From contig CADEDA010000011.1 in NCBI GenBank assembly GCA_902825965.1, forward strand, positions 7,535 to 56,081: 48,547 bases of DNA, written 5' to 3'. This stretch comes from an uncultured Gemmatimonadota bacterium (GTDB lineage: Bacteria; Gemmatimonadota; Gemmatimonadetes; Gemmatimonadales; Gemmatimonadaceae). The translations under genes were made by a program, and so were the position numbers. Position 1 is the first letter of the stretch, and the number at the start of each line of letters is the position of its first letter. The notes beneath the pieces were generated by a model that saw nothing but the letters and a program-made list of their open reading frames with translations, did not search any database and had not been told where the DNA came from. Below, piece after piece: positions 1 to 48,547 of the stretch.

Positions 1-72
1 CTTCGCGGCGGGCTTCGCGGCGGGCTTCGCGGCGGGCTTCGCGGCGGGCTTCGCGGCAGGCTTCGCGGCGGG
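1..72. repeat. 12-bp tandem repeat, six units, coding
   Basis: Unit CTTCGCGGCGGG is repeated six times; the fifth copy (49-60) has one substitution, GCAGG for GCGGG. On the minus strand each unit encodes four residues (KPAA in phase), so changes in copy number keep the frame. The array continues to the window edge and its total length is unknown. Confidence 0.9.
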
Positions 73-93
73 CTTCTTGGAACGTGGTGGCAC
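1..93 (-). CDS. KPAA-repeat protein, N-terminus only (partial)
   Basis: The gene runs off the left edge. On the minus strand a GTG at 93-91 is preceded by GGAGG (complement of 101-105) with 7 nt spacing. The 31 visible codons read VPPRSKK followed by six PAAK units, a lysine/alanine/proline tail like those of histone H1-like proteins or of disordered extensions on DNA- or RNA-binding enzymes. The body of the protein is outside the window, so function is unknown. The start is well supported by the Shine-Dalgarno site. The next gene to the right is divergent, so 94-221 carries both promoters. Confidence 0.6.
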   Translation of the reverse strand, partial: MPPRSKKPAAKPAAKPAAKPAAKPAAKPAAK

Positions 94-162
94 GGGGTGA
101 CCTCCGAGAGGTCCAAGGGACATCCGCAAGCTAGACCGCGAGACACGCCGGGGGAATCGCGG

Positions 163-191
163 TTGCTGGCCCTCCGCGGCATCTATAGCTT
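163..191 (+). promoter_or_regulatory. predicted promoter of the TPR-parA-lipoprotein operon
   Basis: TTGCTG (163-168) and TAGCTT (186-191) are separated by exactly 17 bp. The -10 form TAGCTT recurs before two other genes in this window (16222 and 44656). Transcription would begin near 198, giving a leader of about 24 nt before the ATG at 222. No Shine-Dalgarno site is seen. Confidence 0.5.
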
Positions 192-221
192 GTGCGGGAT
201 ACCTGCCTGCCACCCCACGCT

Positions 222-674
222 ATGTCCTTTTGGGACCGCCTCTTCGGCGGCCGCTCTGAATCCGCGCAGAACCGGCAGCGCCTCGATTATCTCAACGAGG
301 CGTTGGTGCTGGAGCGTCAGGGGGACTTCGACGCGGCGGTGACGAGCTACCGGCTGGCACTCCGCGAGCGCCCGGACGATCTCAAGATCCTCCAGAACAT
401 GGCGATCGCGCTGACCAAGATCGGACGCGTGGAGGAGGCGATCCGCGCCTACCGCAAGGCGCTGGAGCTCGACCCCACCCTCTCCGGGGCGCACTACGGA
501 CTCGCCTTCCTCCTCGTGAAGCGGGGTGACGCCGCCGGCGCCGTGAAGCACCTCAGCGCCTTCCTCGCCCATCCGCCCGAAGGACCGGACGCCGCGCGCT
601 GGGTCGCGCACGCGCAGTCCACACTCGACCACCTGCGCGCTCCCGACGGAGCCGCACCTTCCGCCGGGGAGTAG
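222..674 (+). CDS. TPR protein
   Basis: A 150-residue soluble protein that starts MSFWDRLFGG and has no signal peptide. At least three tetratricopeptide units are visible: residues about 22-55 (ALVLERQGDFDAAVTSYRLA), 56-89 (NMAIALTKIGRVEEAIRAYR) and 90-123 (AHYGLAFLLVKRGDAAGAVK), each with the usual small and aromatic positions. TPR arrays act as protein-binding scaffolds; the partner is not known. A GTG at 192 is in frame but would sit directly on the predicted -10 box, so ATG 222 is preferred. The stop lies 2 nt before the start of the ParA-like gene, so the two are surely co-transcribed and may act together. Confidence 0.8.
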   Translation: MSFWDRLFGGRSESAQNRQRLDYLNEALVLERQGDFDAAVTSYRLALRERPDDLKILQNMAIALTKIGRVEEAIRAYRKALELDPTLSGAHYGLAFLLVKRGDAAGAVKHLSAFLAHPPEGPDAARWVAHAQSTLDHLRAPDGAAPSAGE

Positions 675-676
675 AC

Positions 677-1447
677 GTGGGGACCGTCCTCGCGATCGTG
701 AGTCAGAAGGGTGGCGTCGGCAAGACGACCACGGCCGTGAACCTTGCGGCGGCGTTCGCGCGCCGCGGACTCAAGACGCTGCTCGTTGATGTCGATCCGC
801 AGGGATCGGTGCGGTTCGGCGCGGGCCTGCGCCGCGGGCACCCGACCTACGGTTTCGCCGACCACCTCTCCGGGGAGCGCTCACTGCGCGACGTGCTCCT
901 GCCCACCACCCTGCCTTGGCTGCGGGTGATGCTCGCCGGCAGCGTGACCGATGCGGTGGACCATACGCGCTACCAGGAGCAGATCGCCTCGAGCGACCTG
1001 CTCGCCCGCATGCTCGCCGCCGCCAGCGAACGCTGCGACATCGTGGTCGTGGATACGCCCCCGGGCCTGGGGCCGGTCACGCGGGGCACGCTGGCCGCCT
1101 CCGACCGGGTCCTCATCCCGCTGCAGGCCGAACCGCTCGCGCTGCAGACGACCCCGCAGATCCTCCGCGGGGTACAGGATATCGTGACCCAACACGCGAA
1201 GCTGACGTTCGACGGGATCCTCCTCACGATGTACGAGTCGGGCAATCCCGCCTGCGAGACCACCGCGGCGTACATCCGCGAGAAGGTGCCGGCGCATCTC
1301 ATGCTGGACATCGTCGTGCCGCGCAGCCACGCGGTCGCGGAGGCGTTCGCGGCCGGCCAGCCGGCCGTGGTCCGGGCCCCGGCGGACGGGGCCTCGCAGG
1401 CGTACGTGAACCTCGCGACGCGCCTCGCCGAACGCCTCGGCCTGTGA
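677..1447 (+). CDS. ParA/MinD-family ATPase
   Basis: A 256-residue P-loop ATPase. The deviant Walker A motif KGGVGKTT is at residues 11-18 and is followed by the AVNLAAAFARRG helix. The A' motif LLVDVDPQGS is near residue 36 and the Walker B-like stretch IVVVDTPPG near residue 121. This family switches between monomer and DNA- or membrane-bound dimer and positions chromosomes, plasmids or protein complexes. No parB gene is nearby. The partner may instead be the TPR protein immediately upstream (2 nt gap) or the lipoprotein downstream (ATGA-type overlap at 1445-1449). Start is GTG at 677. An orphan ParA that places an envelope or cytoplasmic complex is plausible, but this is inference. Confidence 0.85.
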   Translation: MGTVLAIVSQKGGVGKTTTAVNLAAAFARRGLKTLLVDVDPQGSVRFGAGLRRGHPTYGFADHLSGERSLRDVLLPTTLPWLRVMLAGSVTDAVDHTRYQEQIASSDLLARMLAAASERCDIVVVDTPPGLGPVTRGTLAASDRVLIPLQAEPLALQTTPQILRGVQDIVTQHAKLTFDGILLTMYESGNPACETTAAYIREKVPAHLMLDIVVPRSHAVAEAFAAGQPAVVRAPADGASQAYVNLATRLAERLGL

Positions 1448-2286
1448 TGCGGTGGCGGGCGCGACGCCTGCAAGGCCTGCGGCGCCTCGTGGCGCCGGTG
1501 GTCACCGCCGTCGCGACGCTCGGCGCCAGCCTTGGCGCCGGCCTAGTCACCAGCCTGGGCGGCTGTGCCGACTTCGGTGGCGCCGATGAGGTCGCAATCA
1601 TCGAGTTCGACAGCATCCCCTACCCGGCCGTCCTCGCGGGGGACTCCTTGCGCGACTCGCTCGGCGTGGTCCGCCCGCTCCGTGCACTCGCCTTCAACGG
1701 CAGCGGGGACGTGCTCCCGGCGGTGGACTTCGACTTCTTCACGACCGACACCGGCGCCACCATCGACACGGCGGGGGTCCTGCGGGTGACCCGCCGCGAC
1801 GGCACGGTGCGCGTGGTCGCGGCGACCGCGGGCCTGCAGAGTGCCGCCCGCACCGTGCGCGTGACGCGCCGCCCCGACACGACCTTCGCCAGCACGGCGC
1901 TCGTGGACACACTCGTCTACGCGGTGCCCGACGGGCCCGCCAACGTCGCCGAACTCAAGCTCGCCCTGCGCACACGGGACACGGTGGGTGGCGTGGGCGT
2001 GAACGTCCCCGGCTGGCTGGTGCGCTGGCGGGTCGTCCACAATGGTGATACTCTCGGGCTCGCCGACACGCTGCTCGTCGCCCTGCAGAGCGCGTCCGGT
2101 CGGCGGGGACAGCTCGACACGACGGCCGCGGATGGTGCGTCGACGCGTCGGCTGCGCCTCTTCGCCAACCGCCTCACCGTGCTCGCCGACAGCTTCTTCG
2201 TGATCGCCGACGTTCGGTTCCACGGTGCGACCGTGCCGGGGAGCCCCGTCCGCTACACCGTCCACATCCGCCCGCCGTCGCCCTGA
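1447..2286 (+). CDS. putative lipoprotein with Ig-like (BIG2-type) domain
   Basis: A 279-residue protein with a long Arg-rich N-terminus, a hydrophobic stretch and a lipobox-like LGGC near residue 38, so it is probably exported and lipidated. Residues about 75-135 resemble a bacterial Ig-like BIG2 domain (an F-x-T-D pattern, ATIDTAGVLRVTRRDGTVRV, closing with ARTVRVTRR). The rest is beta-rich with no recognised family. The start codon overlaps the parA stop (TGATG), which implies translational coupling. The odd pairing of a ParA-like ATPase with a lipoprotein may mean a shared envelope role, but I cannot show it. Confidence 0.65.
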   Translation: MRWRARRLQGLRRLVAPVVTAVATLGASLGAGLVTSLGGCADFGGADEVAIIEFDSIPYPAVLAGDSLRDSLGVVRPLRALAFNGSGDVLPAVDFDFFTTDTGATIDTAGVLRVTRRDGTVRVVAATAGLQSAARTVRVTRRPDTTFASTALVDTLVYAVPDGPANVAELKLALRTRDTVGGVGVNVPGWLVRWRVVHNGDTLGLADTLLVALQSASGRRGQLDTTAADGASTRRLRLFANRLTVLADSFFVIADVRFHGATVPGSPVRYTVHIRPPSP

Positions 2287-2308
2287 CCTTCCCACTCCCG
2301 GGCCGCAC

Positions 2309-4129
2309 GTGAATCACGTCAATGGTGGTCCCCGCCCCGCGCCGACGACCCTCACGGCGCTGTTCTTCCAGACGCTCGAGCGCTTCAACGCGCCCGACGC
2401 CTACCAGTTCAAGAAGGACGGGAAGTACACCCCGATCTCGCACGCGACGGTGCTGGAACGGTCGCGGCACCTCTCGCTCGGCCTCACCGCCATCGGGGTG
2501 CAGCGCGGCGACCGTGTGGGCCTGATGTCGGAGAACCGCCCCGAGTGGGCGCTCACCGACTGGGCCTGCCTCTGCAGCGGCATGACCGACGTGCCCATCT
2601 ACCCCACGCTGCCGGCGGACCAGATCGTCCACCCGCTCAACGACTCGGGGGCCGTGGCGCTGTTCGTCTCCACGCCGGACCAGGCGAGCAAGGCGGCGTC
2701 GGTGCGGGCGCAACTCAAGACGGTGCGCACGATCATCTCGTTCACGACGCCGAAGCCCATCGGCGCGGACATGACGCTCGCCGAGCTCGAGGCCAAGGGC
2801 AAGGCGCTGGACGTCGCGGGCAAGGCGGACGAGTGGCGCGCGGCGGCGCTCACCGTGAAGCCGGACGACCTGGCGACGCTCATCTACACCTCGGGCACCA
2901 CCGGCCTGCCCAAGGGCGTGATGCTGACGCACGACAACATCGCCTCCAACGTCCAGTCGTCGCGCGACCGCCTCACCATCCGGCAGGGCGAGGTGGCGCT
3001 GAGCTTCCTCCCGCTGTCGCACATCTTCGAGCGTACGGGCGACTATTTCTGGTTCACGAGCGGCGTGAGCATCGCGTACGCCGAGAGCATCGACACGGTG
3101 CCGTTCAACCTCTCGGAGGTGAAACCGCACTACGCGATGAGCGTCCCACGGCTGTTCGAGAAGATGTACGCCCGGGTGCTCGAGAACGCCGTCTCGGGCG
3201 GGGCGCTCAAGGCGAGGATCTTCGGCTGGGCGCGTGACGTGGCCGATCGCTGGGCCAACGAGAAGCTCGCCGGTCGCGAACCCGGGGCCTTCCTCGGCTG
3301 GCAGTACGGGCTCGCGCAGAGGCTGGTGTTCAGCAAGCTCAAGGAGCGCACCGGCGGCCGGCTGCGCTTCTTCGTGTCCGGCGGCGCGCCACTCGCGCCG
3401 TCGATCAACAAGTTCTTCTACGCCGCGGGCCTCACGATCCTGGAGGGCTACGGCCTCACCGAGACCTCGCCCGTGATCGCCGTGAGCGGCGAGAAGTCCA
3501 TCCGGATCGGCTCGGTGGGCAAGGTCGTGAGTGGTGTGGAGGTGCGGATCGCCGAGGACGGCGAGATCCTCACCAAGGGGCCCCACGTGATGAAGGGCTA
3601 TTTCAACCGCCCGGATGCCACGGCGGAGGCGATCGATCCCGACGGCTGGTTCCACACCGGCGACATCGGTGTGCTGGAGGACGGCTACCTCCGCATCACC
3701 GACCGCAAGAAGGACATCATCGTGACCGCCGGCGGCAAGAACATCGCGCCGCAGCCGATCGAGAACCGCGTGAAGATGAACAAGTACGTCTCGCAGGCGG
3801 TGATGATCGGCGACAAGCGGAAGTTCCCGGTGATCCTGATCGTGCCCAACTGGGACAACCTCGAGAAGTGGGCCGGCCTCAAGAACATCATCTGGACGCA
3901 GCGTTCGCAACTGCTGGAGATGCCGACCATCCGCGCGAAGATGGACAAGGAAGTGCGCAGCCAGCTCGACGGATTGGCCAGCTTCGAGTCGCCCAAGAAG
4001 ATCGCGTTGCTCGAGCACGACTTCTCGATCGAGCGCGGCGAGCTCACGCCCAAGCTCAGCGTGAAGCGGCGCGTCATCGACCAGACCTACAAGGCGGTGA
4101 TCGACGCCCTGTACGAGGGCGACGACTGA
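2309..4129 (+). CDS. long-chain acyl-CoA synthetase (AMP-forming)
   Basis: A 606-residue member of the ANL superfamily, activating fatty acids as acyl-AMP and then acyl-CoA. Visible motifs: the phosphate-binding loop LIYTSGTTGLPKGVMLTHDN (residues about 191-210), EGYGLTETSPV, the ATP/ribose motif GWFHTGDIG and the hinge ITDRKKDIIVTAGGKNIAPQ. The last lysine-containing segment (GELTPKLSVKRR) is intact. Length matches bacterial long-chain FACS/FadD15-like enzymes. Start chosen as GTG 2309, the first plausible codon after the preceding stop; a longer frame would overlap the lipoprotein gene. It is convergent with the next gene. Substrate chain length cannot be read from sequence. Confidence 0.9.
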   Translation: MNHVNGGPRPAPTTLTALFFQTLERFNAPDAYQFKKDGKYTPISHATVLERSRHLSLGLTAIGVQRGDRVGLMSENRPEWALTDWACLCSGMTDVPIYPTLPADQIVHPLNDSGAVALFVSTPDQASKAASVRAQLKTVRTIISFTTPKPIGADMTLAELEAKGKALDVAGKADEWRAAALTVKPDDLATLIYTSGTTGLPKGVMLTHDNIASNVQSSRDRLTIRQGEVALSFLPLSHIFERTGDYFWFTSGVSIAYAESIDTVPFNLSEVKPHYAMSVPRLFEKMYARVLENAVSGGALKARIFGWARDVADRWANEKLAGREPGAFLGWQYGLAQRLVFSKLKERTGGRLRFFVSGGAPLAPSINKFFYAAGLTILEGYGLTETSPVIAVSGEKSIRIGSVGKVVSGVEVRIAEDGEILTKGPHVMKGYFNRPDATAEAIDPDGWFHTGDIGVLEDGYLRITDRKKDIIVTAGGKNIAPQPIENRVKMNKYVSQAVMIGDKRKFPVILIVPNWDNLEKWAGLKNIIWTQRSQLLEMPTIRAKMDKEVRSQLDGLASFESPKKIALLEHDFSIERGELTPKLSVKRRVIDQTYKAVIDALYEGDD

Positions 4130-4156
4130 CCGCCCTGCGCCCGAGGCGGCGTCGGC

Positions 4157-4858
4157 TCAGCGCCGGCGCAGGCTGACCGGCGCGCTCCGGGCCTCGCGTT
4201 CCGCGACCCATTCCGCGGCATCGCGCGCGAGTTCCCGCGTGTCCGCCGGTCGCGGCATCGATGCCACCGCCAGGACGCGGCCGCCGACACTCGTCGCGCG
4301 GACCGCGTCCTCAACCAGCCGGCGCGCGGACGCCATCGCCGGGTCACCGTCGAGCGCGACGGCGCGGAAGGTCGCGTCACCGAACGGCACGACGCTCACC
4401 AGGCCCTCCACACGCGCGACGGACTCGCCCAGCACCGTCGGGACCGCGGTGGCCATCACTACCACCGTGACCTCGGCGGCGACAGCCAGCGACTCGGCCA
4501 GCGCGGCATAGCGGCCGGTGAGCAGCACCGCTCCACCGGGCTCGGCCAGTCCCAGCAGCGCCACCACGCGCTCGAGGGAGGGCTCCCACGCGGCGTCGGC
4601 ATCCCCGGACGCTGCGCGAGCGGCCGTTGCACGCGCCGCGTCGAGTGTCGCGTCGAGCGCCGCGTCCGGAGCGGAAGCCGTGGGCTTGGGCGCGAACACG
4701 GCGACGCCGTTCTCGAAGCGCAGTTCCAGCTGGCAGACCGGGCAGCCGGCGAATCCACGTCGGAGGTCACGGCCGTCGACCTGGCTGGCCACGACCACCA
4801 GCGGCGTCGCGACGTGCGGGTTGGGACAACGGAGGCGTTCGGCGAGATCGAGTCGCAC
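4157..4858 (-). CDS. zinc-ribbon plus degenerate methyltransferase-like protein
   Basis: I do not recognise a named family. With a GTG start at 4858 the protein has 233 residues. The N-terminus has a Trm112-like pattern: LRCPNPH near residue 10 and GCPVCQLELR near residue 37, giving up to three Cys and one His for metal binding. The C-terminal half looks like a worn Rossmann methyltransferase: GGAVLLTGRYAALAES in place of the SAM-binding glycine loop, then VVPFGDATFRAVALDG and GGRVLAVASM, where methyltransferases have their acidic, F-D-V and GG(R/K) strands. The SAM loop lacks the usual GxGxG. Coding is supported by strongly biased third positions, and the gene is divergent from the YbdK-like gene. 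The start is uncertain because no clear Shine-Dalgarno site is seen. Confidence 0.6.
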   Translation of the reverse strand: MRLDLAERLRCPNPHVATPLVVVASQVDGRDLRRGFAGCPVCQLELRFENGVAVFAPKPTASAPDAALDATLDAARATAARAASGDADAAWEPSLERVVALLGLAEPGGAVLLTGRYAALAESLAVAAEVTVVVMATAVPTVLGESVARVEGLVSVVPFGDATFRAVALDGDPAMASARRLVEDAVRATSVGGRVLAVASMPRPADTRELARDAAEWVAEREARSAPVSLRRR

Positions 4859-5027
4859 GACGGCGGGCAGTGGTGGGGGAGCACAACGGAACCGCGGGAC
4901 CAGCGCGACGCAAGTCTGGCACCTCGCGTCGCCCGCAGGGTAAGATACGGCTCCCGCGCGTGTGCCCGTAGCGGTTGCCTGGCCTGCCGCGCGCACGCGG
5001 TCCCCGCGAACCTCCTAGGAGCGTGCC

Positions 5028-6161
5028 ATGCTCGAGTTCGCGTCGTCGGAGCCCTTCACGCTCGGCGTCGAAGTGGAACTGCAGATCGTCGACCAGCACG
5101 CCCGCGACCTCGCGGCCAAGGCCCCGCAGCTGCTCTCCCGCTGGAGCGGCGGCGCCAAGGTGCAGCCCGAGATCTTCCAGTCGATGATCGAGCTGAACAC
5201 CGGCATCTGCCACACGGCGGTGGACGCCGAGGCGGACCTGCGGGCGACCGCGGAGCCACTGCTCTCGCTCGCGTCGGAGCTGGGGGTGCGCTTCATCGCG
5301 ACGGGCACGCACCCCACCGCACGCTACCAGGAGCGCAAGCTGTTCCCGGCCGAGCGCTACCACGGATTGATCGCGCGCAACCAATGGATCGCGCGGCGCC
5401 TGCTGATCTTCGGGCTGCACGTGCATCTCGGCATGAAGGACCCCGAGACCTGCATCGCGGTGCAGAACGAGCTGCTCCGGGAGCTCGGCCTGCTGCTGGC
5501 CTGCTCCACGAGCTCACCGTACTGGCAGGGTGAGGCGACCGGCTTGGCGTCGTCGCGGATCACGGTGTTCGAGGCGATGCCCACCGGCGGCATGCCGCAG
5601 CTCGTGCACGACTGGACCGAGTTCTGCGAACTCGTCGCCACCCTGCAGCGCGCCCACGCGATCACGTCGCTCAAGGACCTCTGGTGGGACCTGCGTCCGA
5701 GCCCGCGCTACGGCACGCTGGAGATCCGGGTCTGCGACGGCCTCGCGACGCTGCGTGAGACCGCGATGATCGTGGCGCTCGCGCAGGGCCTGGCCCGCGA
5801 GGCGGGCGACCGGGTCGACGGCGGGCGCGGCCGCACGTTCCCGCCGGCCTGGCGGATCCGCGAGAACAAGTGGCGCGCGTCACGGCACGGCTTGGATGCG
5901 GATCTGATCGTGGAGGACGACGGCACGTCGCGCCCCGCGCGCGAGCACCTGCGCTCGACCGTCGCACGGCTGGAGGCCGGCGGCTTCCTGCGCGGCAACG
6001 AGGCCTACCTGCCGGCGCTGCGGGCGCTCGCGGCCGGTGCGCCCACCAGCGCGGAGCGGCAGCGTGCGGTGTACGAGCGCACGCAGAGTTTCGACGCGGT
6101 TTCCGAGTCGCTGGCGGCCGAGTTCGAGGAGGACATCCTCGCCGGCGTCGGCCGCGACTAG
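5028..6161 (+). CDS. carboxylate-amine ligase, YbdK/GCS2 family
   Basis: A 377-residue protein, close to the usual length of YbdK-type enzymes (about 370). It has the glutamate-cysteine ligase 2 signatures: FTLGVEVELQIVD with the metal-binding acidic residues (residues about 10-22), TGTHPTARY, LHVHLGMKD, SSPYWQGEATGLASSR and WWDLRPSPRYGTLEIRVCD. The family has weak glutamate-cysteine ligase activity in E. coli and is generally an ATP-grasp-like carboxylate-amine ligase of uncertain natural substrate. The start is set by AGGAG at 5017-5021, 6 nt before the ATG. It is a single gene with its own upstream region. A TAAGAT element about 80 nt upstream could be its -10 box. Confidence 0.9.
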   Translation: MLEFASSEPFTLGVEVELQIVDQHARDLAAKAPQLLSRWSGGAKVQPEIFQSMIELNTGICHTAVDAEADLRATAEPLLSLASELGVRFIATGTHPTARYQERKLFPAERYHGLIARNQWIARRLLIFGLHVHLGMKDPETCIAVQNELLRELGLLLACSTSSPYWQGEATGLASSRITVFEAMPTGGMPQLVHDWTEFCELVATLQRAHAITSLKDLWWDLRPSPRYGTLEIRVCDGLATLRETAMIVALAQGLAREAGDRVDGGRGRTFPPAWRIRENKWRASRHGLDADLIVEDDGTSRPAREHLRSTVARLEAGGFLRGNEAYLPALRALAAGAPTSAERQRAVYERTQSFDAVSESLAAEFEEDILAGVGRD

Positions 6162-6216
6162 GCAGGACGTTGGATGGCGGAGGTCGGAGTGGCTCGCGCG
6201 GTTGCTGGCGGGGTTG

Positions 6217-6939
6217 CTAGCTGCGCGCGATGCGCAGCTCCTCGACATCGACGTGGGCCGGCCGCGTGACCGCCCACACCACGGCGTCGGCGACGTCGGC
6301 CGCGTGCAGCATCTCGGCCCGCGAGGGCAAGTGCGCGGAGCCATCGGGATCGTGGTCGTCCCAGAGAGCGGTGTCGGTGGCGGCCGGCGATACCAGCGTC
6401 GCGCGCACGCCGCTCCCGCGCGATTCGGCGCGCAAGGTCTCGTGCATCGCGCGCACCGCGTGCTTGCTGGCGGCGTAGGTCGCGTTCGCGGGGAACACCG
6501 CGCGGTCGGCCACCGAGCCGATGGTCACCACGTGGCCGCTGCCGCGGCTCCGCATGCCCGCCAGGAAGGCGCGCGTGAGACGCAGGGGTGCCGCGACGTT
6601 CAACTGCAACGCCGTGTCGATCGCGCGGTCCTCGGTGGCTTCCACCACCGCGAGCGGGAAGCTTCCCGCCGCGTGCACGAGGATGTCGGGCTCACCGCGC
6701 AGCGCGAGTCGCGTGGCCTGCACCACGCGCGCGCACTCGTCGGCGCGCGTGAGGTCGGCCGGCAGGGCCAGCGCCCCGTGACCGAGCTCCGCGGCCAGTG
6801 CTTCGAGCGCGGTGGCGGTCCGCGCGACCGCGACCACACGAGCCCCCCGGCCCGCCAGCGCCCGCGCCGTCGCCGCCCCGATGCCCCGTGAGGCACCGGT
6901 GACCAGCGCCGTCCGGCCCGCGAGTTCGTGCGCGCTCAC
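6217..6939 (-). CDS. short-chain dehydrogenase/reductase
   Basis: A 240-residue classical SDR. It shows the nucleotide-binding TGASRGIG at 14-21, HAAG at 89-92 (NNAG position), Asn114, Ser142, and Tyr155-x3-Lys159 in YAASK, so the catalytic tetrad is complete. An arginine-rich stretch after beta2 suggests NADPH. It lies 33 nt downstream of folE on the same strand and so ends the ptps-folE-SDR operon. In that setting a sepiapterin-reductase-like or other pterin side-chain reductase is a reasonable guess. Sequence alone would equally allow a FabG-like oxidoreductase. Start is GTG at 6939. Confidence 0.85.
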   Translation of the reverse strand: MSAHELAGRTALVTGASRGIGAATARALAGRGARVVAVARTATALEALAAELGHGALALPADLTRADECARVVQATRLALRGEPDILVHAAGSFPLAVVEATEDRAIDTALQLNVAAPLRLTRAFLAGMRSRGSGHVVTIGSVADRAVFPANATYAASKHAVRAMHETLRAESRGSGVRATLVSPAATDTALWDDHDPDGSAHLPSRAEMLHAADVADAVVWAVTRPAHVDVEELRIARS

Positions 6940-6972
6940 GGGTGCGTCAGCCGCGGCCGGGCGGACATCCGC

Positions 6973-7602
6973 TCACCGCGAGCCGGTGGAGCCGTAGGCG
7001 AGACGCAGGAACTCGTGCCGCGTCATCGCGTCGTCACGGAACGAGCCGCGCAGCGCCGACGTGATGGTGCGCGAGGCCTGCTTCTCCACGCCACGCATCA
7101 TCATGCAGAGATGCTCGCACTCGATCACCACGCCGACCCCTTCGGGCTTGAGCACCTCCTCGATCGCCTCGGCCACCTGCTCCGTGAGCCGCTCCTGCAC
7201 CTGCAGGCGGCGCGCGAAGATCTCGACGATCCGGGGCAGCTTGCTGAGGCCCACGATGCGGCCGTTGGGGATGTAGGCGATGTGCGCCTTGCCGAAGAAC
7301 GGGAGCATGTGGTGCTCGCACATCGAGTACAGCTCGATGTCACGCACCATCACCATCGAGTGATGGTCCTCCTCGAACACCGCATCGCCCACCACGTCGG
7401 CCACCGACATGCCGTACCCGCGGGTGAGCCAGCTCATGGACTTGGCGACGCGCTCGGGCGTCTTGAGGAGCCCCTCGCGCGCCGGGTCCTCGCCGATCAG
7501 CTCGAGCTCGCGGCGGATGATGTTCTCGAACTCCAGCATCCGGTCGCCGCGGATGGGCGGATCGGCTTCGAACTGGTCGGATCCCGAGATCGGCTTGGCC
7601 AT
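6973..7602 (-). CDS. folE: GTP cyclohydrolase I
   Basis: Opens the purine ring of GTP and rearranges it to 7,8-dihydroneopterin triphosphate, the entry to folate, biopterin and queuosine pathways. With the ATG at 7602 the protein has 209 residues. Zinc ligands are visible in [16 protein letters not shown] and in [15 protein letters not shown], both near-invariant type IA motifs, so this is the zinc-dependent FolE and not FolE2. The start was chosen as the ATG 13 nt after the upstream gene's stop, with GAGG just before it; ATGs at 7629 and 7638 are also in frame and would overlap the upstream gene. It sits between the PTPS-like gene and the SDR. Confidence 0.95.
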
Positions 7603-7615
7603 GATCCTCGCCGCC

Positions 7616-8029
7616 TCAGCGGCCGTCATACTCGACATACTGATTCTCCGTCTCCCAGAGCTTGAGCTTGGCGAGTCGCGCGGGCGCGACGGCCGGCGCG
7701 AGGATGCGCCAGCACGCCAAGACAAGGTTCTCAGTGCTCGGGATAGTTCCCGACATGAAGGGGACGTCGAGATTCAGGTTCTTGTGGTCCACCACGTCGA
7801 CGATCTCGCGCTCGACGATGGCCTTGATGTCGGCGAGGTTCACGACGAAGCCCGTGCGGGGCTCCACGGCGCCTTCGACCGTGACCTCGAGGGTATAGTT
7901 GTGCCCGTGCCAGTTCGGGTTGTTGCACTTGCCGAACAGGCGCTGGTTCTCGGCGTCGCTGAGCGCCGGATTGTAGACGCGGTGCGCCGCGTTGAACCGG
8001 ACGATGCGGGTGATGGAGACGATGGACAT
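7616..8029 (-). CDS. 6-pyruvoyl-tetrahydropterin synthase / QueD family, C-X5-HGH type
   Basis: A 137-residue T-fold enzyme that acts on dihydroneopterin triphosphate made by FolE. Zinc ligands are His16 (AAHRV), His41 and His43 (HGH). The catalytic Cys35 lies in [11 protein letters not shown], which is C-X5-HGH, the spacing of animal PTPS, while E. coli-type QueD has C-X3-HGH. Other PTPS-like features are [11 protein letters not shown] (59-69), the Asp81-His82 pair in [15 protein letters not shown] and Glu126. Downstream lie folE and an SDR, so the pathway may be tetrahydrobiopterin. A 6-carboxytetrahydropterin synthase (QueD) role for queuosine remains possible. The ATG is 6 nt after a TAATGT box, so the transcript may be leaderless. 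Confidence 0.9.
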
Positions 8030-8035
8030 ATGGTT

Positions 8036-8041
8036 ACATTA
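8036..8041 (-). promoter_or_regulatory. -10 box of the ptps-folE-SDR operon (leaderless type)
   Basis: On the minus strand TAATGT is followed by exactly 6 nt (aaccat) and the ATG of the PTPS-like gene. There is no room for a Shine-Dalgarno site. No good TTG-type -35 is seen 17 bp upstream. Confidence 0.45.
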
Positions 8042-8094
8042 AGCCTGTATCGGGAGCCGGGGTTCCGCGAGGGACCGACCCGGGTCCGGGAACG

Positions 8095-8126
8095 CCGAAG
8101 CCCCGTCCCTGGGGACGGGGCTTCGG
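8095..8126. other. 15-bp perfect hairpin in a divergent intergenic region
   Basis: CCGAAGCCCCGTCCC (8095-8109) is exactly complementary to 8112-8126, leaving a 2-nt centre (in RNA the inner pairs would open). No T-run follows directly on either strand; the nearest is T6 about 25 nt downstream on the plus strand. Because the flanking genes are divergent, an ordinary end-of-operon terminator is not expected here. Confidence 0.7.
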
Positions 8127-8389
8127 GATGGAGAGGGAGCGAAGAGAGGTTTTTTGAAGCCCTGTCGAACGCTAAGGTCCTCACCCCACTTCCGCCTTCC
8201 CGGCGTCCGGGCATGACGTCGATGGAGATGTCGGATCCGCCTCGGAGGACTTATCGGCTCAAAAAGTAGATTCTCTCCGTCCCGATGAGCTGCGGTACCG
8301 CGTACTGCTCTCAGTGTCGAATGTAGGACGCGGAAACTTGAAGGTCAACACGCTTCGCGCCACTCTCCCTCTGACGATCAAGACGCCCG

Positions 8390-8554
8390 ATGGATATCCT
8401 GACCCTCGCTGGACTCGTGATGCTCGTGCTCTGGGGACTCGGCAGCTTCATGTTCGAGGCGCCCGGGTTCATCCACGGCCTGCTCACCCTCGGCGTGTTC
8501 CTGATCGCCCTCGGCGCGATCAAGCGCGCCGAACGCGCCCGCACCAAGCCCTGA
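8390..8554 (+). CDS. small membrane protein, DUF5670/Lmo0937-like
   Basis: A 54-residue protein beginning MDILTLAGLVMLVLWGLGSF. It has two hydrophobic segments (residues about 3-21 and 27-44) joined by a short loop and ends in a basic tail KRAERARTKP. The layout, with Trp-Gly-Leu-Gly in helix 1 and PGFIHGLLTLGV in helix 2, resembles the very short Lmo0937-type membrane proteins common in soil bacteria, whose function is unknown. It is a single gene flanked by a large gap upstream and the convergent GNAT gene downstream. The call rests on the two clean helices and biased codon use. Confidence 0.7.
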   Translation: MDILTLAGLVMLVLWGLGSFMFEAPGFIHGLLTLGVFLIALGAIKRAERARTKP

Positions 8555-8590
8555 ATCCCCCGCCCCCACTCGCGGCGGCGCTGCTCTCCG

Positions 8591-9556
8591 TCAGATCTCC
8601 CAGTTCGACAGCACCATACCGCGCGCCGGCTTGGGATCGGTGAATCCCACCAGCGTCATCCGGAGGTCGCTCCAGCGCACGCGCGCGCCGCGCGCCACCA
8701 GGCTCCGGAACGCCACATCGTACTCGCCCTGCACCCGGATCGCGCAACGCAGCGCCCCGCTGCGGCGCGCCTGCGCCTGCAGCGCCTCGGCCATCCGCGG
8801 CATGTAGGACTGCTCCACCAGCGCGAGCTTGAGCACGCGGATCTCCTCGCGGCTGCGGCCCTCCACCAACGGCACGTCGTGGAACAGCGCGAAGCCCTCG
8901 AGGCCACCCGCGTCGTCACGGAGCAGGAGGCAGTCGCCCAGCGCGTGGCGCAGCGTGATGCCGATCTCGCGCGTGAAGTCGAGCCCGGCGCGGATGCCAC
9001 CGGCGAGCGCGTTGCACTCCGCGATGATCGCCTCGCGCTCGGCCGCTCCGTGATGGCTGAGCAGCGGCGGGCGCACGTCCGTCAGCGGGGTCGCGTCGAT
9101 GCTCAGCGTGAGCGTGAGGTGGCCCGGCGAGAACCCCTGCGTGGCGTAGAACCCGATGTTGTCCATCGTGCGCGGCATCGTCTCGAGCCCGATCACGCGG
9201 CAGCCCGCACTGCGCAGGTGCTCGATCGCCGCCCGCACGACGCTCCGGCCGAGCCCGCGTCCCTGGAACTCGTCGCGCACGGCCAGCGGACCCATCCAGC
9301 CTTCGCTGCCGGAGGCATGCGCCACGTTGAACGCGGCGATGCGGCCGAGCCCGTCGCGCCAGAGCATGGCACCGCTGCCCGCACCTTCGATCGCGAACCG
9401 CCAGATGGCCGGATTCAGCGGCGGCACGCGCACGCCCACCATCCCGTCGCGCCGATACCGCTCGCTGAACGCGTCGCTGAACAGCGCGTTCAAGGCCCCG
9501 AGATCGTCGTGCCGGATGGGGAACGGCCCGGAGAGCCGCGCCGCGACGTCGCTCAT
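8591..9556 (-). CDS. GNAT-family acetyltransferase, two-domain
   Basis: A 321-residue protein. The N-terminal half (about 10-155) is a clear GNAT domain with the acetyl-CoA loop LAVRDEFQGRGLG at 91-103 and a typical beta6/beta7 ending (NIGFYATQGFSPGHLTLTL). The C-terminal half (about 165-321) looks like a second, degenerate GNAT fold without the Q/RxxGxG/A loop. The acceptor is unknown. Its ATG overlaps the sbcC stop (ATGA at 9553-9556), so it is translated from the same mRNA as the end-resection genes. Whether it modifies a repair protein or is a passenger is open. Confidence 0.85.
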   Translation of the reverse strand: MSDVAARLSGPFPIRHDDLGALNALFSDAFSERYRRDGMVGVRVPPLNPAIWRFAIEGAGSGAMLWRDGLGRIAAFNVAHASGSEGWMGPLAVRDEFQGRGLGRSVVRAAIEHLRSAGCRVIGLETMPRTMDNIGFYATQGFSPGHLTLTLSIDATPLTDVRPPLLSHHGAAEREAIIAECNALAGGIRAGLDFTREIGITLRHALGDCLLLRDDAGGLEGFALFHDVPLVEGRSREEIRVLKLALVEQSYMPRMAEALQAQARRSGALRCAIRVQGEYDVAFRSLVARGARVRWSDLRMTLVGFTDPKPARGMVLSNWEI

Positions 9557-11976
9557 GCGCCTGCCGTGACCATGTTCGCCTCTCCCCGCGTCACCACCGC
9601 GGCGCCACTGCGCTCGTCGAACCCGACGGAGATCACGCGGTCGAGCCCGTCGCGCACGCCCTCGATGTGCGTGATGACGATGACCTGCTCGAAGCGATCG
9701 TGCAAGCCGCGCAGCAGCGACAGCACGTTCTGACGCCGCACGTCGTCGAGCGACCCGAACACCTCGTCGAGCACCAGCAGCGAGAAGGCCTGCCCCGCGC
9801 GGTCGGCGATCATCTGCGAGATCGCGAGCCGCAGCACCAGGTTCGCGATGTCCTCCTCGCCCCCGGAGATCACCGGCTTGGGGACCCCCTCCTCGAGCAC
9901 GAGGAGCCGGTACTTGTCATCGAGCTCCAACTCCGTGTATCGCGCGTCGGTCAGCTCGGTGAGGAAGTTCGAGGCGATCTCGGACACCTCGGGCCGCAGC
10001 TGGAAGTTGAGGTCCGTGCGCAGGTCCGAGTAGGCGCGATGCAACTCGTCGTGCAGGCGGCGGTCCTTCTCCAGCGTGTCCACCTTGCCCGCCAGGCGAT
10101 CGAGTTCCGCCCGCAGCTCGGCCGCCCGCGCCGCACCGGCCTCGGCCAGCTCCCGGGCGGCCCGCGCTCCGGCCGCCGCCCGCGCCGCCTCGGCGTACGC
10201 GGCCGCGACCTCGTCGTGCAGGCGGCGCAGCTCCGCGTACTCCGACTCCGGGAACCGCAGGGCCGCGAGTCGCGTCGTGACGGCCTCGCGCCGCGCCGTC
10301 AGCGCGGCACGCTGCCGGGCCAGTGCCTCCTGCTCCCGGAGCAACGCCGGTTCCCGCTCGACGCGGGTCGCGTACCGGTTGGCGAGGGTGGACGACTCGG
10401 CGAGCCGCTCACGCTCCGCCTCGAGCAGGCGGTGACGCGTTTCGTCGTAGCCGCCGGGGATGGTCCCCAGCTCCGTGGTCGTCGCCGTCAGGCGACCCTC
10501 CTTGGCCGTGAGGTCGCGCTCGACCTGCACCAGCTGTGCGACCTCCGACTGCACCTTCGCGAGCTTGCGCTCCGTGAGGCCCACCTCGTGCTGGATGCGC
10601 TTGCGCTGCTCGTCGAGGTGTTCGACGTCGGCTGGCATCGCCTGCAGCTGCTCGAGTCGCGACTTGAAGTACGCCCCGTCGGCCTCGATGGTCTCCATCT
10701 GCCGCTCGAGCACGTCCAGCACGTTGCGGAAGTGCTCGCCGAGCGGGCGCGTGCAGGTGGGACAGGCGCCCTCCTCCCCGAGCTGCAGCAGGCGGTCGCG
10801 CTGGTCTCGGAGCTCGGTGTACTGCGCGCGCAGCGCACGGAGCCGCGTGTCCACCTCCTGCCGGTCCCGCACCCACTCGGTGCGTCGCGATTCCAGCTTG
10901 CCCTGCGCCTCCTCGAGGGCGGCACGGCCCCGCTCGAGTTCGAGGATGACCTCCTCCTCCGCGGCGGGCGCGCCCGAGAGCCGCTCCCGCTGCGCGCGCA
11001 GCGACTGCACCTCGGGTTCGAGCGCGGCCTGCGTCTCCACCAGCGCGCGCCGCCGTCCGTCGTGCACCGCCAGGGCCCGCTGCCCCTCGAGCTCCGTCGA
11101 CACGCGCTCGAAGGCCTCGATGTCCGGCAGCAGCGGGGTCAGGGCGGCGCGCGCCTCCGCCACCTGGGCGAGGTCGAGGGCGAGCCGTTCCTCCGACCGC
11201 CCGAGCGCGCCGGCCTCGCCGTCCACGGCGGCGAGTTCGGTCTCCAGCTTCTGCCGTTCGTCGCGCCCCGTCTGCGCCGCGAGCCAGCGCGGGGCCACGG
11301 AGTCCAGTGCCGCCTGCGTCTCCCGCTCGAGGCGCTCGGCCTCGCTCACCGCCTTGGCGGCAGCGGCGAGCGTGCCGCGGGCGTCCTTCTCCTGCTGCAG
11401 CACGGTGTCGCGGTCCGGCATCCCCGCCCGCAGCCCGGCGATCTCGCTGCCGAGTTCCTTGCGCCGCGCCCCGCAGAGCTCCTGCGCGATACGCAGCCGC
11501 TCGTAGCCGAGCACCCGCGAGAGGAACTGCGCGCGTTCGCCCGACGTGAGCGACTGCATCACGGCGAGTTCCTTCTGGCCCGTGAAGTACGTGTTGAAGA
11601 ACTCCGTGCGCGACATGCCGATGCGGCGCTGCAGCATCTCGGCCACCGCGGTCACCGAGTTCGCGATCGGCTGTTCGCCGCCGTCGAGGTAGAGTTCCGC
11701 CATCGAGAGGCCGCGCACCACGCGATACCGGTGACCGGCGAGCTCGAAGTCGAGTTCCACCCGCACCGGGGCGCGCGGGCCCGCCCGATGGAACCGCAGC
11801 GACTCGTTCCCGCCACGCGCCGTGTTGCCGCCGTAGAGCGCCCAGGCGATCGCCTCGAGGATCGTCGACTTGCCCGCCCCGTTCGGACCGATGATGCCCG
11901 TGAGCCCGAAGTCGAACTCGATCTCGGTCTCGGCATGTTGCCGGAAGTTCACCAACTTGAGGCGCGCCAGTCTCAC
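9553..11976 (-). CDS. sbcC: exonuclease subunit SbcC / Rad50-like ATPase
   Basis: An 807-residue SMC-like ATPase that with SbcD (Mre11) opens and trims DNA ends and hairpins. The N-terminal half-ATPase has Walker A GIIGPNGAGKSTILEA (residues about 28-43). Long coiled coils follow, broken near residue 406 by the zinc hook EEGACPTCTRPLG (CPTC). The C-terminal half carries Walker B LLVLDEVFGSLDD. It is shorter than E. coli SbcC (about 1050) and nearer to archaeal Rad50. GTG start at 11976 overlaps the sbcD stop (GTGA). It belongs to the nurA-herA-sbcD-sbcC cluster, where archaeal counterparts work as one resection machine. Confidence 0.95.
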   Translation of the reverse strand: MRLARLKLVNFRQHAETEIEFDFGLTGIIGPNGAGKSTILEAIAWALYGGNTARGGNESLRFHRAGPRAPVRVELDFELAGHRYRVVRGLSMAELYLDGGEQPIANSVTAVAEMLQRRIGMSRTEFFNTYFTGQKELAVMQSLTSGERAQFLSRVLGYERLRIAQELCGARRKELGSEIAGLRAGMPDRDTVLQQEKDARGTLAAAAKAVSEAERLERETQAALDSVAPRWLAAQTGRDERQKLETELAAVDGEAGALGRSEERLALDLAQVAEARAALTPLLPDIEAFERVSTELEGQRALAVHDGRRRALVETQAALEPEVQSLRAQRERLSGAPAAEEEVILELERGRAALEEAQGKLESRRTEWVRDRQEVDTRLRALRAQYTELRDQRDRLLQLGEEGACPTCTRPLGEHFRNVLDVLERQMETIEADGAYFKSRLEQLQAMPADVEHLDEQRKRIQHEVGLTERKLAKVQSEVAQLVQVERDLTAKEGRLTATTTELGTIPGGYDETRHRLLEAERERLAESSTLANRYATRVEREPALLREQEALARQRAALTARREAVTTRLAALRFPESEYAELRRLHDEVAAAYAEAARAAAGARAARELAEAGAARAAELRAELDRLAGKVDTLEKDRRLHDELHRAYSDLRTDLNFQLRPEVSEIASNFLTELTDARYTELELDDKYRLLVLEEGVPKPVISGGEEDIANLVLRLAISQMIADRAGQAFSLLVLDEVFGSLDDVRRQNVLSLLRGLHDRFEQVIVITHIEGVRDGLDRVISVGFDERSGAAVVTRGEANMVTAGA

Positions 11977-13259
11977 GCGTCGCTCCCGGGCGGCTCGCGC
12001 GTGGGCTCGGCGAGTTCGGCCTCCTCCAGGTAGCGCAGGCCCAGGGCGACCAGGGCCTCGCGCTCCACGCCGGCGGTCACGTTCCGGGCCCGCAGCGAGT
12101 CGCGCAGCGTCTCGGCGAGCGACGGTCGGCGGCCCGGCGAGCCCGAGGTCTGCCGCCGCACCATCTCCGGACGCCGCATGTCGAGGTGGAAGTGCAGTGC
12201 GCGTTTCTGCAACTCACGCAGCGCCTTGTGGTCCAGTTCGCGCGCGATGTGCCGCGGCACGTTGCGCGCGACCAGCCGCACGATCTTCCCGTCGATGCCC
12301 CCGGCGATGCGCGCCACGGCCGACTGGATCGCCGCGTCGAGGTCGGCGGCCGACATGCCCCGCCCCTCGATCGGCGGCAGGTCGAGCACCGCGCGCGACG
12401 GCGCCAAGGGATGGAAGCTCTGCTTCCCGGTGGCGAGGTCGCGTTCGATCATGCCCTTGCCGGGCAACTTCGCCTCGCGCTGCTCGGCCAGCTCGCCCCA
12501 GGGGTTGCTGCTCGTGTACTCGAGCGACCCGGAGTAGTAGACGTGGTCGGCGATCCGCTTGTAGACGTGGTAGTGGCCGAGCGCGACGTAGTCCCAGCCT
12601 GGTCGCGCGACCTCGTCGAGCGGGATCTGCATGGCCGCGCGGTCCGCGCCGTCGGCGTTGGGCAGCGCCCCCTGCACCTCGCCGTGCAGGAGCAGCACGT
12701 TGTACTTCGCGCTCGGGTCCGGGCGGAGCTCCACGCTGCCCGGCGGCAGGTCGGGCACCGCCAGCACCGACAGGCCGAGGTGCGGGAACGCGAAGCGCCG
12801 TGCCTCGCGGTCCGCCACGAGGATCGGCAACCCGCGCGTGGTCTCGTCGAGCAGCGGCGCGTCCTGGCGCACGCCCTCGCTCGCGTCCGCCGAGGCCGTG
12901 GGCCCGTCGCTCAGGCGCGAGGTGAATCCCTGCTCGAAGAGGCGGAGGATGCAGATGGTCTCCGTCGAGCGCGGCATGTCATGGTTGCCGGCGACCACGA
13001 CGACGTGCGCCGCCGGCAGCGCCTCCACGAGGCGCGCGAACTGCCGGAACGCGTGCAGGATGGCGGTGTTGGTGGGGCGCACCGTGTGGAACACGTCGCC
13101 GCCGACGAGGATCACATCCGGCGCGAGCTCGATGAGCTTGTCGACCGCACGCGCGAACGCCTGCGCGACGTCGGCTTCGCGTTGGTTGATGCCCGACGGC
13201 GTCTGCCGCTGGAACTGGCGGAAGCCGAGATGGAGGTCGGAGAGGTGGACGAGTCGCAC
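11973..13259 (-). CDS. sbcD: exonuclease subunit SbcD / Mre11-like nuclease
   Basis: A 428-residue calcineurin-like metallophosphoesterase, the nuclease half of SbcCD/Mre11-Rad50. The five metal-binding motifs are present: SDLHLG (7-12), GGDVFHT (about 53-59), GNHDMPRS (about 91-98), LLLHGEV and GHYHVYK. The C-terminal part (about 300-428) would hold the Rad50-binding helices. GTG start at 13259. On the minus strand a TAGATT box lies 9 nt before it, so sbcD may have its own promoter in the 55-bp gap after herA, besides read-through from nurA-herA. Confidence 0.95.
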   Translation of the reverse strand: MRLVHLSDLHLGFRQFQRQTPSGINQREADVAQAFARAVDKLIELAPDVILVGGDVFHTVRPTNTAILHAFRQFARLVEALPAAHVVVVAGNHDMPRSTETICILRLFEQGFTSRLSDGPTASADASEGVRQDAPLLDETTRGLPILVADREARRFAFPHLGLSVLAVPDLPPGSVELRPDPSAKYNVLLLHGEVQGALPNADGADRAAMQIPLDEVARPGWDYVALGHYHVYKRIADHVYYSGSLEYTSSNPWGELAEQREAKLPGKGMIERDLATGKQSFHPLAPSRAVLDLPPIEGRGMSAADLDAAIQSAVARIAGGIDGKIVRLVARNVPRHIARELDHKALRELQKRALHFHLDMRRPEMVRRQTSGSPGRRPSLAETLRDSLRARNVTAGVEREALVALGLRYLEEAELAEPTREPPGSDA

Positions 13260-13314
13260 GCGGAGGGAAATCTAAGAGCGGACCCGAGCCGCTGGACGCC
13301 CGGCGCAGCCGGAC

Positions 13315-15270
13315 TCAGCCGTACGGGTCGTCGCTCGCCGGCACCCGGAGCGGCGTCGGACCGCGCCGCGCCGCCACCTCGGGCGTCGCGCGCTTGCGCA
13401 GCTGCGCCTTGAAGAACGCCTTCACGTCGTCCGGCTTGGCCTGCAGCGTCCGGTTCCGCGCACGCAGGATGCCATCCTCGTCCTCGCCCGCGAGCGCGAG
13501 GGCGTCCTGCACCCAGCCCAGGCTGATCGTCGGATCGAGCCGCCGGAGCGCGCGCGTGATCGCCGCGTCCAGCGCCATCTCCTCGGCTTGCGGAAAGCGC
13601 TCCACGCCCTCGCGCCCGGTGAGCACCGCCGGACGCGGGAAGCGCACGAAGATCGGCTGCCCGAAGTGCGGGTGCCGGACCATGAGCTGGCCCTTCTCCA
13701 GCGTCGCCAGCCGCGCCTTGGTGGCCGGCGCGAGCGTCTGGTAGCCCGGGGTCGCCAGCTCGTCCGGATCCATCCGGCCGTACAGCGTGCTGCCGCTGTT
13801 GCCCACCACGCGACGGTGCACCTGCGAGCGGAACTGCTGGGCGCCGAACAGCACCAGGCCCAGGTAGCGCCCGCGCTCGGCGATGTCGAGCAGCATCTTG
13901 CGTACGTAGGTGTCCGGTCCGTCGGCCGGGGCGTACTTGTTGAGCTCGTCCACGAACACGATCACCTGCTCCACGCCGAGTTGCCGCTTCTCGAGGTGCT
14001 CGCGCAGCTGGGAGACGATGCGGGCGAAGACGAGGTCCTGCGCGTCCTCCTCGAGGTTGGCGACGTCCACGACGTAGACCGCCCGGTCCTGCATGCTCCC
14101 GAACGGCAGGTCGCTGACCATGCCGTCATCGGTGACCAGGCCCTTGCAGCGCGTGGAGATGTTGGTGAGCCGGTTGCGGACCTTGCGGATGGTGGCGATG
14201 TGATGGGTGCGCCAGACGTCGCTGTTCCGCGCCTCGAGGCCGCGCAACAGCTCCCGGAACCACTGCTCCAGGTCGCTGAACGAGCGCACCTCGTGCGCAC
14301 GCTCGAGCGCGGGGTCGCTGAACACCTGGTCGAGCACGCGCTCCTTGATGAAGTCGATCAAGGCATCCGCCTTGGCGTCCACGTCATCCTTGTTCAGCAG
14401 CACCTCGGCGTACTGCAACGTCTCGCGCAGTCCCCAGGTGAGCGGCGTGACGTTGTGCTGCAGCGCCTCGTTGGAGCGCAACGTGGCCAGCTGCCCGCCC
14501 TTGGCGGACCAGGGCGCGAAGTAGTGCACGTTCGCGAACGGCGCGGCCGGGACGCCGAGCCGCGCGTAGATCGCCCGGTCCTCCTCGGTCAGCGAGGTGG
14601 CGGGCTGGTCGAGGAAGCAGAGGTCGGGGCCCTTCACGTTGAAGCACACCGCCGCGACACGGCCCTTGGACGCCGGGAAGTGCGCGAAGATGCTCCCCAG
14701 CAGCCACTCCACCGCGCTGGTCTTGGTCGCGAGCCCGCTGACGCCGGAGATGCTGAGATGTGCGGCCTCGGGCCCGAGCAGGAAGTCGGCGTCGAGATGC
14801 ACCGCCGCCTCGGTGCCACCCGCGCGATACAGCCCCACCGGGATGCCGCGCGCCGCCGACCCGCCCACGTAGCTGTCCATGCGCAGCGCCGCGTGTACGT
14901 CGGCCTCGGTGGCGAGGTGCACCGTGCCCATGGGCACGGGCTGGAGCGGTTCCTCCGGCACGTGGCGCAGCACGGCCGCGGTGTACAGGCGGATCTCGGT
15001 GCGCTCCGTCGGGGCGAATGCGCTGCCGGCCGGCTCGCCATCGGCGCCGAGCACGTCGTGCAGCGGCGTCTGGAGGTCCGTGTAGCCGAAGCCCTCGGTG
15101 ACCACGCCATAGATGGTCGGCAGCACCCCGGCGATGGGACGCGCCGACTCGACGCGCACGATCGTCCCGATGCCGATCGGGGCATCGAGGGCGGTCCAGA
15201 AGTGGAACTCGTGGGGCGTGTTGGGGCGGCGCTCGGTGGCGACGACCCGCCCGAGGATCGGCGTGGTCAT
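13315..15270 (-). CDS. HerA-like hexameric ATPase/translocase (DUF87)
   Basis: A 651-residue FtsK/HerA-class ATPase. The N-terminal about 165 residues form a HAS-barrel-like region. The P-loop is unusual: GVSGLATKTS at 176-185 with Lys183, in place of the GxxGxGKS seen in canonical HerA. Walker B is clear (VIVFVDELNKYAP, near residue 440), followed by RGRYLGLVLFGAQQFRSQVHRRVVGNSGS, which holds the sensor/arginine-finger-type residues of HerA proteins. HerA pumps DNA for the NurA nuclease in archaeal end resection. Its ATG overlaps the stop of the NurA-like gene (ATGA), and sbcD/sbcC follow 55 bp later, which supports the assignment. Confidence 0.85.
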   Translation of the reverse strand: MTTPILGRVVATERRPNTPHEFHFWTALDAPIGIGTIVRVESARPIAGVLPTIYGVVTEGFGYTDLQTPLHDVLGADGEPAGSAFAPTERTEIRLYTAAVLRHVPEEPLQPVPMGTVHLATEADVHAALRMDSYVGGSAARGIPVGLYRAGGTEAAVHLDADFLLGPEAAHLSISGVSGLATKTSAVEWLLGSIFAHFPASKGRVAAVCFNVKGPDLCFLDQPATSLTEEDRAIYARLGVPAAPFANVHYFAPWSAKGGQLATLRSNEALQHNVTPLTWGLRETLQYAEVLLNKDDVDAKADALIDFIKERVLDQVFSDPALERAHEVRSFSDLEQWFRELLRGLEARNSDVWRTHHIATIRKVRNRLTNISTRCKGLVTDDGMVSDLPFGSMQDRAVYVVDVANLEEDAQDLVFARIVSQLREHLEKRQLGVEQVIVFVDELNKYAPADGPDTYVRKMLLDIAERGRYLGLVLFGAQQFRSQVHRRVVGNSGSTLYGRMDPDELATPGYQTLAPATKARLATLEKGQLMVRHPHFGQPIFVRFPRPAVLTGREGVERFPQAEEMALDAAITRALRRLDPTISLGWVQDALALAGEDEDGILRARNRTLQAKPDDVKAFFKAQLRKRATPEVAARRGPTPLRVPASDDPYG

Positions 15271-16196
15271 GCGAGGATGGCCGTAAGGTACTGCTCGCAG
15301 TCGCGGATGCCGTAGACCATCACGTCCCAGCGCTGGTCCGGCAGCGCCACCGGCGCGCGCTCGGCGAGCAGCCAGCGCGAGACGAGATCCGCCCGCGCGG
15401 TGAGGTCGCGCGTCTCGGGACTCACCTCCACGCGCACCAAGCCGAACAGCGGCGAGCGCCCGGCCGGGTCCCGGAGTCGCAGGTACCACGAGGCCACCGG
15501 ATGCCGACGCGGCGACGTCACCCGCACCGCCGTGCTGCGCTCCCCTTCCCGCAGCCCCAACAGCAGCGGCAGTGCGTCCTCGCCGGTGTAGAGCGTGCGA
15601 TGCGATTTCACGACCCCGATCACCCCGTCGTGCCGCGCGCCGTCGGCATGGCCGGCGATGCCGCCGTCCACCACGAGTGTGCCCGCACCGCGCGCGGTCC
15701 ACGCCGAGACGAGTTCGCCCTCGGCTGCCTCGCGGGCCCGCTGCACGGCGGTGAGGGCGCGCGCGGTGATCTCCTGCGGGTGCCGGCTGGGGACCTCCCC
15801 GAGGTCGTGCACCTGCACGCGCGCACGCAGCGCCTCGGCGAGGGGTGCGGGCAGGAGTGCCAGCGGGGCGAAGAGGGCGCGGCGCAGCCGTGGCGCGTCC
15901 CAGGTGCGCAGCCGCCGATCGACACGCAGGCGGATCGCCGCCGCCACCGCACCATGCACCAACGGCACACCGTCCACGTGTGCGACGACCTGTGAGCGTT
16001 GGATCCCGTCGAGGAAGGCCGCGACACCGGCCACGGGCGGCTCGGGGATGGTGCGCACGGCGATACGCTCACCTTCGATGGGCACCGCGGCTTCGAGTCG
16101 CGGCGGTTCGTCGCTGCGGGGCTGGACCTCGAGCGGGGCCGCCGCGCCCGAGGGCGCGACGCCGCTGTCACGAAGTGCCCGGAGGGTGGCGCGCAC
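15267..16196 (-). CDS. NurA-like nuclease
   Basis: A 309-residue protein whose sequence and position match NurA, the 5'-to-3' nuclease partner of HerA. The RNase H-like active-site acids are probably Asp63 in AAFLDGIQRSQ and Asp177 in TLVVDGGIAGH. After the second come GVVKSHRTLY and the late IRDCEQYLTAILA. Start: an ATG at 16235 is in frame, but its codon overlaps the ATG of the divergent lipoprotein gene (CATG at 16233-16236) and would lie inside that gene's promoter. GTG 16196 has a purine-rich GGAGGGGG upstream and is preferred. The stop overlaps the herA start. Confidence 0.8.
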   Translation of the reverse strand: MRATLRALRDSGVAPSGAAAPLEVQPRSDEPPRLEAAVPIEGERIAVRTIPEPPVAGVAAFLDGIQRSQVVAHVDGVPLVHGAVAAAIRLRVDRRLRTWDAPRLRRALFAPLALLPAPLAEALRARVQVHDLGEVPSRHPQEITARALTAVQRAREAAEGELVSAWTARGAGTLVVDGGIAGHADGARHDGVIGVVKSHRTLYTGEDALPLLLGLREGERSTAVRVTSPRRHPVASWYLRLRDPAGRSPLFGLVRVEVSPETRDLTARADLVSRWLLAERAPVALPDQRWDVMVYGIRDCEQYLTAILA

Positions 16197-16198
16197 GC

Positions 16199-16227
16199 TT
16201 GCCGCCCCCTCCGACGAGGCGTAGCTT
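16199..16227 (+). promoter_or_regulatory. predicted leaderless promoter of the 16234 lipoprotein
   Basis: TTGCCG (16199-16204), 17-bp spacer, TAGCTT (16222-16227), then 6 nt (ggcccc) and the ATG at 16234. The predicted first transcribed base falls at or next to the start codon. Confidence 0.6.
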
Positions 16228-16233
16228 GGCCCC

Positions 16234-17187
16234 ATGCGCCGACCTGCGTTCATCGCGAGCATCCTAACCCTGGCCCTGGCGTGCGACAAGCCAGCGCCGA
16301 CCCCTGAGTCCCTCGTCGATGCCGGACCGCCAGTGCCGGAAGGCGCGACGGTGCTCTTCCAGGTCTTCGGCTCCCGCGACGAGCCGCACGCGGCACCCAT
16401 CGCCACGCTGCGCAACGGCCGGCTGCAGCCGTTCGATCTGGTCGCGTCGCAGTGGACGGCCCTCGACTCCATCTACTTCGCCGAACGTGCGCGTCTCCCG
16501 ATCTACCGGAACGGCGCGGACGCGGGCACGGCCGAGGTCGTGCGCGGCATGTGGCCGGCGAATCAGGAGGCCCTCTACTCGCTGCCGGGATGCACCGAGG
16601 TGGTGCCGCAGGCGCAGCTGCGGCTCTTCGCGACCATCAACGTCGACCAGAGCGTCGAGTTCCTCGCGACGTCCGCCCCGCTGGTGCAGAAGAAGCCCGA
16701 CAACAAGCCACTCCCGTCGGACGCCGAATCGAAGGGGCGCACGATCGCCAACGCGGTCGCCGCGGCCCGCGACCTGGGGAATGAGGAGCTCGGGCACCTC
16801 GAGTTCATCTCCCGCTACCTGCGCACCGGTGCCGGGCCGACGGGCCTCACGTTGCTCGCCTCCTACATCGACCCCGACGCCGGTGACGCGGGCCCGGGCG
16901 CCGGCCACGCGTCGATGGTGCTCGCGTTCGCCGAGGACTCGGCCGGCACGGTGAAGACCAGCTATCAGCATGTCTCCAGCGGCGAGGCGCGCGCGGTGGA
17001 GTTCCAGCGCGTCGTCAACCATGTCGACCTCGATGCCGACGGGGTCGACGAGATCTTCGTGGAGTCCTGGCGCTACGCGAGCACGCGCGACCTCATCGTG
17101 CTCAAGCTCACCGCCGGCAAGTGGAAGCCGATCTTCCGCCACACCACCGACTGGTGCGTCGCCGCACCCAAGTCGGGCGGGAACTAG
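16234..17187 (+). CDS. hypothetical lipoprotein
   Basis: A 317-residue protein with a short signal sequence and lipobox LALAC (Cys17), so probably anchored in the envelope. The mature part is beta-rich and of no family I can name. Near the C-terminus, NHVDLDADGVDEIFVESWRY has a DxDxDGxDE pattern as in FG-GAP/EF-hand-like calcium loops, followed by LIVLKLTAGKWKPIF, which resembles the closing strand of such units. It is transcribed divergently from nurA and convergently with the AsnC-type gene. Its role is unknown. Confidence 0.75.
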   Translation: MRRPAFIASILTLALACDKPAPTPESLVDAGPPVPEGATVLFQVFGSRDEPHAAPIATLRNGRLQPFDLVASQWTALDSIYFAERARLPIYRNGADAGTAEVVRGMWPANQEALYSLPGCTEVVPQAQLRLFATINVDQSVEFLATSAPLVQKKPDNKPLPSDAESKGRTIANAVAAARDLGNEELGHLEFISRYLRTGAGPTGLTLLASYIDPDAGDAGPGAGHASMVLAFAEDSAGTVKTSYQHVSSGEARAVEFQRVVNHVDLDADGVDEIFVESWRYASTRDLIVLKLTAGKWKPIFRHTTDWCVAAPKSGGN

Positions 17188-17222
17188 CGCCGCCGGCCGC
17201 GCCGTGGCGCGGGGCGCTGCCC

Positions 17223-17501
17223 TCAGTCGACGCCCATGTCCCAAGCCTGCTCCAGGTCGGCCTTGGAGTACGCGCGGAACGCCGTGAGTGTCGTCGTCTT
17301 CACGAGGCCGGGCACGGTCGGGAACCGTTCCGTGACGATCTGCGCGATCTCCTCATAGGCCTTCACCTTCACGAGCGCGATCAGGTCCCACTCGCCCGAG
17401 ACGGAGTAGACGTCGGTCACACCCTCGATCCCCGCGAGCGCCACGGCGCACTTGGGAATGAGCCGCGGCTCAGCTTGGATGAGGACGATGGTGGTGATCA
17501 T
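17223..17501 (-). CDS. stand-alone Lrp/AsnC ligand-binding (RAM) domain protein
   Basis: A 92-residue protein that is only the C-terminal effector-binding domain of Lrp/AsnC regulators, with no helix-turn-helix. Typical elements: ITTIVLIQAEP at the start, GIEGVTDVYSVSGEWDLIALVKVKAYEEI in the middle (the G-x-x-D-hhh signature) and PGLVKTTTLTAF near the end. Such stand-alone RAM proteins assemble into octamers and bind amino acids. ATG at 17501 chosen because the fold begins there. The end of the upstream gene overlaps it by 32 bp in another frame, so the pair is co-transcribed. Confidence 0.85.
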   Translation of the reverse strand: MITTIVLIQAEPRLIPKCAVALAGIEGVTDVYSVSGEWDLIALVKVKAYEEIAQIVTERFPTVPGLVKTTTLTAFRAYSKADLEQAWDMGVD

Positions 17502-17997
17502 GGGGCGCGGGGAACGGAGGGACGTTGAGGAACCACAGCCCGCCGAGTCGGGAACGGGCGTCGACCTCGACCAGCAGGTCGTGGGCGACCCACAGCCCGC
17601 GCAGCGCACGCGACGGGCCGATGCGGAAGTGTATCGTACGTTCGGCCTCGTCGGCTACCGCCTGCACCCCGGTGTCGACCTCCAGCACCTCCTCACCCCG
17701 GGCGCGCGCCGGTACCCGCAACCTCGCGGTCGCAGCCGCGGCCGGCACCACGAGGGTCTGCACCGTGCTGACGTCGGGCCAGACCGCGACCTCCACGGCC
17801 GCCAGTCGGCCGGCCCGCAGCTCGAACGTGAGCCAGGCCCCGTCGCGACCCTCCACGTCGAGTGCTCCCGAGAGTCCCTCGGCCACTCCGGTGGGACGCA
17901 GGCGCGCGCTCAGGATGTCCGTGTCCGCGTCCCAGCGGTACTCCACCGGCACCAGCTCGCCCTCGGCCATCTCCTCGACCAGCAGCTCCAGCGACAT
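17470..17997 (-). CDS. hypothetical protein
   Basis: Not recognised. 175 residues, no signal peptide or membrane segment. It is predicted mostly beta: VPVEYRWDADTDILSARLR, then AWLTFELRAGRLAAVEVAVWPDV and RTIHFRIGP, closing with a His-rich tail (HDHHHRPHPS) that lies within the overlap with the next gene. ATG at 17997 has GGAG 8 nt upstream, and a TAAGCT box lies a little further up, which argues for a real gene. The 32-bp overlap with the RAM-domain gene suggests linked expression. Confidence 0.65.
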   Translation of the reverse strand: MSLELLVEEMAEGELVPVEYRWDADTDILSARLRPTGVAEGLSGALDVEGRDGAWLTFELRAGRLAAVEVAVWPDVSTVQTLVVPAAAATARLRVPARARGEEVLEVDTGVQAVADEAERTIHFRIGPSRALRGLWVAHDLLVEVDARSRLGGLWFLNVPPFPAPHDHHHRPHPS

Positions 17998-18109
17998 CCG
18001 CCACTCCGGCTCAGGTTGCCCCGAGCTTAGGCCGCGTCAGGCCCGCCATTGGATCCTCCTATCGCGAGACGGCGCCGTCGCGCGCGCCAACCGTCCCCGC
18101 CGCGCTGCC

Positions 18110-19312
18110 CTACGCCATGCGCGCCGCGAGCCGCACCACGCGATGGCAGGCCTCCACCACCTGTGCCTGCGCCGCTGCGTAAGAAATGCGCACCCAGCCC
18201 GGCGTCCGGAACGCCGACCCCGGCACGATCGCCACGCCCTCTTCCTCCAGGAGCCGGTTCGCGAACTCGGCCCCCGCATCGGCGAGCCGGTCAGCGCCGG
18301 GGACCTTGAGGTAGAAGTAGAAAGCCCCCTCGGGCTGCAACACGGTCAGTTGCGCTGACGCCCGGAGGATCGGCAGCGCCGCGTCGCGTCGCGTCTTGAA
18401 CTCCGCCACCATGCGTCGGACGGCCGACTCGACCGGCTCGCCGAGCGTGAGCGCCGCGAGGGCGGCGTGTTGGGACACGGTCGCGGGGTTCGAGGTCGTG
18501 TGGGACTGCAGCGCTCCCATGGCCTTGGCCACCGCGGTCGGCGAGATGGTCCAGCCGATGCGCCAGCCGGTCATCGCGTACGCCTTCGCGACGCCGTCGA
18601 CGACGATGAGGTTGTCGCGCCGCGTCGCGACGTCGAGTGCCCCCGGCGCGACCGCGTCGTACGCGATCCGCACGTAGATCTCGTCGCTGATCACCCACCA
18701 GCCGCGCGCGGCGCAATGGTCGAGCAGCGCCCGGAGTTCGTCGGGCGAATACACCGAGCCCGTGGGATTCGACGGTGAGTTGAGCATCACACCGCGTGTC
18801 CGCGGCGTCGCGAAACGTTCGAGCAGCGGCACATCCACCTTGAAGCCCCGCGCCGGATCCCCCGGCACCTCGACCGCCGTCGCGCGCGCGAGGGCGACCA
18901 TCTCGTAGTAGCTGGTCCAGCTGGGGGTGGGGACCAGCACCTCGTCGCCCGGGCCGAACAACACCACGCAGGCGTTGTAGAGCGATTGTTTGGAGCCACT
19001 CGAGACCACCACGTCCCCCGCCCCGATGGACGGACCGCCGCGGTACCGCGCGTTGGCCTGTGCGGCGATCGCCTCCCGCAACGGCAGGATGCCTTCCACC
19101 GCCGTATACCGGGTCGCGCCCTGGTCGAGCGCCCGCTTGGCGGCGTCGCGGATGGGGATCGGGGTGTCGAAGTCGGGCTCCCCCGCACCCAGGTCGATGA
19201 CCTCGCGGCCCGCCGCTTTCAGGGCCTTGGCCTTCTGCGACACGGCGATGGTGACGGATTCCCTGAGCTCCGCGATGTTGGCCGAGGGGTGGAACGGGAG
19301 GGGCGTGGACAC
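18110..19312 (-). CDS. pyridoxal-phosphate aminotransferase, aspartate aminotransferase type
   Basis: A 400-residue class I fold aminotransferase of the Ib aspartate/prephenate group. Marks: DLGAGEPDFDTP (about 36-47), TRYTAVEGILPLREAI, SGSKQSLYNA, NSPSNPTGSVYS, SDEIYVRIAY, and the PLP lysine in VVDGVAKAYAMTGWRIGW. It transfers amino groups between amino acids and 2-oxoglutarate; the exact substrate is not set by these motifs. GTG at 19312 chosen because the fold begins there (STPLPFHPSANIAELRESVT); an AGGA lies upstream. It is divergent from the helicase-like gene across a 143-bp gap. Confidence 0.9.
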   Translation of the reverse strand: MSTPLPFHPSANIAELRESVTIAVSQKAKALKAAGREVIDLGAGEPDFDTPIPIRDAAKRALDQGATRYTAVEGILPLREAIAAQANARYRGGPSIGAGDVVVSSGSKQSLYNACVVLFGPGDEVLVPTPSWTSYYEMVALARATAVEVPGDPARGFKVDVPLLERFATPRTRGVMLNSPSNPTGSVYSPDELRALLDHCAARGWWVISDEIYVRIAYDAVAPGALDVATRRDNLIVVDGVAKAYAMTGWRIGWTISPTAVAKAMGALQSHTTSNPATVSQHAALAALTLGEPVESAVRRMVAEFKTRRDAALPILRASAQLTVLQPEGAFYFYLKVPGADRLADAGAEFANRLLEEEGVAIVPGSAFRTPGWVRISYAAAQAQVVEACHRVVRLAARMA

Positions 19313-19455
19313 GCGCGAGCGTCCTCGAGGGCGCGAGGGTGGGACAGCGGGATGTGGACGGCGGAGCGCGGAGGCCCGGGGGCGACTAGATTCCTCTGCT
19401 CCGAGAACGTTATCCTCGCGCTGGAACGCGCGCCATTGAAAACCGAGGTTCCGCA

Positions 19456-20982
19456 GTGACTGCTTCCGAGCGCGAGACGGCTGGTTCCGTCCGCTCCGCC
19501 AACCTGGCGTATGTGCTTCCCCCCGATTGGTCCCGCGTGGCGCGCCTCGCGGCGCCGGCGCTCGAGCGCAGCACGCGTGAGTCCTCGACCACATCGCTCC
19601 TGATCATCGTGCCGGACGCCGCTGCGGCGGTGTCGCTCGCACGCGCCATCGCACTCCTGCCCGCCGCCGCCGGCCGCCGCATCGTCGCGGCCAGCACGGT
19701 CGGCCGCGGCAAGCGCTTGCTGGCCGCCGGCGCCGCGCACGCGGTGATCGGTGCGCCCGCCGCGCTGGCCACGCTGCTCGCCGCGTCCTCCCTCAAGCTC
19801 GACGAGGCCAAGGCGGTCGTGTTCGCGGCGGCCGACTCGCTCGACGCGGACGATGCGGACATCGCTGCGGTGATGGCGGAGGTCCCCAAGGCAGCCGCGC
19901 GCGTGCTCACGGCACTCCACTTCACGCCCTCGGTCGAAGCCCTGCTCGAACGGTACCTGCACAAGGCCCGCCGCGTGGTCGAGGACGTCGCGCCGGCACA
20001 GCCCATCGCTGGCGCACCGACGCTGCGCTACCTGACCGTCGCCGGGTCGCCGGTGGACGCCCTCGCCGCGGTACTCGACGACGTCGATGCCCCGTCCGCG
20101 ACGATCCTCACGGCCGACACGGCGACCGCCGATGCAGCCCGGGCCCTCATCGCGGCGCTGGGCTACAGCGACGCCGGTCCAACGCTCGCACTCGCGCGCG
20201 TCAGCGACGGCGACGTCGAGCGCAACAGCGCCCTCGTCGTGCTCCTCGGGGTGCCCACCGCGACCGTCTGGGGCAAGGTCGCCGCGGCGGAGCCGGCACA
20301 GGTGGTCGCCATCTGCACGCCGCGGGATCGCGAGGCACTGCAACTGCTTGTCGCGCCGGAGCGCATCCAGCCCTTCGTGGGCAAGGCGTCCGTGCTGAAG
20401 GCACGCGCGGCCGAGGCCAAGCAACGCGCCGAGCTGCGTCGGGTGCTGGCGGACGGCATCCCGGCGCGTGAGATGCTGGCCCTCGAGCCATTGTTGGGTG
20501 AGTTCGACGGTCTCGAGATCGCCGCCGCCGCGCTCCGCCTGCTCGATCAGGCCCGGAGCGGCAAGGCGGAGGCCATCGCCGAGGCCGAGGCCCGCGTGCA
20601 CGCCGTGATGAAGGAGGCCGCGAAGGAAGCGGCCCGCAGCGACGCCGAGTCGCCGGCCCCCGCGCGCCCCGCATTCGGTTCCCGCGAGCGCTCCCATGAT
20701 CGCGGCAGTGATCGCGGCAGTGATCGCGGCAGTGTTCGCGGCGGTGACCGAACCAGCGACCGTGGCGAGCGGCCTCGCGGATTCGGTGCCCGCGGCGATC
20801 GCCCCAAGCCCTTCGGCGCCCGTGGTGACCGCCCCAGCGGGCCGCGTGGCGACAAGCCCTTCGGCGCGCGTGGCGACAAGCCCTTCTCTCCCCGTGGCGA
20901 CAAGCCGTTCGGCGCGCGGAGCGACAAGCCACGCGGTCCCCGTCGCGACGACGGCCCGCGCGGACCGAGGGGCCCGCGGTGA
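19456..20982 (+). CDS. DEAD-box-helicase-like protein lacking catalytic motifs, with RG-rich tail
   Basis: A 508-residue protein that I read as a degenerate DEAD-box helicase. Residues 47-170 follow the order of RecA domain 1 without its motifs: [13 protein letters not shown] (PTREL position), [14 protein letters not shown] (TPGRLLD position), [14 protein letters not shown] (DEAD position), [19 protein letters not shown] (SAT position and following helix). No GxGKT, DEAD or SAT is present. Residues 190-310 resemble domain 2 ([40 protein letters not shown]) but lack the HRxGRxxR arginines. Residues 401-508 are Arg/Gly/Asp-rich with DRGS and GDKPFGAR repeats, like RNA-binding tails. The family resemblance is inference. 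Its stop overlaps the tdk start (GTGA). Confidence 0.7.
20698..20733 (+). repeat. 12-bp tandem repeat, three perfect units
   Basis: GATCGCGGCAGT repeated three times, followed by a diverged fourth. In phase it encodes DRGS units at the start of the RG-rich tail of the helicase-like protein. Confidence 0.9.
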
Positions 20983-21590
20983 GCGGCGGGTTCCAGCTGA
21001 CCGGCGGCTGGATCGAGGTCATCGCCGGCGTGATGTTCAGCGGCAAGAGCGAGGAGCTCATGCGCCGCGTACGACGGTCGATGATCGCGAAGAAGCGCGT
21101 CCAGGTGTTCAAGTCGCACCTGGACGACCGCTACGCGGGCGGGGTGTTCGCCGTGGGCTCGCATGACGGACGCACGATCGACGCGGTGCCCGTCGACTCC
21201 GCACGGCAGATCGCGCTGCGGCTCGATCCGTCGGCGCAGGTGATCGCCGTCGACGAAGTGCAGTTCCTCGACGCGGGCATCGTCCCGCTCGCCTGCGACC
21301 TGGCGCTGCGCGGCCGGCGCGTGATCCTCGCCGGCACCGACACCGACTTCCGCGGCGAACCCTTCGGCCCCATGCCGCAGCTCATGTGTGTGGCCGAGGT
21401 GGTGGACAAGCTGCACGCGATCTGCGTGCTCTGCGGCGCGCCGGCGAGCCGCAACCAACGCCTCATCGACGGCAAGCCGGCCGCGTACGACTCGCCCACG
21501 GTGATGGTGGGTGGCGCCGAGGCGTACGAGGCCCGCTGTCGTGCCTGCCACGCCGTCTCGCGCGGCGACGCCGGACAGCTCCTGCTCTGA
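20979..21590 (+). CDS. tdk: thymidine kinase
   Basis: Phosphorylates thymidine in the dTTP salvage pathway. 203 residues, type II (TK1-like). Walker A is [14 protein letters not shown], the Walker B-like element [11 protein letters not shown], and [16 protein letters not shown] is the conserved segment before the lasso. A structural zinc site is formed by CVLC and CRAC (the latter in EARCRACH). GTG at 20979 overlaps the stop of the helicase-like gene, so expression of tdk depends on that gene's translation. Convergent with the HEAT-repeat operon. Confidence 0.95.
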
Positions 21591-21617
21591 GCCGCTCCGG
21601 CGTCGCGAGGCCGGGAC

Positions 21618-22481
21618 TCAGGGCTTGAGCAGCACCTCTTCGAAGTACGAGATCGCGCGGGCGTCGCCGGACTGCCCCAGCCAGAAGACGGCGCTCTTGC
21701 GGAGCTCGGGGTCGCGATGCGACTTCGCGATGCGGATGAGGGCAGGCACCGACTCGTCCTTCGGCCGCTGCGAGAGCGCGAACACCGCGCTCTTCCGCAC
21801 CTCGCGGTCGCCCTCGCTCTCGTCCACGATGTCGGACAGGCCCTTCGTCGCGGCCTCGCCCGCGGCCTGGCTCACCCAGAACACCGCCGAGCTGCGCACC
21901 TCCCGCGGCCGCTTGCCGTCCTTGGCGATCGCGAGCAAGCGTGGCCACACGGTGACGCCCTCGGCGATCGTCGCGGGGAACAGCGCCTCCTTGGCGACCG
22001 ATTCCTCCGCCGACTCGGCGAGCCCCAGCAGGTAGTCGCTCGCCTCGGCGGCCGAGACCGTGCCGAGGTCGGAGTCGGCTGCGGTGCGCCAGCGACCGCC
22101 GACGTAGGCGCGCACGTCGGTCACGCGGCCGTTGCGGCGCTCGAGGGCGACACGCACGGGCCCGGGCTCGCAGTCGTCCTCCCACTCGCGGCCGCGGACG
22201 GTCATGTTGTGCACCACGCGGCCCGAGCTGTTGCCGCGGTTCACCGAGATGCCGCCGCGACCGTTGCCACAGACCCCTTCGGCGGCGGGATACGCGAACC
22301 GCACCGTGCCAGTGCGGGTCGCCGCGATGCGGGCGCCGAGGTCCTGCGCGCCGAGTGCGTCGAGCGGGACGAGTGCCAGCAATGGTGCCAGCAATGGTGC
22401 CAACAGCGGCGCCCGCAGCAGTGCCGGGACCAGCGCCGGCAGCCGCGTGGCGCGGCGGATCGGGGAGTGGAGGCGGCTCAT
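21618..22481 (-). CDS. exported HEAT-repeat protein (short)
   Basis: A 287-residue protein with a long signal peptide whose hydrophobic core is a LLAP repeat and which ends at about LGAQD (residues 43-47). Residues 50-150 are beta-rich and contain two Cys (GVCGNG and DDCEPG) that could pair. Residues about 155-287 are four HEAT-like helical repeats marked by SSAVFWVSQ, KSAVFALSQ and KSAVFWLGQ. Such repeats bind other proteins. The ATG overlaps the stop of the longer HEAT gene (ATGA at 22478-22481). It is the last gene of the sigma/anti-sigma operon. Function unknown. Confidence 0.8.
   Translation of the reverse strand: MSRLHSPIRRATRLPALVPALLRAPLLAPLLAPLLALVPLDALGAQDLGARIAATRTGTVRFAYPAAEGVCGNGRGGISVNRGNSSGRVVHNMTVRGREWEDDCEPGPVRVALERRNGRVTDVRAYVGGRWRTAADSDLGTVSAAEASDYLLGLAESAEESVAKEALFPATIAEGVTVWPRLLAIAKDGKRPREVRSSAVFWVSQAAGEAATKGLSDIVDESEGDREVRKSAVFALSQRPKDESVPALIRIAKSHRDPELRKSAVFWLGQSGDARAISYFEEVLLKP
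22373..22408. repeat. 12-bp tandem repeat in a signal-peptide coding region
   Basis: Two perfect units GTGCCAGCAATG (22373-22396) and a third, diverged one. On the minus strand they encode the repeated LLAP of the signal peptide. Confidence 0.85.
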
Positions 22482-24070
22482 TTGTTGATGATCTCCTCGA
22501 GGAGCTTGAGCACGCGGGCGTCACCGGTCTGCGTGAGCCAGAAGATCGCCTGCTTGCGCAGCTCGCGGTCCGGCTCGCGTCGGGCGATGTCGAACAGCTT
22601 GTCGATCGCCGCCTGGTCGCGGCGCTGCGAGAGCACGAAGATCACCTGCTTGCGCAGTTCGATGTCGTCCTCGGCGCTGTCGTAGATCTCCGCGAGGTCC
22701 TTCGCGGCGACGCCCGATTGGCCGGCCCAGAAGAGTGCGTTCTTCCGGACCTCGTCGTCCTGGCGGCGGTCCTTCGCCACCGAGAGCAGGAAGGCCCGGT
22801 TCTCGGCGCTGCGGTTCTGCGCGAGCGAGAAGATCACCTTGCCGCGCAGGTCCCCGTCCTCGAGCGAGGCGAACAACTCGCGGAGCACCGCCTGGTTCTC
22901 GGGGTCGCGGTCCTGGCCCAGCCAGAAGATCGCCTCGCCCCGCACCTCCTCCGGCACATCCTTGCGCCGCACGAAGTCGCGGAGCACGCGCTGGGCCCGC
23001 GCCGACCGGCTCTGCGAGAGCGAGAAGATCGCCTTCTTCTGCATCTCCTCGTCGGGCGCGTCCTTGAGCAGGATCTGCTCGAGGACCTCGGTGGCGCGTT
23101 CGCTGCGCGTCTGCGAGAGCCAGAACACCGCGTCCTCGCGCGTCGCGCGGTCCGGATCGGTCTTCGCCACCTCGACGAGGATGTCGACCGCCTCATCCGA
23201 GTTGTTCTGCGAGACCAGGAACACGGCCTTGCGGCGCAGCACGACGGCACACTTGTCGCGGCGCTTGAGCACGCCCTGCAGCAACGGCAGCGCGCGCTGT
23301 GAGTTCATCTGCAGGAGGGCGTTCAGCGCCTCCACCCGTTCCTCCGTCTCCGGCGAATCGCAGCCCTCCGGGATCTCGTCGCGATCGCGGTCGCGATCAC
23401 TGCCGCGCATGCGGCCCGGGCGCATCCGGTCGGCGCGGGCGCGGTCGGCTTCGGCGCGCGAGCGATCCAGATCGGCCCGCGAGCGGTCGATGTCCATGCG
23501 GGCCTCGGCCAGTGCGCGGTCGATCTCGGGGCGCGCGCGGGCGATCTCCTCGGCGGCGACCGACATCGCCGTCGCGACGCTCGCGACCGTGGCCTCCGAG
23601 ATCTCGGAGGCCAGGTCCGCCAGCGCCTCCGCCGCCTCTCGGTCACCCGTGCGGGCCAGCCGCCCGTTCACGCGGGTGAGCAAGGCGCCGGCTTCGCCGG
23701 TCGCGACCGTGCTCGCCTTGGGGAAGTTGGTCTTCTGCTTCTCCAGCGCCTGGGCCGCGCGGCGCAGGTCGCTCTGCCGCCCGCTGCGTTGCAGGGCGAA
23801 GGCCTCCCAATAGAGGGCATCACCCGCGTACACCGACTTGGGATAGTCCTCGCTGATCGAGCGGAAGTAGTAGACCGCGCGCTCCCACTCCTCCTCGGAG
23901 ATCGCGATGCGGCCGCGTCGCCAGAGCGAGTCGGCGGTGTCGAGCGGCGCCCAACTGGCCGCGGGGATCGCGTCGTTCGGTGCGACCGCGCGGCGGACAT
24001 CGGGGGCCGTCGGGGCGTACCACGCCCCGGCGCCGAGGGCGAACGCGACGGTCAAGGACAGGAGCTTCAT
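22478..24070 (-). CDS. exported coiled-coil and HEAT-repeat protein (long)
   Basis: 530 residues. A signal peptide (1-16) is followed by a TPR/YbgF-like stretch (residues about 45-110: ADSLWRRGRIAISEEEWERAVYYFRSI). Residues about 155-235 form a charged alpha-helix with repeated R-x-D-x-DRSRAD units, likely a coiled coil. Residues 245-530 hold about eight HEAT-like repeats of 33-37 residues, each with a core such as KAVFLVSQ, DAVFWLSQ, KAIFSLSQ, EAIFWLGQ, KVIFSLAQ, NALFWAGQ, KQVIFVLSQ or KQAIFWLTQ. The protein probably acts in the periplasm as a binding platform. It lies 11 nt after the putative anti-sigma gene. Confidence 0.85.
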   Translation of the reverse strand: MKLLSLTVAFALGAGAWYAPTAPDVRRAVAPNDAIPAASWAPLDTADSLWRRGRIAISEEEWERAVYYFRSISEDYPKSVYAGDALYWEAFALQRSGRQSDLRRAAQALEKQKTNFPKASTVATGEAGALLTRVNGRLARTGDREAAEALADLASEISEATVASVATAMSVAAEEIARARPEIDRALAEARMDIDRSRADLDRSRAEADRARADRMRPGRMRGSDRDRDRDEIPEGCDSPETEERVEALNALLQMNSQRALPLLQGVLKRRDKCAVVLRRKAVFLVSQNNSDEAVDILVEVAKTDPDRATREDAVFWLSQTRSERATEVLEQILLKDAPDEEMQKKAIFSLSQSRSARAQRVLRDFVRRKDVPEEVRGEAIFWLGQDRDPENQAVLRELFASLEDGDLRGKVIFSLAQNRSAENRAFLLSVAKDRRQDDEVRKNALFWAGQSGVAAKDLAEIYDSAEDDIELRKQVIFVLSQRRDQAAIDKLFDIARREPDRELRKQAIFWLTQTGDARVLKLLEEIINK

Positions 24071-24081
24071 CGGGTGGTTCC

Positions 24082-25008
24082 TCAGGTTCCGGTTGCGCCG
24101 GTGCGCAACCGCGTCAGGAGCTGCGTGCGCTGGAGCGTGCGATCGAGCATCGCACGGTCCTCGTCGGTCCGGCCGGAACGCTGGACCAGTTGCACGAGGA
24201 CGGTCTCCAGATCCTCCAGGAGTTTCCGGCGCACAGGGTCATCGCCGGCGGGGGAGTCCAACAGCAGGCGCGTGTTGGTGAGGATGTCACGCGCCCATTT
24301 GCCAGTGAGGGAATCCATCATCGCGTCGGCAGGCGTCGCCGCGATCACGGCGACCAGCGCCTCGGCGCGGGAGAGGTGTTGATCGGATGCGACCCGATAG
24401 GTCGCGTTGCCGGGGTTGCCGCTCGCGGTGGCGCTCGCGGTGGCAATCGCGCCGGCGGCGCGCGGTTGGCTGCGGTTACGGTCGTCCGCGGCCGGCGTAC
24501 GCACCACTGCGACGGACGGCCGCACATCCGTGGTCCCGGTGGCGACCGTGGCGCCAGCCGGTGTGGCCGCCGCGGCCGGGGAGCCCGTGCCGACCGCGTC
24601 CTGCGAACGATCGGGCCGCGCGGCGGCGTCGGTGGTGGCGCCGGTCGCACCCGCTGCGGAGGCCACCGGCGCACCCAGTTCGGCCTGCGGCCGCACGTCC
24701 GGCCGCACGTCCGGCCGCACGTCCGGCCACACGAAGCGTCCCACCGCGAGTCCGATCAGCAGCGTAGCGGCCATGCCCACCCAGGGCGAGAACCGCAGGG
24801 TCGGACGTGTGGGTGTGGTGCTAGCGGCGGCCGAGCCCGCCGACGGTCCCACCGTCCGCAAGGGCGACGCGGCACGTGCGGCGGCGCGGGCCTTCGCGAT
24901 CTCGGCCCACATCGCGTCGCGCGGCACCTCCTCGAGCGGCGCGTGGTACGACCGCGCCTCGCGCTGGAGGAACTGCTCGAACTTGTCGGTCGTCGGTTCG
25001 TCGCTCAC
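24082..25008 (-). CDS. putative membrane-bound anti-sigma factor
   Basis: 308 residues. A soluble N-terminus (1-65: DKFEQFLQREARSYHAPLEEVPRDAMWAEI...) is followed by one transmembrane helix (WVGMAATLLIGLAVGRFVW), an Ala/Pro/Thr-rich linker and a helical C-terminal domain (LSRAEALVAVIAATPADAMM to the end). The topology is that of an anti-sigma factor, with a cytosolic head and an outer sensor part. No HxxxCxxC zinc motif is present. GTG at 25008 forms a GTGA overlap with the sigma stop and has GGGGAG 8 nt upstream; GTG at 25017 is the alternative. The anti-sigma role is inferred from position and topology only. Confidence 0.7.
   Translation of the reverse strand: MSDEPTTDKFEQFLQREARSYHAPLEEVPRDAMWAEIAKARAAARAASPLRTVGPSAGSAAASTTPTRPTLRFSPWVGMAATLLIGLAVGRFVWPDVRPDVRPDVRPQAELGAPVASAAGATGATTDAAARPDRSQDAVGTGSPAAAATPAGATVATGTTDVRPSVAVVRTPAADDRNRSQPRAAGAIATASATASGNPGNATYRVASDQHLSRAEALVAVIAATPADAMMDSLTGKWARDILTNTRLLLDSPAGDDPVRRKLLEDLETVLVQLVQRSGRTDEDRAMLDRTLQRTQLLTRLRTGATGT
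24691..24726. repeat. 12-bp tandem repeat, three units
   Basis: CCGCACGTCCGG repeated three times; on the minus strand it encodes DVRPDVRPDVRP just after the transmembrane helix of the putative anti-sigma factor. Confidence 0.9.
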
Positions 25009-25547
25009 GATGCCCACTCCCCTGCGAAATCACTGAGTTTCTCGCGCAGTTTCGCGCGTGCCCGGAAGAGCTGTGCCTTGGAGGTGCCCGGCTGGATGCC
25101 GAGCGCCGTGGCGATCTCCTCGTGCGTGAAGCCTTCCACATCATGCATCACGAACACCGTGCGGTAGCCGTCCGGCAGTCCGTCGATCGCGGCGCGGAGT
25201 CGGACCTTCAGGTCCGGTTCGGCCTCGCGCGCCGTGAGCGTCACTTCGGGGAGTTCGTCACCACCGATCTCCCGTCCGTGGATCCGTCGCACCTTCTTGA
25301 GCCCGTTGAGGATCACCGACACCGCGATGGAGTGCAGCCAGGTCGCGAGGGAGCTGTCCCCGCGGAAGTCGGCGAGCCGTTCGAAGGCCCGGATGAAGGT
25401 GTCCTGCGTGAAGTCCCGCGCCAGCGTCTCATCCCCGGCCATCCGGTAGGCGAGACGGTAGACGCGATCCACGTGCGCGTCGTACAGCACGCGCTCCGCC
25501 CGCACGTCCCCCCGCAACACCTCGGCGATGATCTCTTGGTCGGTCAC
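25005..25547 (-). CDS. ECF-type RNA polymerase sigma factor
   Basis: 180 residues, typical of the RpoE-like ECF group. Region 2 contains VYRLAYRMAGDETLARDFTQDTFIRAFERL and the DNA-melting/-10 segment FRGDSSLATWLHSIAVSVILNGLKK. Region 4 contains LPDGYRTVFVMHDVEGFTHEEIATALGI and the recognition helix TSKAQLFRARAKLREKL. GTG at 25547 starts VTDQEIIAEVLRGD, where the family begins; a longer frame to 25673 reaches into the terminator-like hairpin and is unlikely. It is first in a coupled operon with a membrane protein and two exported HEAT proteins, so an envelope signal is the likely trigger. Confidence 0.9.
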   Translation of the reverse strand: MTDQEIIAEVLRGDVRAERVLYDAHVDRVYRLAYRMAGDETLARDFTQDTFIRAFERLADFRGDSSLATWLHSIAVSVILNGLKKVRRIHGREIGGDELPEVTLTAREAEPDLKVRLRAAIDGLPDGYRTVFVMHDVEGFTHEEIATALGIQPGTSKAQLFRARAKLREKLSDFAGEWAS

Positions 25548-25625
25548 GTCGTGGGGGGAGCAGAGCGCGCTGGTGGACGACCCAGAGACAATCGGCACCC
25601 GGAATAGGTTGCGTCGCAAGACACG

Positions 25626-25657
25626 TGGGGGACGGAGGCTGCCGCCCCCGTCCCCCA
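25626..25657. terminator. hairpin downstream of the pseudopilin operon
   Basis: TGGGGGACGG (25626-25635) pairs with 25648-25657, a 10-bp stem with a 12-nt loop. It lies about 40 nt after the stop of the large pilus gene on the minus strand. There is no T-run, so termination is an inference from position. Confidence 0.5.
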
Positions 25658-25660
25658 GTA

Positions 25661-25675
25661 CGTTGTCAGACAACG
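25661..25675. promoter_or_regulatory. 15-bp palindrome CGTTGTCAGACAACG
   Basis: Seven-base arms CGTTGTC/GACAACG around a single central base, 19 bp after the pilus gene stop and 115 bp before the ECF sigma start. It could be an operator or the foot of a second hairpin. No regulator can be assigned. Confidence 0.45.
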
Positions 25676-25694
25676 AGTTGTGCCGCGGTCGGCC

Positions 25695-27836
25695 TCAGAG
25701 CGGTTTGCCCTTGAGTCGCATCAGGGTCGTGCGGATCTTGGCGGGGGTGTTGGCCTGGCTCGCATCGATCTCGAGGCTGCGCACGAACGTGTATCGATTG
25801 GTGAGCGGGAAGAACGGCGGCCGGGTGGCAGAGCGCTGGCAGCGGTCCACGGCCCCGAAGTATCGCATCCCGGTGTTGCTGCCGTCATAGAGGTCCGAAT
25901 AGCGCCGCATCACCATGCCGCCGGTGACTGCGAGGCAGCCACCGTTGGAGCGAGTCGACGTGCCGGCGTCCTCCGGACACTCCAGTTGGGATCCGGAGCT
26001 GCCCATCGTGCGGTTCGCACCCTCGACGCCGACCGTCCCGGTCAGCGACATGAAGTTGCCCTGCATCGTGAAGCGCGTCTCGCCGCCGAAGACGCCGGTG
26101 ATGCCCGTGAACACGAAGAAGGTGCTCGACCCGACGCGGCGGACACGCGACGTGAGCCCTTCCACCACGAGCACGTCGCCCACCGCGAGTACGCCGAGTT
26201 GGTCGGTGCAGGCCTCGCGGCTCGGGTCGTTGGGGTCGGCCGCGTAGCGGATCCGGTCGATGACGCGGACCCCGCCCTCGGCCCGCAGCGTCACGCGCCC
26301 GCGCACGGTGCCGCTCAGGTACACCGGCGCCGAGCCCGTCGCCGAGAGCACGCCGCGCGAGTTCGCGTTGCGCCCCACGTCGTAGGGCCAGAGGTGCGGC
26401 GACTCGACGGCCTGCCGCACGGCAGTGCTGATGCCCGACACCGCCGTGCCCGGGAACGTGCGCCAGGTCCCCAGCGTGCGCCGGCTGCCGAAGATGCAGC
26501 GCCCGGAGCGCACGTGGCTGAGGTCGAGCGTGCAGGTCATGCTCCGCGGCGTGAAGGTCGTGTCCGAGCCCCCGTAGCCGAACGGCGCACTGGCCGGCCA
26601 GCCGCCCGCCGGAGTCACGACGCCGAAGGGGACGGTATCCGCCGCCGTCCCGGTGACGACACCGGCGGCGTTGGTGAATCGCTCGACGTTCACCAGATAG
26701 GGGCTGCCGGCGGGGAAGCAGCGCGCCGTCTCCTGCGAGAGCACGAAGGACACCGCGTCACGGCTGTAGTCGTCCATCACGTCCATGTTGCCGACGATCA
26801 CCTGCGGGTACGCGCCCAGTGCCGTCGACTGGATGATGCTGCGCGCCCATAGCGAGCGGTGGGCCGCCACGGGGAAGAAGTGCCAGCGCGAGCCGCGGAG
26901 GTAGAAGGCCCCGCACTGCTGCTGCACCACCGGATGGTCCCAGGCGTGGTAGTCCTGTCCGAAGAGGTTCGTGAGCGTGGGCAGGCGCAGGCTCAGGCGC
27001 GTGGAGTCGACCCCCGCCGTGTCGGCGAGGTCGAAGATCCGCACGAACCCCTCGTTCGGCTCGACGGTGGCGTCGTTGTCCGCATCGAAGGCGACGAACT
27101 CGACGCGCGTGCCGCGCGGCCCGCCGAGCGGGGTGAAGCGCAGGTTCGCCCCGGCCGCGAGGGTGTCGAGGCGCGGGAACGTCGAGTCGCGCGGGTACCC
27201 CACGCGCTCCACGCCGACGAGGCTGTCGATGTCGAACACGCCGGTGCCGGCGAAGCTGCCCACCGCGCTCACGGTGTCGCGATAGCGGTTGCCCGACGCG
27301 GAACTGCGCCAGCTCCCGTTGGAGTGCGCGCGGCCCGGCACGACACCCGGTCCATGGCTCTCGCTGGCAGGGAAGGAATCGACGAAGAGCCCGTAGTGCG
27401 AGAACGACTCCCGCTGCAGGTCGAGCCGACGCACCTGCCGCGTCCCTCCGGCATCGTATGCCGCCGCCAGCAGCGTCACCGTGGGCAGCGTGACGCCGGA
27501 GGTGTCGCCCGTCACCGCGGCGTAGACGTTGACGCGCACGCCGGGCACGGCGCCGCCCGTCGCGTCCACGATCTGCAGGCCCGCGTAGATCTGCCGCATG
27601 CCGGTGTCGGGGATCACCATCGTGCTGTCGTAGAGCACGCGGGAGCGCGCCATCTCCAGCCCCGACTCCGCCGCAAGACGGAACGTGCGCTCCCGGTCGT
27701 AGAAGGCCGACAGCAGGCCCGCACTCGACGACATGAAGATCGCGGCGATCGACAGCCCGGCGATCGCCAGCGTCATCATCAGCACCAGGATCAGTGCCGA
27801 GCCGCGCCGATTCCGGCCCCACCGGCGCCCGCTCAT
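25695..27836 (-). CDS. PilX-like pilus-assembly protein with long exported domain
   Basis: 713 residues. An Arg-rich N-terminus is followed by one hydrophobic helix (GSALILVLMMTLAIAGLSIAAIFM, about 11-34) and by RTFRLAAESGLEMARSRV, the arrangement of PilX/GspK-type minor pilins (PilX_N). The remainder is a large beta-rich extracellular region with several Cys (QQQCGAFYLRG, RCIFGSRR, EACTDQ, LECPED, GGCLAV). Toward the C-terminus, segments such as YLSGTVRGRVTLRAEGGVRVIDRI look like stacked beta-strands. ATG 27836 overlaps the stop of the upstream gene (ATGA). Probably last in a minor-pilin operon. Confidence 0.75.
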   Translation of the reverse strand: MSGRRWGRNRRGSALILVLMMTLAIAGLSIAAIFMSSSAGLLSAFYDRERTFRLAAESGLEMARSRVLYDSTMVIPDTGMRQIYAGLQIVDATGGAVPGVRVNVYAAVTGDTSGVTLPTVTLLAAAYDAGGTRQVRRLDLQRESFSHYGLFVDSFPASESHGPGVVPGRAHSNGSWRSSASGNRYRDTVSAVGSFAGTGVFDIDSLVGVERVGYPRDSTFPRLDTLAAGANLRFTPLGGPRGTRVEFVAFDADNDATVEPNEGFVRIFDLADTAGVDSTRLSLRLPTLTNLFGQDYHAWDHPVVQQQCGAFYLRGSRWHFFPVAAHRSLWARSIIQSTALGAYPQVIVGNMDVMDDYSRDAVSFVLSQETARCFPAGSPYLVNVERFTNAAGVVTGTAADTVPFGVVTPAGGWPASAPFGYGGSDTTFTPRSMTCTLDLSHVRSGRCIFGSRRTLGTWRTFPGTAVSGISTAVRQAVESPHLWPYDVGRNANSRGVLSATGSAPVYLSGTVRGRVTLRAEGGVRVIDRIRYAADPNDPSREACTDQLGVLAVGDVLVVEGLTSRVRRVGSSTFFVFTGITGVFGGETRFTMQGNFMSLTGTVGVEGANRTMGSSGSQLECPEDAGTSTRSNGGCLAVTGGMVMRRYSDLYDGSNTGMRYFGAVDRCQRSATRPPFFPLTNRYTFVRSLEIDASQANTPAKIRTTLMRLKGKPL

Positions 27837-28942
27837 GGCAGCGTCACCGTGCTGGCGGTGGTCCGCGAGGAGACCTGCCCTGCGCAGTCCACGGCCCGCA
27901 CGCCGTATTCGTACGTACCACTGCCGCCCGGCAGCGTGTGGTCCCACCGATAACTCGAGGCCGTGGTCGCGGGCACCGTCGCCAGCGTCTCCCACAGCGC
28001 CCCCGTCACGTTCAACCGACGCTCCACGAGGTAATAGCGGACGTCGGTCTCGCCGCCGGCGTCGTCGTCCGAGGCGGCCCAGTCCACTTCGAGGCGGAAG
28101 ATGCCGCTGGCCGTCTCCTTGTCCGCGTCGACGTCATCGGGTGCCGCCGGTGCGGCGCCGCACTGCGTGGCGAGCCGCGACGCGGCGTTCTGCACGGGGA
28201 CGCGCCAGCTCACGGTCCGGATGGTCTCCGCACCCGTCGATCGGTCGCGATAGTAGCCGGCCGCCCGCACGCCGACCGCGCGCACGGAGTCGATGGCCAA
28301 CGAATCCCAGTACAGCGGCAACCGGCTCGCGGCGATGCGCAGCAGCGCCCCCCCGATCGGGCGGTAGTACGAGAAGAACTGCGAATCGGCCGGCACGTGC
28401 AGGGCCCGCACCACCTGCACGGAGTCGCGGGCGTTCACGCGCCGGTACAGCACGTAGAGGTCGGAGCGCCCCGAGATCGTGTCCGGATGCAGGAAGTACG
28501 AGATCGTCTCATGGTGGCTGATGCCGCCATGCGCATCGAGATGGTCGGCCGACGGGTACGAGCGCGCGCCGATCGGCAGCGCGGCGGCGTCCGTGAGCCG
28601 CCAGCTCTCCGTGAGCGTGGTCGCGGCCCCGGGCTCCACGTCCGCGGCGCCGGGGTCGAGCGTGTCGCTCGCCAGCAGGTTCGCATTGAACGACAGCGCC
28701 ATGGGCCCCGCCTGCACGAGCACCGGTTGGCCCGCCACGCTGGAGGCCAGCCGCAGGTCCGCGTCGATCGCCCGCTGGGCGTACCGCGCCAGTTGCTCCG
28801 CGTCGAGGCGGCCGGCGCTCGACCCGAGCGCCCGCGTCTGGGCGCGCACGAACGGCAGGGTGATCGCGAACACCGCGAGCGTGAGCGTCATGGCGACGAT
28901 GATCTCCATGATCGTGAACCCGCGGCGGGCGTGCCGTCTCAT
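27833..28942 (-). CDS. prepilin-type protein, PilW-like
   Basis: 369 residues. Starts MRRHARRGFTIMEIIVAMTL: a class III signal cleaved after Gly8 by the prepilin peptidase, with Phe and Glu5 of the mature pilin in place. The large exported part is beta-rich, and near the C-terminus (AASDDDAGGETDVRYYLVERR to WDHTLPGGSGTYEYGVRAVD) it resembles a fibronectin type III-like fold. The long length suits PilW-type minor pilins, which prime pilus assembly together with PilV and PilX. ATG 28942 overlaps the stop of the PilV-like gene. Confidence 0.8.
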   Translation of the reverse strand: MRRHARRGFTIMEIIVAMTLTLAVFAITLPFVRAQTRALGSSAGRLDAEQLARYAQRAIDADLRLASSVAGQPVLVQAGPMALSFNANLLASDTLDPGAADVEPGAATTLTESWRLTDAAALPIGARSYPSADHLDAHGGISHHETISYFLHPDTISGRSDLYVLYRRVNARDSVQVVRALHVPADSQFFSYYRPIGGALLRIAASRLPLYWDSLAIDSVRAVGVRAAGYYRDRSTGAETIRTVSWRVPVQNAASRLATQCGAAPAAPDDVDADKETASGIFRLEVDWAASDDDAGGETDVRYYLVERRLNVTGALWETLATVPATTASSYRWDHTLPGGSGTYEYGVRAVDCAGQVSSRTTASTVTLP

Positions 28943-29358
28943 CGGAAGGCCGCGATGACGACCGTCTTGGTCACCGGCTTGGCCAGCAGCGGCGAGCTCA
29001 CGGTCACGGTGACGGTCGCGTATTCGGTGATGGCGCTGGTGGTCGTCGCCACGTCCGTGCGCCGGGTGTACTCGTCGTGACCGGTCATCGCGGGATTCGC
29101 GGTGGAATCGGTCGCGGTCTCGACCTTGTCGTCGAAGGTCGAGACCAGCGTCCCGTAGACGGGGTGGGCACGGATGGTCTCGATCCGTGCCGTCGCGAGG
29201 TCGCTCGCCACCGCCAGGTTCGCGGCGTTGCGCGCCGCCCGCGTGAACGCCTGCCCGAAACGCGACATCGCCAGCATGACCCCCGAGAGGATCACGATCG
29301 CGAACATCACCTCGATGATGGTCATGCCGCGCTTCAGGCGGCGTCGGGACGAGGGCAT
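28939..29358 (-). CDS. prepilin-type protein, PilV-like
   Basis: 139 residues. Type III signal RRLKRGMTIIEVMFAIVIL with cleavage after the Gly and Glu5 present, followed by a short beta-rich head (AVASDLATARIETIRAHPVYGTL...). Start ATG 29358 lies 12 codons before the cleavage site; the frame is open further upstream but would run into the intergenic palindromes. No Shine-Dalgarno site is evident. It is first in a chain of three coupled minor-pilin genes and divergent from the AraC-type regulator. Confidence 0.8.
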   Translation of the reverse strand: MPSSRRRLKRGMTIIEVMFAIVILSGVMLAMSRFGQAFTRAARNAANLAVASDLATARIETIRAHPVYGTLVSTFDDKVETATDSTANPAMTGHDEYTRRTDVATTTSAITEYATVTVTVSSPLLAKPVTKTVVIAAFR

Positions 29359-29418
29359 GCGGGAGTGGAACGGGCGGTCGGGGACACCATCGCAGAGAAC
29401 AGACGCGGCGGCGGCGCA

Positions 29419-29439
29419 CGGTGTCACATCGTGACACCG
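29419..29439. promoter_or_regulatory. 21-bp palindrome between pilin operon and araC-type gene
   Basis: CGGTGTCAC-ATC-GTGACACCG: 9-bp perfect arms and a 3-bp centre. It sits 61 bp before the PilV-like start and 97 bp before the AraC-type start, an operator position for both. The factor is unknown. Confidence 0.6.
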
Positions 29440-29473
29440 GGACCGGCTCGTGCGTCAGTCACCAGTCAGAGCA

Positions 29474-29492
29474 TCGGCACGTTGCGTGCCGA
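29474..29492. promoter_or_regulatory. 19-bp palindrome before the araC-type gene
   Basis: TCGGCACG-TTG-CGTGCCGA: 8-bp perfect arms and a 3-bp centre, 44 bp before the GTG start. It differs from the palindrome at 29419 in sequence but shares the 3-bp spacing. It could be an operator or an RNA hairpin in the leader. Confidence 0.5.
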
Positions 29493-29535
29493 GACTCCCG
29501 GAACAACCCGAACCGTCCCTGCCTGGAGAGGTCCC

Positions 29536-30300
29536 GTGGCCGCGATCGCCACCATGCTCCCCGATCCCCGCGCCCTGCAACGGGTGAATGCCGCCGTCGC
29601 CGGCGAGCATCGCCTGGTCCATTGCCGCACCTGGGCCGAACTGGAGGCCGCCTGCCGCGACGAGGAGGTCTCGCTCGCGATCGTCGACCTCTTCGCCGAC
29701 GGCCACACGCACTTCGACGTCGTCCGCCGCCTCAAGATGCGCGCCGAGCGCCTCACGATGGTCGCCTACGTCACGGTCACGCAGGAGCGGTCGCGCGACC
29801 TCTTCGACGCCGGCCGCGCCGGCTTCGACGGCCTGCTCATCTTCGGGGCCGACGACACGCCCGCGGCCTTCCGCGCCGTGCTCGAGCGCGCCGCCGCCCG
29901 CGGCGTCGCCCAGCTGCTCCGCCCCCGCCTCGCCCTGCTCAACCCGGTGGTGCGCGACGCGGTGATGGTGTCGGTCACGCGGGCCCACCTGCGGCTCACC
30001 TCGCATCGCCTGGCCGAGATCTGCGGCAGCCCCAAGCGCACCCTGTTGGCCGCCCTCGACACCGCCGGATTCCCGCCCCCGCAGAAGCTGCTCGCCTGGG
30101 GCCGCCTCATCGTCGCCGCGCAGATGCTCGAGGACGAATCCCGATCGGCGGACTCGGTGGCCCGGCTGCTGGATTTCCCCTCAGGTTCGGCATTCCGCAA
30201 CACCTGCCAGCGCTACCTCGGCGCCACCCCGCACGAGATCCGCGCGAACGGCGGTGCCGCCTGGGCGGTCAAGCGCTTCCTCGCCGAGGTCGGCCTGTAG
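29536..30300 (+). CDS. AraC-family regulator with receiver-like N-terminal domain
   Basis: 254 residues. Residues about 5-120 have the alternating strand/helix pattern of a response-regulator receiver (LVHCRTWAELEAACRDEEVSLAIVDLFADG; later LTMVAYVTVTQE and GFDGLLIFG). One Asp is at the phosphorylation position (VDLFADG), but the N-terminal acidic pair and the conserved Lys are not evident. The C-terminal about 100 residues are an AraC-type double helix-turn-helix (LAEICGSPKRTLLAALDTAG, then DSVARLLDFPSGSAFRNTCQRYLGATPHEIR). GTG 29536 has GGAG 7 nt upstream; ATG 29554 is an alternative. It lies between pilin genes on both sides. Confidence 0.75.
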   Translation: MAAIATMLPDPRALQRVNAAVAGEHRLVHCRTWAELEAACRDEEVSLAIVDLFADGHTHFDVVRRLKMRAERLTMVAYVTVTQERSRDLFDAGRAGFDGLLIFGADDTPAAFRAVLERAAARGVAQLLRPRLALLNPVVRDAVMVSVTRAHLRLTSHRLAEICGSPKRTLLAALDTAGFPPPQKLLAWGRLIVAAQMLEDESRSADSVARLLDFPSGSAFRNTCQRYLGATPHEIRANGGAAWAVKRFLAEVGL

Positions 30301-30337
30301 CGCAGCGGCGCGTAGCGTCGCGGAGTGGCGCAGCGCG

Positions 30338-30931
30338 TCAGTTGTTCCGCTGACGCCAGGCCCCGCCGGCCCGGGACCAGAATCCGGTGCGCGCCGTCGC
30401 GCCGATGATCGTCATCGCGCGGAAATCCTCGGGCAACCGCCGCGGCGACCCGATGTACACCACCGCATCGCCGGACAGCGCCCCGTTGGGCCCGATCCGG
30501 ACCGCGCGCTGCTGCGGGTTCCCGGTCTCCACCACGCCGGGGCCGGTGATGTAGGCCGCGGCCGTCCCGTCGATGGTCTCCGGCGGGGACAGGAACATCG
30601 CGCCGTCCGCGAGCGGGCGGTACCGCACCGTATCGGTCGCGTCCATCACGCCGTTGTTGTTGTAGTCCTGCAGGATGCGCGCGCGGTGGTTGTTGGCGTC
30701 GAACATCACCTGCACTGCCACGTTCTTGGTGATCGCCGTCTGCTGGGCCCCGATGATCACGTTCTGCAGCAACCGGATGTTCGCGTCCATCCGGAAGCCC
30801 CAGAAGCTGACGCGGGTCACGGCAAAACCCACCACCACCGCCACCAAGGCGATGACGGCGAGGATCTCGATCAACGTGAAGGCGCGGCGGGCGCCGGCGG
30901 GCGGGCGGGCATGTCGTTCAAGGCGGGGCAT
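30338..30931 (-). CDS. GspH/FimT-type pseudopilin
   Basis: 197 residues. The N-terminus has a class III signal ARRAFTLIEILAVIALVAVVV with Glu5 present; the residue before Phe is Ala in place of the usual Gly. The head domain fits GspH (FDANNHRARILQDYNNNGVMDATDTVRYRPL, with a DxNxxG-type loop). ATG 30931 chosen; a GTG 3 nt upstream is possible. It is separated from the other three minor pilins by the AraC-type gene, with which it converges. Confidence 0.8.
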   Translation of the reverse strand: MPRLERHARPPAGARRAFTLIEILAVIALVAVVVGFAVTRVSFWGFRMDANIRLLQNVIIGAQQTAITKNVAVQVMFDANNHRARILQDYNNNGVMDATDTVRYRPLADGAMFLSPPETIDGTAAAYITGPGVVETGNPQQRAVRIGPNGALSGDAVVYIGSPRRLPEDFRAMTIIGATARTGFWSRAGGAWRQRNN

Positions 30932-31000
30932 CACGGGAGATACGCGCAGCGGGGCAGCGCGGTCACGGCGCCGGCGCTGGCCTCGCCGAGTCCGACTCCG

Positions 31001-31006
31001 TACGAT
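31001..31006 (+). promoter_or_regulatory. -10 box of coaE (leaderless type)
   Basis: TACGAT is followed by 5 nt (tcgcc) and the coaE ATG, with no Shine-Dalgarno site in between. Confidence 0.4.
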
Positions 31007-31011
31007 TCGCC

Positions 31012-31632
31012 ATGCTCATCGTCGGGCTCACGGGCAACATCGCGGCCGGCAAGACCACGGTCGCCGAACGCTTCGCGGCGCAGGGGGTGCGCGTGATCGC
31101 CTCGGACCAGCTCGCGCGCCGCGCGGTCGAGCGTGGCACGCCCGCACTGGCGCGCATCGCCGAGCGGTTCGGCCCGACGGTGCTCGCCCCGGACGGATCG
31201 CTCGACCGCGCTGCCCTGCGCCGCATCGTGTTCGCGGACGCGACCGAACGCCGCGCCCTCGAGGCGATCACGCACCCCGAGGTGGAGCGGCTCCGCCAGG
31301 CCGAGATCGACGCGGCACGTGCGGCGGGACTCCCGCTCGTGGTCTGCGACATCCCGCTGCTGTTCGAGGTGGGGCTCGAGCGCCGGATGGATCGCGTGGT
31401 GGTGGTGGACGCCCCGGCGGAGCTGCGGCGCACCCGACTGGTGCGCGACCGCCAGCTCTCGAGCGCGGAGGCCGACGCGATGATCGCGGCGCAGTGGCCC
31501 GCCGAATCCAAGCGTGCGCGGGCCGACCACGTGATCGTCAACGATGGTTCCCGCGAGGTGCTCGCCGCACGCACCGATGCCGTGCTCGAACGCTTGCGTG
31601 AGGCCGCTGCCGCGTCACACGCGTCAGCTTGA
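31012..31632 (+). CDS. coaE: dephospho-CoA kinase
   Basis: Phosphorylates the 3'-hydroxyl of dephospho-CoA, the last step of coenzyme A synthesis. 206 residues, the usual length. P-loop GLTGNIAAGKTTVAERF (residues 5-21), then IASDQLAR, the ITHPEVERLR helix, VVCDIPLLFE (substrate-binding, Walker B region) and the lid RLVRDRQLSSAEADAMIAAQ. ATG 31012 begins exactly where the family begins. There is no Shine-Dalgarno site, but a TACGAT box ends 5 nt upstream. It is upstream of gcvH in the same direction with a 76-bp gap. Confidence 0.95.
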   Translation: MLIVGLTGNIAAGKTTVAERFAAQGVRVIASDQLARRAVERGTPALARIAERFGPTVLAPDGSLDRAALRRIVFADATERRALEAITHPEVERLRQAEIDAARAAGLPLVVCDIPLLFEVGLERRMDRVVVVDAPAELRRTRLVRDRQLSSAEADAMIAAQWPAESKRARADHVIVNDGSREVLAARTDAVLERLREAAAASHASA

Positions 31633-31708
31633 CCCTCGTCCCCGTGCGGGATAGCCTTCGCACGTCGGAATCACCTCCCTCTCCCCCCAGCTCACTCCGG
31701 AGCCGCGC

Positions 31709-32095
31709 GTGTCGTCGATCCCGCAGGACCTCCTCTATACCGCCGATCACGAATACGTGAAGAAGACCGCCGATGCGTCGGTCGTCCTCGTCGGCATCAC
31801 CGACTACGCGCAGGGCGAACTCGGCGACATCGTCTACCTCGAGATGCCGAGTGTCGGCAAGAAGTTCGGCGCGCACGACGTGTTCGGGACGGTCGAGGCG
31901 GTCAAGGCGGTCTCGGAGCTGTTCTCGCCGCTCGCGGGCGAGATCCTCGAGGTCAACGCGAAGCTCGACGGCGAACCCGCGCTCGTGAACTCCGATCCGT
32001 ACGGCGATGGCTGGATGATCAAGATGAAGGTCGATCCGGCGGCGCTCGGCGGGCTCATGGACGCCGCGGCGTACAAGAAGCACCTCGGGGAGTGA
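31709..32095 (+). CDS. gcvH: glycine cleavage system H protein
   Basis: Lipoyl carrier that shuttles the aminomethyl group among the P, T and L proteins. 128 residues. The lipoylated lysine is Lys66 in FGTVEAVKAVSELFSP. GDIVYLEMPSVG and PYGDGWMIKMK are also family-typical. GTG start at 31709 has GGAG 6 nt upstream. It is convergent with gcvP, separated by a strong hairpin. gcvT is not in the window. Confidence 0.97.
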   Translation: MSSIPQDLLYTADHEYVKKTADASVVLVGITDYAQGELGDIVYLEMPSVGKKFGAHDVFGTVEAVKAVSELFSPLAGEILEVNAKLDGEPALVNSDPYGDGWMIKMKVDPAALGGLMDAAAYKKHLGE

Positions 32096-32165
32096 GGCCC
32101 TGACGACGCACCGGTTCCGCCGCAGGGTCGCGGCGGACCGCAGGAACCAGCGGGCACGATGAGAC

Positions 32166-32202
32166 GAGGGGCGTGGTGGAGCGATGCTCCGCCACGCCCC
32201 TC
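32166..32202. terminator. bidirectional terminator hairpin between gcvH and gcvP
   Basis: A 17-bp stem (32166-32182 with 32186-32202, one T/G mismatch) and a GAT loop between two convergent genes. There is no T-run on either side. Confidence 0.75.
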
Positions 32203-32222
32203 GCGCCGTCAGGCCTCGGCAC

Positions 32223-35099
32223 TCACGCCGAGGCGTACTCCTCGATCGGCGGGCAGGAGCAGACGAGGTTGCGGTCGCCGAACGCGGACTCCACGCGCCC
32301 GACGGCCGGCCAGAACTTGCGCTCGCGCACCCAGGGCAGCGGGAAGGCCGCCCGTTCGCGCGAATAGCCGCGCGACCATCCGTCGCTCACGGTCACCTCG
32401 AGCGTGTGCGGCGCATGGTGCAGCGGATTGTCCTCCTTCCCCAGCACCCCGGACTCGATGTCCTTGATCTCCGCGTGGATCGCGATCAGCGCCTCGCAGA
32501 ACCGGTCGAGCTCGGCCTTGGACTCGGACTCCGTCGGCTCGATCATGAGTGTCCCCGCGACCGGGAAGCTGACGGTCGGGGCGTGGAAGCCGTAGTCCAT
32601 CAGCCGCTTCGCGATGTCCTCGACCTCCACACCGGCCGAGGCCTTGAGCGGACGCGTGTCGATGATGCACTCGTGCGCCACGCGGCCGTTCTTGCCCTTG
32701 TACAGCACCTCGTACTGGCCGCGCAGCTGGTGCGCCACGTAGTTCGCGTTGAGGATCGCGATCTTCGTCGCCTGCGTCAGGCCCTCGCTGCCCATCATGT
32801 CGATGTACATCATCGAGATCGGCAGGATGCTGGCCGAGCCCCAGGGCGCCGCGGACACCGCCCCGATGCCCTGCTCGCCGCCGGTCTTCACCACCGAGTG
32901 CGACGGCAGGAACGGCGCCAGGTGCGCGACTACGCCGATCGGACCCATGCCGGGGCCACCGCCGCCGTGCGGGATGCAGAACGTCTTGTGCAGGTTGAGA
33001 TGGCAGACGTCGGCCCCGATGTCGCCGGGGCGGCAGAGCCCGACCATCGCGTTCATGTTCGCGCCGTCGAGGTACACCTGACCGCCATGCTCATGGATGA
33101 TGGCGCAGATGTCCTTGATGCTCTCCTCGAACACGCCATGCGTGCTCGGGTACGTCACCATCAGCGCGGCGAGGTTGGCCGAGTGCTGCTCGGCCTTCGC
33201 CCGGAGGTCGGCGACGTCGATGTTGCCGTTGGTGTCGGTCTTCACCACCACCACGCCCATGCCCGCCATCACCGCGCTGGCCGGGTTGGTGCCATGTGCC
33301 GACTGGGGGATCAGGCAGACCGTGCGGTGCCCCTGGCCCCGCGCACGATGGAAGGCGCGGATCACCAGCAGCCCCGCATACTCACCCTGCGAGCCGGCGT
33401 TCGGCTGCAGCGAGACCGCCGCGAACCCCGTCACCTCGGCCAGGGCCTTCTCCAGCCGCGTGAACATCGAGGTGAAGCCCTTGGCCTGCGCACGCGGGGC
33501 GAACGGGTGGATGCCCCCCACCTCGCGCCAGGTCACGGGATACATCTCGGCCGAGGCGTTGAGCTTCATGGTGCAGCTGCCGAGCGGGATCATCGAGTGC
33601 GTCAGCGACAGGTCGCGCGACTCGAGCTTCCGCATGTAGCGCAGCATCTCGGTCTCGCTGTGGTACCGATGGAAGACCGGGTGCGTGAGGTACGCCGAGG
33701 TGCGCGCGAAGCGCTCGTCGTAGCGGGCATCCAGTCCCGCGGCGAGCGCGTCGAGGTCGAGCCCGTGCGCACGACCGCCGTTGAAGGCGGTCAGCAGGTC
33801 GGACACATCGGAGACCGTCGTGTTCTCGCCCATCGAGACGCCCAGCGTGCGGCCGTCGACGTGACGCACGTTGATGCCCGCACGGTCGAGGGCGGTCACG
33901 ATCGTGTCGCGCTGCCCGCCCACGTCCACGGTGACCGTGTCGAAGAAGACCTTGGGCGCGACGCTGTGGCCGAGCTTGCGCGCGCCGGCGGCGAAGAGCT
34001 CCGCGCGATGGTGCACGCGTGCGGCGATGCGAGCGAGGCCGGCCGGGCCATGCCACACCGCGTACATGCCCGCCATCACCGCCAGGAGCACCTGCGCGGT
34101 GCAGACGTTGGACGTGGCCTTCTCGCGGCGGATGTGCTGTTCGCGCGTCTGCAGCGCCATGCGGAGCGCCGGCTTGCCCGAGGAGTCGCGCGAGACGCCG
34201 ATGATCCGTCCCGAGATCTGCCGCTTGTACTCGTCCTTGGTGGCGAAGAACGCCGCGTGCGGCCCGCCGTAGCCGTACGGTACGCCGAAACGCTGCGAGT
34301 TGCCGATCGCCACGTCCGCCCCCCATTCGCCCGGCGGCGTGAGCAGCGTGAGCGCGAGCAGGTCGGTCGCCACGATCACCAGACCGCCGGCCGCATGTAC
34401 CCGCTCGCAGAGCGCGCGATGGTCGTCCACCGACCCGAACGTGTTCGGGTACTGCAGCAGCACACCCGCCGTCGTCGCATCCGGCTTCATCTCGGCCGGC
34501 GCCAGCACCTTCACCTGCACCCCGCGCGCCTCGGCGCGCGCCGTCACCACCTCGATGGTCTGCGGGTGGCAGTCGCTGGCGAGCAGGAACACGTCGCGCC
34601 CGTCCTTGCCCACGATGCCGTGCACCATCGTCAGCGCCTCGGCGGCCGCCGTGCCCTCGTCGAGCAACGAGGCGTTCGCGATCGGGAGACCCGTCAGGTC
34701 ACTCACCACCGTCTGGTAGTTGAGCAACGCCTCCAAGCGCCCCTGCGCGATCTCCGCCTGGTACGGCGTGTACGCGGTGTACCAGCCCGGGTTCTCGAGG
34801 ATGTTGCGCTGGATCACCGCCGGCACGTGCGTGTCGTAGTAGCCCATGCCGATGAAGGCGCGGCGGACCTCGTTGGCGCTCATCTCGGCGCGGAAGGCCG
34901 CCAGGGCCTCCTGCTCCGACTTGGCGGACGGCAGCGCGAGCGGACGACGGAACCGGATGTTCTCCGGGATGGTGTCGTCGATGAAGGCATCGAGCGACGC
35001 ATACCCCAGCACCTTGAGCATCTCGGCCACATCGCTCTCGGACGGGCCGAGATGGCGCGAGATGAACGTGTCGGGCTGGGGATGGACGGACGTGGTCAC
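32223..35099 (-). CDS. gcvP: glycine dehydrogenase (decarboxylating), P protein
   Basis: Decarboxylates glycine with PLP and hands the aminomethyl group to lipoyl-GcvH. 958 residues, a full-length single-chain P protein combining both halves. N-terminus [17 protein letters not shown] is family-typical. The PLP lysine lies near residue 703 in [20 protein letters not shown]. Also seen: [13 protein letters not shown] and [14 protein letters not shown] 35099 has AGAGGA 7 nt upstream. gcvH lies on the opposite strand just downstream, so the two are separately transcribed. Confidence 0.97.
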
Positions 35100-35231
35100 G
35101 GGGGGATCCTCTCAGGGGGTCACGACGGGTCGCCGGACCCGAAAACTACACGGACCGGGGGGCCTCGGTACATTCCCTCCATATCCCTGACGGCGGTCCT
35201 GACCAGGACCATCCTCCTCTCCCCGCGACCC

Positions 35232-35393
35232 GTGTCCACCTCCGCCCGAGTCGAAGTCACGCGCGCCGGCGTCTCGTTCGGATCCGCGCTCGCCATCGCC
35301 ATCTCGTGGAGCGTCCACAAGTCGATCCTGTGGGCCATCTTCCACGGCATCCTCAGCTGGGTCTACGTCGTGTACTACGCCTTCACGCGATGA
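35232..35393 (+). CDS. conserved small membrane protein
   Basis: 53 residues, easily overlooked. After a polar start (VSTSARVEVTRAG) comes SFGSALAIAISWSVHKSILW, then AIFHGILSWVYVVYYAFTR. This SFGSALA-ISWS-xxKSILWAI-HG-W-YVxYY pattern matches a family of tiny bacterial membrane proteins of unknown function. One long or two short hydrophobic helices are likely. Start is GTG 35232; no strong Shine-Dalgarno site. A TACATT box about 60 nt upstream may be the promoter. It is divergent from gcvP and lies 46 bp before the octanoyltransferase gene. Confidence 0.75.
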   Translation: MSTSARVEVTRAGVSFGSALAIAISWSVHKSILWAIFHGILSWVYVVYYAFTR

Positions 35394-35439
35394 TGGCGCC
35401 GGCGCGCGCCACCGCGCGCTGGGCACGGGTGACGCGGCG

Positions 35440-36216
35440 ATGCTGAGGCTCCCGTGGCGGTTCCTCGACTCCGGCGCCGCCGACGGGATCACCAACATGG
35501 CCACCGACGCGGCGCTGCTCGCGTACGCGCGCCGCAGCGGCGAGGCCGTGCTCCGGGTGTACGCCTGGTCGCGGCCGACGCTCTCCCTCGGACGGCACGA
35601 GCGCGCCCGCGGAATCTTCTCCGGCGAGGCGCTGGCTGCCGCGCAGGTCGAGGTGGTCCGACGTCCCACCGGTGGCCGGGCGCTGCTGCACGACCGGGAG
35701 GTCACCTACAGCGTGGCCGCACCCATCGGCGAGGCCACGCTGGCCGCGAGCTACACGACCATCAATGCGCTGCTGGCCGAGGCTCTGGGTCGCTTGGGCG
35801 TCGTGGCCGTGCCCGCCGTGCCGACACGGCGCCCGCTCCGCCCGGAGGGCGCGGCCTGCTTCGCCGAACCGGGGGCCGGCGAGCTCATCGTGAACGGTGC
35901 CAAGCTGGTCGGCTCGGCCCAGCTGCGGGAGGACGGCGCGCTGCTGCAGCATGGCTCCATCCTCCTCGACGATGACCAGGCCCGCATCGCCGGGCTCCGC
36001 AGCGACGACGCGCGGCAGGTATCGGCGGCACCCGCCGCGACCCTCAACGGCACGCTCGGTCGCAGCGTGCACCATGGTGAGGTCCGCGATGCGCTCCGGG
36101 ATGCACTCGCGTCGCGCGCGACACTGGTGGGAACCTTGTCCGACGCGTCACTTCAAGATGACCTTGCGCGTCTTGTGGGCGTGTTCGCCGACCCCGCCTG
36201 GACCTGGCGGCGCTGA
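35440..36216 (+). CDS. octanoyltransferase / lipoate-protein ligase family, LipM-like
   Basis: 258 residues of the biotin/lipoate ligase (BPL_LplA_LipB) fold. RRPTGGRALLHDREVTYS (74-91) is the signature substrate-binding stretch. GAACFAEPGAGELIVNGAKLVGSAQ contains Cys140 and Lys155, the positions of the catalytic Cys and Lys in LipM-type octanoyl-ACP transferases, so LipM (moves octanoate to GcvH) is more likely than an ATP-using LplA. With gcvH and lipA in the window the set would allow lipoate assembly on GcvH. The function is inferred from motifs and context. Confidence 0.85.
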   Translation: MLRLPWRFLDSGAADGITNMATDAALLAYARRSGEAVLRVYAWSRPTLSLGRHERARGIFSGEALAAAQVEVVRRPTGGRALLHDREVTYSVAAPIGEATLAASYTTINALLAEALGRLGVVAVPAVPTRRPLRPEGAACFAEPGAGELIVNGAKLVGSAQLREDGALLQHGSILLDDDQARIAGLRSDDARQVSAAPAATLNGTLGRSVHHGEVRDALRDALASRATLVGTLSDASLQDDLARLVGVFADPAWTWRR

Positions 36217-36247
36217 GCCCCTGACCTTCCCTCGACCGGACCGTTCG

Positions 36248-37921
36248 ATGCCGCGTGTCCTGCGCCGTCCCGCCGCTGCCCTGGCCTGTCTCCTCGCTGC
36301 CTGCGGGACCGGCGACACCGGCGACCGCGGCAACACCGCGACCGGTGGCACGGTGATCGTCGCCGTGTCGTTCGATGGGACCAAGCTGATCCCGTCCACG
36401 TGGGAGACGTCGAGCGACCGCATGTTCACCGAGCTGCTGTTCGATCCGCTCGTGGAGATCGGACCGGGGCTGAACACCGCCGGTGACGTCGGATTCGCGC
36501 CGCGGCTGGCCGAACGTTGGAGCTGGAGTGCCGACTCGCTGGCCATCCGCTTCACCCTGCACGCGGACGCCAAGTGGCACGACGGCCAGCCCGTGGTGGC
36601 GCGCGATGCGGTCGCCGCGTTCCGGCTGCTCAAGGGCCCCTACAGCTCGAGCACGTTGCGCGGCGAGATGGCGCAGATCGATTCGGTCACGGCGCCCGAC
36701 GCGCGCACGGTGCTGGTGCACTTCCCGGCCAAGTCGGGGCACCAGTTGTATCTCGCTTCGCTCATCCTGCCGGTGCCGACGCATCTCACCGATGCCATCC
36801 CGGACTCGGCGCTCGGGCGCAGCGAGTGGGCCCGTCGGCCCATCGGCAGCGGCCCGTATCGCCTGAATCGCCGCGAACCCGGTGTCGAGACGGAGTTCGT
36901 CGCCGTCACCGATCACTATCGGGGCCGCCCGGGCCCCTATCGCATCCTCGTCGCGCAGGCCACGAGCGCCGACGCGGCGGTCGCGCGCGTGCTCGCCGGC
37001 GAGGCGGATGTCTACGATGCGCTGCCGCCCAACCGCGTCGCCGAGGTCGCGGCCCAGTCGCACCTGCGCGTGGTGCGCTCGGATGACTGGAACTACGCCT
37101 ACGCCGCCTTCAACTACCGCGATCCCGCCGACACCGCGCGCGCACACCCCGCGCTCCGCGAGCGGGCGCTGCGCCGGGCGCTGACCATGGCGATCGATCG
37201 GGTCGGCAACGTCCGCGCCGTGTTCGATACGCTGGCCCGCGTGGGCCAGGGTCCGTTCGCGCGGATCAACAGCCCCGCCGACTCCAACCTCACCCAGCTG
37301 CCGTACGACACCGCCGCGGCGAACCGGCTGCTCGACTCCCTGGGCTGGACCCAGCGTGATGCGCAGGGATTCCGGAGCAGGGCCGGTCGCCGGCTCCGCC
37401 TCCGCGCGATCGTCCCGGAACTCAGCAACGCGCGCAAGGCGACGAGCATCCGGATGCAGGAGCAGTGGCGCCGCGTCGGCGTCGACGTCGAGGTGCAGTT
37501 GCTCGAGCAGGAGCAGTTCACGCAGCGCCGACTCAACGGGAACTTCGACATCGTCTTCGGCGCCTGGGGCACCACACCGCTTCGCGCCACCATCACCGGC
37601 ACCTGGGGTGGACGCACGACGCCGGGCTGGGGGGCGCAGAACAACTCGCGCTTCGAGAGCGCGGTCGCCGACTCCGCACTCGCCCGTGCCGTGCGCGCGA
37701 CGGATCCCGTCGCCGCGCGCGCCGCGTACCGGCAGGCCTACCAGACGATCGTCGATGAAGCGGCCGCGATCTGGCTGTACGAACCACTGGGCATGAACGC
37801 GGTGCACCGCCGGTTCGAGTTGCCCGCCTGGCGCGCGGAGGCCTGGTGGCGCACGCTCCCGCAGTGGCGCGTGGACCCGGCGCAGGCACTGCCCCGGGAC
37901 CGCGCGCCCGAGGCGCCGTAG
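36248..37921 (+). CDS. peptide ABC transporter substrate-binding lipoprotein
   Basis: 557 residues of solute-binding protein family 5 (DppA/OppA). Signal peptide with lipobox LLAAC (Cys22) then a GT-rich linker. Family features: SSDRMFTELLFDPLVEI, FAPRLAERWSW, FTLHADAKWHDGQPVVARDAVAAFRLLK, RPIGSGPYRL and ALRRALTMAIDR. It captures peptides (or similar ligands) outside the membrane and delivers them to the two permeases encoded next. ATG 36248 is chosen from the signal peptide; an upstream open frame is not coding. The first gene of a five-gene uptake operon, it may follow lipM in the same transcript. Confidence 0.92.
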   Translation: MPRVLRRPAAALACLLAACGTGDTGDRGNTATGGTVIVAVSFDGTKLIPSTWETSSDRMFTELLFDPLVEIGPGLNTAGDVGFAPRLAERWSWSADSLAIRFTLHADAKWHDGQPVVARDAVAAFRLLKGPYSSSTLRGEMAQIDSVTAPDARTVLVHFPAKSGHQLYLASLILPVPTHLTDAIPDSALGRSEWARRPIGSGPYRLNRREPGVETEFVAVTDHYRGRPGPYRILVAQATSADAAVARVLAGEADVYDALPPNRVAEVAAQSHLRVVRSDDWNYAYAAFNYRDPADTARAHPALRERALRRALTMAIDRVGNVRAVFDTLARVGQGPFARINSPADSNLTQLPYDTAAANRLLDSLGWTQRDAQGFRSRAGRRLRLRAIVPELSNARKATSIRMQEQWRRVGVDVEVQLLEQEQFTQRRLNGNFDIVFGAWGTTPLRATITGTWGGRTTPGWGAQNNSRFESAVADSALARAVRATDPVAARAAYRQAYQTIVDEAAAIWLYEPLGMNAVHRRFELPAWRAEAWWRTLPQWRVDPAQALPRDRAPEAP

Positions 37922-37930
37922 GCGCGACGC

Positions 37931-38896
37931 GTGCGCGGCGCGTTCCTCCGCCGCGTCGGCGAAGCGGCGCTCCTCGTCGGCTTCGTCGTCGCCACGTGTT
38001 TCGTCCTCATCCGCCTCGCACCGGGTGACCCGTTCTACGGCCCGCTCGACAGCGCCACCTGGTCGGCCGAGCAGGCGGCGGTGCAGCGCGCACAGTTCGG
38101 GTACGACCGTCCCATCCCCGAGCAGTTCCTGCGCTACGTGTGGCGGCTCGCCCAAGGGGACCTCGGCTGGTCGCACGCGCGCGGCCAGCCGGTCGCCGAG
38201 GCGCTCGCCACCGCGCTTCCCGCCACCGCACTGCTCATCACGTCGGCGCTCACGCTGGCCTTCCTCCTGGGGATCGCGCTCGGAGCCTGGCAGGGTTGGC
38301 GGCGGGAATCGCGGCTCGCGCGGCTCACCGATCTCGCGTCGCTCACGGTGCTGTCGATCCCCGAGTTCCTCCTCGCCCTGCTGCTCCTGATCGGCCCCGC
38401 CACCGCGTGGGGCTGGTTCCCCACCGGCGGGCTGCGCGACCCGTACCTGCCCGCAAACGCCGGCGTGCTGCTCGACCGCCTCCGCCATCTCGCACTGCCC
38501 ACGCTGGCCCTCGCGCTGCCCATCATGGCCGTCGTCATGCGCCTGCAGGCCGGGGCCACGACCGCCGTCCGCGACGCCGAGTTCATCCGTGCCGCACGCG
38601 CCCGGGGCCTCCCCGACCGTGTGGTGCTGCGCGTGCACGCGCTGCGCAACTCCCTCATCCCGGCCCTCACGTACGCCGGCGTCCAGCTCTCCACCGCACT
38701 CGGCGGTGCCGTGATCGTCGAGGGGATCTTCAGCTGGCCCGGCATGGGTCGCTTGGTCGTCGAAGGCGTCGGCCGCCGGGACTATCCACTCGTCGCCGGC
38801 GCCGTGCTGATCGCGGCGATCTGCACCGTGCTCGGCACCCTGCTCGCCGACCTCGCGCTCCTCTGGGCCGACCCACGGCGTCGGCGGCCATCGTGA
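37931..38896 (+). CDS. peptide ABC transporter permease, DppB type
   Basis: 321 residues with about six transmembrane helices. N-terminal FVVATCFVLIRLAPGDPF is the DppB/OppB signature. The cytoplasmic EAA-like loop is FIRAARARGLPDRVVLRVHALRNSLIPALT, which contacts the ATPase. It forms the channel with the DppC-type protein. GTG start at 37931, 9 nt after the previous stop. Its stop overlaps the next start (GTGA). Confidence 0.93.
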   Translation: MRGAFLRRVGEAALLVGFVVATCFVLIRLAPGDPFYGPLDSATWSAEQAAVQRAQFGYDRPIPEQFLRYVWRLAQGDLGWSHARGQPVAEALATALPATALLITSALTLAFLLGIALGAWQGWRRESRLARLTDLASLTVLSIPEFLLALLLLIGPATAWGWFPTGGLRDPYLPANAGVLLDRLRHLALPTLALALPIMAVVMRLQAGATTAVRDAEFIRAARARGLPDRVVLRVHALRNSLIPALTYAGVQLSTALGGAVIVEGIFSWPGMGRLVVEGVGRRDYPLVAGAVLIAAICTVLGTLLADLALLWADPRRRRPS

Positions 38897-39759
38897 GCCT
38901 CGCCGACCCGACGCACCCCCGCCGCGGTCGATCCACGCGCTGGGAGACGGGTCCGTGGATCGCCTTGGCGTATCTCGTGCTGCTCGCGCTCGGCGCCGCC
39001 TTCGCGGACGTACTCGCACCGTACGCACCCAACGAGATGCTCGGCGATGCGCTCGCGCAGCCACCGAGCGCCACGCATTGGTTCGGCACCGACCCGCATG
39101 CCCGCGACGTGTGGTCTCGCATGCTCTTCGGGGCGCGGCATTCGCTCGGCATCGCCGCGCTCGCGGTGGCCGTGGCGCTCACGCTGGGCACGGCCGTGGG
39201 CGCCACCGCGGCGCTGCGCCCGGGTGTCATCGACGGCCTGCTCTCGCGGATCACCGACGCCTTCCTCGCGATCCCGCGACTGCTGCTACTCCTGCTCCTC
39301 GTGGCCAGCGTGGAGTCCATCGGACCCTGGGCACTCGCGATCGTGCTGGGCGGCACGGGATGGATGGGCACCAGCCGGCTCGTCCGCGGCGAGACGCTCT
39401 CGCTCCTCGCCACCGAACACCTGCGCGGGGCCCGCGCGCTCGGCGTGCCGGCCCTGCGCATCCTTTGGCGACACCTGCTGCCGGCCCTCGCGCCGACGCT
39501 CGCCACGGCCGCTGCGATCGCCTTCGCCGCCGTCATCCCGCTCGAAGCGGGACTCGCGTACCTCGGCATCGGCCTGCCGGTCCCGGAGCCGAGCTGGGGC
39601 AACATCATCGGCGAGGCGCGCGGCAACTGGCTCGCGCAATGGTGGCTGATCCTCTTCCCGACCCTCGGCATCACGAGTACCGTCCTCGCAGCCAACACGC
39701 TTCGGGAATCGTTCCGCGCCCCGCAGCACTCCTCCGACGACGCCGAGGGCGAGCGATGA
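38893..39759 (+). CDS. peptide ABC transporter permease, DppC type
   Basis: 288 residues. N-terminal helix then ADVLAPYAPNEMLGD and HWFGTDPHARDVWSRMLFGARHSLGIA, the standard DppC/OppC opening. It has about six helices and an EAA-like loop (LATEHLRGARALGVPALRILWRHLLPAL). It ends near LGIGLPVPEPSWGNIIGEAR, also typical. GTG 38893 overlaps the stop of the DppB-type gene; its own stop overlaps the ATPase start (ATGA). Confidence 0.93.
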   Translation: MSLADPTHPRRGRSTRWETGPWIALAYLVLLALGAAFADVLAPYAPNEMLGDALAQPPSATHWFGTDPHARDVWSRMLFGARHSLGIAALAVAVALTLGTAVGATAALRPGVIDGLLSRITDAFLAIPRLLLLLLLVASVESIGPWALAIVLGGTGWMGTSRLVRGETLSLLATEHLRGARALGVPALRILWRHLLPALAPTLATAAAIAFAAVIPLEAGLAYLGIGLPVPEPSWGNIIGEARGNWLAQWWLILFPTLGITSTVLAANTLRESFRAPQHSSDDAEGER

Positions 39760-41531
39760 CCGAACCGACCGCAGTGCTCGACGTGCGGACGTTGGGCGTG
39801 CGCCGTGGCGGACTGGCGCTCGCACTCGACGGCGTCTCGTTCCGCGTCGACCGGGGCGAGCGCATCGGGGTCGTCGGGCACTCGGGTGCCGGCAAGAGCA
39901 CACTCGCGGGGGCACTGCTCGGCCTGCTGCCCCGTGGGGCACAGCTGACACCGCAGAGCGAACTCTACCTGGGCGGGGACGCCATGCACCGCGCCGACGC
40001 CCGTCGCTGGCGGGCCGCCCGCGGGGCGCGCATCGGCCTGGTGATGCAGGAGCCCATGCTCGCCCTCGATCCGGCGATGCGCATCGGGGCCCAGGTCGCC
40101 GAGGCCGCGACCGCCCACGGGGTGGCGCGCGACGACGCCGACGCACGTGCCATCGACATGCTGGCGAAGGTCGGGTTCGGCGATCCCCGCGCGGCCGCGC
40201 GCGCGTACGCACACGAGCTCTCCGGCGGCATGCGGCAACGCGCGCTGATCGCGGCGGCCATGCTCATGCGCCCGGCGGTGCTCGTGGCCGACGAACCGAC
40301 CACCGCACTCGATCCCACCATCCAAGCCCAGGTGCTCGACCTCCTCGATGCCCTGCGCGCCGAGTCGGGCACCGCGCTGCTGCTCATCTCGCACGACCTC
40401 GCCCTCGTGTCGGAGCGCTGCGACCGCGTCCTGCGCCTGGAGCAGGGACGCCTGGTCGAGGACGATGCCGCCGCGACGGTCCTCGCGCGCCATCGCATCG
40501 CGGAGTACCGCCACGCGGAGACGGCTCCCCCGCGGCCATCGCCCGAGGCGGCGCCGCCGGTGCTCGACGCCCGGGACATCACCGTGCGCTACGGTCGGGT
40601 GGAGGCGGTGCGCGGGGTCTCGCTGGCGCTCCGCGCCGGGGAAGCCCTCGGCGTCGTCGGCGAATCGGGCAGCGGCAAGTCGAGCCTCGCGCACGCCCTG
40701 CTCCGGCTCGTCCCGATCGCCGAGGGCACGCTGCGGCTCGGTGCCGGGCGCGAGGGCGCGGAACCGATCGACCTCGGCCGCCTGCACGGCGAGGCGCTGC
40801 GCCGCGCGCGCCGACGCATCCAGCTCATCCCGCAGGACGCGGGCGCGTCCCTCACGCCGCACTGCACGGCTGAGTCGCTCGTCGCCGAGGGACTGGAGGT
40901 GCACGGCCTCGCGCGAGGGGCCGAGGCGCTGCGCCGCGCGCGCGCGCTGCTCGACGAGCTCGGCATCGATGCGGCGCTGGCGGCGCGCCGGGCGCGCCAG
41001 CTCTCCACGGGCGAGCGGCAACGGGTGGCCATCGCGCGGGCGCTCGCCGTCGGTCCCGAGATCCTCGTCTGCGATGAACCCCTGGCGGCCGTGGACGAAG
41101 CCACCCGCGAACGCATCATCGCGGTCCTCGAGACACAGCGCCGCGGGGGCCTCGCACTGGTGGTCATCTCGCACGACCTTCCGGCCGTCGAGAGACTGGC
41201 GCCGCGCGCCATGGTGATGTATCTCGGCAGGGTCGTGGAGCAGGGGGCGAGCGCAACGGTGTTGCGAGCGCCGGCGATGCCCTACGCGCAGGCGCTGGTC
41301 TCGGCGGTCCCCACCGGGGATCCTGCCGCGACACGCCGCCGGATCGTGCTGCAGGGCGAGATCCCCGCGCCCGCGAGCCCGCCGCCGGGGTGCGCGTTCC
41401 ATCCGCGATGCCCGCACCCGCAGAAGGACGAGCGGTGTACGAGCGAACGCCCGTCGCTGGTCCCGATCCCCCCGCTCGAGTCCGAGCATCACGCCGCCTG
41501 CTGGAAGCTCCCTCTCCCCCCGAGCCGATGA
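39756..41531 (+). CDS. peptide ABC transporter fused ATPase (DppD-DppF type)
   Basis: 591 residues carrying two complete nucleotide-binding domains, as in GsiA/YejF-like fusions. Domain 1: Walker A GHSGAGKST (about 43-51), signature LSGGMRQR, Walker B LVADEPTTALD. Domain 2 (from about 267): Walker A GESGSGKSS, signature LSTGERQR (Thr replaces the second Gly-adjacent Gly of LSGGQ), Walker B LVCDEPLAAVD. The C-terminus has the oligopeptide-transporter extension with CAFHPRCPH and a later Cys. It powers the import of peptides through the two permeases just upstream. ATG 39756 overlaps the previous stop; the stop overlaps the POT gene. Confidence 0.93.
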   Translation: MTEPTAVLDVRTLGVRRGGLALALDGVSFRVDRGERIGVVGHSGAGKSTLAGALLGLLPRGAQLTPQSELYLGGDAMHRADARRWRAARGARIGLVMQEPMLALDPAMRIGAQVAEAATAHGVARDDADARAIDMLAKVGFGDPRAAARAYAHELSGGMRQRALIAAAMLMRPAVLVADEPTTALDPTIQAQVLDLLDALRAESGTALLLISHDLALVSERCDRVLRLEQGRLVEDDAAATVLARHRIAEYRHAETAPPRPSPEAAPPVLDARDITVRYGRVEAVRGVSLALRAGEALGVVGESGSGKSSLAHALLRLVPIAEGTLRLGAGREGAEPIDLGRLHGEALRRARRRIQLIPQDAGASLTPHCTAESLVAEGLEVHGLARGAEALRRARALLDELGIDAALAARRARQLSTGERQRVAIARALAVGPEILVCDEPLAAVDEATRERIIAVLETQRRGGLALVVISHDLPAVERLAPRAMVMYLGRVVEQGASATVLRAPAMPYAQALVSAVPTGDPAATRRRIVLQGEIPAPASPPPGCAFHPRCPHPQKDERCTSERPSLVPIPPLESEHHAACWKLPLPPSR

Positions 41532-43093
41532 CCTCGCCTTCGACCCGACCGCTGTCCGCCGCCGAACTCGCGCCCTACACGCAGGACAAGAGCTTCTTCG
41601 GCCACCCGCGCGGCCTCGCCACGCTCTTCTTCACGGAGATGTGGGAGCGCTTCTCCTACTACGGTCTGCGCCCGCTCCTCGTGCTCTTCATGGCCGCTGC
41701 GCTGGCCGAGGGCGGGTTCGGGTTCGACCGCTCCGCCGCCTCCGCGATCGTGGGCATCTACGCCGCGTCCGTGTACCTCGCCTCGCTGCCCGGCGGCTGG
41801 ATCGCCGACCGCTTGCTCGGCCTGCGACGCGCCATCCTGCTCGGCGCCTTCCTCATCACCTGCGGCCACCTCTCCATCGGGGTCTCGGGCATGGCCGGCG
41901 CCGGCGTCGGGAAGATCTTCTTCTTCCTGGGGCTCATCCTCATCGTGCTGGGCACGGGCCTGCTCAAGCCGAACATCTCGGCCATCGTCGGTGACCTCTA
42001 CCCCGAGGGCGGCGCCCGCCGCGACGCCGGCTTCTCGGTGTTCTACATGGGCATCAACCTCGGTGGCTTCATCGGGCAGATCGTCACCGGCTGGCTCGGC
42101 GAACGCGTGAGCTGGCACATGGGCTTCGGCGCGGCGGGCGTGGGCATGCTGTTCGGCCTGCTCCTCTTCTGGAAGCGCGCGGCGAAGACCCTCGGACCGC
42201 TCGGCCTCGACATCGTGCGCGACCCCGACGCGGCGGTGCAGGCCCGGCGCGAGAACACCACGAAGCTGTGGACCGGTGTCGGCCTGGGTCTGCTGGCGCT
42301 CGTCTTCGCGCTCGCGGCCACGGGGACCATCACCCTCGATCCGCAGACCATCGGCCGCTCCATGACCGTGGTCCTCGTGGGCATCGCCGTGGTGTTCTTC
42401 GCCAACATCTACATCACCGGCGGCCTCACCGGCGACGAACGCAAGCGGGTCGCCGTGATCTTCGTGCTCTTCGTCTTCGCCGCGATCTTCTGGGCCGCCT
42501 TCGAGCAGGCCCCCACGTCTCTCAACCTCTTCGCCCGCGACTTCACCGACCGCAGCTTCGGGGACTGGGAGATGCCGGCGACCTGGTTCAACTCCGTCAA
42601 CTCGCTCTTCATCATCATCTTCGCCCCGCTCGTGGGCGCGGTGTGGCTGGCGATGTCCAAGCGTGGCATCGAGCTCTCGAGTCCGGCGAAGTTCGCCCTG
42701 GGGCTGGCGTTCGCCGGCGCCGGCTTCCTGCTCATGATCTGGGCCGCCAACGCGGTGGTGGCGAGCGGCGGCGTGCTCAAGGTCTCCCCGTGGTGGCTCA
42801 TCGCCAGCTACCTGCTGCAGACGCTCGGCGAGCTCTGCCTCAGCCCGGTGGGCCTGAGCTCCATGACCAAGCTCAGCCCGCGACGCTACGTCGGCCAGAT
42901 GATGGGCATCTGGTTCCTGGCCACCTCGGTCGGCAACCTGATCGCGGGACTCATCGGCGGCGACGTCGATCCCGAGAAGCTCGACGCGATGCCCACCGTG
43001 TTCACCACCACGACGATCTTCCTGGCCGTCTCCACCGCCATCCTGCTGCTGATGGTGGTGCCGATCCGGAAGATGATGGCCAACGCGAAGTAG
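41528..43093 (+). CDS. POT/PTR-family proton-dependent oligopeptide transporter
   Basis: 521 residues, about 12-14 transmembrane helices. The POT signature is ATLFFTEMWERFSYYGLRPL, with the ExxERFxYY proton/peptide motif. A second signature is seen in GKIFFFLGLILIVLGTGLLKPN and DAGFSVFYMGINLGGFIGQI. It imports di- and tripeptides with protons. ATG 41528 overlaps the ATPase stop (ATGA), so a primary ABC importer and a secondary peptide symporter share one mRNA. Confidence 0.95.
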   Translation: MTSPSTRPLSAAELAPYTQDKSFFGHPRGLATLFFTEMWERFSYYGLRPLLVLFMAAALAEGGFGFDRSAASAIVGIYAASVYLASLPGGWIADRLLGLRRAILLGAFLITCGHLSIGVSGMAGAGVGKIFFFLGLILIVLGTGLLKPNISAIVGDLYPEGGARRDAGFSVFYMGINLGGFIGQIVTGWLGERVSWHMGFGAAGVGMLFGLLLFWKRAAKTLGPLGLDIVRDPDAAVQARRENTTKLWTGVGLGLLALVFALAATGTITLDPQTIGRSMTVVLVGIAVVFFANIYITGGLTGDERKRVAVIFVLFVFAAIFWAAFEQAPTSLNLFARDFTDRSFGDWEMPATWFNSVNSLFIIIFAPLVGAVWLAMSKRGIELSSPAKFALGLAFAGAGFLLMIWAANAVVASGGVLKVSPWWLIASYLLQTLGELCLSPVGLSSMTKLSPRRYVGQMMGIWFLATSVGNLIAGLIGGDVDPEKLDAMPTVFTTTTIFLAVSTAILLLMVVPIRKMMANAK

Positions 43094-43105
43094 TCCGCGG
43101 GCCAC

Positions 43106-43133
43106 GCGGATGGGGCGCTACTGCCCCATCCGC
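43106..43133. terminator. terminator hairpin after the peptide-uptake operon
   Basis: GCGGATGGGGC (43106-43116) and its complement (43123-43133) form an 11-bp stem with a 6-nt loop. On the plus strand TTCTT follows. It overlaps the last codons of the convergent coiled-coil gene. Confidence 0.7.
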
Positions 43134-43678
43134 TTCTTGAGTGCCTCGAGCGCCGCGTCGGCGCCCGCCTCGCGGTCCGCGCGCTGCCGGCTGCGGGCGA
43201 GGCCATCGAGCTCCGAACGCAGCGGGGCGTCGTTCGGCAGCCCCAACTCCTCGTCCGTCGGCGCCCGGTTGGCGGACGACAATCCCGCGCCCACGCCGGC
43301 GTTCGCCTGCTTCAGCTGGCGCACCATCTCGTCGTAGTCCCGCTCGGCGAGGCCGAACTCCGCCTGCTGCGCCTCGAGCTTGCGGGTGAGCACCGCGACA
43401 CGCTCCGCGTGCTGCGCCTCGAACCGGGCGGCGATGGCCGCAGTCTCGCTGTCGTTGATGCCCTCGGCCAACGCCTTGCGGCGCACCGCCGTCTCGAGCT
43501 TCTCGCGCTCCTCGGTCAGCCGACGGTGCGTGAGTTCCAGTCCCTCGCGCAGGTCCTCGATCCCCATCTTGGCCTGCACCAGTGCGCCTTTCATGTCTGC
43601 CAGCACCGCACGACGGTTCGCCGGCGCCACGCGGCCGCCGAGCAGGTCCGACAGGGTCTCACGCAGGGATTCGAACAC
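43118..43678 (-). CDS. coiled-coil protein, PspA-like
   Basis: 186 residues, nearly all helical. FESLRETLSDLLGGRVAP at the N-terminus could be an amphipathic membrane-contact helix. Residues about 25-125 form long heptad-rich helices (KGALVQAKMGIEDLREGLE, EREKLETAVRRKALAEG, ERVAVLTRKLEAQQAEFGLAERDYDEMVRQLK). This outline resembles PspA/IM30 (ESCRT-III-like) proteins, but I see no decisive motif and it is shorter than usual (about 220). GTG 43678 has GGAG 8 nt upstream. The C-terminal codons overlap the terminator hairpin. Confidence 0.7.
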   Translation of the reverse strand: MFESLRETLSDLLGGRVAPANRRAVLADMKGALVQAKMGIEDLREGLELTHRRLTEEREKLETAVRRKALAEGINDSETAAIAARFEAQHAERVAVLTRKLEAQQAEFGLAERDYDEMVRQLKQANAGVGAGLSSANRAPTDEELGLPNDAPLRSELDGLARSRQRADREAGADAALEALKKRMGQ

Positions 43679-43773
43679 GCAGCCGGCTCCACAGGAGGGA
43701 TGACTCGGAATCTAGACGGTTCCCGCGCTGCCGTCCGCCATCCCCGGCACGCCATCGGCCGGCCGCCTCGGGC

Positions 43774-44484
43774 TCACATGTCCCGCACCTGCCGCATCAG
43801 CCGATCCGGCGAGTGGTGGTTCGGGAACAGCGCCGCGTCGCTGATGCGGTTGAGGGCCACGCGCACCACCGGGAACCGCTCCGCAGCCAGGGCGAACAGC
43901 ATGCCGAGGCCGAACTCGTTCGCCAGGCGATGCTCGGCGGCGAGCGTGAAGCCGCGGCGCCCCATCTGTTCGAAGTAGTCGAGGTCCGGCCCGCCGCGCC
44001 GGTGCCGCCGTGACGCGATGTGATCCGGGAACATCCCGCTGAGCCAGAGTGCGTAGTTCCCCAGGTGCGCCATGACGAGGAAGTTGCGGCGCGGGTCTGG
44101 GCCCTCCGTGGCGGCGATCAGGCCGGCCAGCGTGTCGAACGTGTCGTCGTCCGCGTCCGCCACGCGCCGGGCGCGGTCGCGCAGCCCGAAGTGCAACACG
44201 ATGGCGGCGGCGTAGTCTGCCAACACCCGGTCGCGCTCGCCGCTGCGGAGCAGCGCCTGCCGCACGAGCACGTACGCGAACAGGGGCAAGGAGGCGCGCG
44301 CGCCGCGCGGGGTCTCGAGCAGGCCGGCGAGCAGCAGCGGGTCGTCGAGCAGGGCATCGACCCCGCGGTCGCGCAGGGCCTCCTCCGACTGCGCCCGCGC
44401 CTCGCTGCCGTGTTGGGCCACCAAGGCGAGGGCCAGTGCCACGTCCTCGCGGGTGAGCTGGGAACGAACGTTCGCGACGATCAC
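43774..44484 (-). CDS. hypothetical helical protein
   Basis: Not recognised. 236 residues, mostly alpha-helical, with no signal peptide and no clear membrane span. Notable pieces are LTREDVALALALVAQHGS near the start, LPLFAYVLVRQALLRSGERDRVLADYAAAIVLHFG, NFLVMAHLGNYALWLSGMFPDHI and the C-terminal RHRRGGPDLDYFEQMGRRGFTLAAEH. The GTG at 44484 has an excellent GGAGGA 7 nt upstream, so the gene is well supported although the family is unknown. Divergent from the glycosyltransferase operon. Confidence 0.75.
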   Translation of the reverse strand: MIVANVRSQLTREDVALALALVAQHGSEARAQSEEALRDRGVDALLDDPLLLAGLLETPRGARASLPLFAYVLVRQALLRSGERDRVLADYAAAIVLHFGLRDRARRVADADDDTFDTLAGLIAATEGPDPRRNFLVMAHLGNYALWLSGMFPDHIASRRHRRGGPDLDYFEQMGRRGFTLAAEHRLANEFGLGMLFALAAERFPVVRVALNRISDAALFPNHHSPDRLMRQVRDM

Positions 44485-44655
44485 CGTGCGATCCTCCGTT
44501 GAGTGCCCGACTGCCCTACCGGGTCTCCCTGAGCTTCGTCACACCGAGGTGCCGCTTGAGGTTCCCTGCCCTGTCACGTACGACGCGCGTGACGTCCGCG
44601 AACGTTCCGGGGTCAATCGGGATAGGATGGGTGGTCCCCCACCCGCCTCACCCTC

Positions 44656-44661
44656 TAGCTT
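44656..44661 (+). promoter_or_regulatory. -10 box of the GT2 operon (leaderless type)
   Basis: TAGCTT then 6 nt (acctgc) and the GTG start of the glycosyltransferase. The same hexamer precedes the TPR gene and the 16234 lipoprotein gene. No clear -35 is seen. Confidence 0.5.
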
Positions 44662-44667
44662 ACCTGC

Positions 44668-45435
44668 GTGCTCTACATCTGCATCCCCACCTTCGACGAG
44701 GCCCCGACCGTCGGCGTCCTCCTCTGGCGCATCCGCAAGGTGTTCCAGGAGTACGCGCGCGAGTACGAGATCCTCGTATACGACGACGCGAGCGCCGATG
44801 CGACACGTGAGGTGCTCGAACCCTACGCCAAGGCCCTGCCGCTGACCGTCATCGGCGGCGCGACCCGGGTGGGCTACGCACGCGCCGTCGATGCCCTGCT
44901 GCGCGAGGCCTCGCGCCGCACCAAGTACCCGCGGCGCGACGCCGTCATCCTCCTCCAGGCCGACTTCACCGACCAGCCCGAGGGGATCCCCGAACTGGTC
45001 AAGCGATTCGAGGGCGGGGCGGATGTCGTCGTCGCCGAGCGCGTGGTGCCGGAGACCGCACCGGAGCGCATCCGCAAGCTGCACCAGCTGGTGCGCTGGC
45101 TGCCCCGCGTCTGGCCCATCCGCAAGGCGGTCACGGTGCCGGGAGCGCCGGATCCGTTCGGCAGCTTCCGCCTGATGCGGATCACCGTGGTGCGCGACCT
45201 GCTCAAGGCCGCGGGCGAGTCGCCCGCGACGGCCGCGACGGAACCCTGGCAGGCGAACCTCGAGTACCTGCAGGCGGCCGTGGCGCAGGCGCGGCGCATG
45301 GAGAACGTGCCTCTGCCGGTCCGGTTCGACGTCCGCATGCGCGAGTCGCGGCGCGACCCCTGGCCCGATGCCTGGGCGCTGCTCCGGGCCGGATGGGCTG
45401 CGCGGCGCCGCACCCGCCCCCAACCGGTCGCGTGA
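44668..45435 (+). CDS. glycosyltransferase family 2
   Basis: 255 residues, GT-A fold. CIPTFDEAPTVG (5-16) and VYDDASADATREVLE (38-51) bind the nucleotide sugar. LLQADFTDQPEGIPELVKRFE holds the acidic metal site (QADF at 97-100). No transmembrane anchor is present, unlike dolichyl-phosphate mannosyltransferases with C-terminal helices. The acceptor is unknown. GTG start lies 6 nt after the TAGCTT box. The stop overlaps the DUF3108 start (GTGA). Confidence 0.9.
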   Translation: MLYICIPTFDEAPTVGVLLWRIRKVFQEYAREYEILVYDDASADATREVLEPYAKALPLTVIGGATRVGYARAVDALLREASRRTKYPRRDAVILLQADFTDQPEGIPELVKRFEGGADVVVAERVVPETAPERIRKLHQLVRWLPRVWPIRKAVTVPGAPDPFGSFRLMRITVVRDLLKAAGESPATAATEPWQANLEYLQAAVAQARRMENVPLPVRFDVRMRESRRDPWPDAWALLRAGWAARRRTRPQPVA

Positions 45436-46226
45436 TCCGCGGCATGACCCGTCTCTTCGCCGCGGCCGCGCTCAGCGGGGCACTCGGCGGCGCCGCGCTC
45501 GACGCGCAGACGTCGGGGGCAGCACCCGTGCGCACCCCCGTCCCGTTCGCGGAAGGCGAGGACCTCAGCTACGACGTGCGCTTCGGCGCCATCAAGGTGG
45601 GCAGCGGCCGAATGCGCGTGCTCGGCGTCGAGAGCATCCGTGACCGGCAGGCCTGGCACGTCCGCTTCACCGTGAGCGGCGGCACGTTCTTCTATCGCGT
45701 GAACGACGTCTACGAGAGCTGGATGGACGTCGTGACGCTCAATTCGCTCCGGTACGTGCAGGACACCGACCAGGGCTCGCGCGAGCGGGAGCGCGCGTTC
45801 GAGATCTTCCCCGAGCGTGCGGTCTACCAGGAAGTCGCCAAGCGCAACCGCATCATGCCCTCGGTCTCGGAGCCGCTCGACGACGGCTCGTTCCTGTTCT
45901 ACATCCGCACTGTGCCGCTCGAGGTGGGCAAGACCTACGAGTTCAACAACTACTTCAAGCCCGAGCGGAATCCCGTCACCATCCGCGTGCTCCGGCGCGA
46001 GCGCGTGAAGGTGCCCGCCGGCACGTTCAACGCGATCGTGCTGCAGCCCATCATCAAGACGTCCGGCATCTTCTCCGAGGGCGGCCAGGCCGAGATCTGG
46101 CTGACGGACGACGACAAGCGCATGATGCTGCAGATGAAGTCGCGGCTGTCGTTCGGCTCGCTCAATCTCTACCTGCGGTCGTACCGGTTCTCGTCCGCCG
46201 ACACGGTCTCCAAGGAGGACAACTGA
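45432..46226 (+). CDS. DUF3108 protein, exported
   Basis: 264 residues. After a short signal peptide (TRLFAAAALSGALGGAALDAQ) the mature protein follows DUF3108: GEDLSYDVRFGAIKVGSGRM, DVYESWMDVVTLNSLRYVQD, YIRTVPLEVGKTYEFNNYF and TFNAIVLQPIIKTSG. These are beta-barrel-like envelope proteins of unknown role. GTG 45432 forms a GTGA overlap with the GT2 stop; ATG 45444 starts just before the signal peptide and is a fair alternative. AAGGAGG in its last codons is the ribosome-binding site for the next gene. Confidence 0.85.
   Translation: MIRGMTRLFAAAALSGALGGAALDAQTSGAAPVRTPVPFAEGEDLSYDVRFGAIKVGSGRMRVLGVESIRDRQAWHVRFTVSGGTFFYRVNDVYESWMDVVTLNSLRYVQDTDQGSRERERAFEIFPERAVYQEVAKRNRIMPSVSEPLDDGSFLFYIRTVPLEVGKTYEFNNYFKPERNPVTIRVLRRERVKVPAGTFNAIVLQPIIKTSGIFSEGGQAEIWLTDDDKRMMLQMKSRLSFGSLNLYLRSYRFSSADTVSKEDN
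46212..46218 (+). promoter_or_regulatory. Shine-Dalgarno AAGGAGG that selects a CTG start
   Basis: A full-strength site 4 nt before CTG 46223. The only ATG/GTG in the downstream frame before conserved sequence is GTG 46268, 49 nt away, too far to be served by it. Confidence 0.6.
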
Positions 46227-47203
46227 GTACCGACCGCCGGCCCCCGCGGGAGATCGACCTCGCCCGGGTGCGCACCGTGCCGATCGCCGTCCGCCCCAAC
46301 AAGGTGCGCGCCGAGGAGTTCGCCTCCGCACCCGGGACCGACCGCTCGTTCGCGGCCTTCCTGAGTGCCCTGCCCGACGTGCTCAAGGCACAGGACTTCG
46401 ACAAGGTCGTGGACGCCGTGGTCCACGCAGCCAGGAAGCGGAAGGGCGTGATCGTCATGCTCGGCGGGCACGTCGTGAAGACCGGCATCGGCCCCATCCT
46501 CGTCGACCTCATGCGCCGCGGCATCGTGACGCACCTGGCGATGAACGGTTCCGCCGCGATCCACGATTACGAGATCGCCCGATTCGGCGGCACCTCGGAG
46601 GACGTCGCCGTGGGCCTCAAGGATGGCTCCTTCGGCATGGCCGAGGAGACGGGGCGCGGCCTGAACGAGGCCTTCGTGACGGGCCAGTCGCACGGCTGGG
46701 GAATGGGGGAATCCGTGGCCCGCGCCCTGGAGGCGCTCCCGAGCCTCGCACACCCCGAGCACTCGATCCTGCTCGCCGCGCACCGGCAGTGGATCCCGGT
46801 CACGGTGCACGCCGCACTCGGAGCCGAGATCATCCATCAGCATCCCGCCGCGAACGGTGCCGCCATCGGCGACACCAGCCATCGCGACTTCCGGCGACTC
46901 GCCGCGTCCTGCGAGTCGCTGCATCAGGGCGGCGTGGTGCTCAACCTCGGCAGCGCCGTGATCATGCCCGAGGTGTTCCTCAAGGCCCTCACCGTGGCGC
47001 GCAACGTCAACGGCGGCAAGCCCACCGACTTCACCACCGCCGACTTCGACATGACGCGGCACTATCGTCCGCGGGTCAACGTCGTCCAGCGCCCGGTGCT
47101 GTCCGGGGGCGCGGGCTACGAGATCACCGGGCACCACGAGTTGATGATCCCGCTGCTGGGCTGGGCGGTGGTCGAACGCCTCGGCGCCGACCCGACGGAC
47201 TGA
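46223..47203 (+). CDS. deoxyhypusine synthase-like protein, probable CTG start
   Basis: 326 residues if translation begins at CTG 46223, which overlaps the DUF3108 stop as CTGA. The sequence resembles deoxyhypusine synthase: VIVMLGGHVVKTGIGPILVD contains Lys86 where human DHS has its catalytic Lys in GGGVVKHH, followed by AMNGSAAIHDYEIARFGGTSED. Other conserved-looking parts are AALGAEIIHQHPAANGAAIGD and LNLGSAVIMPEVFLKAL. DHS transfers an aminobutyl group from spermidine to a lysine of eIF5A, which bacteria lack, so the substrate is unknown. N-terminal residues REIDLARVRTVPIAVRPNKV precede any ATG and look conserved. GTG 46268 is the conservative alternative start. Confidence 0.75.
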   Translation: MSTDRRPPREIDLARVRTVPIAVRPNKVRAEEFASAPGTDRSFAAFLSALPDVLKAQDFDKVVDAVVHAARKRKGVIVMLGGHVVKTGIGPILVDLMRRGIVTHLAMNGSAAIHDYEIARFGGTSEDVAVGLKDGSFGMAEETGRGLNEAFVTGQSHGWGMGESVARALEALPSLAHPEHSILLAAHRQWIPVTVHAALGAEIIHQHPAANGAAIGDTSHRDFRRLAASCESLHQGGVVLNLGSAVIMPEVFLKALTVARNVNGGKPTDFTTADFDMTRHYRPRVNVVQRPVLSGGAGYEITGHHELMIPLLGWAVVERLGADPTD

Positions 47204-47229
47204 GCGGCGCGCCGGGCGGCGGAGACACG

Positions 47230-47267
47230 AAGGGGGCGTGACGGAGTGTTCTCCGTCACGCCCCCTT
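47230..47267. terminator. bidirectional terminator hairpin
   Basis: A perfect 17-bp stem (47230-47246 with 47251-47267) with loop TGTT, between two convergent genes. Core GGGGGCGTGACGGAG resembles the stem at 32166. No T-run. Confidence 0.75.
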
Positions 47268-47282
47268 GTCCCGTCCGGTGGG

Positions 47283-47501
47283 TCACTCGCCGCCGAACTT
47301 GCTCCGCAGGTCCTTGGCCGTCTCGGGGGCGAAGATCCGCAGGAGGATGTAGACCATCACACCGACGATCAGCACCGGGATGGCCATGCCGAGCAGCCAG
47401 AAGATCAGTCCGAACAACCCGCCGAGGATCCCGAAGAGGATCTTGAGGGCGAAGAGCCCGGCGAAGGCGAGCAGTCCGATGATGAAGATGGTGCGGAGCA
47501 T
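47283..47501 (-). CDS. small membrane protein
   Basis: 72 residues from ATG 47501, which has AGGA 7 nt upstream; an ATG at 47543 would add 14 polar residues without a ribosome-binding site. Two long hydrophobic stretches (residues about 2-20 and 22-52, Leu/Ile/Phe/Gly-rich, including GILGGLFGLIFWLLGMAIPVLIVGVMVYILLRIF) are followed by a charged tail PETAKDLRSKFGGE. I know no function. It is divergent from lipA and shares with it the intergenic palindrome at 47623-47663. Confidence 0.7.
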   Translation of the reverse strand: MLRTIFIIGLLAFAGLFALKILFGILGGLFGLIFWLLGMAIPVLIVGVMVYILLRIFAPETAKDLRSKFGGE

Positions 47502-47622
47502 GGCGCGGTCCTGTTGGGGAGTTGCTGTCCGTACGATTGCCACGGATGGCCGGTTTCGGAAGGGCGCGCGGGACGAGAGGCCGGGTCCGGGGCGGGGGGA
47601 GGTCGCGCGTGCCTCGCGAGGA

Positions 47623-47663
47623 GTATGTTAACCTTCTAAATCAACAAAAGATGGTTACCATAC
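47623..47663. promoter_or_regulatory. AT-rich 15+11+15 inverted repeat upstream of lipA
   Basis: GTATGTTAACCTTCT (47623-47637) and AGATGGTTACCATAC (47649-47663) are inverted repeats matching at 13 of 15 positions, with an 11-bp A-rich centre. The segment is about one-third GC in a roughly 70% GC region. It lies 71 bp before lipA and about 120 bp before the divergent membrane-protein gene, a classical operator position. Confidence 0.65.
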
Positions 47664-47687
47664 CTACCCCCTCGTCCGACCCTGCTG

Positions 47688-47693
47688 TATCCT
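47688..47693 (+). promoter_or_regulatory. possible -10 box of lipA
   Basis: TATCCT, 25 bp downstream of the palindrome, whose right arm would then cover or abut the -35 region. A similar TTATCCT lies upstream of the helicase-like gene at about 19410. Confidence 0.35.
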
Positions 47694-47733
47694 CCCCACC
47701 ACGGCTGCTGACGCCTTCCACCGAGGCCCCCCG

Positions 47734-48547
47734 ATGTCCGAAGTGCTCTACCAGATCATGGGCCGCCACCGGGCGGAGCCACTCCCGGAGCGCAAGCCCT
47801 CCTGGCTCAAGGTCAAGGCGCCCGGCGGGAAGAACTACCTGCACCTCAAGCAGATGATGCGCGAACTCGACCTCCACACGGTCTGCGAGGAAGCGCACTG
47901 CCCCAACGTCGGCGAGTGCTGGGAGCACGGCACCGCCACCTTCATGATCCTCGGCGACGTCTGCACGCGGAACTGCGCATACTGCGCGGTCGCCCACGGC
48001 CGGCCCCCCAAGTTCGATGCGGCCGAGCCCGGACGCGTGGCCGAGGCCGCGCAGAAGATGAACCTGCGCCACCTCGTGATCACGAGCGTCGACCGCGACG
48101 ACCTCCCGGACTTCGGCGCCTGGGCATTCGCCGAGACGATCCGGCAGGTACACGAAGCCGTCCCGGGCTGCTCGGTCGAGGTGCTGGTCCCGGATTTCCA
48201 GGGCAACGAGGACTCCATCCGGACCGTGCTCGAGGCGCGCCCCGAGATCTACAACCACAACACCGAGACGGTGCCGCGCCTCTATAAGAAGGCGCGCCCG
48301 GGCGGTCGCTACGAACGCGTGCTCGAGATCTTCCGCATGTCCAAGCGCATCGCGCCGGACATCCCCACGAAGACCGGCATCATCCTCGGCATGGGTGAGA
48401 CCAACGAGGAGGTCCTGAAGACCATGCGCGAACTGCGCGAGGTGGACGTCGACATCCTCACGCTGGGCCAGTACCTGCGCCCCTCGGACGATCACATCAA
48501 GCTCGATCGCTACGTCACGCCCGACGAGTTCACGATGTTCCGCGTCG
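47734..48547 (+). CDS. lipA: lipoyl synthase (partial, cut by window end)
   Basis: Radical-SAM enzyme that inserts two sulphurs into octanoyl groups on carrier proteins such as GcvH. 271 residues are visible of about 300. The auxiliary cluster cysteines are Cys51, Cys56 and Cys62 (CEEAHCPNVGEC); the SAM cluster is CTRNCAYC (Cys77, Cys81, Cys84). Later motifs VTSVDRDDLPDFGA, NHNTETVPRLY and TKTGIILGMGE are all as in LipA. ATG 47734 has GAGG 7 nt upstream. The C-terminal Arg-Ser-Ser-Tyr region lies beyond the window. Confidence 0.97.
   Translation, partial: MSEVLYQIMGRHRAEPLPERKPSWLKVKAPGGKNYLHLKQMMRELDLHTVCEEAHCPNVGECWEHGTATFMILGDVCTRNCAYCAVAHGRPPKFDAAEPGRVAEAAQKMNLRHLVITSVDRDDLPDFGAWAFAETIRQVHEAVPGCSVEVLVPDFQGNEDSIRTVLEARPEIYNHNTETVPRLYKKARPGGRYERVLEIFRMSKRIAPDIPTKTGIILGMGETNEEVLKTMRELREVDVDILTLGQYLRPSDDHIKLDRYVTPDEFTMFRV

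Follow-up and report, generated by a model that had tools for sequence, protein, structure and literature searches.

The question raised by this locus is whether a bacterial cluster of nurA, herA, sbcD and sbcC represents archaeal end-resection machinery, and whether it takes the place of AddAB/RecBCD. The window, i.e., the whole stretch of DNA analysed, comprises 48,547 nt of an uncultured Gemmatimonadota bacterium (GCA_902825965.1, contig CADEDA010000011.1), and coordinates are positions in it. On its minus strand five genes form a compact head-to-tail cluster: nurA (15267..16253), herA (13315..15270), sbcD (11973..13259), sbcC (9553..11976) and a GNAT acetyltransferase gene (8591..9556). 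Three of the four junctions (nurA/herA, sbcD/sbcC and sbcC/GNAT) are 4-bp overlaps, and herA is separated from sbcD by a 55-bp gap. In a preliminary description of this DNA the first two overlaps, the gap and the common strand had been noted, which the coordinates confirm, and the four gene names given there are correct according to profiles, fold and motifs. Its span (8591-16196) takes in the GNAT gene, on which its text is silent. The start at 16196 proposed there for the nurA product is probably an internal GTG, since homologues align upstream to approximately 16253 or 16235; one of these positions, both ATG, is the probable start.

The product of 15267-16253 is, as judged from profiles and a predicted structure, a NurA nuclease of bacterial type with an RNase H-like NurA fold. 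A Pfam search alone gave no NurA match across the window's genome; PF09376 reached 11.7 bits with this protein, below the cut-off of 21. The absence of NurA implied by Pfam alone was rejected as a sensitivity limit, overturned by family profiles and fold. The single sequence matched D. radiodurans NurA (7f6d) in the PDB at E 0.004, and the family profile matched it at 2.2e-18 and T. maritima TM1739 at 6.8e-8. The nine best fold matches of the predicted structure (AF2 pLDDT 92.1) were seven NurA entries (1zup, 7f6d, 2ygk, 9x1m, 9x1n, 3tai, 3tal) and two TdpAB entries, with Z from 18.9 to 11.7 (1zup, 18.9; 7f6d, 18.8; 2ygk, 14.6; 8wfd (TdpAB), 13.8; 9x1m, 12.5; 3tai, 12.1). Argonaute and EndoV folds scored lower (Z 9.7 or less). 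TM1739 (1zup) is alike in fold and profile but has 19% identity to the window's NurA, and it is little characterised (PMC9960219). Among 43 homologues D82 (FLDG), D196 (VDG) and E276 (328-aa numbering) are invariant, and E178 is nearly so. D82 is aligned with the DG motif of DrNurA when the family profile is compared with the PDB, and would by inference be the counterpart of D53, mutation of which inactivates the enzyme (PMC4663267). Failure to match NurA and missing active-site acids had been named in the preliminary description as grounds against the assignment; profile, fold and conserved acids show that neither occurred.

The herA product is assigned to the HerA/FtsK superfamily of DNA translocases, in a divergent bacterial clade designated here type A. 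Pfam gave no match to it, and the HerA equivalog model reached 17.6 bits against a cut-off of 800; genes of type A are missed by standard family models (Pfam, NCBIfam). In the PDB, phmmer found D. radiodurans HerA (7f6d_B) at E 1.4e-46, and the family profile matched its residues 12-609 at E 8.6e-155. K183 of the P-loop SGVSGLATKT is aligned with K175 of drHerA, and D441/E442 in DELNKYAP are invariant among homologues. In drHerA, K175 and D487/E488 are required for ATPase activity and resection (PMC9960219), and their counterparts are invariant here. The P-loop was considered as a new variant and rejected, since D. radiodurans HerA shares it and K175 has been tested there (PMC9960219). At the C-terminus (window 13315-13335) HerA and its homologues end, after a stretch of low conservation, in a conserved tail of acidic and aromatic residues, DDPYG(F) or DDPF in most cases; of 43 rows, at least 90% have D648 and P649. 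The DDP[YF] tail could possibly be a docking motif.

The remaining genes of the cluster were recognised by standard models. SbcD, a Mre11-type nuclease, matched TIGR00619 (sbcD) with 81.4 bits, above the cut-off of 77.65, and PF00149 at 1.7e-12. SbcC is a short Rad50-type ATPase of 807 aa carrying both ATPase halves (Walker A/B) and a CxxC zinc hook (CPTC); it matched AAA_23 (3.2e-23), SbcC_Walker_B (5.3e-8), weakly Rad50_zn_hook at residues 394-415, and Rad50 models down to 3.8e-59. The acetyltransferase (PF00583, 2.4e-12) is the fifth conserved gene of the cluster, and follows sbcC in relatives, including those without nurA-herA.

The distribution of the cluster was surveyed in 200 genomes of the phylum Gemmatimonadota. 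HerA was found in 131 of them, as type A, the window's type, in 106 and as a Deinococcus-like type B in 25. Type B is approximately 30-35% identical to type A, and one type-B protein of the phylum matches D. radiodurans HerA at 1e-154 as a single sequence. In a tree of 52 HerA rows, type B and D. radiodurans HerA lie on one side of a branch with 100/100 support, apart from type A. The relatives are Gemmatimonadaceae, and type A also occurs in Armatimonadota, which share the nurA-herA-sbcD-sbcC order, and in Cyanobacteria UBA8156 and Caenarcanum. HerA identity drops with taxonomic distance; the gene is widespread, mostly single-copy and in a fixed place amid sbcD, sbcC and GNAT. Bacterial NurA-HerA had been described as present only in few bacteria such as Deinococcus-Thermus (PMC9960219); a distinct version is now placed in about half of the sampled phylum genomes, as well as in Armatimonadota and Cyanobacteria. 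Among the papers searched, none named HerA, NurA and Gemmatimonas together. In a plasmid collection six HerA homologues (H1-H6) were found, from Streptomyces, Nonomuraea, cyanobacteria and Chlorohelix, labelled as ATP-binding or hypothetical proteins or left unannotated.

Each of the 124 genomes with NurA also has HerA, and seven of the 200 have HerA without detectable NurA. In one locus (L035:6766-7387, genome G102) the place of nurA is empty, nothing resembling nurA being encoded between herA and the next ORF upstream; in family f9 nurA is kept though unlinked to herA. Linkage was tested with 80 loci that a scan of public genomes had yielded. Where the locus had room upstream (73 loci), nurA was found no more than 200 bp from herA in 59; where at least 6.5 kb were available downstream (41 loci), 37 carried sbcD, sbcC and GNAT together. 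The clustering is therefore not due to chance. Spacer genes often stand between herA and sbcD in relatives, which makes a strict four-protein machine less likely. In L049:9514-10422 and other relatives the gene between them encodes a secreted-looking protein with a weak DUF6263 match, just under the cut-off.

Natural deletions of the pair are documented in relatives. In L187:3878-7060 (G018) and in L188-L200 both nurA and herA are gone while sbcD-sbcC are kept, nearly always with GNAT; in L187 the genes for the flanking aminotransferase and lipoprotein have also stayed in place. SbcC was matched over its full or nearly its full length in 14 of the 15 HerA-lacking relatives searched. In L183 and L184 (G027 and G169, same-genus genomes of approximately 1.8-2.1 Mb) nurA-herA are absent, and the sbcC match is in several pieces. 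Joint absence with retention of sbcD-sbcC indicates that nurA-herA form a unit that is conserved yet dispensable and separable from SbcCD.

The preliminary description had called for a genome-wide search for recBCD, addAB and adnAB, and none was found in the window's genome, which is 95% complete. The RecB-family PD-(D/E)XK nuclease domain (PF12705) had no match there, with 12 of 14 control genomes positive, and it is also absent from a same-genus genome (G127, one contig, rated 100% complete); the addA profile gave UvrD-like matches only. Ku was searched for in the window's genome and not detected, whereas RecJ, RecQ and RecO were found. Resection of broken ends by a DNA motor and a nuclease acting together is common to HerA-NurA and AddAB/RecBCD, but the proteins are unrelated. 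With AddAB-like defined as a strong PF12705 match (E<=1e-20), such matches occur in 15/106 type-A, 25/25 type-B and 52/69 HerA-less genomes. The difference between type-A and other genomes (15/106 versus 77/94, Fisher p 3e-23) is confounded by ancestry, and within families f1 and f2 the contrast is gone (14/100 with HerA versus 2/12 without, hand count). HerA and AddAB-like genes stand together in 40 of the 200 genomes, and in 17 others, mainly close relatives, both HerA and a strong AddAB-type match are lacking. HerA-NurA as a simple stand-in for AddAB was therefore rejected: the contrast is mainly between clades, vanishes in f1 and f2, and the 25 type-B genomes carry both systems without exception. 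The earlier suggestion of a different double-strand-break pathway is plausible; it is overstated in view of RecJ, RecQ and RecO and of the genomes with both systems or neither.

The operon most probably encodes a long-inherited, divergent bacterial HerA-NurA end-resection pair which works with SbcCD to feed RecFOR/RecA. What the analysis itself shows in favour of this reading are the gene identities, the conserved catalytic residues, the NurA fold, conservation of the operon, co-occurrence and joint loss of HerA and NurA, the failure to find an AddAB/RecBCD-type nuclease or Ku in the window's genome, and the presence of RecJ, RecQ and RecO. The D. radiodurans HerA-NurA complex resects DNA ends (PMC9960219), and assembly of the ring, translocation, the polarity of resection and joint action with SbcCD are proposed here by analogy with D. 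radiodurans and archaeal biochemistry. A hexameric ring of HerA, the structure of which was predicted as a monomer, would drive duplex DNA into a dimer of NurA attached to its HAS-barrel face. NurA would cut the threaded DNA back, leaving a 3' single strand. Ends that are blocked or folded into hairpins could be opened or trimmed by SbcD-SbcC (Mre11-Rad50), allowing the ring to load. It is the interaction of Rad50, Mre11 and HerA in Sulfolobus, archaeal proteins that co-precipitate (PMC2288612), that suggests this end-cleaning role. The 3' tail would then be passed to RecFOR/RecA, alongside RecQ-RecJ.

The window's system is a divergent, widespread variant of the known HerA-NurA machine. It shares with D. 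radiodurans NurA-HerA (7f6d; PMC9960219) the protein families, the P-loop SG[IV]SG[LV]ATKT and DELNKYAP; there, too, nurA and herA are treated as one operon, in a genome without RecBCD/AddAB (PMC9960219). It differs in that D. radiodurans HerA groups with type B, apart from the separate type-A clade, in the longer C-terminus ending in DDP[YF], and in the linkage of nurA-herA to sbcD-sbcC-GNAT. With the archaeal HerA-NurA-Mre11-Rad50 cluster (Sulfolobus, Thermococcus; PMC2288612, PMC12977600) it has in common the four functions in one cluster and the NurA fold (Z 14.6 with S. solfataricus and 12.5 with T. kodakarensis NurA). It is unlike that cluster in its partners, namely bacterial SbcCD in a RecJ/RecQ/RecO background, and in HerA itself, the family profile of which matched no archaeal HerA structure in the PDB at E<=0.1.

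Three other explanations have to be weighed. One is that a herA-nurA-mre11-rad50 operon was recently acquired from archaea. Hyperthermophilic archaea do have the same four-gene set (PMC2288612), but such an import is hardly credible given the D. radiodurans-type HerA match, the very low equivalog score and a clade that spans Gemmatimonadota, Armatimonadota with shared gene order, and Cyanobacteria. By its sequence relationships the operon is bacterial in type and recent archaeal transfer is not needed, so that the term "archaeal-style", read as a statement of origin, was not borne out. An anti-phage defence module combining a HerA-like ATPase with a nuclease, comparable to MADS, HerA-DUF4297/SIR2 or TdpAB, is suggested by the PADLOC model mad8, which matches HerA at 2.3e-11, by matches of LmuB and mad3 to SbcC at ~1e-30, by the similarity in fold between NurA and TdpAB (Z 13.8) and by the HerA homologues on plasmids. 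SbcC, however, matches many ATPase families, and the widespread, mostly single-copy genes in their fixed place, with identity tracking taxonomy, are unlike patchy defence-island turnover. The nine neighbouring window ORFs scanned are housekeeping genes or have no match, and neither a modification gene nor an abortive-infection partner was seen beside the ATPase. Defence of the MADS or TdpAB type was rejected on this ground, and a defence function in general appears very improbable.

A serious rival, albeit an unlikely one, is that HerA-NurA is auxiliary or regulatory, e.g., tuning RecJ or limiting recombination, while RecQ-RecJ performs most resection. drHerA stimulates RecJ and drNurA blocks this stimulation (PMC4663267), RecJ and RecQ are available in the window's genome, some relatives do without both HerA-NurA and strong AddAB-type genes, and NurA is sometimes missing where HerA is retained. 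Against this, the two genes have long been conserved, their catalytic residues are intact and they co-occur, all of which points to a joint enzyme activity. In D. radiodurans HerA-NurA adds little to radiation resistance, and recJ and nurA mutants show opposite phenotypes (PMC4663267), so the status of the preferred end-resection pair as a main resection pathway is not assured.

A more far-reaching form of the end-resection reading is put forward tentatively, as a doubtful but real prospect. Type A would be a second bacterial HerA-NurA lineage and the main end-resection motor-nuclease of Gemmatimonadaceae and of relatives without AddAB/RecBCD. It would form a single assembly with SbcCD, and its control might lie with the GNAT protein or the DDP[YF] tail of HerA. 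Since the sampled Gemmatimonadota with type A mostly lack AddAB-type genes, HerA-NurA may be in them the primary, rather than a back-up, resection machine, and such bacteria are available both with and without the SbcCD linkage. Elsewhere in the window, the plus-strand ORF 19456-20982, without a Pfam match at E<=0.001, encodes a long RG/RGD-rich repetitive tail.

Follow-up and report, generated by a model that had tools for sequence, protein, structure and literature searches.

A conserved AT-rich palindrome upstream of lipA as a putative activator operator of the pyruvate dehydrogenase/lipoylation operon in Gemmatimonadaceae

The region in front of the lipoyl synthase gene lipA of an uncultured Gemmatimonadota bacterium contains an AT-rich inverted repeat, the core of which is, judging from its conservation among relatives, a real control site kept family-wide in the Gemmatimonadaceae. 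The element is interpreted here as the DNA operator of a dedicated, probably dimeric activator for the operon lipA-pdhABC-lpd-lipB, a reading given a probability of about 0.72. Binding of a protein, activation, co-transcription of the genes, the signal sensed and the start of transcription are features that we infer from the sequence. The repeat and its flanking genes are located as follows in the window, i.e., the whole stretch of 48,547 nucleotides that was analysed:

47623-47663, no strand assigned: AT-rich imperfect inverted repeat of 41 bp, read directly from the sequence
47283-47543, minus strand: divergent small membrane-protein gene, without a family match
47734-48547, plus strand: lipA (lipoyl synthase), first gene of its cluster, identified by family match and truncated by the window end

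The repeat has the sequence GTATGTTAACCTTCT / AAATCAACAAA / AGATGGTTACCATAC, with arms that pair at 13 of 15 positions around a centre of 11 nt. Its GC fraction is 0.317 compared with 0.710 for the whole window, and among all 41-mers of the window it is the lowest in GC, with none elsewhere equally low. The original prediction of a 41-bp AT-rich inverted repeat with 13/15 arms, situated between lipA and a membrane-protein gene, proved exact with respect to both the repeat and its place between these genes. The whole window possesses 12 inverted repeats with arms matching at 13/15 or better and a gap of 3-20 nt, where 40 dinucleotide shuffles of the window gave a mean of 4.45 (range 1-8). No inverted repeat with arms of at least 13/15 and a GC fraction of 0.42 or lower was present in the 40 shuffled windows, and an AT-rich repeat of such strength is therefore unexpected by chance. 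Elsewhere in the window, at 24686-24726, there are overlapping GC-rich repeats based on CACGTCCGGCCG, which give rise to two strong inverted repeats.

The lipA gene begins with an ATG at 47734 and its product scores 347.9 bits against TIGR00510 (cut-off 310.25), with the nearest named LipA relatives being from Gemmatimonadaceae/Gemmatimonadota assemblies. It leads a cluster with the order lipA-pdhA-pdhB-pdhC-lpd-lipB; beyond the window end, the source genome (G000; 4.07 Mb in 73 contigs) encodes E1-alpha (PF00676), E1-beta, E2, E3 and LipB. The lipoyl, E3-binding and catalytic domains of E2 were confirmed on the G013 copy, and the other proteins of the cluster on G000. An equal or compatible gene order was called in G011, G013, G018 and G020 as well as in the outgroup genomes G054 and G037, while in G015 and G004 lipA, lpd and lipB are present and the pdh stretch was misread by simple gene calling. 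There is also a run of N within lipA of G000 (L002, approximately 2314-2411, just beyond the window), flanked by a duplicate of about 57 bp, and the 402-aa LipA reading frame in this genome is an artefact of the scaffold gap.

The genes upstream of lipA form a few recurring clusters (three loci without a lipA call were left out of the clustering), including GSU2086-like proteins, a small membrane protein, a thiO-like oxidoreductase and others. No transcription factor was recognised among these clusters of upstream neighbours, nor by eye among the called genes downstream of lipA. In the window, the GSU2086-family protein of unknown function (46268-47203; NF052581, 395.8 bits) also lies upstream of lipA in many relatives. 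A perfect 17-bp inverted repeat, AAGGGGGCGTGACGGAG/CTCCGTCACGCCCCCTT, with a 4-nt loop sits between two convergent genes at 47230-47267. It has the appearance of a bidirectional terminator; a scan for consensus terminators, which requires a T run, gave no listing for these positions.

Comparison of lipA upstream regions resolved a conserved unit that is smaller than the 41-bp repeat, as the outer GTATG/CATAC extension varies among relatives:

47629-47657, no strand assigned: conserved core TAACC-N19-GGTTA, a putative operator, from the phylogenetic footprint
47629-47639, no strand assigned: upstream half-site TAACCTTCTAA, from column counts
47647-47657, no strand assigned: downstream half-site AAAGATGGTTA, from column counts

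In the window TAACC occupies 47629-47633 and GGTTA 47653-47657, separated by 19 nt. The consensus over relatives is TAACCnTCAAA-n7-TTWGAYGGTTA, with A/T flanks that are also conserved. LipA was detected in 59 of the 61 genomes searched, and a first upstream set comprised 50 lipA regions, 33 from the same family and 17 from outgroup families (17 of 24 outgroup lipA loci entered the comparison). The core was found with at least 12/18 matches in 27 of these 50 regions, 22 with N19 spacing and five with N18. The 22 N19 sites listed all belong to the Gemmatimonadaceae; all 22 retain the GTTA of GGTTA, and 18 of them the G that opens it. At the order level, the core was absent from 17/17 outgroup lipA upstream regions examined, the best matches there (12/18 or lower) having a different spacing or a score below 12.

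A larger set of 80 named lipA loci provided 78 that were usable, with L123 and L126 left out on account of upstream sequence shorter than 120 nt. With a matrix of 20 sites, trained partly on the same species as the loci tested, 49 of the 78 loci scored above the 99th percentile of shuffled upstream regions, compared with 0/78 reversed sequences. In all 49 site-bearing loci the site is the best-scoring position of the entire locus on both strands. In a held-out test, a matrix made from 15 sites of the window's own genus was applied to the 68 loci outside that genus (the 10 genus loci being excluded), and 38 of them exceeded the 99th percentile, 34 also the 99.9th, while no reversed control passed (0/68). 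The other 30 of the 68 failed, seven of these retaining a degenerate GGTTA followed by a correctly spaced -10. As the lipA loci are related by descent, these counts represent non-independent events. The original prediction, which called the repeat probably an operator, had staked this on conservation of the arms before orthologous lipA genes. The core is indeed kept across the family, which supports a putative operator.

A search of 16 genomes located 10 copies of the exact core, TAACC-N18/19-GGTTA, eight of which precede lipA; a reversed control pattern was likewise present at 10 places in these genomes. The remaining two exact cores lie within open coding frames (TetR-like and methyltransferase-like by eye) and are not accompanied by a -10. 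A sequence-only site model, built from 20 of these sites and so recovering those by construction, gave a match at E<=5 in 19 of 37 genomes, the best match always being upstream of lipA, with few further match places. Weaker matches in G000, G001 and G016, three members of the genus, fall within hemW, in the 3′ portion of its coding sequence and some 130-135 nt ahead of hrcA (L101 3065-3091, L102 2232-2262 and L103 2204-2233); as these are in a coding frame they were set aside and are taken as a coding coincidence. Additional weak matches were seen in G007 and G021. From these searches the site appears to be essentially specific to lipA. This bears on the possibility of an intrinsic, AT-rich UP-like element, contacted by the RNA polymerase alpha subunit without a separate regulator. 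Such an element would account for the window's lowest-GC 41-mer lying roughly at -43 to -73 relative to the inferred start and for the conserved A/T flanks. However, the most constrained bases include the inverted TAACC/GGTTA pair at N18/19, beyond the A-tracts, and the element is near-unique to lipA, whereas an UP element should recur; this explanation is considered quite unlikely.

Promoter-like elements follow the core on the lipA side:

47664-47669, plus strand: -35-like CTACCC, degenerate (conserved as CTnnC), from column counts over 49 loci
47688-47693, plus strand: -10-like TATCCT, 30 nt after GGTTA, with TANNNT at 29-31 nt in 49/49 loci

The offset of TANNNT from GGTTA was counted in 41 of the 49 site-bearing loci (eight with less than 50 nt downstream were left out) and is 29 nt in eight, 30 nt in 18 and 31 nt in 15, where shuffles of the same 41 loci gave at most four TANNNT at any single offset. 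TANNNT also occurs 29-31 nt after GGTTA in all 38 loci passing the held-out test, and the -10-like consensus over site-bearing loci is TA[GTC][AC]TT. Across loci, 21 to 130 nt separate the -10 from lipA, and the site thus keeps its place relative to the promoter rather than to the start of the gene. The -35 place is filled by CTnnC at a spacing of 18 nt; over the 49 loci, C is found 24 nt before the -10 start in 33 and the T that follows in 39, with C at -20 in 36. The fit of this region to TTGACA is poor, with the best match averaging 2.68/6 against 2.18/6 in shuffled sequence. The earlier placement of the repeat just upstream of the lipA -35 holds, as 6 nt separate the end of the core from the degenerate CTACCC and 30 nt from TATCCT.

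In bacterial promoters, a palindrome fixed directly ahead of a weak -35 corresponds to the layout of an activator site. The lipA region appears to share this layout, having a conserved palindrome, a fixed distance to the -10 downstream and a weak -35, and it is the locking of the palindrome just upstream of the weak -35 that suggests an activator. A repressor that acts from a position immediately upstream to block the promoter, e.g., through DNA bending or contact with RNA polymerase, was also considered. Long palindromes are often repressor sites, and the accessible text of two reports describes lipA as a target of PdhR in Escherichia coli (PMC3265435) and repression of lipBA by cAMP-CRP in Shewanella (PMC4398509). 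Nevertheless, the site stops some 30 nt short of the -10, covering neither this hexamer nor the start, and its fixed place relative to the -10 together with the degenerate -35 fits polymerase contact better, making a repressor unlikely.

The site could alternatively serve the divergent membrane-protein gene, since it lies within the divergent gap and a membrane gene is the nearest upstream in 31 of the 49 site-bearing loci. This is thought very improbable, as the fixed-distance -10 points toward lipA and in 12 of the 49 site-bearing loci a thiO-like gene, not the membrane gene, adjoins lipA. This thiO-like gene (cluster 3) is directly upstream of lipA in 15/29 low-scoring loci against the 12/49 that bear the site, a difference which suggests that the site is lost where transcription of the upstream gene can reach lipA.

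An inverted repeat may also act at the RNA level, as a hairpin of a leader or riboswitch in the lipA transcript. Folding of the window sequence gives -12.9 kcal/mol (z -2.77), but the repeat precedes the promoter-like hexamer, Rfam has no match over the repeat and covariation is absent. Base-pair counts on 20 sites were at the level of shuffled sequence, both for paired cells (83.0% versus 81.2%) and for covariation (0.148 versus 0.129), and on these grounds an RNA hairpin was rejected as scarcely probable.

Candidate regulator families were judged by their absence from near-complete genomes that bear the site, bearing in mind that such profile scans can miss divergent members. Profile scans found no match to GntR, the family of PdhR, in site-bearing G010, G012 and G013 (98-100% complete), to the BirA-type HTH_11 domain in G001, G010, G012 and G013, to LysR in G001, G004, G009, G012, G013 and G015, or to LytTR in G009, G010, G012, G013 and G035. 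GntR/PdhR, BirA, LysR and LytTR were consequently rejected, being undetected in several near-complete site-bearing genomes. Rrf2 matches are present in 30/30 genomes, including four family members lacking the site (G018, G020, G022 and G033), and Crp-type matches at E<=0.001 in 30/30, site-lacking ones included; the main Crp protein of site-lacking G033 looks the same as in site-bearing genomes. The motif was absent before the Rrf2 and Crp genes inspected (12 loci each). Both families are present in site-bearing genomes, and neither is lost together with the site. The GntR, HTH_11, LysR, LytTR, Rrf2 and Crp scans identified no regulator of the site; the original prediction had proposed looking for one that co-occurs with the motif.

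Known systems resemble the lipA site only in part. The type 2 site of IscR/Rrf2 is a W-rich CC..GG palindrome with a CC-to-GG distance of 13. The lipA site is likewise a W-rich CC..GG palindrome, and Rrf2 is matched in every genome scanned; it differs in having a distance of 18/19, in the equal presence of the Rrf2 gene where the site is lacking and in the lack of a copy ahead of the inspected Rrf2 genes. PdhR acts as a repressor and recognises a short box. In E. coli this GntR-family protein controls lipA together with the PDH genes, according to the accessible text of PMC3265435, a likeness offset by the N18/19 spacing, the activator-like geometry and the undetected GntR match in G010, G012 and G013. 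The Shewanella lipBA promoter also carries a transcription factor palindrome at a lipoate synthesis gene, its CRP site being given as AAGTGTGATCTATCTTACATTT in the accessible portion of PMC4398509; here the half-sites are TAACC/GGTTA and much further apart, and a Crp-type gene is also present in site-lacking G033. By analogy, the PdhR and CRP cases, as far as the accessible texts go (PMC3265435, PMC4398509), make it plausible that lipA/PDH would be a target of control, via other proteins and other sites.

The inverted AACC...GGTT core, with its long spacer, also recalls operators of BirA, the biotin/lipoate protein ligase-like regulator, the signal for which is TTGTAAACC-[N14/15]-GGTTTACAA in the accessible text of PMC545781. 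A BirA-type operator is held to be highly improbable and was rejected, as the lipA site has N18/19 instead of N14/15, lacks the outer TTGT/ACAA and precedes other target genes, and HTH_11 is undetected in four site-bearing genomes; the doubt already voiced about BirA, that the spacing is too long, is borne out by the published signal, as far as the accessible text gives it (PMC545781).

In the favoured reading, i.e., a dedicated activator, the protein would grip TAACCnTCAAA and TTWGAnGGTTA as a pair of inverted half-sites, with the centres of TAACC and GGTTA about 23-24 bp apart and located approximately 69 and 45 bp ahead of the inferred transcription start. Bound directly upstream of the degenerate -35 (CTnnC), it would bring RNA polymerase to the -10 hexamer TATCCT. 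As one activator is proposed to switch the whole operon, the subunits of pyruvate dehydrogenase would be made jointly with LipB for octanoylation and LipA for lipoylation. More tentatively, the regulator might stand outside the families known for PDH/lipoate control, perhaps as a new type gripping half-sites 23-24 bp apart on essentially one operon. It is a comparably doubtful suggestion that such a regulator couples the supply of PDH to that of the lipoyl cofactor and is retained down to genome sizes of about 1.8-2.3 Mb.

A literature search, with subscription papers largely outside its scope, returned no paper on this site or on regulation of this operon in Gemmatimonadota; the accessible part of an ecogenomic survey of the phylum mentions pyruvate dehydrogenase and not its regulation (PMC10581226). 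Judged from sequence comparison, the site is most likely ordinary in kind, as an operator, and new as a member, with nearly one target in the PDH/lipoylation operon of the Gemmatimonadaceae. Its interest comes mainly from the usual PDH/lipoate regulators being undetected in site-bearing genomes. If the reading is true, the site would be usable as bait to find its protein. It would also make this a compact example, limited to one operon, of a switch shared between enzyme subunits and the assembly of their cofactor, and would offer a control point open to testing where carbon enters the TCA cycle, in a phylum that is abundant yet little studied.
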